A DNA stretch of 46,319 nt from Oxalobacteraceae bacterium OM1. GTDB lineage: Bacteria; Pseudomonadota; Gammaproteobacteria; Burkholderiales; Burkholderiaceae_D. The notes under the pieces were generated by a model. It saw only the letters and a list, made by a program, of their open reading frames with translations, was not told the origin of the DNA and made no database searches. The position numbers and the translations under genes are program-made. Where the stretch lies: positions 1 through 46,319 of the forward strand of contig SPQI01000477.1 of the NCBI GenBank assembly GCA_004570315.1. The letters are read 5' to 3'. The first letter of the stretch is position 1, and the number at the start of each line of letters is the position of its first letter. Positions 1 through 46,319 of the stretch are shown here, piece after piece.

Positions 1-39
1 AATGAGGGTGGTCGCGTTACGCAGCAGCGTGATGTGCAT
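1..39 (-). CDS. MBL-fold metallo-hydrolase, N-terminal fragment (window edge)
   Basis: Only 13 codons are inside the window, read leftward from an ATG at 39-37: MHITLLRNATTLI. This resembles the first beta strand of metallo-beta-lactamase-fold hydrolases, which often begin M-x-I-T-L-x-R-N-A-T. No strong ribosome binding site is visible, only a GAGAG about 8 bases upstream. The rest of the gene lies outside, so the call rests on one short motif. Confidence 0.33.
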   Translation of the reverse strand, partial: MHITLLRNATTLI

Positions 40-370
40 GGGGCTCTCAAAATAACGGAGGCCTCATTGTGCCGAGGTCGTCACGCGACGGGAATGGCGG
101 AAATGGACAGAAACCGCACAGTTTTGGCCATATCGCGCCGCCCCAGTTGCGCAGACCGCTAAACTGCGCAACTGCGGGCAGAGGCGATGTCTATGTGGAC
201 CGGCCCGCACCTTACCCGGCCTTTCTCTTTCCTGCGCCGCAGCGCGGCCGGCCTCACACCATCGCGGTCCACGCCGGCGGCAGCAGGTCATCGTAACAGT
301 CACGATTACGGTGCGATTTCCGTGCGCATTCCGACCGCACCTTTCGTTGGTACGTGCGAGAAGCGGACAG
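40..370. other. Non-coding stretch with a hairpin repeat
   Basis: No convincing gene is present. Open frames here are short, overlap each other and encode Arg/Ala-rich shadows. The main structure is the 11-bp-arm inverted repeat at 144-174. The stretch separates the end of the alpha/beta hydrolase gene from the leftward gene at the window edge and may hold that gene's promoter; I see no clear -35/-10 pair. Confidence 0.5.
144..174. repeat. Inverted repeat, copy 1 of a dispersed hairpin
   Basis: CAGTTGCGCAG at 144-154 and CTGCGCAACTG at 164-174 form perfect 11-bp arms around a 9-base loop. A related hairpin with the same core, preceded by the same TCGCGCCG stretch, occurs at 6373-6404. Both lie between genes. 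Confidence 0.7.
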
Positions 371-1030
371 TCAGGAGCGCTCAAATGCGCTTTGCATCAG
401 GTGGGCGTCAACAAGCGGTGCTAGTTGTCGTGCATGCACATGGGCGAGGTCATGATTGCCGCCGGGGACCACGTGCATGCGCGCGTTCGGAAGCAGTTCG
501 AGTAGTCTGCGGCCAACTGCGACTGGACTGAGCGGGTCGGCATCGCCCCATAGCAGAAGAGTCGGTTGTGAGAGTTTTCTAAGCTCACCCGAGATATTTG
601 ACTTGAAGGACAAGAACCAGTCAGGAAGTGATGGGTAGGCCCTGGCGAATCCATCACGCCAATCTTGGGCACCAAGTGCTTTCATATCAATTCCGCCAGA
701 CGTGACGGCCAGAACTAGGTGGGTGACCAAGTCAGGCCTTTCGAGCGCAGCGCACGTAGCCAGCACCCCCCCCATTGACTGGCCTATCAGTGCAGTCGGC
801 TGGTCGATTTGGGATACAACCATGCTGACAAGATCTGAAAAGCCAGTGACGGCTGGGGTGGCTGGCTCTTGACCGAAACCCGGATAGCTGACAATCGCCT
901 TGGCCGCACGATGCTTGAGTTGACTGACCATGGGCTTCCAAAACTCCGCATTACCGGTCGCACCCGGCAGGAAAAGCAGTTTTGATGGTGTAAGCAAGCC
1001 TTCTTTCCTTTTCCACGGCTCATCCGGCAT
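371..1030 (-). CDS. Alpha/beta hydrolase (219 aa)
   Basis: A single alpha/beta-hydrolase domain covers the protein. The beta-strand 'FLPGATGNAEFW' forms the oxyanion region, the nucleophile elbow is G-Q-S-M-G-G (Ser near residue 84), the acid is in WGDADPLS, and the catalytic His is in GGNHDLAH. The Ser-Asp-His triad is complete, so it should be an active esterase, lipase or C-C hydrolase; the substrate cannot be read from the sequence. No signal peptide is visible. The ATG at 1030 lies 12 bases from a TATAAT, so the leader would be very short. It follows the run of small orphan genes on the same strand after a gap that holds a hairpin. Confidence 0.85.
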   Translation of the reverse strand: MPDEPWKRKEGLLTPSKLLFLPGATGNAEFWKPMVSQLKHRAAKAIVSYPGFGQEPATPAVTGFSDLVSMVVSQIDQPTALIGQSMGGVLATCAALERPDLVTHLVLAVTSGGIDMKALGAQDWRDGFARAYPSLPDWFLSFKSNISGELRKLSQPTLLLWGDADPLSPVAVGRRLLELLPNARMHVVPGGNHDLAHVHARQLAPLVDAHLMQSAFERS

Positions 1031-1042
1031 TACGGGGGACGC

Positions 1043-1048
1043 ATTATA
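1043..1048 (-). promoter_or_regulatory. Candidate -10 element TATAAT
   Basis: The minus strand reads TATAAT 12 bases before the hydrolase ATG. The expected -35 position (17-base spacing) is a poor match, and a hairpin overlaps that area, so activator dependence or chance are both possible. Confidence 0.3.
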
Positions 1049-1051
1049 GAT

Positions 1052-1079
1052 TGCCGCTGTGCTTGGGGCGACAGCGGCA
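1052..1079. repeat. Inverted repeat upstream of the hydrolase gene
   Basis: TGCCGCTGT (1052-1060) and ACAGCGGCA (1071-1079) are perfect 9-bp arms with a 10-base loop. It lies between the upstream small gene and the hydrolase. No U-run follows in the leftward direction, so a classical terminator is unlikely; an operator or processing hairpin is possible. Confidence 0.5.
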
Positions 1080-1097
1080 CGTCACCTCCCGCGCAAA

Positions 1098-1533
1098 TTA
1101 ACAGGCAGGCCTCATTAAAAGCTCGTGGAGCATAGTCTTTGTGGCCGTATCGCGTTTATACGGAACATATTCTTCGCGCCTGGTGACAAGGTCGAGCCAA
1201 TGGGCCAGGAAATCCTTGTCATGCTTCAGTTCGTTTTTTTGACTGCTTCCATCGCTTTTCGCAAGCTTCGAGTTGGGCTGCGATGTCGTTCGACTCTCTC
1301 CAGCATGCGGCGCACAGGATGCGTGTTTGAGCGATATACGCCTTCTTCACCTCGTACGCACACCTTTGTTCCTCGGCCGTAAAAATCGACGGCCGCCCGC
1401 ATCGCCAGCAACGATACCCGATGTCGGCGTATTCCTTGGTGAGGCGATGCTCAAAGGCGACCGACTGCTTGCTCTCCGCCGACCAGGCGTCCGGATTCGC
1501 TGCAATCGTTCGCGGCTTCGGCATCTTCTTCAT
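1098..1533 (-). pseudogene. Zinc-ribbon protein, frameshifted at an A7 run
   Basis: From ATG 1533 the protein starts MKKMPKPRT and carries CWRCGR and, about 30 residues later, CAACW, a four-Cys zinc ribbon. In the annotated frame it stops at 1219 just after a seven-base A run (T7 on the plus strand, 1234-1240). A second frame continues from the same spot with protein-like sequence (LKHDKDFLAHWLDLVTRREE and on) and ends at a TAA at 1098-1100. One extra A would join both parts into a single protein of about 145 residues. The frameshift may be a real mutation, transcriptional slippage or a homopolymer sequencing error. The zinc-ribbon call rests on the Cys pattern alone. Confidence 0.6.
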
Positions 1534-1550
1534 CGCGGACCTGTCTGATA

Positions 1551-2048
1551 TCAATGTTCGGTTGGTGCCGAGGCGGTCGATCGGAGCGGCGTGCCTGGGC
1601 GATCGAGTGCGCGCCACACGGCATAGAACACAAGGGAGGCAAGCAGGCCATGCAGCCCGAACCAAAGGACGTCTTCGCCATACGCAAGCCAGGCATAGCG
1701 GGTAGGCGCGCCATTGACATAGGTTTCAACGTAGTTTCCGTGCCAATTGCGACCGGCGGAATAGCCGGCTAGGCGACGTGGCCATGCCAATGCGGCCGGG
1801 CTTGCCCCTAGCAGGAGGCCTGCGGTTCCGATCGACATCCAGCCGTCGCGGCGAAACTTGCGCAGCACCAGGAACGCCGGGATGCCAAGGAGGAGAACGA
1901 CTGCGGCCGCTACGGCCACCACAGCCAATACCAGGAAGCCGATCCCGTAGAGCGGCTGCGCAGAGGCCAGATAGTCGGGTGCAATCCGTGCGAGCGTCAC
2001 GAAGGGCTGCACGACGACTGCGACGAGTGCGGGAATCCAGATGTTCAT
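1551..2048 (-). CDS. Hypothetical membrane protein (165 aa)
   Basis: I do not recognise the family. The sequence has about three to four hydrophobic helices: residues ~3-20, ~33-60 (a long Leu/Val/Ala stretch ending in R-K-F-R-R-D), ~72-90 and ~128-145. A polar loop between the last two carries aromatic residues and an N-W-H-G-N-Y segment. It ends in a short Pro/Thr-rich tail. It is 13 bases downstream of the previous small gene and 17 bases upstream of the zinc-ribbon gene, so the group is probably co-transcribed. Confidence 0.6.
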   Translation of the reverse strand: MNIWIPALVAVVVQPFVTLARIAPDYLASAQPLYGIGFLVLAVVAVAAAVVLLLGIPAFLVLRKFRRDGWMSIGTAGLLLGASPAALAWPRRLAGYSAGRNWHGNYVETYVNGAPTRYAWLAYGEDVLWFGLHGLLASLVFYAVWRALDRPGTPLRSTASAPTEH

Positions 2049-2061
2049 GGCGCGCTAACGC

Positions 2062-2484
2062 TCACGTTGACCGGCGCGTGGCGTCGGCGTCGAACGATGA
2101 GACGGGGCCGTTGGCGTCCCTGGCGGAAAGACGCTGACGAATGTTTTGTACTGCCTCCCGTAGCTTGTCGCGGTCATATTCCATTTCCTCCCTGTCGAAG
2201 TCGATTGGCGTACGAAACCTGACCGTGCCGTGTGCGCACCGGACTTCCATCGTCGGTGCCCAGCGCGAGTCCACGATCCCAACGTCACAGATCAGGCCTA
2301 GGGGGATACGCTTCTTGTTGCCGATCCACGGGAAGCCCGGGCGATGCAGATACAACGCTGCGTTCGTGAGTACGATCGCATAGTCGCAACCGCGATGAAA
2401 CGTGGGATTGCTCCCATGCCAAAGCAAATCTTCGCCAGGCAAGACCTTGATCCTGTCGAATGGATAGTGACGCATTTCGTCCAT
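2062..2484 (-). CDS. Hypothetical protein, PH-like fold suspected (140 aa)
   Basis: The start at 2484 (MDEMRHYPFDRIKVLPGED) avoids overlap with the next upstream gene; a longer frame to 2616 would overlap it. The segment 'LPGEDLLWHGSNPTFHRG...AIVLTNAALYLHR' resembles bacterial PH-domain proteins, in which a Gly-Glu turn is followed by 'T-x-x-x-L/A-Y' strands. It is soluble, without a signal peptide, and has a charged helix near the C-terminus (DREEMEYDRDKLREAVQNI). The function is unknown. Confidence 0.6.
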   Translation of the reverse strand: MDEMRHYPFDRIKVLPGEDLLWHGSNPTFHRGCDYAIVLTNAALYLHRPGFPWIGNKKRIPLGLICDVGIVDSRWAPTMEVRCAHGTVRFRTPIDFDREEMEYDRDKLREAVQNIRQRLSARDANGPVSSFDADATRRST

Positions 2485-2566
2485 GTCGTCTAAGCTTGAA
2501 ATTGACCTGCGCAACATAGCGCCAGCGTCGAACGGCGTGCCCCGCCAATGACTTGCGCTGACGTGA

Positions 2567-2905
2567 TCAAGTATCGCTCTTCGCCCCGAATCTCCTCGCC
2601 AGCAATACGAATGCACACGATAGCAGGACCGGAAGAGCGAAGGCCAGAAACGTGATCAGCTCATGGTTTTCCCAATAAGGCATATCGCCTGTCGCAAGCC
2701 AATCAAGAGCGACTCCGGCAAAGCAGCCCAACACTCCTGCAACCGCATGCCTTCGGAGTGGGCGAAAGACGCAAACAGCCAGAATGACGCCGAGCACTGC
2801 GATGACTTGCGCGAAGAGACTGACCACGACCTCCTCGCCATGCGCTTCGGCCAACGCCGAAACCGCGAGCAGTGCAGCCGCCGCCGCAATTTTTCGGAAG
2901 CGCAT
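2567..2905 (-). CDS. Hypothetical exported or membrane protein (112 aa)
   Basis: The start at 2905 gives MRFRKIAAAAALLAVSALAEAHG, a textbook signal peptide or signal anchor; the frame extends upstream to 2971 with a less likely N-terminus. Two further hydrophobic stretches follow (VVSLFAQVIAVLGVILAVCVF, and the C-terminal ITFLAFALPVLLSCAFVLLA), with a hydrophobic VAGVLGCFAGVALDWLA segment between them. I cannot name a family. It belongs to the same-strand run of small genes. Confidence 0.55.
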   Translation of the reverse strand: MRFRKIAAAAALLAVSALAEAHGEEVVVSLFAQVIAVLGVILAVCVFRPLRRHAVAGVLGCFAGVALDWLATGDMPYWENHELITFLAFALPVLLSCAFVLLARRFGAKSDT

Positions 2906-2998
2906 CGTGATGAACCTGACGTCAAGCCAAGCAGCCGGCTGCCTGCAAATTAAACGAAGCATGGGGAACAATCATGTGTGCGAGCCTTGATGTCTCAA

Positions 2999-3421
2999 TC
3001 AACCTGCGGGATCGCCGGAGGCAGGGTCGTCGGGTTGAATGTCTTGTTCGGGTACGTCGCTTTCAAAACCAAATCGTGCGTTGAATGCATACACGGCTCC
3101 AGGAATGCCAAAAACGATCATGAACATGAGCGCATTGAAAACAGAAGGCTGGCTGCGGCGCCCCGAAAATACTGGCCCTCCAAGTATCTCTTGACCGAGA
3201 TAGAGCAGACCCATCAGAAAAACGCAGGAGCCAACGACGCTTCCAAAGAACCGGGCAGCCCGCCCACGCAAAACACTTGCCGCGGCAATGGAGATGCAAA
3301 AACCGCCAAAGACATACGAGACCCAAGCATGTTCCGGATCGGCCGTTGTGCCATGCAAAAGCATGATGCCGCCGGAGAGACATGCCACAACCGCTATGAG
3401 GATGCGCGCCCCGAGACTCAT
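2999..3421 (-). CDS. Hypothetical membrane protein (140 aa)
   Basis: The start at 3421 (MSLGARIL) is preceded by GGGAGGCT at good spacing, which favours it over the upstream in-frame ATG at 3445. Four hydrophobic helices are visible: ~7-24, ~36-52, ~61-80 and ~95-113. They are followed by an acidic, Pro/Asp-rich tail (PEQDIQPDDPASGDP). No family is recognised. Confidence 0.6.
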   Translation of the reverse strand: MSLGARILIAVVACLSGGIMLLHGTTADPEHAWVSYVFGGFCISIAAASVLRGRAARFFGSVVGSCVFLMGLLYLGQEILGGPVFSGRRSQPSVFNALMFMIVFGIPGAVYAFNARFGFESDVPEQDIQPDDPASGDPAG

Positions 3422-3506
3422 GCGGCAGCCTCCCTTGAGCCGCACTGTCTCGTTGAGGTCCGGGCTTGCTTGTTAGTGGCGGATATCGAGCCGGATGCGG
3501 CGATGT

Positions 3507-3899
3507 TCACTCATACGCTCCTTGTGTTCTTCTCAGTTTCTCGAGCAACGCAGCAGTCAATCCAAACGTCACGCCCAATGCGATGAACATGACCAGAACG
3601 GAACTGACCCCGTGGCTCGAATCGACTACGTTGAAACTTCCGGCGAGTGCGAGGGCGAGCGCCGTATAGATTGCGGCCTGTATGGTGCCAAACAAAAAGA
3701 ATGTCCCTGCGTTTCGCCAGGCCGGCGACCTGTTCCAAAACGGCCTGACGCTGTACGACAAGCAAACCACGGCGATTCCACCGACGGAATACGCCAACGT
3801 CAGCCCCGACTCATCGAGAATATTCGCCAAGCCGGCTAAAGGCAGAAACAAGAGCAGTGCCGCGAGCACTACGCACACAATCTCAACCAGCAATATCAT
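3507..3899 (-). CDS. Hypothetical membrane protein (130 aa)
   Basis: It has four hydrophobic segments: residues 1-24, 35-52, 64-88 and 100-117. A basic segment RPFWNRSPAWRN lies between the second and third, and a charged EKLRRTQ tail ends it. It is first in the leftward run of six small genes, downstream of the hydrolase gene that ends at 4044. No family is recognised. Confidence 0.6.
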   Translation of the reverse strand: MILLVEIVCVVLAALLLFLPLAGLANILDESGLTLAYSVGGIAVVCLSYSVRPFWNRSPAWRNAGTFFLFGTIQAAIYTALALALAGSFNVVDSSHGVSSVLVMFIALGVTFGLTAALLEKLRRTQGAYE

Positions 3900-4043
3900 G
3901 CCTGCTCCAACTCGCTATGGATTACAGAACCCGAATCTAACATGGCGTCCTGTGGCCCGACATCCCATATTGAGCGCCATAACGGCAGCGGTCTGTTTGC
4001 CGGTGCCGGCTGCTGAAGAGGCACGGATGGGTCAATGCCGGCG

Positions 4044-4931
4044 TCATCGGGCCTCCGCAGGGCCGCCACGCAGGGTAAGCCGTTCAAGCGATGCCTTCGG
4101 TGCGTCCGCATGGATTCCCTCGCGCGTGCCGATCGCTATCGCCAAGAGCTTCAGCAGATGCCGGGATACGACATCCGGAACTTCGATCATTGGCCAATGA
4201 CCGCACTGCGGAAGATGCACCACCTGCCTGCTGCCGAAGCGGCCGGCAAAGGCATTCCCGATGTAGGTATCGCGGTCCCCCCATATCACCAGCGAAGGCA
4301 CCCTTGCCGCCAACGCGCGCAGCTGCTCGTCCCAGTGCGCAAATCCCTCGGGATCGAGGCCGCGATAGAGCCGCAGCACCATGCGGCGCACCGGGCCCGT
4401 AAAGCCGCGATAGGTAGCAGCGATGTGGGCGCGACTGGGCTTGTGCAGCCCCGAATTCCGATGGATCGCCTGCGCAAGACCGGACTGCGAGGTGAGGAGT
4501 TGCAGCAGTTCGCCCAGGACCGGGGTGCGGCAGATTCGCCCATACCGGTGCCACCGGTATTCGGACTGGAACACCGTATTCATGATGGCGATGCTGCGGA
4601 CCTTGTCCGGGTGGCGCACCGCCCATGCCAGGCCGTATGGTCCGCCGATGTCATGCACGACCAGATTGATCGGCTCTGTAATGCCAAGCGCCGCCAGGAA
4701 TGCGTCGACGAAATCCGCCATGCCATTTAGGGTCACCCCGAATCCTGTCGGCACTGTGGATTGACCAAAGCCGGGCAGGTCGGGCGCGATGCATCGGTAG
4801 CTGCCGCGTATTGATGCAATAACGTCGTCCCACACCGTATGGGAGTCCGGTATCCCATGCAGGAAGAGCGTCGGAATTCCCTCGCCTGAATCCGAGAAAT
4901 GGATCCTTGCCCCTTGAACGCTGACGAACAT
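4044..4931 (-). CDS. Alpha/beta hydrolase, haloalkane dehalogenase / epoxide hydrolase-like (295 aa)
   Basis: The start at 4931 (MFVSVQGARIHFSDSG) has GAAGGAGAAA upstream; a longer frame to 4964 lacks this. The oxyanion segment FLHGIPDSHTVWDDV is followed by a nucleophile elbow V-V-H-D-I-G-G-P, where Asp replaces the usual Ser. An Asp nucleophile is the hallmark of haloalkane dehalogenases, fluoroacetate dehalogenases and epoxide hydrolases. The acid is in WGDRDTYIGN and the base in CGHWPMIE. It is divergent from the GlxA-type regulator at 5039, the probable regulator of this gene. The exact substrate is undetermined. Confidence 0.8.
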   Translation of the reverse strand: MFVSVQGARIHFSDSGEGIPTLFLHGIPDSHTVWDDVIASIRGSYRCIAPDLPGFGQSTVPTGFGVTLNGMADFVDAFLAALGITEPINLVVHDIGGPYGLAWAVRHPDKVRSIAIMNTVFQSEYRWHRYGRICRTPVLGELLQLLTSQSGLAQAIHRNSGLHKPSRAHIAATYRGFTGPVRRMVLRLYRGLDPEGFAHWDEQLRALAARVPSLVIWGDRDTYIGNAFAGRFGSRQVVHLPQCGHWPMIEVPDVVSRHLLKLLAIAIGTREGIHADAPKASLERLTLRGGPAEAR

Positions 4932-5038
4932 TGCTTTCTCCTTCTGTAGTCCAGTGCGGCACATTGCACGCTTGCCTGCAGTGTGACCGCTTCAAATGGA
5001 CCTGACCATGGCGCGTTCAGCCATCATCCTTGCATATC

Positions 5039-6052
5039 ATGCCAATCACATCCCGTCAGCCTCGTTCGCCCGGTCCCACCAGGATCGGCCTGTTGGTCTA
5101 CCCGGGCTGCATGCCAGCCGGCCTTTTTGCGGCGTCCGACCTGTTTCGGGCGATTAACCGGCGCATGGGCAAGCCGGTGTTCGAGCCGATCTGGATCGGC
5201 GCCGGCAACAAGCGCGTCGACATGATGGACGGCCCCCTGCTGCACCTGCAGCATGGCTTGCACGAGCCGTGTGACGCCTACTTGCTGCCGGGATGTTGGA
5301 CGGAGTCGGCTGCCGACCTCGATCGCCTGCTGGACCAGCAAGCGCAGCTGCTGGACTGGTTGCGGCAATTGCCGAATCGAACCGCGTTGTGGACCTACTG
5401 TATGGGCGTTGCTTTGGTGGCGGCGGCGGGCAGGATTGACCGTTGCCAGGCGACCGCGACGTGGTGGCTGGAGCAGCCGCTTCGTGAGCGCTTCACTGCC
5501 GTTAAATGGGACTTCCGGCAGTCCGTCATCGAGGAGCGCGGCGTGATCACCGCCGCCGGTGCGAACGGCTATTGGGCCTTGCTCAACACGGTGCTGACGC
5601 GCCGGATACCCGCAGACATCATGCGCGACGTGGAGCAGGCCATGCTTCTCCCGCGTGCGCATACCGGGCATCCCGCGTTCAGGCCGGTGGAGCTCATGGC
5701 ACAGGCCGAACCGCAGCTGCGGCAATTGATTGCGTATGTCCAGGCACTGCCGGCGACCAGCCTGAGCGTCAGTGCCGCCGCCGACTACGTTGCGTTGTCC
5801 ACCAGAACACTCAGCCGGCGAATCGAGCAGCAGACGCAGATCAGTGCCGGCAAATGGCTGCGCCTGATCAAGCTGCGCCAGGTCGCCGATGCGCTGGCAT
5901 CCTCCAGGGCGTCCCTCAAGACGATCTGCGCGCAGGCCGGCTTTCCCGACGAGGCCAGTCTGATGCGGTCCTTCAAGCGGACGACTGGGATGACCACGTC
6001 CGATTACCGGCAGCAATATGGGCGCCTGATCGATCATCCCTTGCAACAATGA
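5039..6052 (+). CDS. GlxA-type AraC-family regulator (337 aa)
   Basis: The N-terminal half is a DJ-1/PfpI-like domain (IGLLVYPGCMPAGLFAASDLF ... YLLPGCW ... WTYCMGVALVAAAG, with Cys at the elbow). The C-terminal ~100 residues are an AraC helix-turn-helix pair (SVSAAADYVALSTRTLSRRI, and ICAQAGFPDEASLMRSFKRTTGMTTSDYR). This is the GlxA/FtrA architecture. An in-frame TTG at 5030 is an alternative start; neither start has a good ribosome binding site. It is transcribed away from the Asp-nucleophile hydrolase with about 100 bases between, so it probably controls that gene in response to a small metabolite. Confidence 0.85.
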   Translation: MPITSRQPRSPGPTRIGLLVYPGCMPAGLFAASDLFRAINRRMGKPVFEPIWIGAGNKRVDMMDGPLLHLQHGLHEPCDAYLLPGCWTESAADLDRLLDQQAQLLDWLRQLPNRTALWTYCMGVALVAAAGRIDRCQATATWWLEQPLRERFTAVKWDFRQSVIEERGVITAAGANGYWALLNTVLTRRIPADIMRDVEQAMLLPRAHTGHPAFRPVELMAQAEPQLRQLIAYVQALPATSLSVSAAADYVALSTRTLSRRIEQQTQISAGKWLRLIKLRQVADALASSRASLKTICAQAGFPDEASLMRSFKRTTGMTTSDYRQQYGRLIDHPLQQ

Positions 6053-7003
6053 ACGAAGGACGCCGGTCGGCGTGGCCCCGGCTCGACGAATCTCTGACTA
6101 ACGCCGGTAAGAACGGGGGTGTTTCATTGACTCGGCCAAGACGTCCGCTCTTGCCCAGGCCGGGCAAAACATGCCGAGCTACGTCGACGGTTCGCAGCGA
6201 CCGCGCTCGCAATGTAGCGAAGGCATTGCCTGACAGCCCCAGCGTTGTCCGGGGAGACCGACAAAATGCCCAGCACTACCTGCGTCCGAACCGGGCCGCC
6301 TTGCGCGATGCACTCCGCCTACGCCCGCAGTCCTCGGCAAAGCCACCCTCAGGCCGGGCCGGTCGCGCCGGTCCAGTTGCGCAGCCCCTGAGCGGCGCAA
6401 CTGGGAGGTTTGAGGGGCGTGACAGAACGGGACAACGCTACGCTTCACGCAGGCGCCTACGCGCCCCGGGTTCATTAACTGTCATAGCTGCAGCTTGGGG
6501 ATGTCATTTCGGCTGCCAATCGAGCGGTATCAGGCGATCTGCCTCCGCCTTCCTCCAGCGATACCGAACCGCCGAGGTGACCCTTTTATAGTCTTTGAAA
6601 TACGCATGTTGCAAGACAATGATCTGCAGACCGCTTTGTTCGCTCACTTTCTGGAACAGGAAGTCGAAATATCGCTTTAGGGAAGCCGTATCCGAGGATT
6701 CAGCGGTTGATATCCGTTAATTTTCACGACGGTTGACCCAGCTTTTTCGTCCAATCGTGAGGCGGTAGAGCGAAGAGCGCGACCAGCACGGACAAGCGAT
6801 TTGCTAAAGCAGCCCGGATCAAAATTCGCCGCAAATGGCGGCCGCTGCTGCACGAAAATCAAGACCAATGACACAGTAGACGCGGAACCGGTGGTGTCAG
6901 CCTCTTCCAGCTTGGTCATTCGTTTAGAATTGCATTTGCAGCAATATTTCGCTTTACGAGCCTGGCAGTTTGCCGGTCGAGTTTTGGTGATTGGGAGTTT
7001 GTA
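6053..7003. other. Long stretch without a convincing gene
   Basis: About 950 bases hold only overlapping shadow frames rich in Arg, Pro and Ala in the GC-rich left part. It holds the second dispersed hairpin (6373-6404) and a GGCGC/GCGCC dyad near 6452-6465. Base composition becomes distinctly AT-richer from about 6590 to 7000, immediately before the GAF gene. A 61-codon frame at 6495-6680 has no recognisable features and no ribosome binding site. The left part may be a decayed gene. Confidence 0.45.
6373..6404. repeat. Inverted repeat, copy 2 of a dispersed hairpin
   Basis: CCAGTTGCGC (6373-6382) and GCGCAACTGG (6395-6404) are perfect 10-bp arms with a 12-base loop. The left arm and its upstream context (TCGCGCCG, two differing bases, CCAGTTGCGCAG) match the hairpin at 144-174, so the two are related copies. 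Confidence 0.7.
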
Positions 7004-7564
7004 ATGGACCGTAGAACCACGCATCTGCATGACATCGTGATTACGCAGGAACTCATCCTGCGTACCGGACGACAGGCAAACGCGGACGCGGAACGCCTAG
7101 GCTCTTTAGAAATTTCCAAACAGGCGTCGTTTGGCCGGCAAGCGATTTTGCAGGCCTTCTGCAATCTAGCCTTGACGCTGTGCGAAGCCGGCTCGTCGGG
7201 GGTCAGCCTGCTCCAGGCTGACGCCGACGGCGAATACTTCAGCTGGGAATACCTTGCCGGCCGATTTGCACCTTATACCGGTGGCCGTGCGCCCCGCCAT
7301 CATAGTCCGTGCGGGCACTGCCTTGAAAGAGGTTCCGCTCAACTTTACTCTCACCCGGACAAATTTTTCGAATGGCTGGCGGAGCCGAATATCCCGGTCG
7401 TCGAAGGTTTGGTCCTTCCTTTGTATAAGCAGAACGGGATCCCGTACGGCACCATTTGGATCATGTCGCATGACGAGGCGCGGACCTTCGACCGTGAAGA
7501 TCTGCGAATCATGAGCGTGCTCGGATCCCATATGTCGGCCGCCCTTCGCTTGCACGCCGCTTAA
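7004..7564 (+). CDS. Stand-alone GAF-domain protein (186 aa)
   Basis: ATG 7004 has GGGAG 6-10 bases upstream. An N-terminal helix of about 45 residues leads into a GAF domain (~45-183). Typical GAF elements are QAFCNLALTLCEAGSSGVSLL, the central SPCGHCLERG with a CxxC pair, VEGLVLPLYKQNGIPYGTIW and the final helix DREDLRIMSVLGSHMSAAL. There is no kinase, cyclase or HTH domain. Such proteins usually are, or derive from, input modules of histidine kinases and sense a small ligand or redox state. It sits beside the integrase, so it could be cargo or a chromosomal neighbour. Confidence 0.75.
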   Translation: MDRRTTHLHDIVITQELILRTGRQANADAERLGSLEISKQASFGRQAILQAFCNLALTLCEAGSSGVSLLQADADGEYFSWEYLAGRFAPYTGGRAPRHHSPCGHCLERGSAQLYSHPDKFFEWLAEPNIPVVEGLVLPLYKQNGIPYGTIWIMSHDEARTFDREDLRIMSVLGSHMSAALRLHAA

Positions 7565-7754
7565 CATCGGTTCCGGGCGGCTTGCGTTCGTTCATGGGCG
7601 TCTGCAACTGGCCGCACGCTGCCTAATGACCAATTTCTCCAGATGTCCGAAGTAGTCCAGGTGCGGACGCTCCCAGAACCAAAGTCACTGGCGCTTCCGA
7701 TTCATGATCGCGGCGCCGAAATAGGTGATAACCAACATATGAAACGGTTGACCG

Positions 7755-7840
7755 TCACAAACTGAACTGGGTGATCACAAACGAGTGAAATATGCAATTT
7801 GACGAAAAGACGATTCAACATATCCTGAAAGTTCACAAAC
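7755..7840. repeat. Three TCACAAAC direct repeats before the integrase
   Basis: TCACAAAC occurs at 7755-7762, 7775-7782 and 7833-7840. The first two are 20 bases apart, about two helical turns. The same motif in the opposite orientation (TTTGTGA) occurs just after the integrase stop. Repeats flanking an integrase gene are typical of arm-type binding sites; this role is inferred. Confidence 0.5.
7799..7826 (+). promoter_or_regulatory. Candidate sigma-70 promoter for the integrase gene
   Basis: TTGACG (7799-7804), a 16-base spacer and TATCCT (7821-7826) lie 66 bases before the integrase ATG. The hexamers match the -35 and -10 consensus at five and four positions. The third TCACAAAC repeat is just downstream, where bound protein could block transcription. 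Confidence 0.45.
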
Positions 7841-7891
7841 ATGAGCAATGGGTCTGCTCGCGTGAGTGGCCAGTGCGTCAGGAGCAGGCGA

Positions 7892-9058
7892 ATGGCACGC
7901 AAAGTGCAATACGAAGGGGTGTATGCGCGAGACGCATCGATTCTCATTAGTTTTAACTGGGAAGGACGGCGCCACCGCGAACGCATTGCGATGCCACCGA
8001 CTGCTGCCACTCTGCGTGCAGCATCAAGGGCTCGGCACGACATCGTCAAAGCAATCGCTGTGGGCAGCTTCAGTGTCGATGACTTCGCCCGCTATTTCCC
8101 GCATTCCAAGTTTCTCAAATCGAACGTTAACCCTGTTGGCAGCACCGTTGCATGCATTGCTGAGACATGGCTGACTATTGCCGGGCAGAGGCTAGCCGAG
8201 ACCACAGTTAAGGAATACCGCAACACCATCAATAAGCACCTGCTCCCCAGATTCGGGCACCGCGAGATTGCATCGATCCGTTTTGAAGAGCTCCTCCTTC
8301 ATCTTGCAAGTAAAAACCTTAGGAATGCCAGAACATTTAACAATGTACTGACGCCTATACGCGCCGTCTGGGCGTACGCTGTAAAAACTGGGAAGGCACC
8401 GGTCGACATTCTGGCCCAAATGCCGACACGCAAGCACCAGAAAGCCAAGCCGGACCCGCTTGACCTGCATGAAATCGACTTGGTGCTGCGCCATCTCGCA
8501 ACGCTTAATGATGACCAATGGCTAAATTATTTTACGTTCGCCTTATTTACTGGCTTGCGGCCATCTGAACTGATTGCATTGAAATGGGAAGACGTAGACT
8601 TTGACCGCAAACAGGTATTGGTTGAACGCGCGCGCGTGCGCGGAATCGATAAAGATGCCAAGACGCATCGTTCGAGGAATGTCGACCTGCAGTCGCGTGC
8701 ATTGTCAGCATTAACCCGGCAAATGAAGCACACATTCCTGGCGGGCGGTTTCGTATTCCAAAATCCAAGAACTAACGAACGCCTATTCGATACGGGTCCG
8801 CCTGTCCAGGACGGTTGGCGGCCGACGTTGCGGGCGGTCGGACTAAGGGGCCGCGATGCGAAACAGACGCGGCACACGTTCGCCACCATGTGTCTGCACG
8901 CGGGCATGAATCCGGCATATGTTGCTCGTCAAATGGGTCACAGCGACGCTCGGATGTTCTTTGAGGTGTACGCGAAGTGGATTGACGGACAGGCGAATGA
9001 GCTGGAGATTTCGAAGCTTGACGCACTAGTCGGCACTTCGGACATGGCGCCGTTGTGA
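7892..9058 (+). CDS. Tyrosine recombinase / site-specific integrase (388 aa)
   Basis: The start at 7892 (MARKVQYEG) has AGGAG at 7-base spacing; the upstream in-frame ATG at 7841 lacks one. The N-terminus resembles the arm-binding (DUF3596-type) domain, residues ~80-175 the core-binding SAM-like domain, and ~190-370 the catalytic domain. Box I is FTGLRPSELIALKWEDVDF with Arg near 223. Box II is K-Q-T-R-H-T-F-A-T with Arg near 327, then MGHSDA, then FFEVYAKW with the nucleophile Tyr. The first box-II histidine position is Lys here. All other catalytic residues are present, so it looks intact. No tRNA target is seen beside it. Confidence 0.93.
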   Translation: MARKVQYEGVYARDASILISFNWEGRRHRERIAMPPTAATLRAASRARHDIVKAIAVGSFSVDDFARYFPHSKFLKSNVNPVGSTVACIAETWLTIAGQRLAETTVKEYRNTINKHLLPRFGHREIASIRFEELLLHLASKNLRNARTFNNVLTPIRAVWAYAVKTGKAPVDILAQMPTRKHQKAKPDPLDLHEIDLVLRHLATLNDDQWLNYFTFALFTGLRPSELIALKWEDVDFDRKQVLVERARVRGIDKDAKTHRSRNVDLQSRALSALTRQMKHTFLAGGFVFQNPRTNERLFDTGPPVQDGWRPTLRAVGLRGRDAKQTRHTFATMCLHAGMNPAYVARQMGHSDARMFFEVYAKWIDGQANELEISKLDALVGTSDMAPL

Positions 9059-9072
9059 CACTTCTTTGTGAC
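9053..9072. repeat. TTGTGAC repeats at the integrase 3' end
   Basis: TTGTGAC at 9053-9059 overlaps the integrase stop codon, and TTTGTGAC follows at 9065-9072. They are the reverse complement of the TCACAAAC motif repeated upstream of the gene. Confidence 0.4.
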
Positions 9073-9103
9073 CAAAACCAAAATTTAATGGAAATAGCGG
9101 ACA

Positions 9104-9631
9104 GTGGCATGCGGGTTTGCGCCGACTAATTCCATAGTATTTCCTAATGGACAGTTTCGATTCCTGTCGGCGGGACCAACGCAGTCCAGAACATCCAACC
9201 ACTTGCAGTGCGTCCCGTCGGTGCTCGTCGTATCGAACGTCTTGCTGGCGCCCGCCATCCCGCAGGAAGTCACTGGGTGGCTGCTGTGTATTGGAGCGGC
9301 ACTTTCGCTAGTCTATCTGTGCTCGGTCCGCGGGCCGCAACGGTGGCGCGAAAACAAGCTGCCCGTGATGGACTGGGTTTGGTACATCGCCCTGTCTTAT
9401 CTCGCATACGCACTAGCGTTGATCTCAGGCATCGGTGTGCTGCGCAGCGCCGCCTGGGCAATGCCAGCCATCGGTGGGACCATGGTGTTCATGCTCATCA
9501 TCGGCATCCGCAACGCCTGGGATCTGGCCGTCTGGCTCCCCTTGCAGGAACGCAATCCGGAGCGACAGCCAACTGCTGCCGAGACCACGGCGCCCCGCCA
9601 GTCGGAGTCGGCTCGGACCATTGAACGTTGA
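9104..9631 (+). CDS. Hypothetical membrane protein (up to 175 aa)
   Basis: Three good hydrophobic helices support this frame: VTGWLLCIGAALSLVYLCSV, VWYIALSYLAYALALISGIGVL and AIGGTMVFMLIIGIRNAWDLAVW. A polar Glu/Arg/Thr-rich tail follows. The frame opens at a GTG with no clear ribosome binding site; the first ~45 residues look unlike protein, so translation may begin later, near residue 40. No family is recognised. It lies 46 bases after the integrase. Confidence 0.45.
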   Translation: MACGFAPTNSIVFPNGQFRFLSAGPTQSRTSNHLQCVPSVLVVSNVLLAPAIPQEVTGWLLCIGAALSLVYLCSVRGPQRWRENKLPVMDWVWYIALSYLAYALALISGIGVLRSAAWAMPAIGGTMVFMLIIGIRNAWDLAVWLPLQERNPERQPTAAETTAPRQSESARTIER

Positions 9632-9902
9632 GGCGCGATTGGTCCTGTGCCAGGACCGAATCGCTCGCCGGGGCGCCCGCCAATGCCTGCTTGAGCAACC
9701 GTCCAAGGTCGGAAACATCGGGTGCTCGCGCATTTCCACATGCGCCGCCACAGCGATGACGTCTCATCGACGTCCGGAGCACGCTGTGACGTACCGGTCA
9801 TACCGTTTTTCCCGTGCAAAGCAGTGATTGGAACGCGTCAGCGCACCATGCCAATGCGACAGAGAAAACCGCCCCATCGTTGGCCCGAGTTCCCGATAAC
9901 GT

Positions 9903-11621
9903 CTAGAACTGCTCCCAGTCGTCAGAGCGCGCCGCCGTCCGCCGGATGGTCCGCGCGGATATCGCTAAAGACGCCGATGTGTTTGACCTCGGCACGTTGG
10001 TTACGCTGGTCCGCTTCGTCGCCGAAACCACGCGTGCGGCAGGCTTGGAGCTCACGGAAAAGGCGGGACGCATGCTGTCCAGCTTGAAGACGCTGACAGC
10101 CTCGGCCAGTTTATCGGCCTGGTCCTGCATGGCAGTGGAGGCCGCAGCAGCCTCTTCGACAAGCGCTGCGTTCTGCTGCGTAGTTTGGTCCATCTGGTTG
10201 ATTGCCTGATTGATCTGCTCAATCCCGGACGTTTGCTCCGCCGTCGCGGCAAGGATTTCGCCCATGATGTCAGTAACGCGCTGGACGCTCTGCATGATGT
10301 CTTTCATCGTCGAACCTGCCTGGTCCACTTGACTCACGCCCAAGCCTACCTTCGCGACAGAGTCATCGATGAGCTCCTTGATCTCCTTGGCCGCTGCCGC
10401 CGATCGTTGGGCAAGACTGCGCACTTCACTCGCGACCACAGCGAAACCGCGGCCTTGCTCGCCCGCGCGCGCAGCCTCGACTGCCGCATTCAGCGCCAGG
10501 ATGTTGGTCTGGAATGCGATGCCATCGATGACCGCGATGATGTCGGCAATCTTGCGCGAGGATTCGTTAATGGACGACATGGTGTTGACCACCTCGCCGA
10601 CCGCCGTTCCTCCCTTGGCTGCGATTCCGGAGGCTGCGGTGGCGAGTTGATCCGCCTGCCGTGCGTTATCGGCGTTCTGCCTCACGGTTGAGGTCAGTTC
10701 TTCCATGGATGAAGCGGTTTCCTCAAGCGCACTTGCCTGTTGCTCTGTGCGGCTGGAGAGGTCCTGGTTGCCTGCCGCAATCTCACCTGCCCCATTGGCG
10801 ATGGCGTCCGTCCCGGTGCGCACGGTTGAAATCATGCCCGCCAGGCTGTCGTTCATTTCGGTGAGTGAATTCAGCAGCTGGCCGAGTTCGTCCTTCTCCA
10901 CGGCACGCGTCTTCGCAGTCAGGTCGCCTTCTGCCACGGTCTTGACGACGGCCAGCGCGGACTTCAGTGGAACGGTAATGCTGCGCGTGAGAAGCCAAGC
11001 CCAACCTGCGCCGAAAGCGACAGCCAATACCGAGAACAACAGCATGAGATTCCGGCTCTGCGCCGAAATTTCACCAATGTCAGATCCGATCTTGTCCATG
11101 GTATCGCGCTGGAACTGGAGCATTTCCTTCAGGGCGTTTTGATAACCGCTGACGCTCGGATTGAACTTTTCCTCAAATAATTTGTTCGTCGCCTCCAGAT
11201 TGCCAGACGCCTTCTCCTTCATGATCGCGTCGCGCATGGAAATGTATTCGCTGCGCGCCTTCACGAGCCGCTCAAAGACTTTCTTCTCCTCCGGACCGGT
11301 CAAGAGAGCTTCGACTTTCTTTTGTATCTCCGAACCGCTCTTCGTCAGTTCGGCGGCATCGGCTGAGAAAAACGTGGCGAGTGTGGGGTCGTTACTTTTC
11401 ACGATTGCCAGCGTGCGTCGCACGCCGGCCGCGACATTGGCCGAGAGGTCACTGATCAGACGTTCTTTTAAGAGCGGCGTGGCCATCAAATTCTTCGTTT
11501 CGAAATCGATAACACTCAGGCGCCAGACGCCGAGGCCTGCTATCAAAATGCAAAGACCGAGAATGACGGTGAAGCCGGTGAAAAGGCGATAGCCAATACG
11601 AATACTGCGCAATGCATGCAT
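9903..11621 (-). CDS. Methyl-accepting chemotaxis protein (572 aa)
   Basis: The order is cytoplasmic tip, TM1 (~11-33), a periplasmic ~160-residue helical domain of the four-helix-bundle (4HB_MCP) type, TM2 (~192-215), HAMP (~215-265) and the signalling hairpin. The hairpin tip is highly conserved ([20 protein letters not shown], then [19 protein letters not shown]). The C-terminus ends DDWEQF, resembling the NWETF-type tether that recruits CheR and CheB. It transmits ligand binding in the periplasm to CheA/CheW. The ligand is unknown; the next gene downstream on the other side is a 2-oxoglutarate-type permease, so a carboxylate is one possibility. Confidence 0.95.
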
Positions 11622-11713
11622 TTATATATCCCAGGATTGTTAGATTTATCAGTCAAGACGAGCGGATGCTTCTACGTCATCTCAGTACGCATTTTGCACC
11701 CAAGACTCGAGAA

Positions 11714-11735
11714 GCATGCAGTGCTTCTTGCATGC
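11714..11735. repeat. Inverted repeat upstream of the chemoreceptor gene
   Basis: GCATGCA (11714-11720) and TGCATGC (11729-11735) are perfect arms with an 8-base loop, about 95 bases before the chemoreceptor ATG. Further GCATGC copies lie near 11612-11620 and 11758. This could be an operator, or the effect of a common palindromic hexamer. Confidence 0.3.
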
Positions 11736-11891
11736 AAGGCGACGGCACAACGTTCGTGCATGCCTTCATCTATGACCGGTCATTGCGCAATCTCGACGTC
11801 GCTGCACATTGAAGCTCAGTTCTCGGACAAGCGGCGGCATGGTCCCTTGATGTCGCCGCTCCCTGTATCTCCGCTGGCGCTTTCCAATAAA

Positions 11892-13232
11892 TTATTGCGC
11901 CCGCGTCTCCGCATCAATCCTGGATTGCGCGCCCGTATCGCGCATGTACCAGCAGACGACCAGCGTGCAGGCGATCACGCCAGTGGTGTACCAGTAGAAG
12001 CTGCTTTCCATCTGAATCGACTTGAACCACAGGGCCAGGTACTCGGCCGTGCCGCCGAACACCGACACGGCGAACGCATACGGCACCCCGACCCCGGTGG
12101 CGCGGATGGAGGCCGGGAACAGCTCAGCCTTGACCAGGGCGTTAATCGAGGTGTAGCCGGACACGATGATCCAGGCGCAGGCAATCAAGCCAAATGCTTC
12201 CCAGGGACCGCTGGCATTGCGGATGGCTGTCAGCAGCGGCACGGTAAACAAGGTCCCGAGCAGCGCAAAGCCTACCAGCAAGGGGCGGCGGCCGAATCGA
12301 TCGGACAACGCGCCGTAGAGTGGTTGCAGGCACATCGCGAAGAGGAGCGATGCGGCCGATACGGCGGTGGTCTGCGCATCGGTGAGGCCGACGGACAGCC
12401 GCAGGAATTTCTGCATGTACGTGGTGTAGACATAGAAGGCCAGCGTGCCGCCCATGGTCAGGCCGACAACGAGCAGCACCTCTTTCGGGTGCTGGGCCAG
12501 CTGCTTCAGTCCGCCCATTGGCTTGGCCGTCTTGCGCGCGGCCTGGAAGGACTGGGTCTCCGGCAGGTTGTGGCGCATCCGCAAAGCCAGCAGCGCAAGC
12601 GCCGCGCCGGCCACAAAGGGAATGCGCCAGCCCCAGGCGCGCAGTTGCTGGGCATCGAGCAGGAATTTTTGCAGGACCAGCAACAGCAGCAACGCGAGCA
12701 GCTGACCACCGATCAGCGTAACGTACTGGAAGCTGCTGTAGAAACCGCGGTGCTTCGAGTCCGCCATTTCCGATAGATAGGTCGCGCTGGCGCCGTATTC
12801 GCCGCCCAGGCTGAGTCCCTGCAGCAAGCGCGCAAGGAGCAGGATGCAGGGTGACAGGATGCCGGCGGTGGCATAGGTCGGCGCGCAGGCGATCATGAGC
12901 GAACCGAAGCACATGAGCAGGACGGAAGTCATGAGGGCCGTCTTGCGGCCGTGCCGATCGCCGATGTGGCCGAACAGGATGCCGCCCACGGGGCGAACGA
13001 AGAACCCCAAGGCAAAGATTCCCGCCGTGGACATCATCTGCGCGGTCGGGTCTTGCGCTGGAAAGAAGGAACTCGCGAAGTACAGCGCGAATGCCGAATA
13101 GCAGTAGAAATCGAACCATTCGACGAGGTTGCCGGCCGAGCCGACGAAGATGGCCCGCAAACGCTTGCCGGAAATTCGCTCACTCGTGCCGGCCCTGCCT
13201 TCGATGGTCGCCCTTGTTGTGACTGTGTCCAT
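11892..13232 (-). CDS. MHS-family MFS permease, alpha-ketoglutarate type (446 aa)
   Basis: About twelve membrane helices and the MHS-family signatures are present: N-L-V-E-W-F-D-F-Y near residue 38, GHIGDRHGRKTAL in the 2-3 loop and ALSDRFGRRPLL in the 8-9 loop. Length and sequence match KgtP/ProP-group metabolite:H+ symporters, closest in feel to KgtP (2-oxoglutarate). It is transcribed divergently from a DctB-like kinase / FixJ-type regulator pair, with a 2-oxoglutarate dehydrogenase E1 gene next. That context makes uptake of 2-oxoglutarate or a related dicarboxylate the best guess. The intergenic region holds a clear dyad. Confidence 0.85.
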   Translation of the reverse strand: MDTVTTRATIEGRAGTSERISGKRLRAIFVGSAGNLVEWFDFYCYSAFALYFASSFFPAQDPTAQMMSTAGIFALGFFVRPVGGILFGHIGDRHGRKTALMTSVLLMCFGSLMIACAPTYATAGILSPCILLLARLLQGLSLGGEYGASATYLSEMADSKHRGFYSSFQYVTLIGGQLLALLLLLVLQKFLLDAQQLRAWGWRIPFVAGAALALLALRMRHNLPETQSFQAARKTAKPMGGLKQLAQHPKEVLLVVGLTMGGTLAFYVYTTYMQKFLRLSVGLTDAQTTAVSAASLLFAMCLQPLYGALSDRFGRRPLLVGFALLGTLFTVPLLTAIRNASGPWEAFGLIACAWIIVSGYTSINALVKAELFPASIRATGVGVPYAFAVSVFGGTAEYLALWFKSIQMESSFYWYTTGVIACTLVVCWYMRDTGAQSRIDAETRAQ

Positions 13233-13338
13233 TGTTGCCTCCTTTGGCGCACGGGAGATTCACGTATCTTCCCGTTTCAGGATGTCCACTATTCCGCCCG
13301 AAGCGCCGCCGCGCATCCGCAACTTCGTCATGCCCTCT

Positions 13339-13354
13339 TCCGTAAAACTACGGA
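13339..13354. promoter_or_regulatory. Candidate operator between permease and sensor kinase genes
   Basis: TCCGTA (13339-13344), AAAC and TACGGA (13349-13354) form a perfect 16-base dyad in the 183-base divergent region. Its position suggests a binding site for the response regulator encoded downstream, acting on one or both divergent promoters. This is inferred from placement. Confidence 0.4.
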
Positions 13355-13415
13355 GAAACACGCAACCGGTTCATGCAGCTGTTATCGTCTGCCGAACAGA
13401 TCCACAGGAAACGCA

Positions 13416-15545
13416 ATGCCCATTTGGTTCAACGCACGTCATTGGCGAGCGCTCATCGCTGCAGCCGGAGCGCTGATGCTAATCGCGGCCGCGGGGAACT
13501 GGGCCGAACGGCGCGAGCTGCAATCCAAGACGGACGCCTTGCGTCAGGCCGCCGCGGCGCATGCGCTCGGACTCCGCGGTCTCGTCGAAAAACACGACTT
13601 CCTGCCGCACGCCGCGGCGCGCCACCCCGACGTGCAGGAACTGCTGCGTACACCGCACGATGCGGCCTTGCGGGCGCGCGTCAACGACTACTTCACCGAC
13701 CTGCAGACCACAACCGGCGCGGCCGCGCTGTATCTCGTCGACCGGGCGGGACTGACGCTTGCCGCCAGCAACTGGAATTTGCCATCGAGCTTCGTCGGGC
13801 AGTCCTACCGCCGGCGGCCCTATTTCGAAGACGCCGTTCAGGGCCGCCGCGGATTTTTCTATGGCCTGGGACTGACCACGGGTCAATCCGGCCTGTTCAT
13901 CGCAGAACCGGTGCGTTCGCAAGGCGCCATCCTCGGCGTGGCGGTCGTCAAAATCAGCCTCGAACCGCTGCAGGCCACCTGGATGCACAGTGCCGATCCC
14001 GTGGTGCTCAGGGACAGTCACGGCATCGTCTTTCTGAGCGCCGTGCCGGATTGGCTGTTCCACAGCATCCAACCCGTTTCTGCCGCAGATTTGCAGTGGG
14101 TCGCCGAACACGGTCAGTACGGCAGCCGGGAGCGCTTCGATCTCCTGCCATGGAGCGTCGAGCCACGACGCGGCACGTCAGGCTTCGTCGTGCACACCGC
14201 CATGCGGGAACGCAACATGGATCTGCTTGCGCTCGACACGCCGCTGCCGGAGCTTGGCTGGACTCTCACTGTCACGACGGACATGAAAGAGGTGGTCCAG
14301 GCGCGCCAGGTCGCGTTGGCGCTGACCGCGCTGGCTGTCGCGTTGCTGCTGCTTGGCGTGCTGTACTGGCGCCTGCGCGAGAAGCGCTTCGTCGAACAGA
14401 GAGCGGCCCGCATCGAGTTGGAACGCCGGGTCGAAGAGCGCACGCGCGACCTGCAGGAGGCGCACGCATTCCGCAAGGCGATGGAAGACTCGCTCCTCGT
14501 GGGCATGCGTGCCAGGGATCCCGACGGCAAAATCATCTACGTCAATCCCGCCCTCTGCGCCATGGTGGGGTACAGCGCGGAGGAATTGCTTGGTCGCCGG
14601 CCGCCCTACCCGTATTGGCATCCGGACGACCTGGAAAAGCAGGCACGTGAGAGCGACGACGCTTTGCAGGGACGCGCCGCGCCGCATGGCTTCGAATCGC
14701 GCATCCGCCACAAGGACGGCCACGATGTGATCACGATGGTCTACACCGCCCCGCTCGTCGACGCGCAGGGCGTGCGTCGAGGCTGGATGAGTTCCGTGGT
14801 GGACATCACCGCGCAAAAGCAGGCCGAAGCCCGGCAACGGGACCAGGAACTGCGTCTCCAGCGCAGCGCCCGCCTGGCGAGCGTCGGCGAGATGGCGTCC
14901 ACACTGGCGCATGAACTCAACCAGCCGCTGATGGCGCTCTCCAACTTCGCGGTTGCGGCGCGTGCACTGGCCACGTGCGGGTCGTCGGACATGCTGGCCG
15001 GCACGCTTGACGAAATCGTCGGACAGTCCAAGCGCGCAAGTGAAATCGTCAAGCGGGTGCGCGCTTTCATCAACCCGCAGCGGGCGCACTATGAAAGTTT
15101 GAGGATGCAGAGCGTCATGACGCATGCGGAGACGTTGTTGAAGCCGGAGTTGCAACGCCATGGGGTCGCGCTGCGGCTGTCACTGGAGGATACAACCGCG
15201 CAAGTACGCGGCGACCGGATACTGCTCGAGCAGGTGCTCGCCAATCTGATCCACAACGCGCTCCATGCCATGCACGACCAGCCACGTCATCGCCGCAACA
15301 TCGAACTCACCTGCCGGCGCATTGGACAGGATCTCCGCGTCACCGTTGCCGACCAAGGGCCGGGTATTCCCGGCGAACAGCTTGAGCAGGTCTTTGTCCC
15401 CTTCTTCACGACGAAGCACGACGGGCTGGGACTTGGACTCAACATTTGCCGCACCATCGTCGAAGCCCACGGCGGATGCATCACCGTGGAAAACCGCACC
15501 GGCGGCGGTGCCGCTTTTTCATTCACCTTGCCCACCATCCCATGA
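13416..15545 (+). CDS. DctB-like sensor histidine kinase with PAS domain (709 aa)
   Basis: ATG 13416 follows AGGAA at 5-base spacing; the frame is open far upstream but antisense to the permease. The order is TM1 (~12-29), a periplasmic double-Cache domain with the DctB-type stretch ASNWNLPSSFVGQSYRRRPYF and GLTTGQSGLFIAEPV, and TM2 (~295-315). A coiled linker, PAS (~350-475) and HisKA with AHELNQPL (His ~499) follow, then HATPase with N- and G-boxes (NLIHNALHAM, ADQGPGIPG, GLGLGLNICRTIV). It should bind a carboxylate outside the membrane and phosphorylate the regulator whose start overlaps its stop. The PAS insert is an addition to the classical DctB plan. Confidence 0.92.
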   Translation: MPIWFNARHWRALIAAAGALMLIAAAGNWAERRELQSKTDALRQAAAAHALGLRGLVEKHDFLPHAAARHPDVQELLRTPHDAALRARVNDYFTDLQTTTGAAALYLVDRAGLTLAASNWNLPSSFVGQSYRRRPYFEDAVQGRRGFFYGLGLTTGQSGLFIAEPVRSQGAILGVAVVKISLEPLQATWMHSADPVVLRDSHGIVFLSAVPDWLFHSIQPVSAADLQWVAEHGQYGSRERFDLLPWSVEPRRGTSGFVVHTAMRERNMDLLALDTPLPELGWTLTVTTDMKEVVQARQVALALTALAVALLLLGVLYWRLREKRFVEQRAARIELERRVEERTRDLQEAHAFRKAMEDSLLVGMRARDPDGKIIYVNPALCAMVGYSAEELLGRRPPYPYWHPDDLEKQARESDDALQGRAAPHGFESRIRHKDGHDVITMVYTAPLVDAQGVRRGWMSSVVDITAQKQAEARQRDQELRLQRSARLASVGEMASTLAHELNQPLMALSNFAVAARALATCGSSDMLAGTLDEIVGQSKRASEIVKRVRAFINPQRAHYESLRMQSVMTHAETLLKPELQRHGVALRLSLEDTTAQVRGDRILLEQVLANLIHNALHAMHDQPRHRRNIELTCRRIGQDLRVTVADQGPGIPGEQLEQVFVPFFTTKHDGLGLGLNICRTIVEAHGGCITVENRTGGGAAFSFTLPTIP

Positions 15546-16141
15546 ACGACATGCCACTGACGCTGTTCGTCGTCGACGACGATGAAGCCCTCCGGCGTTC
15601 GCTGCTGCTGTTGCTGTTTTCGCAGGGCCTTGCCGTGCAAGCCTTCGACTCGGGAGAAGCGTTTCTCGACGCGATCGATGTGCGCCAGCCGGGTTGCGTC
15701 ATTCTCGACCTGCGCATGGGCGGCATGAGCGGCCTGGCCGTCTTCGAACGCCTTCGCGCCGCGCACAGCCCGCTCGTGACCCTGTTCCTGTCCGCGCACG
15801 GCGACATCCCGACTGCGCTTGAAGCGGTCCGGCGCGGTGCCTACGACTGGGCGGAAAAACCGGACACCCAGCAGTTGCTCGACAAGCTCCCCGCCGCCAT
15901 TGCACTGGCCCGTGCCCGCGCTCATGCGCTGCGGCTGTGGGCGGAGCTGACGCCACGGGAGCGAGAGGTAGCGCGCCTGGTCGGACTTGGCCATCCGAAC
16001 AAGGAAATTGCACGCGTCCTTGTGCCGCCCTGCGGGCCTCGTTCGGTGGAAACCCATCGCGCCAACATTTTCAGCAAACTGCAGTGCGCCAATGACAACG
16101 AGCTCGGACGCTGGCTGGCTGCCCATCCCTGGCTCGACTGA
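15542..16141 (+). CDS. FixJ/LuxR-type response regulator (199 aa)
   Basis: The start ATG overlaps the kinase stop (ATGA), implying coupled translation. The receiver domain has VVDDDE acidic residues, phospho-Asp 56 in VILDLRMGG, Ser 84 and Lys 106. The C-terminal LuxR-type helix-turn-helix runs from LTPREREVARLVGLGHPNKEIA to SVETHRANIFSKLQ. Between those helices the usual seven-residue turn (G-I-S-P-R-T-V in many homologues) is nine residues long (VPPCGPRSV). It probably controls the divergent permease gene, itself, or the E1 gene downstream. Confidence 0.92.
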   Translation: MNDMPLTLFVVDDDEALRRSLLLLLFSQGLAVQAFDSGEAFLDAIDVRQPGCVILDLRMGGMSGLAVFERLRAAHSPLVTLFLSAHGDIPTALEAVRRGAYDWAEKPDTQQLLDKLPAAIALARARAHALRLWAELTPREREVARLVGLGHPNKEIARVLVPPCGPRSVETHRANIFSKLQCANDNELGRWLAAHPWLD

Positions 16142-16145
16142 AGAC

Positions 16146-16186
16146 CATGCGCTGCGGCGCATGACCGTGTCGGCGGTGGCTTTTTT
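16146..16186 (+). terminator. Possible weak terminator after the regulator gene
   Basis: CATGCGC (16146-16152) and GCGCATG (16157-16163) make a tight 7-bp stem just after the stop codon. ACCG/CGGT can form a second small stem ending at 16177, and six T residues follow at 16181-16186. The T-run is not directly after the strong stem, so termination would be partial at best. Confidence 0.25.
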
Positions 16187-16353
16187 CGCATGGATTCTTG
16201 CCCGGCGCCAAGCCACTTAGCCCGCTTATTGTTCGGTGGAGATATCCGGAAGAGAACAGAACATCAGCGTGCCATTGCCGTGACCCGGAATCGCTTCGAA
16301 TTGGCCCGGAAACGATGCTCCGGTGAATTCCCTTTGCCAGTCGTCGGGCAGAT

Positions 16354-16370
16354 ACTGGACTCATACCAGT
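16354..16370. promoter_or_regulatory. Dyad in the E1 gene leader region
   Basis: ACTGG (16354-16358) and CCAGT (16366-16370) form an inverted repeat with a 7-base spacer, 37 bases before the E1 start codon. A third CCAGT half lies near 16337. It could be an operator for this gene; it does not match the dyad at 13339-13354. Confidence 0.25.
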
Positions 16371-16406
16371 TGACCGCAGCGACAGGACCTGCAAAGGACA
16401 ATCATT

Positions 16407-19199
16407 ATGATGATGCAAAACCGTAGAACCTCTTTTCTGTTCGGTGAAAATACGCCCTACATCGAAAATCTGTACGAATCCTACCTGGCCGACACCAGCT
16501 CCGTCTCGGCGGAATGGCAGCACTATTTTTCCGCACTGCAAGGCTTGCCTGCCGTGGACGGCAGCGGCAAGACCGACGTTGCCCACAGCGTGGTGATCGA
16601 GCGCTTCGCCGACATGGCAAAGCATGGCCGGCCCGGTAACGGCGCCAGCTTGCCGTTTGCAAGAAAGCAGGTCGCCGTGCAAGCGCTGATCACCGCATTT
16701 CGTCAGGTCGGTGCGCGGCAGGCGGACCTGGACCCGCTGCACTGGAGTCCCGCCACGCCGTTGCCTGAACTGAAGCCCGCCTTCCATGGGCTGGGCGACG
16801 CCGACATGAACACGCGGTTCAGCACGGCAGACACTTATTTTTCTGGCGCCGAAACGGCGACGCTGAACGAGCTCGTCAGTGCGCTGGAGCAGACCTATTG
16901 CGGCACGCTGGCGGCGGAGTACCTGTACCTGGCCGACCCCGTGCAGCGCCAGTGGTGGCAGATGCGCCTGGAATCCTCGCGGGCCAAGCCTCAATTGACG
17001 GCTGATCAGCGCCGGCACATCCTGGAGCGGCTGACGGCGGCCGAAGGACTGGAGAAGTTCCTGCACAATCGCTACGTGGGGCAGAAGCGCTTTTCGCTGG
17101 AAGGTGGCGAATCCCTGATCGTGCTGCTTGACGAGGTGATACGGCACGGCGCCGCAAATGGGTTGAAGGGCGTGGTGCTCGGCATGGCACACCGCGGCCG
17201 CCTCAACGTGCTGGCGAATACGGTCGGCAAGCCGGCACGGGCCCTCTTCGACGAGTTCGACGGCAAGACCGCGCATCTGCTGCCCGCGGGCGACGTCAAG
17301 TACCACAAGGGCTACAGCGGCACGGCCTCCACGCCGGACGGCGAAGTGGAAGTGGTCCTGGCGTTCAATCCTTCGCATCTGGAATTCGTGAATCCGGTCG
17401 TACAGGGGATGGCGAGAGCGCGCGCCGAATTGCTCGGCGAGCAGGGTCAACGGGCAATCCTGCCGATCGAAATCCATGGCGATGTCGCGATGTCCGGCCA
17501 GGGCGTCATCATGGAAACGATGAACCTTGGCTACACGAAAGGACATGGCACCGGCGGCACGCTGCATATCGTGATCAATAACCAGGTCGGCTTCACCACA
17601 TCCGACCCGAGGGAAGCCCGTTCGACTTTCTACTGCACCGACATTGCCAAACTGATCGAAGCGCCGGTCCTGCATGTGAATGCGGACGACCCGGAAGCGG
17701 TGGTGGCCGCCGTACGGCTGGCAATCGAATACCGGACCGCTTTCCAGCGCAGCGTGGTCATCGATCTGGTCTGCTTCCGGCGGCACGGACACCAGGAACA
17801 GGACACGCCCGATATCACGCAGCCGCTCATGTATCGCGCGATCGCACGCCACCCTGGCGCACGCAGCATCTACGCGCAGAAACTGATTGCGGACGGGCTG
17901 GTGACGCCGCAGCAGGTGGCCAATTACGAGCATGACTACCGCGAGTATCTGGCGGCGCAATCGGACGCGGACGTCGAACAACATACCTTGCCGACGCCGG
18001 CGAATACGGTTCGGCACGAACTTGCCGCGCCCGAGCTGGACGAGATCCGTTCGATGGCACAGCGGCTGACGACGGTGCCCGGCGCCGTGCAGCTTCACCC
18101 GCTGGTCGGCAAGATGATGGCCGGCCGGCGCGACATGGCGAACGCAACCAGGGCGCTGGATTGGGGCATGGCTGAACACCTCGCCTTTGCGAGTCTGCTG
18201 ACGCAGGGCGTCGGCGTGCGCCTGAGCGGTGAGGATTCCGAGCGCGGCACATTCAGTCATCGGCATGCGGTATTGAACAACCAGCTGCGCACCGTCAGGG
18301 GCGAAGGCAAGTACACGCCGCTGCAGCATCTCGCACCGGACCAGGCGGCCTTCTCGGTCAACAACTCCATCCTGTCCGAAGCAGCGGTACTCGCCTTTGA
18401 ATATGGCTACGCGAGCGTGCGAGGCGATTCGCTGGTCATCTGGGAAGCGCAATTCGGTGACTTCGCGAACGGCGCGCAGGTGGTGATCGACAATTTCATT
18501 GCGGCTGCGGCCAGCAAGTGGGGCTTGCACAACGGCTTGACGATGTTCCTTCCGCACGGACAGGAGGGACAGGGGCCCGAACATGCGTCGGCGCGGCTCG
18601 AGCGTTACCTGCAGCTCTGCGCCGAGGACAACATCCAGGTGTGCCAGCCGACGCTGCCGGCGCAGATCTTTCACTTGCTGCGCCGTCAGGCGTCGCAGCC
18701 GGACCGCAGGCCACTGGTGGTGATGACACCCAAGTCGCTGCTGCGTCACCCCAAGGCGGTAAGCCAGCTCGAGGACTTGGCCGACGGCCGGTTCCATGAA
18801 GTGCTGGCAGATGCGGAGGCGTCGGAGAACGACGCCGGCATCCGGAAGGTGATCGCCTGTTCCGGCAAGGTGTATTTCGATCTGCTGGAGCATCGTCGGA
18901 CGCATGGCGTCGATGACGTCGCGATCGTGCGGCTCGAACAGCTCTATCCCTTCCCTGCGGCGGCATTGACGGCCGAATTGCGGCGCTACGGCAAGCTGCA
19001 ACAGCTGGTGTGGTGCCAGGAAGAACCGCGCAACCAGGGCGCCTGGAAAGCCATCGAGGAGAACTTGCGCAAGGTGCTGCCCGCCGCTGCGTCCTTACGC
19101 GATGCCTGCCGCGAGCCCAGTGCGTCCACTGCGCCGGGTTATATGTCGATGCATCTGGAGCAGCAAGCCCGCGTTGTCGCAAGCGCGTTTGACGCCTGA
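16407..19199 (+). CDS. sucA: 2-oxoglutarate dehydrogenase E1 component (930 aa)
   Basis: ATG 16407 follows AAAGGA at 8-base spacing. The length equals classical SucA. An N-terminal segment, PYIENLYESYLADTSSVSAE, resembles the E2-docking helix region. MAHRGRLN (~260-267), GDVKYHKGYSG, FNPSHLEFV, IHGDVAMSGQGV, NNQVGFTTSDPREARS, HVNADDPEAV and RRHGHQEQD (~458) are the thiamine diphosphate and active-site elements. The C-terminal transketolase-like part is complete. The enzyme decarboxylates 2-oxoglutarate and passes succinyl to the lipoyl group of E2. No E2, E3 or succinyl-CoA synthetase gene is nearby, so it is either a second E1 using a distant E2 or the result of a split operon. Confidence 0.95.
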   Translation: MMMQNRRTSFLFGENTPYIENLYESYLADTSSVSAEWQHYFSALQGLPAVDGSGKTDVAHSVVIERFADMAKHGRPGNGASLPFARKQVAVQALITAFRQVGARQADLDPLHWSPATPLPELKPAFHGLGDADMNTRFSTADTYFSGAETATLNELVSALEQTYCGTLAAEYLYLADPVQRQWWQMRLESSRAKPQLTADQRRHILERLTAAEGLEKFLHNRYVGQKRFSLEGGESLIVLLDEVIRHGAANGLKGVVLGMAHRGRLNVLANTVGKPARALFDEFDGKTAHLLPAGDVKYHKGYSGTASTPDGEVEVVLAFNPSHLEFVNPVVQGMARARAELLGEQGQRAILPIEIHGDVAMSGQGVIMETMNLGYTKGHGTGGTLHIVINNQVGFTTSDPREARSTFYCTDIAKLIEAPVLHVNADDPEAVVAAVRLAIEYRTAFQRSVVIDLVCFRRHGHQEQDTPDITQPLMYRAIARHPGARSIYAQKLIADGLVTPQQVANYEHDYREYLAAQSDADVEQHTLPTPANTVRHELAAPELDEIRSMAQRLTTVPGAVQLHPLVGKMMAGRRDMANATRALDWGMAEHLAFASLLTQGVGVRLSGEDSERGTFSHRHAVLNNQLRTVRGEGKYTPLQHLAPDQAAFSVNNSILSEAAVLAFEYGYASVRGDSLVIWEAQFGDFANGAQVVIDNFIAAAASKWGLHNGLTMFLPHGQEGQGPEHASARLERYLQLCAEDNIQVCQPTLPAQIFHLLRRQASQPDRRPLVVMTPKSLLRHPKAVSQLEDLADGRFHEVLADAEASENDAGIRKVIACSGKVYFDLLEHRRTHGVDDVAIVRLEQLYPFPAAALTAELRRYGKLQQLVWCQEEPRNQGAWKAIEENLRKVLPAAASLRDACREPSASTAPGYMSMHLEQQARVVASAFDA

Positions 19200-19240
19200 C
19201 CGCAGCAGCTTTCTTCAATTCTTTGCAAAGGAATCAAGTC

Positions 19241-19714
19241 ATGTCGACGCAAGATATCAATCGGCTGGTTGGCGAGTTCATGGATCTGTACCAGGAATGG
19301 AATGAGGCGCCATCGCGCTTCGACTGGGAGCGCATGAAGTCTCTGGCTGCGGAAGGCGCGCAGGCGTACAACGAAGGACGTGGGCCGTCATTCCATATCC
19401 TCGCCTTCGATGGCTATCCGCTGGACGAGTTACATGAGCGCTTTCTCGACTACCTGCTGGACGCGGGCTTCGATCCGTTCGAAACAGTGCCGACGGCAGA
19501 CAGCGCCAACTACATTGCGGTGTTCAACCATGACGGCCTTGCAGACGCCGCACGCAGTCATCCGGCAGCCTCACGCATGATGCTGCGCTTGCGGAGCATG
19601 GCACGCCACCGTCTGTTGCACGCGGATGCCGCTGAGCGGCAGCGCATCGTCCTGCTGTGCCAGGAGTCCATACCGGCGGATGTCGTGGAGGAGATGGCAC
19701 CGGCCCTCGGGTAG
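19241..19714 (+). CDS. Hypothetical protein downstream of E1 (157 aa)
   Basis: ATG 19241 (MSTQDINRLVGEF) follows AAAGGAA at 7-base spacing and lies 41 bases after the E1 stop, so it is probably in the same operon. I recognise no domain. The protein is soluble and acidic, with predicted helices around 5-20 and 25-42, a mixed segment ILAFDGYPLDELHERFLDYL, and a C-terminal helical part with RMMLRLRSMARHRLL. There is no signal peptide, Cys pair or nucleotide motif. Its tight link to a lone E1 suggests a role in that enzyme's use or control. Confidence 0.7.
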   Translation: MSTQDINRLVGEFMDLYQEWNEAPSRFDWERMKSLAAEGAQAYNEGRGPSFHILAFDGYPLDELHERFLDYLLDAGFDPFETVPTADSANYIAVFNHDGLADAARSHPAASRMMLRLRSMARHRLLHADAAERQRIVLLCQESIPADVVEEMAPALG

Positions 19715-19727
19715 GCGGCATCAACCG

Positions 19728-19745
19728 CATAAACGGCATAAACGG
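19728..19745. repeat. Tandem CATAAACGG x2
   Basis: CATAAACGG is repeated head to tail at 19728-19736 and 19737-19745. ACCGCA (19724-19729) and TGCGGT (19747-19752) enclose it as a 6-bp stem. It follows the hypothetical gene after E1; no T-run follows. Confidence 0.4.
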
Positions 19746-19834
19746 CTGCGGTGCACGACGCCGTTGTTCACGCTACTCACTTAAAACGCACTGCGTGGAT
19801 GGCATCCGGCAACCGGAAGCATGGCGCCGCATGC

Positions 19835-20728
19835 CTACGCGATCCGCTCCCGCAGGCGCGGCGCGACAAAGTCCAGGAAGACGCGCAGTTTCAGCGGCAG
19901 CGGGGCTTGTCCCTTGTGGACCAGGCTGACCGGGGATGGTGCCGCCTCGTAGTCTTTCAACACCACGCGGAGCGACTTGTTCCGGATCGCGTCCGCCACC
20001 TGATAGGACAACACGCGAACCAGGCCGACGTTCAAGGTCGCCGCGGTAATCGCCGCCTCTGCCGTGTTGACCGCCAGCCTCGAGACGACCGGCACCGACA
20101 CCTCGGACCTGCCATTGCCGAACACCCAGGCCCGTCTGGACTCGAGCACTTCGAAGCTGATGCAGTTGTGCGTTGCCAGATCCTTTGGCTTGGCGGGCAC
20201 ACCGCGCCTCGCGAGGTAAGCAGGCCCTCCGCACACGACCCGCCGCACCGTGCCGACGCCGATGGCCATCAGCGAACTGTCGGGAAGGTGGCCGATGCGC
20301 AGCGCGACGTCAATCTGCTCTTCCATCATGTCGACCACTTTGTCGGTGAGTACGAGCCTGATGTCGATCTCCGGGTACTGCGCCAGGAAATCCGCCACCA
20401 CCGGCACGATATGCAGGCGGCCGAAGACGACCGGCGCCGTCACCGCCAGCACACCCTTGGGCGTGGCGTATTCGCCGGTCGCGGTGCGCTCGGCCTCGCC
20501 GATATCGTCGAGGATGCGCCGGCAGGCAGCGACGTAGGCGGCACCGGTTTCGGTCAGTGACAACTGCCGCGTCGTGCGATGCAGCAGCCGCGTTCCCAAA
20601 TGCGCCTCCAATTCCGCGACCTTGCGGCTGACAGTCGGCAGTGGCATGCCGAGATGGCGCGCGGCCGCCGACAGGCTCCCGGCGTCAACCACCGCCAACA
20701 GGACAGACATAGACTCCAGGCGGTCCAT
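19835..20728 (-). CDS. LysR-family transcriptional regulator (297 aa)
   Basis: The start at 20728 (MDRLESMSVLLAVVDAGSLS) is the standard LysR N-terminus, preferred over the ATG at 20740. The winged helix-turn-helix spans ~1-60 (SAAARHLGMPLPTVSRKVAELEAHLG, with RTTRQLSLTETG). The effector-binding domain follows (~90-290). It belongs to the subgroup with L-L-H-R-T-T-R, often regulators of neighbouring efflux or oxidoreductase genes. It is divergent from an MFS transporter gene 101 bases away, its likely target. Confidence 0.9.
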   Translation of the reverse strand: MDRLESMSVLLAVVDAGSLSAAARHLGMPLPTVSRKVAELEAHLGTRLLHRTTRQLSLTETGAAYVAACRRILDDIGEAERTATGEYATPKGVLAVTAPVVFGRLHIVPVVADFLAQYPEIDIRLVLTDKVVDMMEEQIDVALRIGHLPDSSLMAIGVGTVRRVVCGGPAYLARRGVPAKPKDLATHNCISFEVLESRRAWVFGNGRSEVSVPVVSRLAVNTAEAAITAATLNVGLVRVLSYQVADAIRNKSLRVVLKDYEAAPSPVSLVHKGQAPLPLKLRVFLDFVAPRLRERIA

Positions 20729-20829
20729 TATTAGTCTCAATAAATGGAAGAATGATTCTCGATCCTATGGGATTCTCTTTGCTCGCGCAAGTATCTACAC
20801 TGGATTCGCCGAGACCAAAGGAGACCGCC

Positions 20830-22047
20830 GTGAGCACCGCACCGAGCAATTCCGTCATGCCGCATACAGCGTCACGCAGCAGGATCGTGATGATGGCTGT
20901 GATAGCCGGCGCCGTCATTACCAACCTGTACTGCATACAGCCGATCCTTCCGTTGATCGCCGACGAGATGCACGTGGGTCTCACGGCGGCGGATCTGGTG
21001 GCTGGCGCGGCGCTGCTCGGATTTGCAGCCGGCCTCGGCCTGCTGTTGCCGCTCGGCGACCGTTATGACCGGCGCAAGCTGGTACTGACGCAGATCGTGC
21101 TGGTCAGTTGCCTCGCGTTGGCCGCGGCGCTCGCGCCCGGCATCTGGACGCTGACCGTCGTGTCTTTCGCGCTGGGCGCGGTCAGCTGCGTGCCGCAGCA
21201 GCTGGTGCCGTTTGCCGCAGTGATGTCGGCGCCGGCCGAGCGCGGCCGTTCGGTCGGCACGGTCGTCAGCGGCATCATGGTCGGCATTCTGCTCGGCCGC
21301 ACGCTCAGCGGCGTAGTCGGCGCAGCATATGGCTGGCGCGCCGTTTACGCGGCTGAGGCGGTATTCATGCTCCCGGTCTGGATTGCGGCGGCATTGCTGT
21401 TGCCCCGCGGCGTGCCCAGCACCACCCTTCCCTACGGCCGGCTGCTGGCCTCGCTGTGGCCGTTGGCGCGCGACCATCGTCCGCTGCGCGAATCGATGCT
21501 GGTGCAGGCATTGCTGTGGGCGTGCTTCAACGCCTTCTGGGTCAACCTGGCGGCGCTGCTGGCGACAAGCCGGTGGCACCTGGACAGCGCATGGGCCGGT
21601 GGGTTTGGCCTGATTGGCGCGGCGGGTGCACTGGCTGCCTCATGGGCTGGCCGGGCTACCGACCGTTTTGGCCCGCGCAATGTCGTCGGGATCAGCATCG
21701 CCATCGTCACGCTGTCCTATCTCTTGCTAGCCGGAGCGGAGTCCTCGTTGGTGCTGCTGGTGCTCGGCGTCATTGTGCTCGACATCGGTGTGCAGGCCGG
21801 ATTGGTCTCCAATCAGACCCGCGCTTTCGCGGTCGATCCCGCTGCGCAGGGACGCATCAACAGCCTCTACATGACGGCGACATTTTCGGGTGGGGCCATC
21901 GGCGTGGCGGCTAGCGGCTGGATGATGGCGCGCTTTGGCTGGACCGGCATTGTCTCGCTCGGCATCGCACTGGGCGCGATCGGCGCTCTTTTCCACTGGA
22001 TGAGTGGTCGTCACGCTGCGACGAAAACACTCCAAGTCGTTTCTTGA
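20830..22047 (+). CDS. MFS transporter (405 aa)
   Basis: The GTG at 20830 has AAAGGAGA 5-7 bases upstream and is the likely start; the frame is open from 20752. About twelve membrane helices are present, with DRYDRRKLVL in the 2-3 loop and RATDRFGPRNVV in the middle loop. Ordering and sequence suit the drug:H+ or sugar-efflux antiporter families (YnfM/AraJ-like). The substrate is unknown. Divergent pairing with a LysR gene suggests substrate-induced expression. Confidence 0.88.
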   Translation: MSTAPSNSVMPHTASRSRIVMMAVIAGAVITNLYCIQPILPLIADEMHVGLTAADLVAGAALLGFAAGLGLLLPLGDRYDRRKLVLTQIVLVSCLALAAALAPGIWTLTVVSFALGAVSCVPQQLVPFAAVMSAPAERGRSVGTVVSGIMVGILLGRTLSGVVGAAYGWRAVYAAEAVFMLPVWIAAALLLPRGVPSTTLPYGRLLASLWPLARDHRPLRESMLVQALLWACFNAFWVNLAALLATSRWHLDSAWAGGFGLIGAAGALAASWAGRATDRFGPRNVVGISIAIVTLSYLLLAGAESSLVLLVLGVIVLDIGVQAGLVSNQTRAFAVDPAAQGRINSLYMTATFSGGAIGVAASGWMMARFGWTGIVSLGIALGAIGALFHWMSGRHAATKTLQVVS

Positions 22048-22130
22048 ACTGGCTGGTACACCGACGTACACAGTGTCCGTTCCACGTTCTACGCAAGCGC
22101 GCGCATTTCAACAACGGGAGTAGCAATCCA

Positions 22131-23189
22131 ATGAAAGTCAATCTTGTGGTGCTCGATGGAGTCCAAGCGCTCGATGTGGCGGGTCCATTGGACGTCTTCA
22201 GCGAGGCGAATCGGTTCCTGCACGGTCAGGACCGCTACGAAGTGACGCTGGTGGGGCTGCGAGCGGATACCGTGACCTGTTCGAGCGGCATGGCGTTCAA
22301 GGTGCATTGCGGCTACCAGGACGCCGCTTCCGAAAGCGACCTGCTTCTGATTGCCGGAGGACCGAGGTACCCCGAGTACCGGCCTGACCCCGATTTCCTC
22401 AGCTGGTTGCGCCGGCAAGCGCAAGGCGCCGCCCGATTCGGCGCCGTCTGCAACGGCGTGTTCTTTCTAGCGCACGCCGGACTGCTCGACGGGCGGGAAG
22501 TGACGACGCACTGGGACCATACGGAACGGCTGGCTGGCCAGTTTCCCAATTTGAATGTCCGGCCGGACAAAATCTTCGTCCGCGACGAAAACCTGTTCAC
22601 ATGCGGCGGCGTGAGTTCGGGAATCGACCTCTGTCTGGCACTGGTGGCTGAAGACCGGGGCCATGAACTGGCGTTGAAGGTAGCGAAGCATCTGATCGTC
22701 AGCATGCGTCGCGACGGCGGGCAATCGCAATACAGTCCCTACCTTGCGATGGAACCGGAAGAGGATTCGCTCGCCGTCAAAGTATTGAAGTACGTGACCG
22801 AGCACATCGGCGAAGCCATGACGATCGAAGAGATTGCCGATGCAATGGGCATCAGCCGCCGCACGTTCTCACGGACATTCGCCAGGCGCGCGGGCGTGAC
22901 GCCTTCGGCCTTCGTCGATCAAATCCATGTCGATTTCGCGCGCAAGCTGCTGCAAGAGACGAACCTGCCCATGAAGACGGTGGCGTTCCGAAGCGGCTTT
23001 CACAGCGTGGCGCAAATGCGTATGGCGTTTTCCAGACAGCTGAGTACGACGCCAGCGGATTACCGGGAGAGCGTGCGCGATAGCGAAGTGCCTCGCCAGC
23101 TCGATGCGGCGCGATTGACACGGAAGGCGACACTGCCGAATCCGATGCTCGGCGTCGTGGCGAGCGCGACGTCGGTAGCAGCACGATAG
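22131..23189 (+). CDS. GlxA-type AraC-family regulator (352 aa)
   Basis: ATG 22131 follows GGGAG at about 8-base spacing. The DJ-1/PfpI-like domain (1-185) starts with VVLDGVQALDVAGPLDVF and holds an elbow Cys in GAVCNGVFFLAHAG and the TTHWDHTERL segment. The AraC domain (~230-320) has IEEIADAMGISRRTFSRTFARRAGVTPSAFV and the second helix pair in VAFRSGFHSVAQMRMAF. The tail is longer than usual and Ala/Thr-rich. It lies 17 bases before a DUF2783 gene and may be co-transcribed with it. Confidence 0.92.
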   Translation: MKVNLVVLDGVQALDVAGPLDVFSEANRFLHGQDRYEVTLVGLRADTVTCSSGMAFKVHCGYQDAASESDLLLIAGGPRYPEYRPDPDFLSWLRRQAQGAARFGAVCNGVFFLAHAGLLDGREVTTHWDHTERLAGQFPNLNVRPDKIFVRDENLFTCGGVSSGIDLCLALVAEDRGHELALKVAKHLIVSMRRDGGQSQYSPYLAMEPEEDSLAVKVLKYVTEHIGEAMTIEEIADAMGISRRTFSRTFARRAGVTPSAFVDQIHVDFARKLLQETNLPMKTVAFRSGFHSVAQMRMAFSRQLSTTPADYRESVRDSEVPRQLDAARLTRKATLPNPMLGVVASATSVAAR

Positions 23190-23206
23190 CAAGAAGGGAG
23201 AAACGA

Positions 23207-23422
23207 ATGCACAGGCAATTGAATCTGAAACAGAATCTCGACGAGTTCGACGCGTTTTTCAACATGCTGGACGAATCGCACGCCGGCCTGGACCGCAACC
23301 AGAGTGGAATGCTCAACGCCCAGTTGGTACTGTTGCTCGCCAATCATATTGGCGATACGGAGGTGCTGCGCCAGGCGTTCGCTTTGGCGCGAGCGAAGGT
23401 AGAAATGATCCAACACATGTGA
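23207..23422 (+). CDS. DUF2783 domain protein (71 aa)
   Basis: ATG 23207 follows AAGGGAGAA. The whole protein matches DUF2783: N-terminal LNLKQNLDEFDAFFNMLDE, then LNAQLVLLLANHIGD and a final helix ALARAKVE. The family is helical, of unknown function, and often found beside flavin monooxygenases of aromatic catabolism. Here no such enzyme is near, and it sits after a GlxA regulator. Confidence 0.75.
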   Translation: MHRQLNLKQNLDEFDAFFNMLDESHAGLDRNQSGMLNAQLVLLLANHIGDTEVLRQAFALARAKVEMIQHM

Positions 23423-23590
23423 GTTCGCTTCCGGAGCGGTCACGTCGCACTGGCAGCTTGCCGGAGCATACGATTGGCGACTGCGCGATTCTCGTTTGAC
23501 CGCACACACACGCTTACGCCGCCAGGCGTCGAGCGGCGCCCGTTGACAGCAGTACTTGCCGTTGGCGTCGAAACATTTTCTGGCATTCTC

Positions 23591-24580
23591 TTAACCGCCA
23601 AGCAGCTTCCCGTTGAGAAGGGCCTGCAGCGTTTTGACGAAGAGAATCGCAACCACGACGCTCAGCAGACCCAGCAGGACGATTGCAATCACCGTCACGG
23701 GCCACGCCTGCACAAACGCCGCGTATTTCAAGGCAGCAGTCGTGAGCGCCGCCATCGGAAAGCTGATTGCCCACCAGCCCGATCCAAACGGAATTCCGCC
23801 GCCAAACACCTTGGGCACCAAGGTGATGAACATGAACAGCCCGAAGTAGAACAGCAGACCGGAGAACGTGTCGATGTGCTGCGTGAAATTGGAGTAGGCA
23901 AGGAAGCCCACTTCGAACGGAGCGACCAGGATCAGCATCGAAGGAATCATGCCGGCAGGAAGGCGCTCGTGGTGAATGATTCGCGACATGATGATCGTGA
24001 ACAAAAGGAGCGCGATCATCGTCCCGACGGCCAAGGCAAAGAGGTTGACTTCGCGCGCCCACGGCATCGGCATGCTGCCGCCCGCAACCGCGATGTCCAG
24101 GGTGGCCACTCCCGGAATGAACCATGCGGGACAGGCTTTTGCCGCATCGATCTGACCGTGCAAGAGCCGGCCTTTGATAGTGAAACAGAGGGCGATCGTC
24201 AGAACCGTTCCCACAATCCAGATGACTTCTGCAAACGCCTGATTCAAGTGAGAAACGATCGAGGAAAGCAGCAAGATAGCGATCGGGATCGTCCCGAAAA
24301 AACTGCCGACGATGGGATGGCGGAATTCGCCGCCGACGACGTCTGGATGTTTGACCGCCTTGACGAGGTAGCCGACGCTCAATGCCAAAAACAGGATGAT
24401 TGCCAGGCAACCTGTGACCTCGGATATCAGCTTGCCGACCACGAGGTCGTGGCTGGCCTGGCGCCATGCAATGGACAGTCCTGCGATGCCCATCACCGAT
24501 GCGAACAGGTTGACGGGTAAATTTCTGATGGAGGCATTTCCTCGCGAAGTTTGCCGATGGGTATGCGAAAGCGTTGACAC
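23591..24580 (-). CDS. TehA/SLAC1-family channel or C4-dicarboxylate transporter (329 aa)
   Basis: The protein has about ten hydrophobic helices. The N-terminal NLPVNLFASVMGIAGLSIAWRQA is the typical first helix of the tellurite-resistance/dicarboxylate transporter (TDT) and SLAC1 group, with the Phe and Gly positions of that family. HPDVVGGEFRHP and FGSGWWAISFPMAALT also fit. Members move anions, malate or tellurite-linked species. It converges on the DUF2783 gene and has no obvious partner gene. Confidence 0.85.
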   Translation of the reverse strand: MSTLSHTHRQTSRGNASIRNLPVNLFASVMGIAGLSIAWRQASHDLVVGKLISEVTGCLAIILFLALSVGYLVKAVKHPDVVGGEFRHPIVGSFFGTIPIAILLLSSIVSHLNQAFAEVIWIVGTVLTIALCFTIKGRLLHGQIDAAKACPAWFIPGVATLDIAVAGGSMPMPWAREVNLFALAVGTMIALLLFTIIMSRIIHHERLPAGMIPSMLILVAPFEVGFLAYSNFTQHIDTFSGLLFYFGLFMFITLVPKVFGGGIPFGSGWWAISFPMAALTTAALKYAAFVQAWPVTVIAIVLLGLLSVVVAILFVKTLQALLNGKLLGG

Positions 24581-25087
24581 TCAGTGTTCTCCGGACTCGT
24601 GATGACATGCGACGACGTCGCTTGAGGCTGGCGAGTCAGGGTCTCATTGAGACGCCGTTGTCTCGCCATTGCACCCGTCTGCAAACACGGTCGATCGGAC
24701 GGCTGCACTGCAGAAGCACAATCCGGCGCTGACGAAGCGATGACAGGCGGTGTCCAGATAGTATGGGATCCGGCGTGCGCGGATAACCGCGTATTCCTGA
24801 GAATCATCATTCCAAAACTTGAGAATACGTCTTGGAGATGTTCATGGCCGCGGCCACGTATTTCGCGATATCGCTGCGAAGATCCGCTTGGGTCAACAAT
24901 GTGCGGTAGTTAAACGGAGGAAAATGTGATTGGCGTGCCAGCGCGTCAAACAGTTTGTGATGTGCCTGCCAAGGCACGCGCCATACGGCTTTGCCCCCAA
25001 TCAGACGCGAAATTAGCGCCTACACTGAACGTACGTCGAAGTTGCTCACATGCCGAACGGATACGGTAATGCGTACGGAGGTCTTGA
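24581..25087. other. Divergent region between the channel gene and the AraC pair
   Basis: About 500 bases hold no complete gene with a normal start. The leftward protein-like frame at 24807-25019 is the only coding signal. The region should also hold the promoters of the channel gene and of the AraC operon; I see no convincing -35/-10 pair. Confidence 0.4.
24807..25019 (-). pseudogene. Possible gene remnant or small gene with atypical start (70 codons)
   Basis: Leftward from a TAG at 25022-25020 to a TGA at 24809-24807, an open frame reads like real protein. It contains WQAHHKLFDALARQSHF, then PPFNYRTLLTQADLRSDIAK, and ends in MNISKTYSQVLE. The only common start near the front is a GTG giving 57 residues, without a ribosome binding site. 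It could be a truncated 3' end or a small gene. I cannot name a family. Confidence 0.3.
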
Positions 25088-26065
25088 ATGGGTTCACTCG
25101 TATCCATGTCACGTTGGTCCACTGACAATGTGGTGCCGGAACATCGATTGGATTACTACGCGGGCGCCCTTAGCCAAGCGATCATCCCCATCTACCTGTC
25201 TCATCGCCCCGATGGTCCATTCGATGCCCATATTGAAGTGGCTTCGGTCGGCACTCTGTCTTTCATCCGCCAACAAGGCAGTGCGCATCGCTGTTTCACC
25301 GACACCGCGAGCATTGCGCGCAATCAGGAAGATAGCTTCCATCTCGTCCTTAACCGTGCCAGCTACTGGCAGGTCGAGCATTTGGGGCGCAAGCGCTGCG
25401 CTCCAGGCGACGCAGTATTGGTCGATGCACGTTATCCGGTCGATTTCGACTCGCCAACAGGGTACGACTATCTTCACGTCAAATTGCCGGCGGGCTGGCT
25501 GCGTCAGTGGGTTCCGGCACCCGGCTCCCTGGCCGGCATCCACTTTCAAGCCGCGTCGGGCTGGGCGCGCGCATTGACCGCATTTGTCGCGAGCCTGACG
25601 CCCGATTTCCTGCGTAGCCCGCCCCTACCCTTGTCCATGATTGTCGATCAACTCGGCTCGTTGCTGGCACTTGCAGCGCACGATCGAGCGACCTTGCCAC
25701 CGAAAACCCCACCCGACCGGGTCGGACAAATTAAAGACGTTATGTGGCAAATGTGCAGCTCGCCAACGCTCACTGCCGCGGACGTCGCCATTGCGGTTGG
25801 CATGCCGCTGCGCTCCTTCCACCGGTGCTTTACCGCCAGTGGAATGACCTTCGGACGTACGCTAACCGACATGCGCTACACCTTGGCAACACGGATGCTG
25901 GAGTCCCCTTTGCACAAGCGCCTGACAATAGGAGAAATCGCCCACCGCGCCGGCTTCTGCGACGCCTCGCACTTGAGTGCCACTGTACGTATACGCAGCG
26001 GAAAAACACCCACACAAATACGGCGGGACGCCATAGGAAACGACGCTGCGGCCAACGAATCATGA
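25088..26065 (+). CDS. AraC-family regulator (325 aa)
   Basis: ATG 25088 follows CGGAGG at good spacing. Residues ~1-185 match the AraC_binding_2 type sensor domain: STDNVVPEHRLDYYAGALS, HLVLNRASYWQVEHLGRK, CAPGDAVLVDARYPVDFD and LHVKLPAGWL. The C-terminal helix-turn-helix pair (~225-315) contains TAADVAIAVGMPLRSFHRCF and IGEIAHRAGFCDASHLSATVR. Its stop overlaps the start of a weakly similar paralogue. It is the first gene of a rightward group leading to a GMC oxidoreductase, and is the likely activator of that group. Confidence 0.88.
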   Translation: MGSLVSMSRWSTDNVVPEHRLDYYAGALSQAIIPIYLSHRPDGPFDAHIEVASVGTLSFIRQQGSAHRCFTDTASIARNQEDSFHLVLNRASYWQVEHLGRKRCAPGDAVLVDARYPVDFDSPTGYDYLHVKLPAGWLRQWVPAPGSLAGIHFQAASGWARALTAFVASLTPDFLRSPPLPLSMIVDQLGSLLALAAHDRATLPPKTPPDRVGQIKDVMWQMCSSPTLTAADVAIAVGMPLRSFHRCFTASGMTFGRTLTDMRYTLATRMLESPLHKRLTIGEIAHRAGFCDASHLSATVRIRSGKTPTQIRRDAIGNDAAANES

Positions 26066-26988
26066 GCAACGTAAATCACCTTTCGGTCATCCACTGGTCA
26101 ACTGATGACGTCGCCCCGAGCGAGCGCTCGGAAAGCGTAATTGCGGCCCTGGACAGAGCCATCGTGCCGGTCGGAATGGAAATCAAGGACACGGCCAAAT
26201 TCGCGTTCCATATGGATTCGATTGAACTCGCCGACGGCTGCGTGCTGCTTCACCAGAAGGGCTCGGCACACCGAACATATCGACGAAATCGGGAACTGGC
26301 ACGCAGCGAAGGCCGGACCTTCCACTTCATGCTCAACCTGGCGTCTGATTTGCTGATCGAGCATTGCGGCAGAAATCGCGTACGCGCTGGAGACGCAATT
26401 CTGATCGATTCCGAACATATGCTGGAACTCACCATTCCCAATCACTTTGAAGTCATACACATCAAGATGAGCGAAGAATGGTTGCATCGTTGGCTCGCCC
26501 CAGTAAGTGCGCTGATCGGTCAGCGCGTATCATCGACTCATGGCGTCGACCGCGCGCTGACCACATTCGCCGCACAGCTGGCACCGACAACGCTTGCCTG
26601 CGCAGCACTGAATCCAGCGACACTTGCACAGCAATTCGCAACCATGCTTGCCATGGTAGGCAATGAACACGGCGGCAAGCGTTCTGGCATCGTGGCACAT
26701 TGCGCCGATACCTTCGACCTGGCTATCGCAATCATGAAACTGCATAGCGCAGAGCCACTTACCATTTGCGCACTGGCAGAAGAACTGAAAATCCCCGAAG
26801 CACAAATTGAAGCCGCACTCGCATCTAACGGCCACACATTTTCAAGCGCACTCGCAGCACTCCGTCTGGACGCAGTGGCGCGTATGCGCAACGCACCTAA
26901 CTTGAACCACTTGCCGCTCGCCGAGTTATACGCCCGAGCCGGCTTCACGCGTCCCCGCGATTCCGAACCGCCAATACTCGCAGGGTGA
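26062..26988 (+). CDS. Degenerate AraC-family paralogue (308 aa)
   Basis: ATG 26062 overlaps the previous stop (ATGA). The sensor half aligns with the first regulator: HWSTDDVAPSERSESVIAALD, FHFMLNLASDLLIEHCGRNR, RAGDAILIDSEHMLELT and IHIKMSEEWL. The DNA-binding half is poorly kept: LTICALAEELKIPEAQIEAAL matches the first helix pair, but the second ends early at LYARAGFTRPRDSEPP without the conserved final helix. It may bind DNA weakly, act as a partner or anti-activator of the first protein, or be decaying. Confidence 0.75.
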   Translation: MSNVNHLSVIHWSTDDVAPSERSESVIAALDRAIVPVGMEIKDTAKFAFHMDSIELADGCVLLHQKGSAHRTYRRNRELARSEGRTFHFMLNLASDLLIEHCGRNRVRAGDAILIDSEHMLELTIPNHFEVIHIKMSEEWLHRWLAPVSALIGQRVSSTHGVDRALTTFAAQLAPTTLACAALNPATLAQQFATMLAMVGNEHGGKRSGIVAHCADTFDLAIAIMKLHSAEPLTICALAEELKIPEAQIEAALASNGHTFSSALAALRLDAVARMRNAPNLNHLPLAELYARAGFTRPRDSEPPILAG

Positions 26989-27329
26989 CGCTGCTGCTTC
27001 CGGGAGGCGCTGCTTCACTTGCGTCTGCTGCGCCTCGTCCGACAGTACCCGCCCTTATCCTCGCTCCCTTTTCATTCAGCCGTGCAGTCCTTGATTGCAG
27101 CCGGCGCAGCTTTGCCTGCGCCTGATGCTGCTTATCGGCCGGAATCCCTTCTCCCCCATCGCCTTCCAATGCGTTCGCATATGGAGAGCGATGGCACACG
27201 CATCACAAAGAGTTTGGATCACTGGCACGGTAAAACAAATCGCCCTCCATGGGTGACGTACATTGGTTTACAAGCACTGCGGTGCGGCTTTCATCCCATC
27301 AGATTTTGCAGACCAATGACGGAGCCAGT
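26989..27329. other. Gap without a gene before the GMC operon
   Basis: No protein-like frame is evident on either strand. The stretch separates the AraC pair from the small coupled gene at 27330 and is the natural place for the catabolic promoter and regulator sites. I find no strong dyad or -35/-10 pair. Confidence 0.4.
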
Positions 27330-27533
27330 ATGAATGCCAATGGTTTTATCGGCGCGTTTTACATCGGAGGCCAGGTCCTCGCGGCCATGACGGCGCAAAC
27401 GCTGCTGCCTGATTGTCTTGACAGTTGTGAGCCTTCTTCGTCGTACGCAGCCCAGGCAAGCGCTGCAACGCCGGCTTCATCGGATGCACTTCAAACCTTC
27501 AACGCAATTATCGACCTCATGGAGCTGGTATGA
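27330..27533 (+). CDS. Small hypothetical protein coupled to the GMC gene (67 aa)
   Basis: ATG 27330 follows CGGAG at 6-base spacing, and its TGA overlaps the GMC start (ATGA, 27530-27533). The sequence opens MNANGFIGAFYIGGQVLAAM, a moderately hydrophobic segment that could be a membrane anchor or an amphipathic helix. Two Cys follow (PDCLDSCEP), then a Ser/Ala-rich linker and a final helix LQTFNAIIDLMELV. It resembles no family I know. Coupling implies 1:1 production with the oxidoreductase and a possible subunit or chaperone role. Confidence 0.65.
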   Translation: MNANGFIGAFYIGGQVLAAMTAQTLLPDCLDSCEPSSSYAAQASAATPASSDALQTFNAIIDLMELV

Positions 27534-29062
27534 GATACGACTTTATCGTGTGCGGGGCCGGGTCTGCCGGGAGCGTGGTCGCGGCGCGCTTGGCAAGCAA
27601 TCCTGAAGTAAACGTTCTGCTGATTGAAGCTGGCGGCAGCGACACGCAACCGGAGGTCATGGAGCCTGCACTCTGGCCTCACAATCTCGACTCGGAACGC
27701 GACTGGAGCTTTACTGCTGCACCGAACCCCCATTTAAATGGTCGCGCCATTCCTCTGAACATGGGCAAGGTACTCGGCGGAGGATCGAGCATTAACGTGA
27801 TGCTGTGGGCGCGGGGCCACAAAAACGACTGGGAAGATTTTGCGGCGGAATCGAGCGACCCGGCATGGGGTTATGAATCGGTTCTGGAGATCTACAAGCG
27901 AATCGAGGACTGGCAAGGCACACCGGATCCCCGCCGGCGCGGCCGAAGCGGACGGGTCCATGTCCAGCCGGCGTCCCAGCCAAAACCAGTTGCGCTAGCG
28001 CTGCTGGATGCGGCTGCCGATCTCGACATACCGACGTTCGACAGTCCCAACGGCGCCATGATGGAAGGACGCGGTGGCGCTGCAATCAATGAACTCATCA
28101 TTCGTGCAGGCCGACGTTTCTCGATATACCGGGCTTATGTCGCTCCCCTCCTGGGCGCACCAAATCTTACGGTCCTAACCAATACTCTGGTCACACGTTT
28201 GGTGCTGCGCGGCCGAACTGCAATCGGCGTCGAGACGCTGCAGGAAGGCGGGCGCCGCACCGTGTATTACGCCGACCGGGAAGTCGTGCTTTCCATGGGC
28301 GCAGTACACACTCCGAAAGTGCTCATGCAATCGGGCATTGGCCCCGAAGGCGAGCTGACGACACATGGTATCGAAGTGATCCAGCACCTGCCCGGGGTGG
28401 GCCGCAACCATCAGGATCATGTCGCCTTTGGCTGCGTCTTCGAATTCCACGAACCTCAGGCCATTGGCTCTGGCGGGTCGGAAGCGACGCTGTACTGGAG
28501 CAGTCAAGCTGGCATGCGTCTCCCGGACATGTTCCATTGCCAGCTCGAGTTTCCCGTGCCCAGTGCGGAGACCGCGCTTCGCGGCGTTCCAGAGCACGGC
28601 TGGACCATGTTTGCCGGTCTTGCGCACCCTGAAAGCCGCGGCTCCATCCACTTGAGCGGTCCGAATCCTCGCGACCCGGTTCGCATTGAGGCCAATACGC
28701 TTTCGCATCCGGCGGATATGGGGGCAGCCCTTGCCAACATCGAGTTATGCCGAGAACTCGGCCACAGCCGGGCTTTCGCAAATCTCGTGAAACAAGAGTC
28801 TCTGCCGGGGCCGCTACCGAAGGAGCAAATGATGAATTACGCCCGTGATGCCGCTGTCACCTACTGGCATCAGTCTTGTACGGCGAAGATGGGTCGGGAT
28901 GCCATGTCGGTCGTAGACAGCAGTCTCTCGGTCTACGGCATCCAAGGACTCCGGATTGCTGACGCGTCGATCATGCCGCATGTCACCAGTGGCAACACCA
29001 TGGCGCCGTGCGTCGTCATCGGCGAGAGAGCTGCCGACATGCTTATCCAAGCGCATCTGTAA
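27530..29062 (+). CDS. GMC-family flavin oxidoreductase (510 aa)
   Basis: The FAD-binding motif CGAGSAGSVVAARLA lies at residues 8-22. The GMC signature 1 region is GKVLGGGSSINVMLWARG with NDWEDFA (~79-105), and signature 2 is in MGAVHTPKVLMQSGIGP. The C-terminal active site has YWHQSCTAKMG (His ~446) and SGNTMAPCVVIGERAAD, which supplies the second catalytic position. It is closest in outline to choline dehydrogenase or alcohol oxidase-type members that oxidise primary alcohols or aldehydes. There is no signal peptide. A peroxidase-type gene follows two genes later, which suits an oxidase that releases H2O2. The substrate is unknown. Confidence 0.92.
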   Translation: MRYDFIVCGAGSAGSVVAARLASNPEVNVLLIEAGGSDTQPEVMEPALWPHNLDSERDWSFTAAPNPHLNGRAIPLNMGKVLGGGSSINVMLWARGHKNDWEDFAAESSDPAWGYESVLEIYKRIEDWQGTPDPRRRGRSGRVHVQPASQPKPVALALLDAAADLDIPTFDSPNGAMMEGRGGAAINELIIRAGRRFSIYRAYVAPLLGAPNLTVLTNTLVTRLVLRGRTAIGVETLQEGGRRTVYYADREVVLSMGAVHTPKVLMQSGIGPEGELTTHGIEVIQHLPGVGRNHQDHVAFGCVFEFHEPQAIGSGGSEATLYWSSQAGMRLPDMFHCQLEFPVPSAETALRGVPEHGWTMFAGLAHPESRGSIHLSGPNPRDPVRIEANTLSHPADMGAALANIELCRELGHSRAFANLVKQESLPGPLPKEQMMNYARDAAVTYWHQSCTAKMGRDAMSVVDSSLSVYGIQGLRIADASIMPHVTSGNTMAPCVVIGERAADMLIQAHL

Positions 29063-29078
29063 ACACATGGAGGAAGAC

Positions 29079-29795
29079 ATGGATGTCTTTATTCAAACCG
29101 CTGCTCACACCAGGAGCAACACGCTCAAAGCGGCGCCGTTGGAGCCACCGTTATCGGGCCGAAGTGTATTCGAACGTGTAAGGGAGCGCCTGCGGGCTGC
29201 CAGTCGGCGCCTGCACGCACCGGAGCCGGATGATCTGTTTTGCAAGGCGCATGCCGATCCATTGCGTCCTTTGCATAGTGTTGAAACTCATGCCAACGAG
29301 TCGCCAGACAGTCGGCATAAACGCGAATCTGTTGCACCGGTGTCGATCGATGAATCGCCCGCTGGCCCCACCACGCAAATGGATGACACCAAGACATCCA
29401 ATATTGCACACATCGACGATTTGATCGTGGCCGGTCCGCTGACCGTTGGTAGCACCTGCGCGCACCACCTGTGCCCGGTCACGGGCCCGCTATGGATCGG
29501 CGTACTAGCGCAAGGCGATGCCGAATCGGCGAGTTTGTCGAGATACGCATCGCTTGCTGACTCGGTCATGCGCAAGCCACAGACACAGGAAGAGGCGCTG
29601 AATCAGCTTGCTGACCTGCTGGTCGAGCATCTGCACCTGGCTGGTGTTGCCCTGATCATGCAGGCCGACCATCAATGCATGCAATGGCGCGGCATGACCG
29701 AACACGAGACTCACATCACCAGTGTGGTAATGCGCGGCGCCTTCCTTCATCAACCCGCCCTGCGAACGCAGTTTCTGATGGTGATCGTTGCCTGA
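29079..29795 (+). CDS. Divergent GTP cyclohydrolase I (FolE) homologue (238 aa)
   Basis: ATG 29079 follows GGAGG; an ATG at 29067 is an alternative. Residues ~112-236 are a FolE T-fold domain. STCAHH (Cys127, His129, His130) and HQC (His198, Cys200) supply the zinc ligands and base, QTQEE (Gln170, Glu171) binds the pterin ring, and WRG keeps Arg204. Differences are Ala128 where FolE has Glu in CEHH, and LSRYAS where FolE has LSK-x-x-R. The first ~110 residues lack the usual FolE N-terminal helices and are polar and low in complexity. It may make a pterin for a neighbouring enzyme, or have another cyclohydrolase role. It lies 16 bases after the GMC gene. Confidence 0.8.
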   Translation: MDVFIQTAAHTRSNTLKAAPLEPPLSGRSVFERVRERLRAASRRLHAPEPDDLFCKAHADPLRPLHSVETHANESPDSRHKRESVAPVSIDESPAGPTTQMDDTKTSNIAHIDDLIVAGPLTVGSTCAHHLCPVTGPLWIGVLAQGDAESASLSRYASLADSVMRKPQTQEEALNQLADLLVEHLHLAGVALIMQADHQCMQWRGMTEHETHITSVVMRGAFLHQPALRTQFLMVIVA

Positions 29796-29887
29796 CGCCC
29801 CATCAAACCTGACGGCATACCGATAGCAACGGATTGGCCATGCCGCCTTTATCTTGCTGCACCAACGTCTTATCGAAGAGGACAATC

Positions 29888-30868
29888 ATGGACGCTACAC
29901 CTCATACTCCGCCTGTCGTTCAAGTCAGTACAGCAGCTCCAAGTGCCACGCTCCCCGCGGAGATTGTTGCCGCACTGAAGACGAATGCCGGCAATCCCCC
30001 CGGCGTGCGAGCCAGCTTTGCCAAAGGCCAGTGCGTCACCGGGACCTATACGCCGTCCGACAAAGCGGCGACTGTGACACGGTCCAGGAGTTTCACGCAC
30101 CCATCGAAGGTGCTTGGCCGCTTTTCGGTCGGCGGCGGAAGCCCGAAAGTGGCCGATAGCAACCGCACCGTACTGCGCGGCTTCAGTCTGCGCATTGGAC
30201 AGGGGCCTGATGTTTCAAACGTCTTGTTCGAGAACGCTCCTGTGCATTTCGCGAAGTCGCAGGCGCAAATGCTTGCGTTCCTGGAGGCGCGCACACCGGG
30301 ACCGGATGGGAAGCCGGACCCGGCCAAGGTCAAAGCCTTTTCGGATGCAAATCCCGAAACGCTGAATCAGGCTCATTACGTCGCAGCGCATCCCGTGCCG
30401 GGAAGCTTTGCCGGGATCACGTATTTCGCCGTGCACGCGTTCCCGGCAACAAACGCAAAAGGAGCACACCGCTTCGTCAAGCTTCAGATCGTGCCCATTG
30501 ATGGTCCGGTGACTCTGAGCGACGAAGACGCCAAGCATAAGCCGGACGATTTCCTCTTCCAGGATTTGAACGAACGGCTGGCGCACGGCGGTCTGCGGTT
30601 CAAAATCGTCGCAATACTGGACCGTGCAGGTGATCCCGTCATGGACGTGACGACTCGCTGGCCGGACGAAGACAGCCGCGAATCGGTAACGCTCGGCACC
30701 GTGCATATTCAGGCGCAGAGCGATAACGCGCCGTGCGACGCCACCATCTTCAACCCTGCAACCCTGGCCGATGGAATCGGGGCGCCTCCGGACGAGATTT
30801 TCGCTGCGCGCAGCACCGCGTATGCGGTATCACTCGCCCGTCGGCAATCGGAAAACGCCAAGCGCTGA
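29888..30868 (+). CDS. Catalase-related peroxidase, SrpA-like (326 aa)
   Basis: ATG 29888 follows GAGGACA. The sequence follows the small catalase-related peroxidases: HPGVRASFAKGQCVTG-like opening (here PPGVRASFAKGQCVTGTYTP), GRFSVGGGSPKVADSNRTVLRGFSLRI, FAKSQAQMLAFL, and a C-terminal helix ARSTAYAVSLARRQ carrying the likely haem Tyr. There is no export signal. Such enzymes use H2O2 or organic peroxides with haem. Placement after a GMC oxidoreductase and the FolE homologue suggests it removes or uses peroxide made by the oxidoreductase. Confidence 0.88.
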   Translation: MDATPHTPPVVQVSTAAPSATLPAEIVAALKTNAGNPPGVRASFAKGQCVTGTYTPSDKAATVTRSRSFTHPSKVLGRFSVGGGSPKVADSNRTVLRGFSLRIGQGPDVSNVLFENAPVHFAKSQAQMLAFLEARTPGPDGKPDPAKVKAFSDANPETLNQAHYVAAHPVPGSFAGITYFAVHAFPATNAKGAHRFVKLQIVPIDGPVTLSDEDAKHKPDDFLFQDLNERLAHGGLRFKIVAILDRAGDPVMDVTTRWPDEDSRESVTLGTVHIQAQSDNAPCDATIFNPATLADGIGAPPDEIFAARSTAYAVSLARRQSENAKR

Positions 30869-31037
30869 AACAGCATGGTCCCCGCCCGCCTGACGCGGCG
30901 CGGGGCCGTAGCGTGGAACTTCAACGGGCCCTCTGATTTTGTTTCGGAGTCGGGATGCATTGCAACCGTGCCGGACATTGCAGTGAGCGGACCGGATGCG
31001 GAGCGAGCAACCGCTCCCGACAGCCAAGGAGATCGTC

Positions 31038-31139
31038 ATGAAATTTCAAACCTGCCTTCGTGCGTTTGCCAGGACGGCGACTGTGTTCATTCTGCTGCTG
31101 ACCGTGACGACTGCGGCGATGACGTCCTTGATTACGTGA
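31038..31139 (+). CDS. Small membrane peptide (33 aa)
   Basis: ATG 31038 follows AAGGAG at 8-base spacing. The peptide opens MKFQTCLRAFART and continues with a single hydrophobic helix (TVFILLLTVTTAAM) before a TGA. A basic N-terminus and one membrane span are typical of small bacterial membrane proteins. It is 115 bases before the LysR gene on the same strand. Function unknown; the ribosome binding site and composition are the evidence. Confidence 0.5.
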   Translation: MKFQTCLRAFARTATVFILLLTVTTAAMTSLIT

Positions 31140-31254
31140 GCCGAGTATCGCTCGAATCAATCTCGCCTACGGCGCAAGGAAACGGCGCAGTCCGCCATCA
31201 CGAATTTGGAAACGTCGTCTCAGAATTCGCCATGCAGCCAAGAAGAGGACTGAA

Positions 31255-32193
31255 ATGGATCGATTGCAGTCAATGCGCGTGTTTGCGAAGGTGGTAGAAC
31301 TTGGTAGCTTTGCACGCGCCGCTGCCTCCCTGAATCTATCAGCGCCGGCAGTTACCCGATTGGTGGCAGACCTCGAGGACCATCTGCAGACGCGCCTTCT
31401 TCACCGCACGACCCGTCGTCTTTCCCTGACTGAAACTGGAACGGAGTATCTCGGGAGGGTGCATCGCATTCTCCACCAGATTGACGATGCAGAGGCTGTT
31501 GCGTCTGCTCATTCGGATAAGGCGACGGGCACACTACGGATGTATTGCCATCCAGCGTTCCAAAAGCAATTAGCGAAGCTGATTGCCGAGTTTCCGCTCC
31601 GTTATCCGGACGTGGTGGTGGACGTCACCGTCTCCGACGAGACACCTGACTTGGTCGCCGAGGCGTTTGATGTGGGCATTGTCGTCAACGACCAGAAGGT
31701 TGGGGCACGGATGATCACGCGCCAGCTGGCAAAATCGTCGCTTATCCTGACTGCGTCACCTGGCTACATCGCCCGCCATGGTGTACCCAATTCACTGGAG
31801 GAGATCAGGGAACACGTTTGCCTTAGCTTCACCTATTCGCAGCTATTCCATGGCTGCGCGGACAAGGCAGGCGTGACATCGAATTTCGAGACACCGATCC
31901 GAAGCCGAACCATTTCGAATAGCGGCGACTTCTTGCGTGAATGCGCGCTGGCCGGCATGGGCTTGATGTATCGGCCGTCCTTCGCGGTCATGGACGATCT
32001 GCAAAACGGGCGGCTCGTGCGCGTGCTGTCAGGGGAATGCCTGGGCATGCTGGGCGTCTCGGTGGTCTATCCAAGCCGCCTATTGGTGCCGGCAAAGGTG
32101 CGCGCGCTCATTAGAGTTCTCATTGAAGAATTTCCTGCGCCCGAAATCGACCCATGGTTGCAGAGCAGTTCCGCTATGCCCGACGCTTCTTAG
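31255..32193 (+). CDS. LysR-family transcriptional regulator (312 aa)
   Basis: MDRLQSMRVFAKVVELGSFA opens a standard LysR winged helix-turn-helix (1-60; AAASLNLSAPAVTRLVADLEDHLQ, then LLHRTTRRLSLTETG). The effector domain follows (~90-295). ATG 31255 has AAGAGGA upstream. No divergent partner is present: the upstream gene is the peroxidase on the same strand. It may act on the GMC-FolE-peroxidase group or on a distant target. Confidence 0.9.
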   Translation: MDRLQSMRVFAKVVELGSFARAAASLNLSAPAVTRLVADLEDHLQTRLLHRTTRRLSLTETGTEYLGRVHRILHQIDDAEAVASAHSDKATGTLRMYCHPAFQKQLAKLIAEFPLRYPDVVVDVTVSDETPDLVAEAFDVGIVVNDQKVGARMITRQLAKSSLILTASPGYIARHGVPNSLEEIREHVCLSFTYSQLFHGCADKAGVTSNFETPIRSRTISNSGDFLRECALAGMGLMYRPSFAVMDDLQNGRLVRVLSGECLGMLGVSVVYPSRLLVPAKVRALIRVLIEEFPAPEIDPWLQSSSAMPDAS

Positions 32194-32375
32194 GTGCACG
32201 TTTCTATGCCGAACGTCTAGCAGAATCGACGTTTGCAAGACAGAGGTGTCGGCGACATCAAGAGGCTCCACCACGCCGGCGCGTGGCGGAGATTGTGGAA
32301 TGCAAGGGCTGAGGTAGCGTTCAAGCGCGTTCGCTCCTGCGTCTGCATTGCGAAACGGTGTGCATACCAAGAGGG

Positions 32376-32789
32376 TCAGCCCCCGATCAAGTGCTCACCG
32401 GCGAGCCGATTGTCGCTTTCGGTGCGAACCGGCCCTGCAAATCTGCTAGTCGAATCAATTGGCGCAGCCGGCGCGGGGAACAAGTCGGCAGCGTACTGAC
32501 CGTTCGCGTACATGCGATCGGCATTGGAGCGGGCTGCAATTGCTTCGTCTTTCACCTCAGCACGCGTCTTGATGTTGACCGTTGGGCTACCGAACATATC
32601 GGTAGCATTCTGGCCGTTTGCGTACATGCGAACAGCATCGAAGTTGACGCGGGCCGCTTCCTCCTTTACTTCAGCGCGGGTGGAGTTGCCGGCGAACTGG
32701 CTATGGTCGACGTACTGTTGGGGGACGTCGGCAAATGCAGCACCGGCAATCATAAGAGCGGGAATGATGAAGAAGCGTTTGGCATTCAT
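32376..32789 (-). CDS. DUF4148-type exported protein with an internal duplication (137 aa)
   Basis: The start at 32789 (MNAKRFFIIPALMIAGAAFA) follows GGAG and gives a signal peptide cleaved near AFA-DVP. The mature part holds two copies of a 31-residue unit: TRAEVKEEA with RMYANGQNATDMFG, and TRAEVKDEA with RMYANGQYAADLF. The TRAEVK motif is the mark of DUF4148, small periplasmic proteins abundant in Burkholderiales. Function unknown. Confidence 0.8.
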   Translation of the reverse strand: MNAKRFFIIPALMIAGAAFADVPQQYVDHSQFAGNSTRAEVKEEAARVNFDAVRMYANGQNATDMFGSPTVNIKTRAEVKDEAIAARSNADRMYANGQYAADLFPAPAAPIDSTSRFAGPVRTESDNRLAGEHLIGG

Positions 32790-33155
32790 GGCTAGCTCCG
32801 ATTCGAAGTGAAAGAATTGGGATGAATCAGCCGACACAGATTCGCGTTACGGCATGGGAGCAGTTTGCGCGGTAAAGCGCTTCGGAAAAACAGCTTGGGA
32901 GGCAATGAACAATTCCTCGCCGAGGAAGAATTCGTCGCCACAATAGCCACCTTAAATATGAGCACTGCGACGACTCAGCTCCGTTTTCCTGCTGGCGCCA
33001 CTAAGCCGATAGTGAAAAATTCTGGGCCGTCATCGGTAATGCAATCGGAGCGTTCACGCAGCGTGACGCGTTGCTGCACTGTCATTGCAAAGTTGCGCGT
33101 CGCAGCCGTAAATACAAAGTGTGGCCGACGCTGGCCATCGTGAGGAGGAAGCATC
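32790..33155. other. Divergent intergenic region with a short dyad
   Basis: No gene is evident in these 366 bases. TTCCTC (32913-32918) and GAGGAA (32922-32927) form a 15-base dyad that could be an operator. Promoters for the DUF4148 and DUF1971 genes should lie here. Confidence 0.4.
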
Positions 33156-33431
33156 ATGAAGCAATTGCCTGACCATGTCGTCGCATACAAGCGGACGTCG
33201 GAATTTACCGAGGACAGCGTACCGGCGGGGTTGCTGCGGGCGCATCACACTGCCGCATCTGTCTGGGCGAAGATCGTCGTGCTCGAAGGCCAGCTGCAGT
33301 ACACCATCAATGAGCCTCAGCCGGAGACCACCATCCTCGACAAGAATGTCTTCGGCGTAGTCGAGCCTACCGTGTTGCACGAGGTGAAGCCGCTCGGCAA
33401 GGTGCGCTTCTACGTGGAGTTCCACCGTTAG
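33156..33431 (+). CDS. DUF1971 (TehB/YeaR-like cupin) protein (91 aa)
   Basis: ATG 33156 follows GAGGAGGAAG. The full length fits DUF1971, a small cupin: LPDHVVAYKRTSEFTEDSVPAG, AHHTAASVWAKIVVLEGQL, and FGVVEPTVLHEVKPLGKVRFYVEFHR. The HH and H-E-V positions are the candidate metal ligands. Family members are YeaR (nitrate/nitrite-stress induced) and the N-terminal domain of some TehB proteins. It stands alone here. Confidence 0.85.
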   Translation: MKQLPDHVVAYKRTSEFTEDSVPAGLLRAHHTAASVWAKIVVLEGQLQYTINEPQPETTILDKNVFGVVEPTVLHEVKPLGKVRFYVEFHR

Positions 33432-33604
33432 CCGGGGCGCCAGTCTGGAGACGCTGCCGCCTCGGCTGAAAAGGTGTCTTGGTAGCGCACATTGCATCTA
33501 CCGGCAACTGCACCGCATTACTCCAACGCTGCGGCACTTCGAAGCCGGCGCTCTCGAGATTGCCTGCCCCATACAGCACGCATTCAGCACGCATTCCATG
33601 AGGC

Positions 33605-34057
33605 TTACCACGACAGGGCAAGCAGGCGCCTCGCTAGCGGGACCGGACACAGCGTAGTGATGTCGCTCCGTGACGCCCAGCGGAAGTCGTCCATCTCCGG
33701 CATGGGCCTGCCGGTGGCGCGGTCGACGAAATAGCTGGTGCACCGCAGGTGGGCCAAGCTTCGCAAGGCACTTGGACTACGCAACTTGAACAGGTATAGC
33801 GCCTTTTCCGGTTGAAAGCTGAAACAGCCAAGATCTTCAAAAAGCTGCTGACCAAACGCCAGGCCGGTCTCTTCCTGTAATTCGCGACGAGCCGCCTCGA
33901 GCGGTGTTTCGTCGTCGTGGCGCACGCCTTTGGGAATATCCCAGCAGTGCAGGCCGGTGGCATGGCAGAGCAGAATCTGCCGACTGGGGTTCACGATGAT
34001 CGTGCCACACGATAAGGCAACGCCGGATCGGCGGGCAGGCGCATTGGTAAAACGCAT
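33605..34057 (-). CDS. Nudix hydrolase (150 aa)
   Basis: The start at 34057 (MRFTNAPARRSGVALSCG) follows AAGGAG, preferred over the long frame to 34219. The Nudix box is complete: G-x5-E-x7-R-E-L-Q-E-E-T-G-L, running from GVRHDDE to EETGL. The last part, about 45 residues, is basic and aromatic. It hydrolyses a nucleoside diphosphate linked to another moiety, with Mg2+; the substrate is not predictable. It is divergent from the Lrp regulator gene. Confidence 0.85.
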   Translation of the reverse strand: MRFTNAPARRSGVALSCGTIIVNPSRQILLCHATGLHCWDIPKGVRHDDETPLEAARRELQEETGLAFGQQLFEDLGCFSFQPEKALYLFKLRSPSALRSLAHLRCTSYFVDRATGRPMPEMDDFRWASRSDITTLCPVPLARRLLALSW

Positions 34058-34223
34058 GAAACTCCTTGCAGTTGCAACGTATGACAGAGTGTCAAAGGGC
34101 AAGCTAGTTCCAGGCAGATACAAATCGACAAGGCTCCGAGCACGTCGGTTACATGGGCTTGGGGATTCGTCGCCGTTCTTTACCAGTGATAAGCACCTGG
34201 TTTTGACATGAAGTTTCAAATCG

Positions 34224-34247
34224 GAATATTATCTAGACAAATATTTC
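34224..34247. promoter_or_regulatory. AT-rich dyad upstream of the Lrp gene
   Basis: GAATATT (34224-34230) and AAATATTTC (34239-34247) form an AT-rich partial dyad in a GC-rich genome, 38 bases before the Lrp start. Lrp/AsnC regulators bind AT-rich dyads and often control their own genes, so this is a candidate operator. Confidence 0.35.
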
Positions 34248-34284
34248 TGCTTTTGGCAAAGAGAACGAGGCTGCATTTTCCAAA

Positions 34285-34821
34285 ATGGCACGTGAACAGC
34301 TAGATCCGACCGATCGCCGACTGGTCAGCATGCTTGCATCCGATGCGCAGTTGAGCGTCAATCAGCTGGCCGAAAAAATGATGTTGAGTCCGCCGACGAT
34401 ACGGTCTCGCATGCGCGCCCTGCTGCAAAAAGGCGTCCTGAAGATTGTCGGCTTGCTCAACTTGTCGGAGCGTCCCGAGCTGATCTCTGCCTTTGTCGGC
34501 ATCAATGCGAACGCCCGTGGCAGCCTGGATGAGTTGGCGCAGAAGATTGCAGCATTGCCGTTTGTCTCGTCGGTCAGCATCGTGACGGGCCGCTACGACC
34601 TGATCGTGGAGATCCTGGCTGCCGGAGACATGGACGATCTCTATCGTTTCACCTGCGAGCTGTTGCCCCGGGTTGCCGACGCCGGCGTGATCGAACGAAG
34701 CGAATCGTTTGTCGTGATGCGGTCGCGGAACAAGTGGGTCCATCTCCCGAAGGGATACTGGGAAGACGACGGACGCGAAGATGCTGCAGGCGCCGCACCG
34801 CTTGCCGGACCAACAAACTAA
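34285..34821 (+). CDS. Lrp/AsnC-family regulator (178 aa)
   Basis: The N-terminal winged helix-turn-helix (LDPTDRRLVSMLASDAQLSV, then LAEKMMLSPPTIRSRMRALLQKGVLKIVG) leads into an RAM ligand-binding domain (~65-145) with VSSVSIVTGRYDLIVEILA. It has an extended acidic, Ala-rich tail beyond the family's usual ~150 residues. It precedes, on the same strand, an amino-acid ABC transporter and catabolic genes, and is very likely their regulator, responding to the imported amino acid. Confidence 0.9.
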   Translation: MAREQLDPTDRRLVSMLASDAQLSVNQLAEKMMLSPPTIRSRMRALLQKGVLKIVGLLNLSERPELISAFVGINANARGSLDELAQKIAALPFVSSVSIVTGRYDLIVEILAAGDMDDLYRFTCELLPRVADAGVIERSESFVVMRSRNKWVHLPKGYWEDDGREDAAGAAPLAGPTN

Positions 34822-34881
34822 AAAATGAAAAATCTTCTTCCGGGGGATGGTCCTTCGGGAAGAGCACACGAGGAGAAGCGT

Positions 34882-35682
34882 ATGAGAGCACCGAAATACC
34901 TGTTTGCGCTATTGCTGACGTGCCTGGGATTGGCGGGCATGACGGCAGCCACCCATGCATCGACCCTGGAGGACATTCAAAAACGCGGCGAGCTCCGCGT
35001 CGCGGTGCAGACCCAAGGACCTCCCTTCTCCATGGTGGACAAGAAAGGCGAACGTACGGGCAGCTCCGTCGAGCTGGCCAAGTTGATGGCTCAGGAAATG
35101 GGCGTGAAAGTCGTCTTCCTGGATCTCGACTGGGACGGCCTGATTCCCGCTCTGCTCTCGGGCAAGGCAGACATGCTTGCGGCCGACATGACGCCGACGC
35201 TGGCGCGTGCGATGAAGGTCGCATTTACCAAACCCTGGATCCACGTCGGCCCCGTCGTGGCAACCAAGGAAGGAAGCAAGTTCACTTCCGTCGAGGCATG
35301 CAAGGCGCCCGGTGCACGGATCGCCGTTCTCTTCGGCAGCACCGGCGAAAAGCTCGCCAAGACGCTGTTTGCCAAAGGCCAGATCAAGAGCTACAAAGGC
35401 GGCGGCCCGCTGCTTCTGGATGCGGTGAAAAACGGGCAGGCAGATTGCCTGGTCAACGATAGCACCGCGGTCGCCGGCCAGGCAGCAGGCTACCCGAAGG
35501 GCACCTTCAAAGTGTTCCCGGAGCTGCTTGCAAAAGAGTCGCTGGCCTTCGCCACCCGGTATGACTCCCTGGACTTGCTCACCTGGATGAACCTCTTCAT
35601 CGATCAGACCACGATGGACGGTCGCCTGCAAAACAACCTCGACTACTGGGTCAATTCGGCCAAGTGGAAAGAAGAGCACTAA
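34882..35682 (+). CDS. Amino-acid ABC transporter substrate-binding protein (266 aa)
   Basis: The start at 34882 (MRAPKYLFALLLTCLGLAGM) follows GAGGAGAAG and gives a signal peptide cleaved near THA-STL. The mature part is a family-3 extracellular solute-binding protein: LEDIQKRGELRVAVQTQGPPFS, DLDWDGLIPALLSGKADMLAADMTPTLARA, and DSTAVAGQAAGYP. It captures a polar amino acid in the periplasm for the two permeases and ATPase downstream. A strong terminator follows its stop. Confidence 0.92.
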   Translation: MRAPKYLFALLLTCLGLAGMTAATHASTLEDIQKRGELRVAVQTQGPPFSMVDKKGERTGSSVELAKLMAQEMGVKVVFLDLDWDGLIPALLSGKADMLAADMTPTLARAMKVAFTKPWIHVGPVVATKEGSKFTSVEACKAPGARIAVLFGSTGEKLAKTLFAKGQIKSYKGGGPLLLDAVKNGQADCLVNDSTAVAGQAAGYPKGTFKVFPELLAKESLAFATRYDSLDLLTWMNLFIDQTTMDGRLQNNLDYWVNSAKWKEEH

Positions 35683-35714
35683 GAAGACAAGCACCAAGCT
35701 CATGAACTGAGTGC

Positions 35715-35750
35715 AGGGGTAGCGTCGCCGTGTTTCGCGCTACCCCTTTT
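35715..35750 (+). terminator. Rho-independent terminator within the transporter operon
   Basis: AGGGGTAGCG (35715-35724) and CGCTACCCCT (35738-35747) make a perfect 10-bp GC-rich stem with a 13-base loop, ending in TTTT. It lies between the binding-protein gene and the first permease gene, so it should lower downstream expression relative to the binding protein. Confidence 0.85.
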
Positions 35751-35779
35751 CAATTCTTCACTTGAAAGATGGCCGTCTG

Positions 35780-36448
35780 ATGTCCTTAAGCCTGAATGTT
35801 CGGGTGATCACGGAAACCCTTCCGGAATTCTGGGACGGTTTCCTGGCCACCGGACTGATTTCCCTGGCCGCATTTGGCGGAGCCATTGTCATTGGCATCA
35901 TCGCCGCGGCAATGAGTCTGCAGCGGTCGCGTTTTCTCCGCGCGCCCGCGGTTGCCTACGTCGACGTCATACGGGCGACACCGTTGCTCGCCCAGCTCTA
36001 CTTTCTCTATTTCGGTTTGCCCACGCTCGGCGCCGGCATGCCGGAGCTTGCGGTCGGCGTGCTTGCCCTGTCCCTGAACAGCGGCGCCTACGTCAGCGAA
36101 ATCATCCGCTCCGGCATCCTTGGCATTTCACGCGGCCAGATCGAGGCCAGCCTCAGTTCCGGCATGAGCTACTGGCAGCAGATGCGGCTCATCATTCTTC
36201 CGCAGGCCTTGCGCCCGATGGTGTCGCCATTGATCGGCCAGGCCATCGTCCTGGTCAAGGACTCCTCCTTGCTGTCGTTGATTTCGGTGCTGGAACTGAC
36301 GCGCGCCGGTCAAACGCTCGCGACTGACCGCTTCATGCCCGTCGAAGGCCTGACGATGACCGCTGCAGGCTATCTGATGATGTATTTCGCCCTCAAATTT
36401 GCCGCATGGGCCTGGGGCTACTTCAACCGCTTTTCCCTGAAGGGCTGA
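35780..36448 (+). CDS. Amino-acid ABC transporter permease 1 (222 aa)
   Basis: ATG 35780 (MSLSLNVRVITETLPEFWDG) is preferred over an in-frame TTG at 35762. The protein has about five membrane helices and the HisMQ-type EAA loop (GISRGQIEASLSSGMSYWQQMRLIILPQALRPM). The Y-V-D-V-I-R-A-T-P-L-L-A-Q-L segment is the family hallmark. It forms a heterodimer with the next permease. It is 97 bases after the binding-protein gene, across the terminator. Confidence 0.93.
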   Translation: MSLSLNVRVITETLPEFWDGFLATGLISLAAFGGAIVIGIIAAAMSLQRSRFLRAPAVAYVDVIRATPLLAQLYFLYFGLPTLGAGMPELAVGVLALSLNSGAYVSEIIRSGILGISRGQIEASLSSGMSYWQQMRLIILPQALRPMVSPLIGQAIVLVKDSSLLSLISVLELTRAGQTLATDRFMPVEGLTMTAAGYLMMYFALKFAAWAWGYFNRFSLKG

Positions 36449-36459
36449 GGACCGCGCAT

Positions 36460-37128
36460 ATGGATATGTTGTTGGAACAAATCGTCGAGGTCTCCCAGTA
36501 CTATCCCGTCCTCTTGAAGGGAATCGGCGCCACCATTGCCCTGTCCTTCCTGAGCATCGTCCTGGGAACCCTGATTGGCTTCATGCTGGGAATCGGCCGC
36601 GTGAGCCGGCATCGGTGGCTGTCGTCCATCATCGGCGCGTACACCGATCTGTTTCGCGGCACGCCTGTTCTGGTTCAGGTGTTTGTCGTCTTTTTCATTC
36701 TCCCGCAAGCCGGCATCGAGCTTGGATCGTTTACCGCCGGCGCCATCGCGCTGACCAACATGGCCGCCTGCTTCATTTCCGAGATTGTCGCGTCCGGCAT
36801 CAAGACGGTGCCGCACGGGCAAATCGAGGCTGCGGTGACGGCAGGTTTCACGCGCTCGCAGCAGCTCAGGCTGATTGTGCTGCCCCAGGCCATCCGGATG
36901 GTCGTGCCGTCTCTGGTCGGACAATTCGTCTTGCTCGTGAAAGATTCGTCGGTCGTCTCCGCGATCGGGCTACTCGATCTCACGCGCTCCGGATGGATGA
37001 TCGTGCAGAACGTGCCGAACGGCTTGCTGGTGTTTACCGTCGTGGGGATCGGCTATTTCGTGATTTGCTACCCGCTCTTGCACGTCTCGCGTCGCCTGGA
37101 AAAGGCCAACCCCATCCATGCGCATTGA
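36460..37128 (+). CDS. Amino-acid ABC transporter permease 2 (222 aa)
   Basis: ATG 36460 (MDMLLEQIVEVSQYYPVL) lies 11 bases after the first permease stop, with GAGG upstream. It has about five helices, Y-T-D-L-F-R-G-T-P-V-L-V-Q-V-F, and the EAA loop TVPHGQIEAAVTAGFTRSQQ followed by LRLIVLPQAIRMVVPS. It is the partner half of the transmembrane channel, GlnP/HisM-type. Confidence 0.93.
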   Translation: MDMLLEQIVEVSQYYPVLLKGIGATIALSFLSIVLGTLIGFMLGIGRVSRHRWLSSIIGAYTDLFRGTPVLVQVFVVFFILPQAGIELGSFTAGAIALTNMAACFISEIVASGIKTVPHGQIEAAVTAGFTRSQQLRLIVLPQAIRMVVPSLVGQFVLLVKDSSVVSAIGLLDLTRSGWMIVQNVPNGLLVFTVVGIGYFVICYPLLHVSRRLEKANPIHAH

Positions 37129-37176
37129 CGCATGGAGCATGGGGCAGCGCTACGCAACGATAAGGAATAAAAAGGC

Positions 37177-37902
37177 ATGATTCATTTCAAGGGACTCAAC
37201 AAGTGGTACGGGAAGCTGCATGTACTGCAGAACATCGACATGTCCGTGGCAAAGGGCGAGGTCGTCGTTGTCTGCGGTCCCAGCGGATCGGGGAAGAGCA
37301 CCCTCATACGCTGCGTGAATGGACTGGAAAAATTCCAGCAGGGGGAACTCGTCGTGGACGACAAGCCCGTCAACGTCGAGGCCAACTTGCGGGCCCTGCG
37401 CATGGAGACGGGATTCGTCTTCCAGCAGTTCAATCTTTACCCGCACAAGACCGCGCTCGAAAATGTCACGCTGGCCCCGATTCACGTACGCCGGCTGTCG
37501 AAGGAAGAAGCCGATCGTCGAGGGCGTCAACTGCTGGAGCAGGTAGGATTGGGCGATAAATTCAACTCCTATCCGCACCAGCTCTCCGGAGGACAGCAGC
37601 AGCGCGTGGCAATCGCGCGCAGCCTCTGCATGCAACCGAAGATCATGCTGTTCGACGAACCGACCTCAGCCCTGGATCCAGAGATGATCAACGAGGTCCT
37701 TGACGTCATGGTCAATCTGGCGAAAGACGGGATGACCATGATCGTGGTGACGCATGAAATGGGCTTTGCCCGCAAGGTCGCTGATCGCGTGGTCTTCATG
37801 GACAAGGGCAATATCGTCGAAGTCGCTGATCCGGAAACGTTCTTCACGCTTCCCAAGAGCGAAAGAACGCGCGAATTCCTCGGCAAAATTCTTCATCACT
37901 AA
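37177..37902 (+). CDS. Amino-acid ABC transporter ATP-binding protein, GlnQ-like (241 aa)
   Basis: All ABC motifs are present: Walker [11 protein letters not shown]-loop [13 protein letters not shown], signature [15 protein letters not shown], Walker [15 protein letters not shown] and H-loop VVTHEMGFA. The sequence is of the polar amino-acid type (GlnQ/HisP). It powers the permease pair directly upstream. Confidence 0.95.
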
Positions 37903-37920
37903 TCGACGTCGGGATATCGC

Positions 37921-39198
37921 ATGACTCAAACTCTCACGCCCGCGGCCGGGTCGCCGCGAACGATCGCCGTCATCGGCGGCGGTGTCGTCGGCACCGCCGT
38001 CGCCCTGGTTCTCTCAACCAAAGGCTACCAGGTCAAACTCTTTGAACAGGGCGACATCGGAGCCGGCACAAGCTCCGGAAATGCGGGCGGGATCGTGACC
38101 GGCGCCGTGCTGCCGACCGCCACGCCGGGCGTGCTGCGCGCCATTCCCTCGTACATCTTCAACCCGGACAGTGCGGCGGTTCTCCGGCCGTCGTACTTCC
38201 TCCGGATTCTTCCGTGGCTGCTTCGATTCATCGCTGCAGGCAGTCCTCAACGTGTCGCCAGCATTGCGTCCGCCCTCGAGCCGCTGGTCTCGCGGGCGAT
38301 GAAAGCGCACCTTGCCTTGACCGGCATCAGCAAGGCACAAGACCGTATCGACACCGTCGGCTGGCTGAAGGTCTATACGTCGGATGCCAGCTTTGCAGAA
38401 ACTGCCTTCGAACGGGAGCTGATGCGCCGGCACGGCGTCAACTTCTCCGTATTGAATGCGGAAGAGATCGAAGCGCTCGAGCCCAAGCTTGCAAAGGGGG
38501 TGTGCAAGCATGGCATCTTCCAGCCGGAAAGCGGTTTTGTGAATTTTCCCAAGGGACTGACGCAAGCCTATTTCGAATGCGCCCGCGAACATGGCACGCA
38601 GCATATCCGCGAGACTGTGCAGGAACTCAGGCCGAGCTCAGCCGTCAACATCACGGTCAAGACCGATCGGCGGACCGAGACGTTCGATGCGGTCGTGGTG
38701 GCCGCCGGCGCATGGTCGAAACAATTTGCCAGGCAGTGCGGCGACGACGTGTGCCTGGACACCGAACGCGGGTACCACATGTCGTTCCGCGCGAACGGGA
38801 AACCGCTGTTGACCCGCCCGGTCTCGTTCCCTGATCAGCATTTCGTCCTGTCTCCGATGCATGACGGAGTTTCGATGGTCAGCGGGGATGAGCTGGCGGG
38901 CGTGGATGCGCCACCGGATTTTCGACGCATTCGCCGGCTCGTCCCGGCCGCGCGCAGGGCATTGCCGGGCATCGCAGACGCGGAAGTCCAAAGGGAGTGG
39001 ATGGGCTATCGTCCCTCGACACCGGACTCGCTTCCCGTCATCGGTCGTTCGCCGCATCACCGCAACGTTTTTTACGCCTTCGGGCATGGCCATCTGGGTC
39101 TGACCTTGTCGGCCATCACGGCACAACTGATCGGCGGCCTCGTCGCTGACGACCCCGTGCCATTCGATATGACACCCTACCGGATCAACCGGTTTTGA
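37921..39198 (+). CDS. FAD-dependent D-amino-acid dehydrogenase-like oxidoreductase (425 aa)
   Basis: The dinucleotide motif is IGGGVVGTAVALVLSTKGY (near residues 18-36), followed by the GTSSGNAGG segment typical of DadA. The remaining DAO-fold elements are VAAGAWSK, DTERGYHMSF and, near the C-terminus, RPSTPDSLPVIGRSPHHRNVFYAFGHGHLGLTLS. DadA proteins oxidise D-amino acids to 2-oxo acids and pass electrons to the respiratory chain. Its place behind an amino-acid transporter and before a racemase-family gene suits use of an imported D- or modified amino acid. Confidence 0.88.
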   Translation: MTQTLTPAAGSPRTIAVIGGGVVGTAVALVLSTKGYQVKLFEQGDIGAGTSSGNAGGIVTGAVLPTATPGVLRAIPSYIFNPDSAAVLRPSYFLRILPWLLRFIAAGSPQRVASIASALEPLVSRAMKAHLALTGISKAQDRIDTVGWLKVYTSDASFAETAFERELMRRHGVNFSVLNAEEIEALEPKLAKGVCKHGIFQPESGFVNFPKGLTQAYFECAREHGTQHIRETVQELRPSSAVNITVKTDRRTETFDAVVVAAGAWSKQFARQCGDDVCLDTERGYHMSFRANGKPLLTRPVSFPDQHFVLSPMHDGVSMVSGDELAGVDAPPDFRRIRRLVPAARRALPGIADAEVQREWMGYRPSTPDSLPVIGRSPHHRNVFYAFGHGHLGLTLSAITAQLIGGLVADDPVPFDMTPYRINRF

Positions 39199-39237
39199 AC
39201 GGCGAGGCGATACCGCCTCAGCCTGAGTGAGCAAAAC

Positions 39238-39951
39238 ATGAGCAGCACGATTGACGGCGCAAAGATCGGCATCCTCTGCTGGGAAACCGGCCACGTTCCC
39301 AGGGGATTGATGCAGCTGGAAACCCTCGTGGGCAACAGCACGAACCCCGCGTCTTACGCGTATCCGATTCGTTTGAAGCCAGTAAAAGGCGCCAACGTTC
39401 ATACGATCCTAGAGCACCCCGACCGGGCCGTGCTCCAGACCATGATCGAGGATGCCAGAGCCATGGTCGCGGATGGCGTGAAGGGCGTCACCACGAGCTG
39501 CGGCTTCAATGCCATCTTCCAGCGCGAACTGGCCGCCGCGATCAGTGTGCCGGTCTTTGCCTCAAGTTTGTTGCAGGTGCCTTTGGTCCGGCACATTCAC
39601 GGGCCGACCAGCGAGATCTGCATCATCACCGCGAAGGCCGGCGCGCTTCGGCCGGAACACTTCCTGTCGGTTGGAATCGAGCACCAGGCAGGACTGATCG
39701 TCTGCGGGTTGGAAGAATGCGCAGCCTGGAACCGCATCTTCACGGAGCCGGAAATGGACGTCGATCTGGATGAGATCGAGAGGGAGGTGGTGGGGACTGC
39801 GCTTCGAGCACTGGAGCGGCACCCGAATATCCGGGCCTTCGTTCTCGAGTGCACCGACTTACCGCCATTTTCCGAGTCGATCCGTCAGAAGACGGGGCTT
39901 CCGGTCTTTGATTTCATCAGCATGGTGGACTACCTGCATTCCGTCATCTAG
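39238..39951 (+). CDS. Aspartate/glutamate racemase-family protein (237 aa)
   Basis: The two catalytic Cys motifs of the Asp/Glu/hydantoin racemase fold are present: GVKGVTTSCGFNA (Cys ~89) and FVLECTDLPP (Cys ~203). The N-terminus IGILCWETGHVPRG differs from classical glutamate racemase, and length fits the wider family that includes hydantoin and maleate isomerases. Together with the DadA-like gene it may interconvert enantiomers of the imported compound. It is last in the operon and ends 32 bases before a converging gene. Confidence 0.85.
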   Translation: MSSTIDGAKIGILCWETGHVPRGLMQLETLVGNSTNPASYAYPIRLKPVKGANVHTILEHPDRAVLQTMIEDARAMVADGVKGVTTSCGFNAIFQRELAAAISVPVFASSLLQVPLVRHIHGPTSEICIITAKAGALRPEHFLSVGIEHQAGLIVCGLEECAAWNRIFTEPEMDVDLDEIEREVVGTALRALERHPNIRAFVLECTDLPPFSESIRQKTGLPVFDFISMVDYLHSVI

Positions 39952-39983
39952 ACACGAAGCTGGACGCATGGTGTTGCAGGACG

Positions 39984-40307
39984 TTATGTCTTGGCATTGC
40001 CCCGCGTTGCCTCTGCATCCACCCTCCCCTGCTGGGCCTTCACACTCTCCAGCATCTCCTCAAACGTCGGCACCGCGATCGGATCGCTCGCCGGGAAGGT
40101 GTCCTCCACCGCCTCGTCGAGCAGGGCTTGCGCCCTCTCCTCGAGGTCCTTCGAGTTCAACTTGCGTTCCGTCACGTCGCGATGCGCCGCATCCTCCGGC
40201 GACACATCCTTGGGCGTCACGGACGCCGAATCATTCCCTTGCGAAGAACGCGGCTCGTCGCGCCGGCCGGGGTTTTCTTGCTCGCTGCTGCGTTTCAGGT
40301 TGGACAT
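39984..40307 (-). CDS. Hypothetical acidic protein (107 aa)
   Basis: This is a low-complexity soluble protein rich in Glu, Asp, Ser and Arg. The second half holds LDEAVEDTFPASDPIAVPTFEEML; the EDTFPASDP motif occurs in many short uncharacterised proteobacterial proteins. The first half is likely disordered. No membrane segment or signal peptide is visible. Function unknown. Confidence 0.7.
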   Translation of the reverse strand: MSNLKRSSEQENPGRRDEPRSSQGNDSASVTPKDVSPEDAAHRDVTERKLNSKDLEERAQALLDEAVEDTFPASDPIAVPTFEEMLESVKAQQGRVDAEATRGNAKT

Positions 40308-40562
40308 ACCGTTCTCCGAATCAATGCACTGCGTGGGAAGCCGTTCCTTGTATTCGGATGGCGTGGCGGGACACTAGTTCTGAGGACCGCCCCGTGGATG
40401 CCGTGGCCGACTGGCCTCAGGCGCCGTCCCTCAGAGAACGCAACGCCTGACCTCAATCACGCCACAGATTTGTATTCGGATTGTTGAGAGGTGTAATCAG
40501 CCGTAAGAACACGCTGCCCTCTTCAAGAGCTTGCCTATACTGCCTTGGAAAGGATGCATCTC

Positions 40563-40808
40563 ATGAAAACGTTTTTCAAGCGTGCGACGCTGATCGCATG
40601 CGTTGCAGGAAGTTTGACCGGCTGCGCTGTGTACGGTCCTCCGCCTGGCGCTTACTATGCCACTCAGCCGACCTACGGTTACGCGCAGCCAGCCGCGGCG
40701 TACCCCGGTTACTACAGTGCCGCGCCCGTCTACGTTGAGCCGCCGCCCGTGTCGTTCGGCCTCAACTTCGGCTATTGGGGCGGCGGAGGCTGGCGCCACC
40801 GGCGCTGA
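40563..40808 (+). CDS. Gly/Tyr/Pro-rich lipoprotein (81 aa)
   Basis: The start at 40563 (MKTFFKRATLIACVAGSLTG) gives a lipoprotein signal with lipobox L-T-G-C and Cys21. The mature part is rich in Tyr, Pro, Gly and Ala (YGPPPGAYYATQPTYGYAQP), ending in FGLNFGYWGGGGWRHRR. Such small surface lipoproteins are common in Burkholderiales and of unknown role, possibly envelope stress. Confidence 0.75.
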   Translation: MKTFFKRATLIACVAGSLTGCAVYGPPPGAYYATQPTYGYAQPAAAYPGYYSAAPVYVEPPPVSFGLNFGYWGGGGWRHRR

Positions 40809-41300
40809 AGCCTGCAGCGCGGCCGTTTTCCAACAGCCCGGTACGCAGTTCGACTAGCGAACCGCGTACCTCGATTTCAAGGCAAAGAAGCCGCGGCTTC
40901 GCGGCCGCTTCCCGCTCCGGACAGCAACGAGGCCCAGTCCAATCTTTCCGCCACGCCGGACCTGCCGTCCGCCCCGCCCGTCACACCGCCCCTGCCTGAA
41001 AATCGGGCGCCGACCAATCGCCAGGTCGCGCTCATGAATCCTTGCTCGCCGTTGCGGAACAGTTCCTGCACTTCCTGCGGGAAGTTTCATGAAAGAAACC
41101 GACACGGCTTTTCGCCGGAAGAAGCGGCCAAGGCCGCATTGAATGGCGAAAGATGCGTCCCCGCACTTGAACCGATGTTCCTTCCAGGCAGCAAGCTGCC
41201 GTCGGCCCGTCAGAGCGTCGGCGTACCATCTTCCGTGCAGCGTGCGCACCGCGGATGAGGCATGATTGACCGCTCCGACGCAACAGACAAAGGATTGAAC
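40809..41300. other. Gap before the aldo/keto reductase gene
   Basis: The lipoprotein's frame stays open after its TGA for about 150 codons to 41258. The later part has an ATG at 41034 and a SCTSCGKFHERNRHGFSPEE segment. No ribosome binding site precedes that ATG, so I do not call a gene. A 14-base palindrome (GAAGCCGCGGCTTC, 40887-40900) lies inside. Confidence 0.35.
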
Positions 41301-42272
<972 letters not shown>

Positions 42273-42281
<9 letters not shown>

Positions 42282-42298
42282 GTCGTTCAGTTGAGTCG
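42273..42298. repeat. 13-bp tandem duplication over the reductase stop codon
   Basis: TTCAGTTGAGTCG occurs at 42273-42285 and again at 42286-42298. The first copy contains the reductase stop codon (TGA, 42279-42281). The duplication lies at the very end of the gene and does not alter the protein. Confidence 0.7.
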
Positions 42299-42374
42299 GG
42301 CAGATTGGCCTGGGGCGCCAGATTCATCGCACTTGGAATCACGGTGATGCACTTCGTAAAGGAAAAGTAGATCC

Positions 42375-42737
42375 ATGTCCGACAAATTCCATGTCGAATT
42401 GATCGAGGAAATCGTCGTTGTGCGAATGCGGGGCGAGCCCACGGAAGCCTTGTTGGCGGATTGTCATGCGCGCTTGCTTGACATGGTGAAGCGCGCCGAC
42501 CGCCGGAAGATCCTGTACGACTTTCTCGAGATGACCGCCCCCAAGCTGGACTTGGTGTTATGGCAGCAGCAGATGGTCGCAGCGCAGCATCTCGGCGACT
42601 CGCTGCAACGCGCAGTCGTCGTGCCGAACACCAGGCTCGCGTACCTGGCGCGCATCGCGTTTGGCGAGTGCAAGCATCAGATTTTCTATGACGATGTGGC
42701 CGCGGCCATGCAGTGGCTTGGCGCCACTCGGCCATGA
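42375..42737 (+). CDS. Hypothetical protein, SpoIIAA/STAS-like (120 aa)
   Basis: ATG 42375 follows GGAAAAG. The pattern, beta strand (FHVELIEEIVVVRMRG), helix (ALLADCHARLLDMV), strand (RKILYDF), helix (DLVLWQQQMVAAQHL), strand (QRAVVVPN), then helix FGECKHQIFYDDVAAAMQWL, resembles the SpoIIAA-like/STAS fold found in many small proteins. No phospho-Ser motif is evident. Function unknown. Confidence 0.7.
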   Translation: MSDKFHVELIEEIVVVRMRGEPTEALLADCHARLLDMVKRADRRKILYDFLEMTAPKLDLVLWQQQMVAAQHLGDSLQRAVVVPNTRLAYLARIAFGECKHQIFYDDVAAAMQWLGATRP

Positions 42738-42835
42738 GTCCGACCGCAGCGTGCCCGTCTGTTCCCGCGGTCGATGGCGTCATCCCGATGCAAACGGACG
42801 CGCGATGAACGCCAAGTTCTGGGATGACGGTTCGC

Positions 42836-44119
42836 TTAAGCCGCTCGCGGGCGTTTGATCGACATTGCAAATACCGCAAGCCCTGCCAGCGCCAGCAACG
42901 CCCCCACCCACCCTGTTGCAGACCAACCCAGTCCGGCAGTCACCGCCACGCCGCCCAGCCATGCGCCCAAGGCATTGGCAGCATTGAAGGCGGAGTGGTT
43001 CAGCGCCGCCGCAAGCGTCTGCGCATCGCCTGCCACGTCCATCAGGCGGATCTGGAGTACCGGCCCCAATGCGACCAGCGTGCCGACCAACAGGACATTG
43101 ATGGAGCCCAGCCACACATGATGGGCGGTGAACGAGTAAGCGCCGAGAACCACCGCGCCCCAGACCAACAGGCCGGCCACGGTCGGCATCAGCGCACGGT
43201 CTGCGAAACGCGGGCCGACGATATTCCCCAGCACCATACCGACACCGAAGAGCGCCAGCACGATGGGCACCTGTTCCAGCGGCATACCCGCGAGCGTCAT
43301 CATCGTCGGCTTGACGTAGCTGAACACCGAGAACAGCCCGCCAAACCCGATGGCGCCGATGGCCAGCGTGAACCACACTTGCGGCCGCGTGAGCGCCCCC
43401 AGTTCGCGCAGAGGGCTCGCGCCGGCCTCGGCGGGTATCTCCGGCAGTTCATGGAGAATCAGCACTGCACTGAGGATGGCGATCGCCCCGACGAATACAA
43501 ATGCCGCGCGCCACCCCAGGACCTGGCCAAGCCATGCTGCAATCGGTACGCCGATCAACGTGGCGACCGTCAGGCCCAACATCACCTGGCCGACGGCTTG
43601 CCCACGCCGTCCGGGCGATGCCATGGACGCGGCAACCAGCGCCGCGACGCCGAAGTATGTGCCGTGCGGCAGACCGGCAAGAAAACGCAGCAAATTGAGC
43701 GAGACATAACCCGGAGCGGCGGCGCTGGCGAAATTGCCAAGACCGAAAGCCAGCATGAGCGCAATGAGCAATCGCCTGCGCGGCCAGCCTGCCGCCAGCA
43801 CAGCCAGCAAGGGCGCGCCGATCACGACCCCGAGCGCATAAGCGCTGATGACATGACCTGCCTGCGGAATCGTCACGCCCAGGTCGTGGGCGACTTCGGG
43901 CAGCAAGCCCATGATGACGAATTCGCCAGTGCCGATGGCAAAGCTGCCAACGCCCATGGCAAGGTTGGCGCGTAGCGAAGAACCTGTTGGTGTATCAGTG
44001 GATGTGCCGGAGGGAGAAGTCGATTGGGAGAACGAGGACACGAACAGCTCTGAAGATGCGGTGAAGTGAAGCGTCAAGATTTTACCCAAAACCCGCCGCT
44101 TCTTCAGACGCACTGGCAT
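42836..44119 (-). CDS. MFS transporter, AraJ/YdhP-like (about 427 aa)
   Basis: Twelve membrane helices begin with RANLAMGVGSFAIGTGEFVIMGLLPEVAHDLG, the typical N-terminus of the AraJ/YdhP/PbuE efflux group. AGWPRRRLLIALM lies in the 2-3 loop. The frame is open to 44317; ATG 44119 leaves about 52 residues before the first helix, so a later start (TTG or GTG in the leader) may be used. Probably exports sugars, nucleosides or drugs. Confidence 0.85.
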   Translation of the reverse strand: MPVRLKKRRVLGKILTLHFTASSELFVSSFSQSTSPSGTSTDTPTGSSLRANLAMGVGSFAIGTGEFVIMGLLPEVAHDLGVTIPQAGHVISAYALGVVIGAPLLAVLAAGWPRRRLLIALMLAFGLGNFASAAAPGYVSLNLLRFLAGLPHGTYFGVAALVAASMASPGRRGQAVGQVMLGLTVATLIGVPIAAWLGQVLGWRAAFVFVGAIAILSAVLILHELPEIPAEAGASPLRELGALTRPQVWFTLAIGAIGFGGLFSVFSYVKPTMMTLAGMPLEQVPIVLALFGVGMVLGNIVGPRFADRALMPTVAGLLVWGAVVLGAYSFTAHHVWLGSINVLLVGTLVALGPVLQIRLMDVAGDAQTLAAALNHSAFNAANALGAWLGGVAVTAGLGWSATGWVGALLALAGLAVFAMSIKRPRAA

Positions 44120-44187
44120 TCCATGGACGCAACACCGTTGGCCCGCACGCTGAGGCCGATGCTTGCCAAAGTCGCCTGACACCATGA

Positions 44188-45015
44188 CTACCCGCCTGGG
44201 CCAATGCAAATGACAACGCCGGCGACCGCAAGGCTTGCGCCAACAAGGCGACGGCCTGCCACGCCGGATAGCAGAATGCGCTCGCACGTCACAGCGATCG
44301 CCACAGCGGCCATCCACCGGACATCCATGAGTCCATGGGCCACCAGGAGCAAGGCCAGGCCCAGGCAGTCAAGAACGCAACTGCCGCCAAGGCGCATGCC
44401 GCTGCACCAGGCATCGGCGAGCGTCGCGCGGCACGCGCATGGTGCCGCGTTACAGGCGTACAGATACCGCTGCTGCGATACCGCGCCGTGCAACATGCCA
44501 CCCGCGACGAGCGCAAGTCCGGAACTGCCTGCAAGGCTTTGTGCCAAGGCTGAGAAATGATTCGCCGTTTGCACCAGCGCCATGCCGAGCCCATACGTGA
44601 CGAAGCCCGCCAGCGCCCACGCGCAGAAGTAGCCGAGCCCTGCGGCACCGGCAAGGGCATTCGGGTGCCGCGACACGCCGTCGAAGCGCCGCCGATACCG
44701 CCACAATGTCGGGCCGAGCGACGGCAGCATCATCGGAATCATCATGGTGGTCCACATGGCGACGAAGACGAGCGCGGAGGACAGTCCCGACTGCCCGCAC
44801 ATGGCCGTCCACATCGAGGATACGGACCACCCGCCCGGCATGGGCGTCTCGCCCATCGATGCCATGGCGCCGCGCCACAACCATGTCCCGGCTGCACCGG
44901 CCGCCCAGCACAGCATGCATGCGCCAATGAAGCGCCGGCGGAGCACCCGCTCGTGCCGGACGACGCGATGCGCTTCGCCGGTTGCCGCTGTGCCGGTCGC
45001 GCGCACGGTGGTCAT
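44188..45015 (-). CDS. DUF2182 integral membrane protein (275 aa)
   Basis: The start at 45015 (MTTVRATGTAATGE) shares one base with the upstream stop (TGATG), implying coupled translation. DUF2182 features are visible: about six helices, FVAMWTTMMIPMMLPSLGP with the conserved M-W-T-x-M-M-x-P segment, and CAWALAGFVTYGLG. The family is annotated as predicted metal-binding membrane protein. Pairing here with DUF899 suggests a joint role in the envelope. Confidence 0.82.
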   Translation of the reverse strand: MTTVRATGTAATGEAHRVVRHERVLRRRFIGACMLCWAAGAAGTWLWRGAMASMGETPMPGGWSVSSMWTAMCGQSGLSSALVFVAMWTTMMIPMMLPSLGPTLWRYRRRFDGVSRHPNALAGAAGLGYFCAWALAGFVTYGLGMALVQTANHFSALAQSLAGSSGLALVAGGMLHGAVSQQRYLYACNAAPCACRATLADAWCSGMRLGGSCVLDCLGLALLLVAHGLMDVRWMAAVAIAVTCERILLSGVAGRRLVGASLAVAGVVICIGPGG

Positions 45016-45809
45016 CAGCGGCTGTACTCGTCGCGGCGGCGCCACCAGACGCCCGTCTCATTGCGCCCCTTGGGTGCGCGATCCAGCCATTGGTACATGC
45101 CCCAGAGGCTGTCCAGGCCGCGCGCATAGCTGGAGTAGGTATGGTAGACGGCACCGTCTTCCAGCACGAATGCACTCAGTCCCGGCCGGTCACGCGTGTA
45201 CGTGGCCGCATCGGTTCCGGTCATGGCCGCAATCTGGTCGACCGCATTCGGAGCGACGTCGGTCGTCCATTGCGAAACCGTCTTCCCGGCCAAGGCCGTC
45301 GGCATGGGCGCCTCGCGGCTGTAGTTGTATTCGATAGTGCCGTCGCGCTGCTGCTGCTCGCTGAACCAGACGTTGAAGTCGGCATTGAAGTCGCTGCCGG
45401 AGGACGACGCCCAGGGGAAGCTCCAGCCCATCCGCTCCTTGTAGGCCTGGAGCTTGTGAAGCGGTGCACGGGACACTGCCGCGAGCGTGACGTCATGGTT
45501 GGCCAGGTGGACGGCGATGCCCTCGAAGCCGTCCGCAATCGCCGAGCAGGATGGGCAGCCGGCGGTGTAGTCGGGACCGAACATGAAGTGGTAGACCAAC
45601 AGCTGCGAGCGGCCCTGGAACAGATCGGCCAGCGACGCGGCGCCGGCGTCCGTATCGAAGCGGTAGTCTTTATCGATGCGCACCCACGGCAAGGCTTGCC
45701 GTTGCAGCGCGACGGCATCGCTGCGGTGCGTCAAATCGCGTTCCGCGGCAAGCAGCTGCAGGCGCGCTGCGAGCCAATCCTCACGGGAGCCGGTGGCATG
45801 GTTCGGCAT
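45015..45809 (-). CDS. DUF899 thioredoxin-fold protein (264 aa)
   Basis: The start at 45809 (MPNHATGSREDWLAARLQLL) follows AAAGGATG. DUF899 hallmarks are LLAAERDLTHRSDAVALQRQ, ALPWVRIDKDYRF, LVYHFMFGPDYTAGCPSCSAIADGF, with a CPSC redox pair near residues 85-88, and SSSGSDFNADFNVWF. These are cytosolic thioredoxin-like proteins of unknown substrate. It is co-transcribed with DUF2182. Confidence 0.9.
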   Translation of the reverse strand: MPNHATGSREDWLAARLQLLAAERDLTHRSDAVALQRQALPWVRIDKDYRFDTDAGAASLADLFQGRSQLLVYHFMFGPDYTAGCPSCSAIADGFEGIAVHLANHDVTLAAVSRAPLHKLQAYKERMGWSFPWASSSGSDFNADFNVWFSEQQQRDGTIEYNYSREAPMPTALAGKTVSQWTTDVAPNAVDQIAAMTGTDAATYTRDRPGLSAFVLEDGAVYHTYSSYARGLDSLWGMYQWLDRAPKGRNETGVWWRRRDEYSR

Positions 45810-45996
45810 GATGTCATCCTTTCTCTGAAGTTGTTTGGTAAATCGTCTATCGAATTACGCAGACGCCTTTGCGGCACGAGCGACACGTCGCCGGACGCGT
45901 CCGGTCCGCACTCGCATCTCGGCTTGCATTGCGTAACGCGTCCTAGATTAAGATGGCTGCCTGAACGGCGGGAGTGACAACTTTGGCGCGATTTCG

Positions 45997-46319
45997 ATGG
46001 AATCTCTGATCACTGCAGCTGCCCTCGCGCTTGCTCGCGGCGACCCGATCGGCGCGCTGAACCTCGTCGCATTGCGCAATGACGCGGAGGCCTTAGCGTT
46101 GCGTGGCATTGCGATGGCCCAGCTCGGCGATTTGACACGCGCCCGCGCCCTGATTCGCAGCGCGGCCGCCGCCTTCGGCCCAAGGGAAGCGCTGGCGCGC
46201 GCGCGTTGCATCGTCGCGGAGACGGAAATCGCGCTGGCCTCGCGCGAGCTGCGCTGGCCGGCGAAGCGACTGGAAAGCGCCCGTGCGACGCTGGCCGCGC
46301 ACGGCGACCTTGCCAATGC
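45997..46319 (+). CDS. Hypothetical Ala-rich helical protein, N-terminal part (runs off the window)
   Basis: From ATG 45997 the frame is open to the window end (107 codons). The sequence is helical and repeat-like: MESLITAAALALARGDPIGA, then GIAMAQLGDLTRARALIRSA, AAAFGPREALARARCIVAE and EIALASRELRW. The Ala/Leu/Arg pattern resembles tetratricopeptide-type helices. I think I have seen similar N-termini in putative regulators but cannot confirm a family. It is divergent from the DUF899 gene. Confidence 0.6.
   Translation, partial: MESLITAAALALARGDPIGALNLVALRNDAEALALRGIAMAQLGDLTRARALIRSAAAAFGPREALARARCIVAETEIALASRELRWPAKRLESARATLAAHGDLAN

Follow-up and report, generated by a model that had tools for sequence, protein, structure and literature searches.

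A candidate two-unit oxidoreductase regulon with a tandem AraC pair and altered FolE- and SrpA-like proteins in Oxalobacteraceae bacterium OM1

GTP cyclohydrolase I (FolE) contacts the triphosphate through Lys134, Arg137, Arg183 and Arg64, in the numbering of the Thermus thermophilus enzyme (PMC4005822), and a distal histidine is essential in haem catalases (PMC9687031). In Pseudomonas, folE is light-induced (PMC9758184), a light context comparable to that of the FolE relatives described below. Here, we describe a locus of Oxalobacteraceae bacterium OM1 in which relatives of both enzymes are combined with a tandem AraC pair and a GMC oxidoreductase. The window, i.e., the whole stretch of DNA that was analysed, comprises 46,319 nucleotides, and the features of interest are listed in Table 1. 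With a probability of roughly 55%, we read the locus as a locally controlled oxidoreductase regulon of two transcription units, with AraC1/AraC2 control and altered FolE- and SrpA-like proteins. A literature search, judged by titles and abstract openings, gave no apparent paper describing this gene set.

Table 1. Features of the locus, with positions in the window
Feature	Position	Strand	Remarks
Putative operator, copy 1	24934..24971	+	Upstream of AraC1; GTGCCAG-N5-CAAAC-N2-TTTGTGATG-N4-TGCCA
AraC1	25088..26065	+	AraC_binding_2 and intact AraC helix-turn-helix domain
AraC2	26062..26988	+	AraC_binding_2; helix-turn-helix domain not detected; overlaps AraC1 by ATGA
Putative operator, copy 2, inverted	27192..27229	-	Lies within the 341-bp gap ahead of the small ORF and GMC
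Small ORF, 67 aa, unverified	27330..27533	+	ATGA overlap with GMC
GMC oxidoreductase	27530..29062	+	His447/Asn489 catalytic-type pair kept
FolE-like	29079..29795 (or from 29067)	+	Retains the zinc, base and ribose residues; lacks the Arg64- and Arg137-type triphosphate contacts and the RVAKM motif at the N-terminus
SrpA-type catalase-fold protein	29888..30868	+	Phe44 in place of the distal His; Arg/Tyr region at the C-terminus retained

Layout of the locus and its AraC pair

An earlier note on this DNA had described six rightward genes with two ATGA overlaps and short gaps. The ORF coordinates confirm all six genes, their common direction and both overlaps; the gaps are not short throughout, as 341 bp separate AraC2 from the small ORF and 92 bp lie ahead of SrpA. 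Split by the larger gap, the genes form two units and not one, AraC1-AraC2 followed by small ORF-GMC-FolE-SrpA. Pfam assigned AraC_binding_2 to both AraC proteins and HTH_18 to AraC1 only, GMC_oxred_N and GMC_oxred_C to the GMC protein, GTP_cyclohydroI to residues 110-240 only of the FolE-like protein, and Catalase to the SrpA-like protein. No sigma-70-like promoters were found in 24600-31400 (2.5 expected from shuffles), which counts against the proposed regulon. Four terminator-like sites were found against 6.4 expected, each on the opposite strand, and Rfam families and tRNA had no match in the window. The GC content of the cluster (57-59%) is similar to that of the adjoining 2-kb bins on either side. 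The host genome is a 4.7-Mb draft of 524 contigs with a contamination value of 2.15. Of the flanking genes, SLAC1 was without a match at E ≤ 1e-80 when 14 other genomes of the genus were searched, and LysR had matches of only 52-57%; thus, the stretch is not proved to be native.

AraC1 carries the double helix-turn-helix that marks AraC-type transcription factors (HTH_18 52.5 bits, cut-off 33.6), and AraC2 does not: it gave no Pfam HTH match at E ≤ 0.1, and in the alignment its DNA-binding domain lacks the second half, with the second recognition helix. Second copies are also weaker in the AraC pairs of Variovorax sp. Sphag1AA (locus L018) and Cupriavidus metallidurans (locus L116), where HTH_18 scores 53.0 and 57.4 bits in the first copies, which are 49% and 45% identical to AraC1, and 34.9 and 27.0 bits in the second copies. 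The members of an AraC triple in G297 score 68.1, 63.9 and, for the last copy, 35.9 bits. Since AraC2 keeps its ligand-binding domain and has lost the DNA-binding half, it probably acts on AraC1 as a partner that senses the ligand, or as a brake.

The small ORF is unproven as a gene. It has no Pfam or NCBIfam match, and 299 other genomes of the order contained no sound homologue; the single match (E = 9.7e-4) was rejected because of an internal stop. Its codon signal is weak (GC3 0.574 versus GC 0.549), and what speaks in its favour is limited to the ATGA overlap and a ribosome-binding site of the GGAG type.

The GMC, FolE-like and SrpA-like proteins

The GMC protein contains the FAD-binding N-domain and the C-domain of its class (Pfam), together with His447 and Asn489, which correspond to the His-Asn catalytic pair of choline oxidase. 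Among the cluster enzymes, it alone keeps the expected catalytic residues. Its solved relatives bear the names of both dehydrogenases and several oxidases, and the latter presumably make H2O2. A scan gave 156 GMC relatives, and the neighbourhoods of the best 80, eight of them shortened by contig ends, were compared with the window. These homologues are 60-74% identical to the window protein over nearly its full length, and LysR genes are among their neighbours, as in the window. They differ in their other neighbours, an alpha/beta hydrolase (52/80), an SDR (40/80) and an HTH_17-GAF regulator (35/80), all of which are absent from the window. The neighbourhood check that the earlier note had set beforehand, namely whether the FolE-like and GMC genes are neighbours in other genomes, went against it, with no FolE match in the fetched flanks of any of these 80 loci. 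The small ORF was likewise found at none of them, SrpA at two, both in Variovorax, and the AraC pair at one, and on these counts a conserved four-gene system was rejected. The full gene set was observed in one genome, and a search of 293 other genomes of the family gave no SrpA match at E ≤ 1e-70, thus co-occurrence gives the FolE link no support. The gene set is real and is so far a single-genome assembly.

The FolE-like gene has a better ribosome-binding site before its second ATG (29079) than before that at 29067. Residues were matched to the Thermus thermophilus enzyme by motif spacing, and in this way the zinc ligands are kept (Cys131, His134 and Cys204, matching Cys108, His111 and Cys179), as are the base, ribose and acid-base residues (Glu175, Ser158, His133 and His202, matching Glu150, Ser133, His110 and His177). 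The description of this protein as altered in the earlier note is correct, since triphosphate-binding positions are changed: the Lys134-type residue is a conservative Arg159, the Arg137-type residue is lost to Ser162, the Arg64-type residue is absent, and the fourth contact is kept as Arg208 (T. thermophilus Arg183). We assume that Arg64 lies within the RVAK motif. None of the three forward frames across 29000-29500 contains an RVAK/RVAKM-type motif, and a frameshifted N-terminus was therefore rejected. The NCBIfam TIGR00063 score (74.5 bits) is under the cut-off of 181.6, and the Pfam domain passes its own cut-off. In view of the lost triphosphate-binding residues, the protein is unlikely to be an ordinary GTP cyclohydrolase I. 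It is a divergent member of a FolE subfamily, 36-44% identical to the 29 best family relatives, which adjoin a BLUF gene (26/29, neighbours counted by phmmer) or, in the remaining three cases, a LitR-like MerR gene; the 46-kb window has no BLUF or LitR-like ORF. In this bacterial family, the subfamily is found mostly beside a blue-light receptor gene.

In the SrpA-like protein, the position of the distal histidine is occupied by Phe44, indicating that it is not an ordinary catalase. The same Phe is common to all seven close relatives examined, from two other genera, and is thus not a fresh decay of this copy. The distal Asn is present as Asn116 (Ser in 3/7 close relatives), and the C-terminal Arg/Tyr haem-ligand region is kept, with AARSTAYAVSLARR aligning with the catalase region that we take to provide the haem-Tyr.

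These data bear on a possible, though doubtful, alternative: that the locus is a chance assembly of an AraC-controlled GMC gene beside decaying FolE-like and SrpA-like passengers that have no joint function. The absence of FolE (0/80) and the rarity of SrpA (2/80) at the loci of the best 80 of 156 GMC relatives fits such an origin, as do the missing N-terminal motif of the FolE-like protein, the eroded AraC2, the lack of SrpA matches in the other family genomes, and a GC3 of 0.60-0.67 in the five long cluster genes compared to 0.70-0.78 in four of the five neighbour genes measured (LysR 0.65). However, the reading frames are all open, the zinc and base residues of the FolE-like protein are in register, the SrpA substitution is shared with other genera, and the genes are tightly spaced downstream of a rare repeated 38-bp site.

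A 38-bp repeat ahead of both units

The two copies of this site are identical at 29 of 38 positions and lie at comparable distances from the first gene of each unit, 116 bp from AraC1 and 100 bp from the small ORF. The repeat scores 20, which none of 1,000 dinucleotide shuffles reached (best 17), a count made after the fact as the repeat was first found by a 6.8-kb scan and the two stretches holding the copies were then shuffled. With up to three mismatches, a pattern derived from the two copies themselves gave just these two matches in the 4.7-Mb genome, and none for the backward control. The repeat upstream of both units, which the earlier note had not mentioned, is more than chance, and a rare site before each unit is the best evidence that suggests one local regulon. 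The earlier note's view of the genes as one system keeps the support of a shared site that occurs just twice in the genome, but at the 80 GMC-homologue loci FolE does not adjoin GMC. The site is absent at the AraC pairs and possible targets in Variovorax, Cupriavidus and G297, scanning ten loci with the pattern and aligning it to seven regions gave no match, and in five region pairs compared for an operator shared by other AraC pairs, none exceeded shuffles. Thus, the link of the site to AraC1 rests on position.

Instead of operators, the copies could be what remains of the terminal inverted repeats of a mobile element that once delivered the AraC pair, a reading that we regard as unlikely. 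They are indeed inverted, bracket exactly the AraC pair (24934-27229) and share the same outer starting sequence. However, the interval between them contains just the two AraC ORFs, with no recognised transposase-like gene, inspection by eye showed no target-site duplication at the outer flanks, the genome holds no further copies, and the distances to the two start codons are plausible for promoters.

Proposed regulon and comparison with related systems

For the locally controlled regulon, we propose that AraC1 binds the putative site before its own gene and the second copy before small ORF-GMC-FolE-SrpA. The GMC flavoenzyme, the presumed catalytic centre, would oxidise the inducer, probably an alcohol, an aldehyde or a compound derived from an amine. 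The FolE-like protein would be a recruited member of a subfamily usually encoded beside light-response genes, and may hold a pterin, guanine or flavin-like ring via its kept zinc/Glu pocket, or may be decaying; the SrpA-like protein would act as a catalase-fold protein without the catalase histidine. More speculative, and improbable in our judgement, is a re-use in which a FolE barrel that no longer takes GTP would handle another ring (pterin- or flavin-like) for GMC, a catalase-fold haem protein with a rebuilt distal pocket, where Phe replaces His and a new His lies close by in the sequence, would act on some substrate, perhaps an organic hydroperoxide, and the second member of the AraC pair would sense but be unable to bind DNA.

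Least probable of all is the pathway put forward in the earlier note, in which a GMC oxidase produces H2O2, SrpA clears it and FolE provides a pterin cofactor: the gene order, the oxidases named among solved GMC relatives, the intact appearance of GMC (Pfam domains, catalytic pair) and FolE changes that, judged by sequence, would lower GTP cyclohydrolase activity without excluding it agree with it, but a peroxidase that handles peroxide is at odds with the Phe that stands where haem catalases need their distal His, supply of pterin from GTP is doubtful with two of four triphosphate positions lost and one changed from Lys to Arg, and such a set was found nowhere else in the loci and genomes searched.

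Three points at this locus lend themselves to direct testing: the proposed local regulon, compact and with two sites, in which one AraC partner has no DNA-binding domain; the loss of the essential His from a catalase-fold subfamily across three genera; and the FolE protein, whose zinc pocket is retained while its grip on GTP is no longer complete.

Among known regulators, the closest are FeaR-like AraC proteins: AraC1 matches the FeaR model best in NCBIfam (64.6 bits), and AraC2 matches no other model (25.4 bits), scores so far under the FeaR cut-off of 199 bits that neither is FeaR. A literature search for a printed FeaR site motif, judged by its listing, gave no usable paper. SrpA-type catalase family peroxidases (3e4w; the Synechococcus pANL protein) share the catalase fold by sequence with the window protein, at 34% identity to the pANL protein, and differ in that the window protein has Phe for the distal His and, in the (N/S)-A-P-V-H-F motif, a His replacing a Phe. 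The BLUF/LitR-associated FolE genes belong to the same subfamily as the window gene, at 36-44% identity, and the latter departs from them in the missing RVAKM-type motif and in the K to R and R to S changes at triphosphate positions. The closest locus, that of Variovorax sp. Sphag1AA, has an alpha/beta hydrolase, a third AraC on the other strand and two SrpA copies, one on either side of GMC; it has no FolE, the Variovorax FolE relative lying on another contig beside BLUF, and the 38-bp site was not found there. It brings AraC-AraC, SrpA, GMC and SrpA together, which speaks for the proposed regulon, and shares with the window the common strand, an overlapping tandem AraC pair (first copy 49% identical), SrpA at 60% and GMC at 67% identity.

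Gene layout and an intergenic repeat

Six rightward genes were called in the window where the earlier note had placed them, including both of its ATGA overlaps, as listed in the table below. The short spacing that it described throughout the cluster was not found: AraC2 and the small ORF lie 341 bp apart, and therefore the cluster is better taken as two units. The gap between the FolE end and the SrpA start is 92 bp. The small ORF belongs to no Pfam or NCBIfam family and has no sound homologue, and its status as a gene is unproven.

Coordinates of features in and around the cluster (cluster genes on the plus strand)
Feature	Positions	Remarks
38-bp repeat, copy 1	24934-24971	upstream of AraC1; repeat search of 24600-31400
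AraC1	25088-26065	
AraC1/AraC2 overlap	26062-26065	ATGA
AraC2	26062-26988	
38-bp repeat, copy 2	27192-27229	inverted relative to copy 1; in the gap 5' of small ORF-GMC; repeat search
Small ORF	27330-27533	
Small ORF/GMC overlap	27530-27533	ATGA
GMC	27530-29062	
FolE-like	29067 or 29079 to 29795	better ribosome-binding site for 29079
SrpA-like	29888-30868	
Hydrophobic peptide ORF	31038-31139	33 residues; AAGGAG ribosome-binding site; 3' of SrpA, before a LysR gene

The two copies of the 38-bp repeat are identical at 29 of 38 positions, and the pair scored 20, compared to a best score of 17 in 1000 dinucleotide shuffles of both intergenic stretches, which were picked only after the repeat had been seen. 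Allowing up to three mismatches, the search pattern, itself built from both copies, occurred at two places in the 4.7-Mb draft genome, exactly these copies, and the backward control gave none. The simplest reading is that the copies are a putative operator for the regulators and the enzyme unit, linked to the adjoining AraC pair by their position. A comparable shared-site test on the AraC pairs of Variovorax, Cupriavidus and another genome, G297, gave nothing exceeding the shuffles. The copies could also be the inverted ends of a former mobile element, but neither a transposase nor a target duplication was recognised, which argues against this.

GMC and AraC neighbourhoods

Pfam found both GMC domains, and the alignment showed that His447/Asn489, which we take from choline oxidase to be the His-Asn pair, is retained. 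The protein is 60-74% identical to those of 80 homologous loci (the best 80 of 156 relatives in the GTDB contig set), eight of which end early at contig ends, so that neighbour counts are lower bounds. In the fetched flanks, an alpha/beta hydrolase was present near GMC in at least 52 of the 80 loci, a LysR gene in at least 43, an SDR gene in at least 40 and an HTH_17-GAF regulator in at least 35; among these, the window matches only the LysR genes. The HTH_17 (excisionase-type) and GAF regulator occurs in L005, L006, L008, L024 and 31 further GMC loci, its domains having been checked on L005 and L008. The co-occurrence of GMC and FolE, which the earlier note proposed to look for elsewhere, was not found, as the fetched flanks of 0 of the 80 loci contained a FolE match, and the same holds for the small ORF. 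SrpA was present in at least two (L018 and L020, both Variovorax), and AraC1 in at least one.

AraC1 relatives are rare (4 of 399 order genomes at E <= 1e-40, own genome counted). Variovorax L018 contains a tandem AraC pair with an ATGA overlap, like the window pair, C. metallidurans L116 a tandem set adjoining cytochrome-oxidase-like genes (judged by eye), and G297 three copies in tandem (L125). Genes for SCO-like proteins, named by eye, also lie near the AraC genes of L116 and L125, together with cytochrome-oxidase-like genes. The first copies of the three pairs scored 52.5 (window), 53.0 (L018) and 57.4 bits (L116) for HTH_18, with a cut-off of 33.6 bits, whereas the second copies gave no helix-turn-helix match in Pfam (window AraC2), 34.9 and 27.0 bits. 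In the G297 triple (68.1, 63.9 and 35.9 bits) the last copy is the weakest. In the alignment, window AraC2 is without the second recognition helix. This asymmetry suggests that the second member may be a sensor without DNA binding.

Residues of the SrpA-like and FolE-like proteins

The earlier note had proposed one system in which GMC oxidises, SrpA handles peroxide and FolE supplies or binds a pterin. In the alignment of SrpA with catalases, which starts at residue 22 or 41, the position of the essential distal His is Phe44. The distal His is the acid-base catalyst of catalases (PMC9687031), and with this replacement a normal catalase reaction is unlikely, so the peroxide-handling role is contradicted at residue level. 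Phe is found here in all eight members of a close group, consisting of the window protein and seven relatives, 53-62% identical (two each from L018 and L020, Rhizobium L129, L160, and L161 pieced together from a split gene), and all eight have an (N/S)-A-P-V-H-F motif with His in place of the Phe of others. Five more distant SrpA-type sequences from plasmid records have His (two) or Gly (three) at the distal place. Ten order loci (37-41%) have His (four) or Gly (six, with an RRSGAKG-type motif: L136, L139-L142 and L144); thus, a number of catalase family peroxidase-type proteins may not be catalases. In genome G706, the SrpA gene of L161 (8490-9442, minus strand) is split over two frames, which points to a broken gene or else to an error in the sequence. 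SrpA has few close relatives: the 293 other genomes of the family gave none at E <= 1e-70; at E <= 1e-60, 4 of 101 Variovorax genomes (the genus of L018) have one, and in two of these the fetched stretch is without a GMC match.

The window FolE scored far under the cut-off of the NCBIfam FolE equivalog. Aligned with subfamily relatives, it retains the ligands of zinc as well as the Glu, the Ser and both His residues, lacks the N-terminal RVAKM motif, and has LSRYAS in place of LSKYAR. We assume that Arg64 of the T. thermophilus enzyme lies in the RVAK motif and that human Arg216 is the Arg183-type residue. According to the respective papers, the T. thermophilus triphosphate contacts are Lys134, Arg137, Arg183 and Arg64 (PMC4005822), and human Arg216 contacts the beta and gamma phosphates (PMC7750480). 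At the Lys134, Arg137, Arg183 and Arg64-type positions, matched by motif spacing, the window protein has Arg, Ser, Arg and no residue, respectively. Hence ordinary GTP cyclohydrolase I activity, and with it the proposed role of FolE in the pathway, is doubtful, although the activity may be retained.

FolE subfamily and comparison with Variovorax

Over the core, the window FolE is 34% identical to the product of another FolE gene in the genome; it groups not with this copy but with a subfamily from the same bacterial family. In the 29 best loci of this subfamily, identity is 36-44%, and the matches start at residues 14-81 and end at 238 or 240. In 26 of the 29, a gene for a BLUF blue-light receptor lies close to FolE in the same orientation, accompanied in nine by a LitR-like MerR gene, and the remaining three carry a LitR-like MerR gene; BLUF and MerR_1 domains were confirmed on examples using Pfam. 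The loci behind this pattern are L085-L113, L115, L145, L146, L150 (where FolE and BLUF overlap by 4 bp) and L152. Judged by title and opening abstract lines, no listed paper seemed to deal with a FolE-BLUF pairing. Four FolE places, examined out of 189 plasmid records with a match, comprise one with BLUF, one with a LitR-like gene (phmmer) and two with neither, one of the latter having an annotated MerR gene further away. A Pseudomonas FolE, which may or may not be of the same subfamily, is reported to be light-inducible under LitR (PMC9758184). The window contains no BLUF or LitR-like ORF. In the Variovorax genomes of L018 and L020, a FolE of this subfamily adjoins BLUF on another contig than the GMC locus.

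The locus is real and compact, and probably under control as one local regulon, and its full gene combination is so far known from a single draft genome. A common function is best argued from the two rare sites together with the AraC/SrpA/GMC core. This core is common to the window and Variovorax; FolE is the odd addition in the window.
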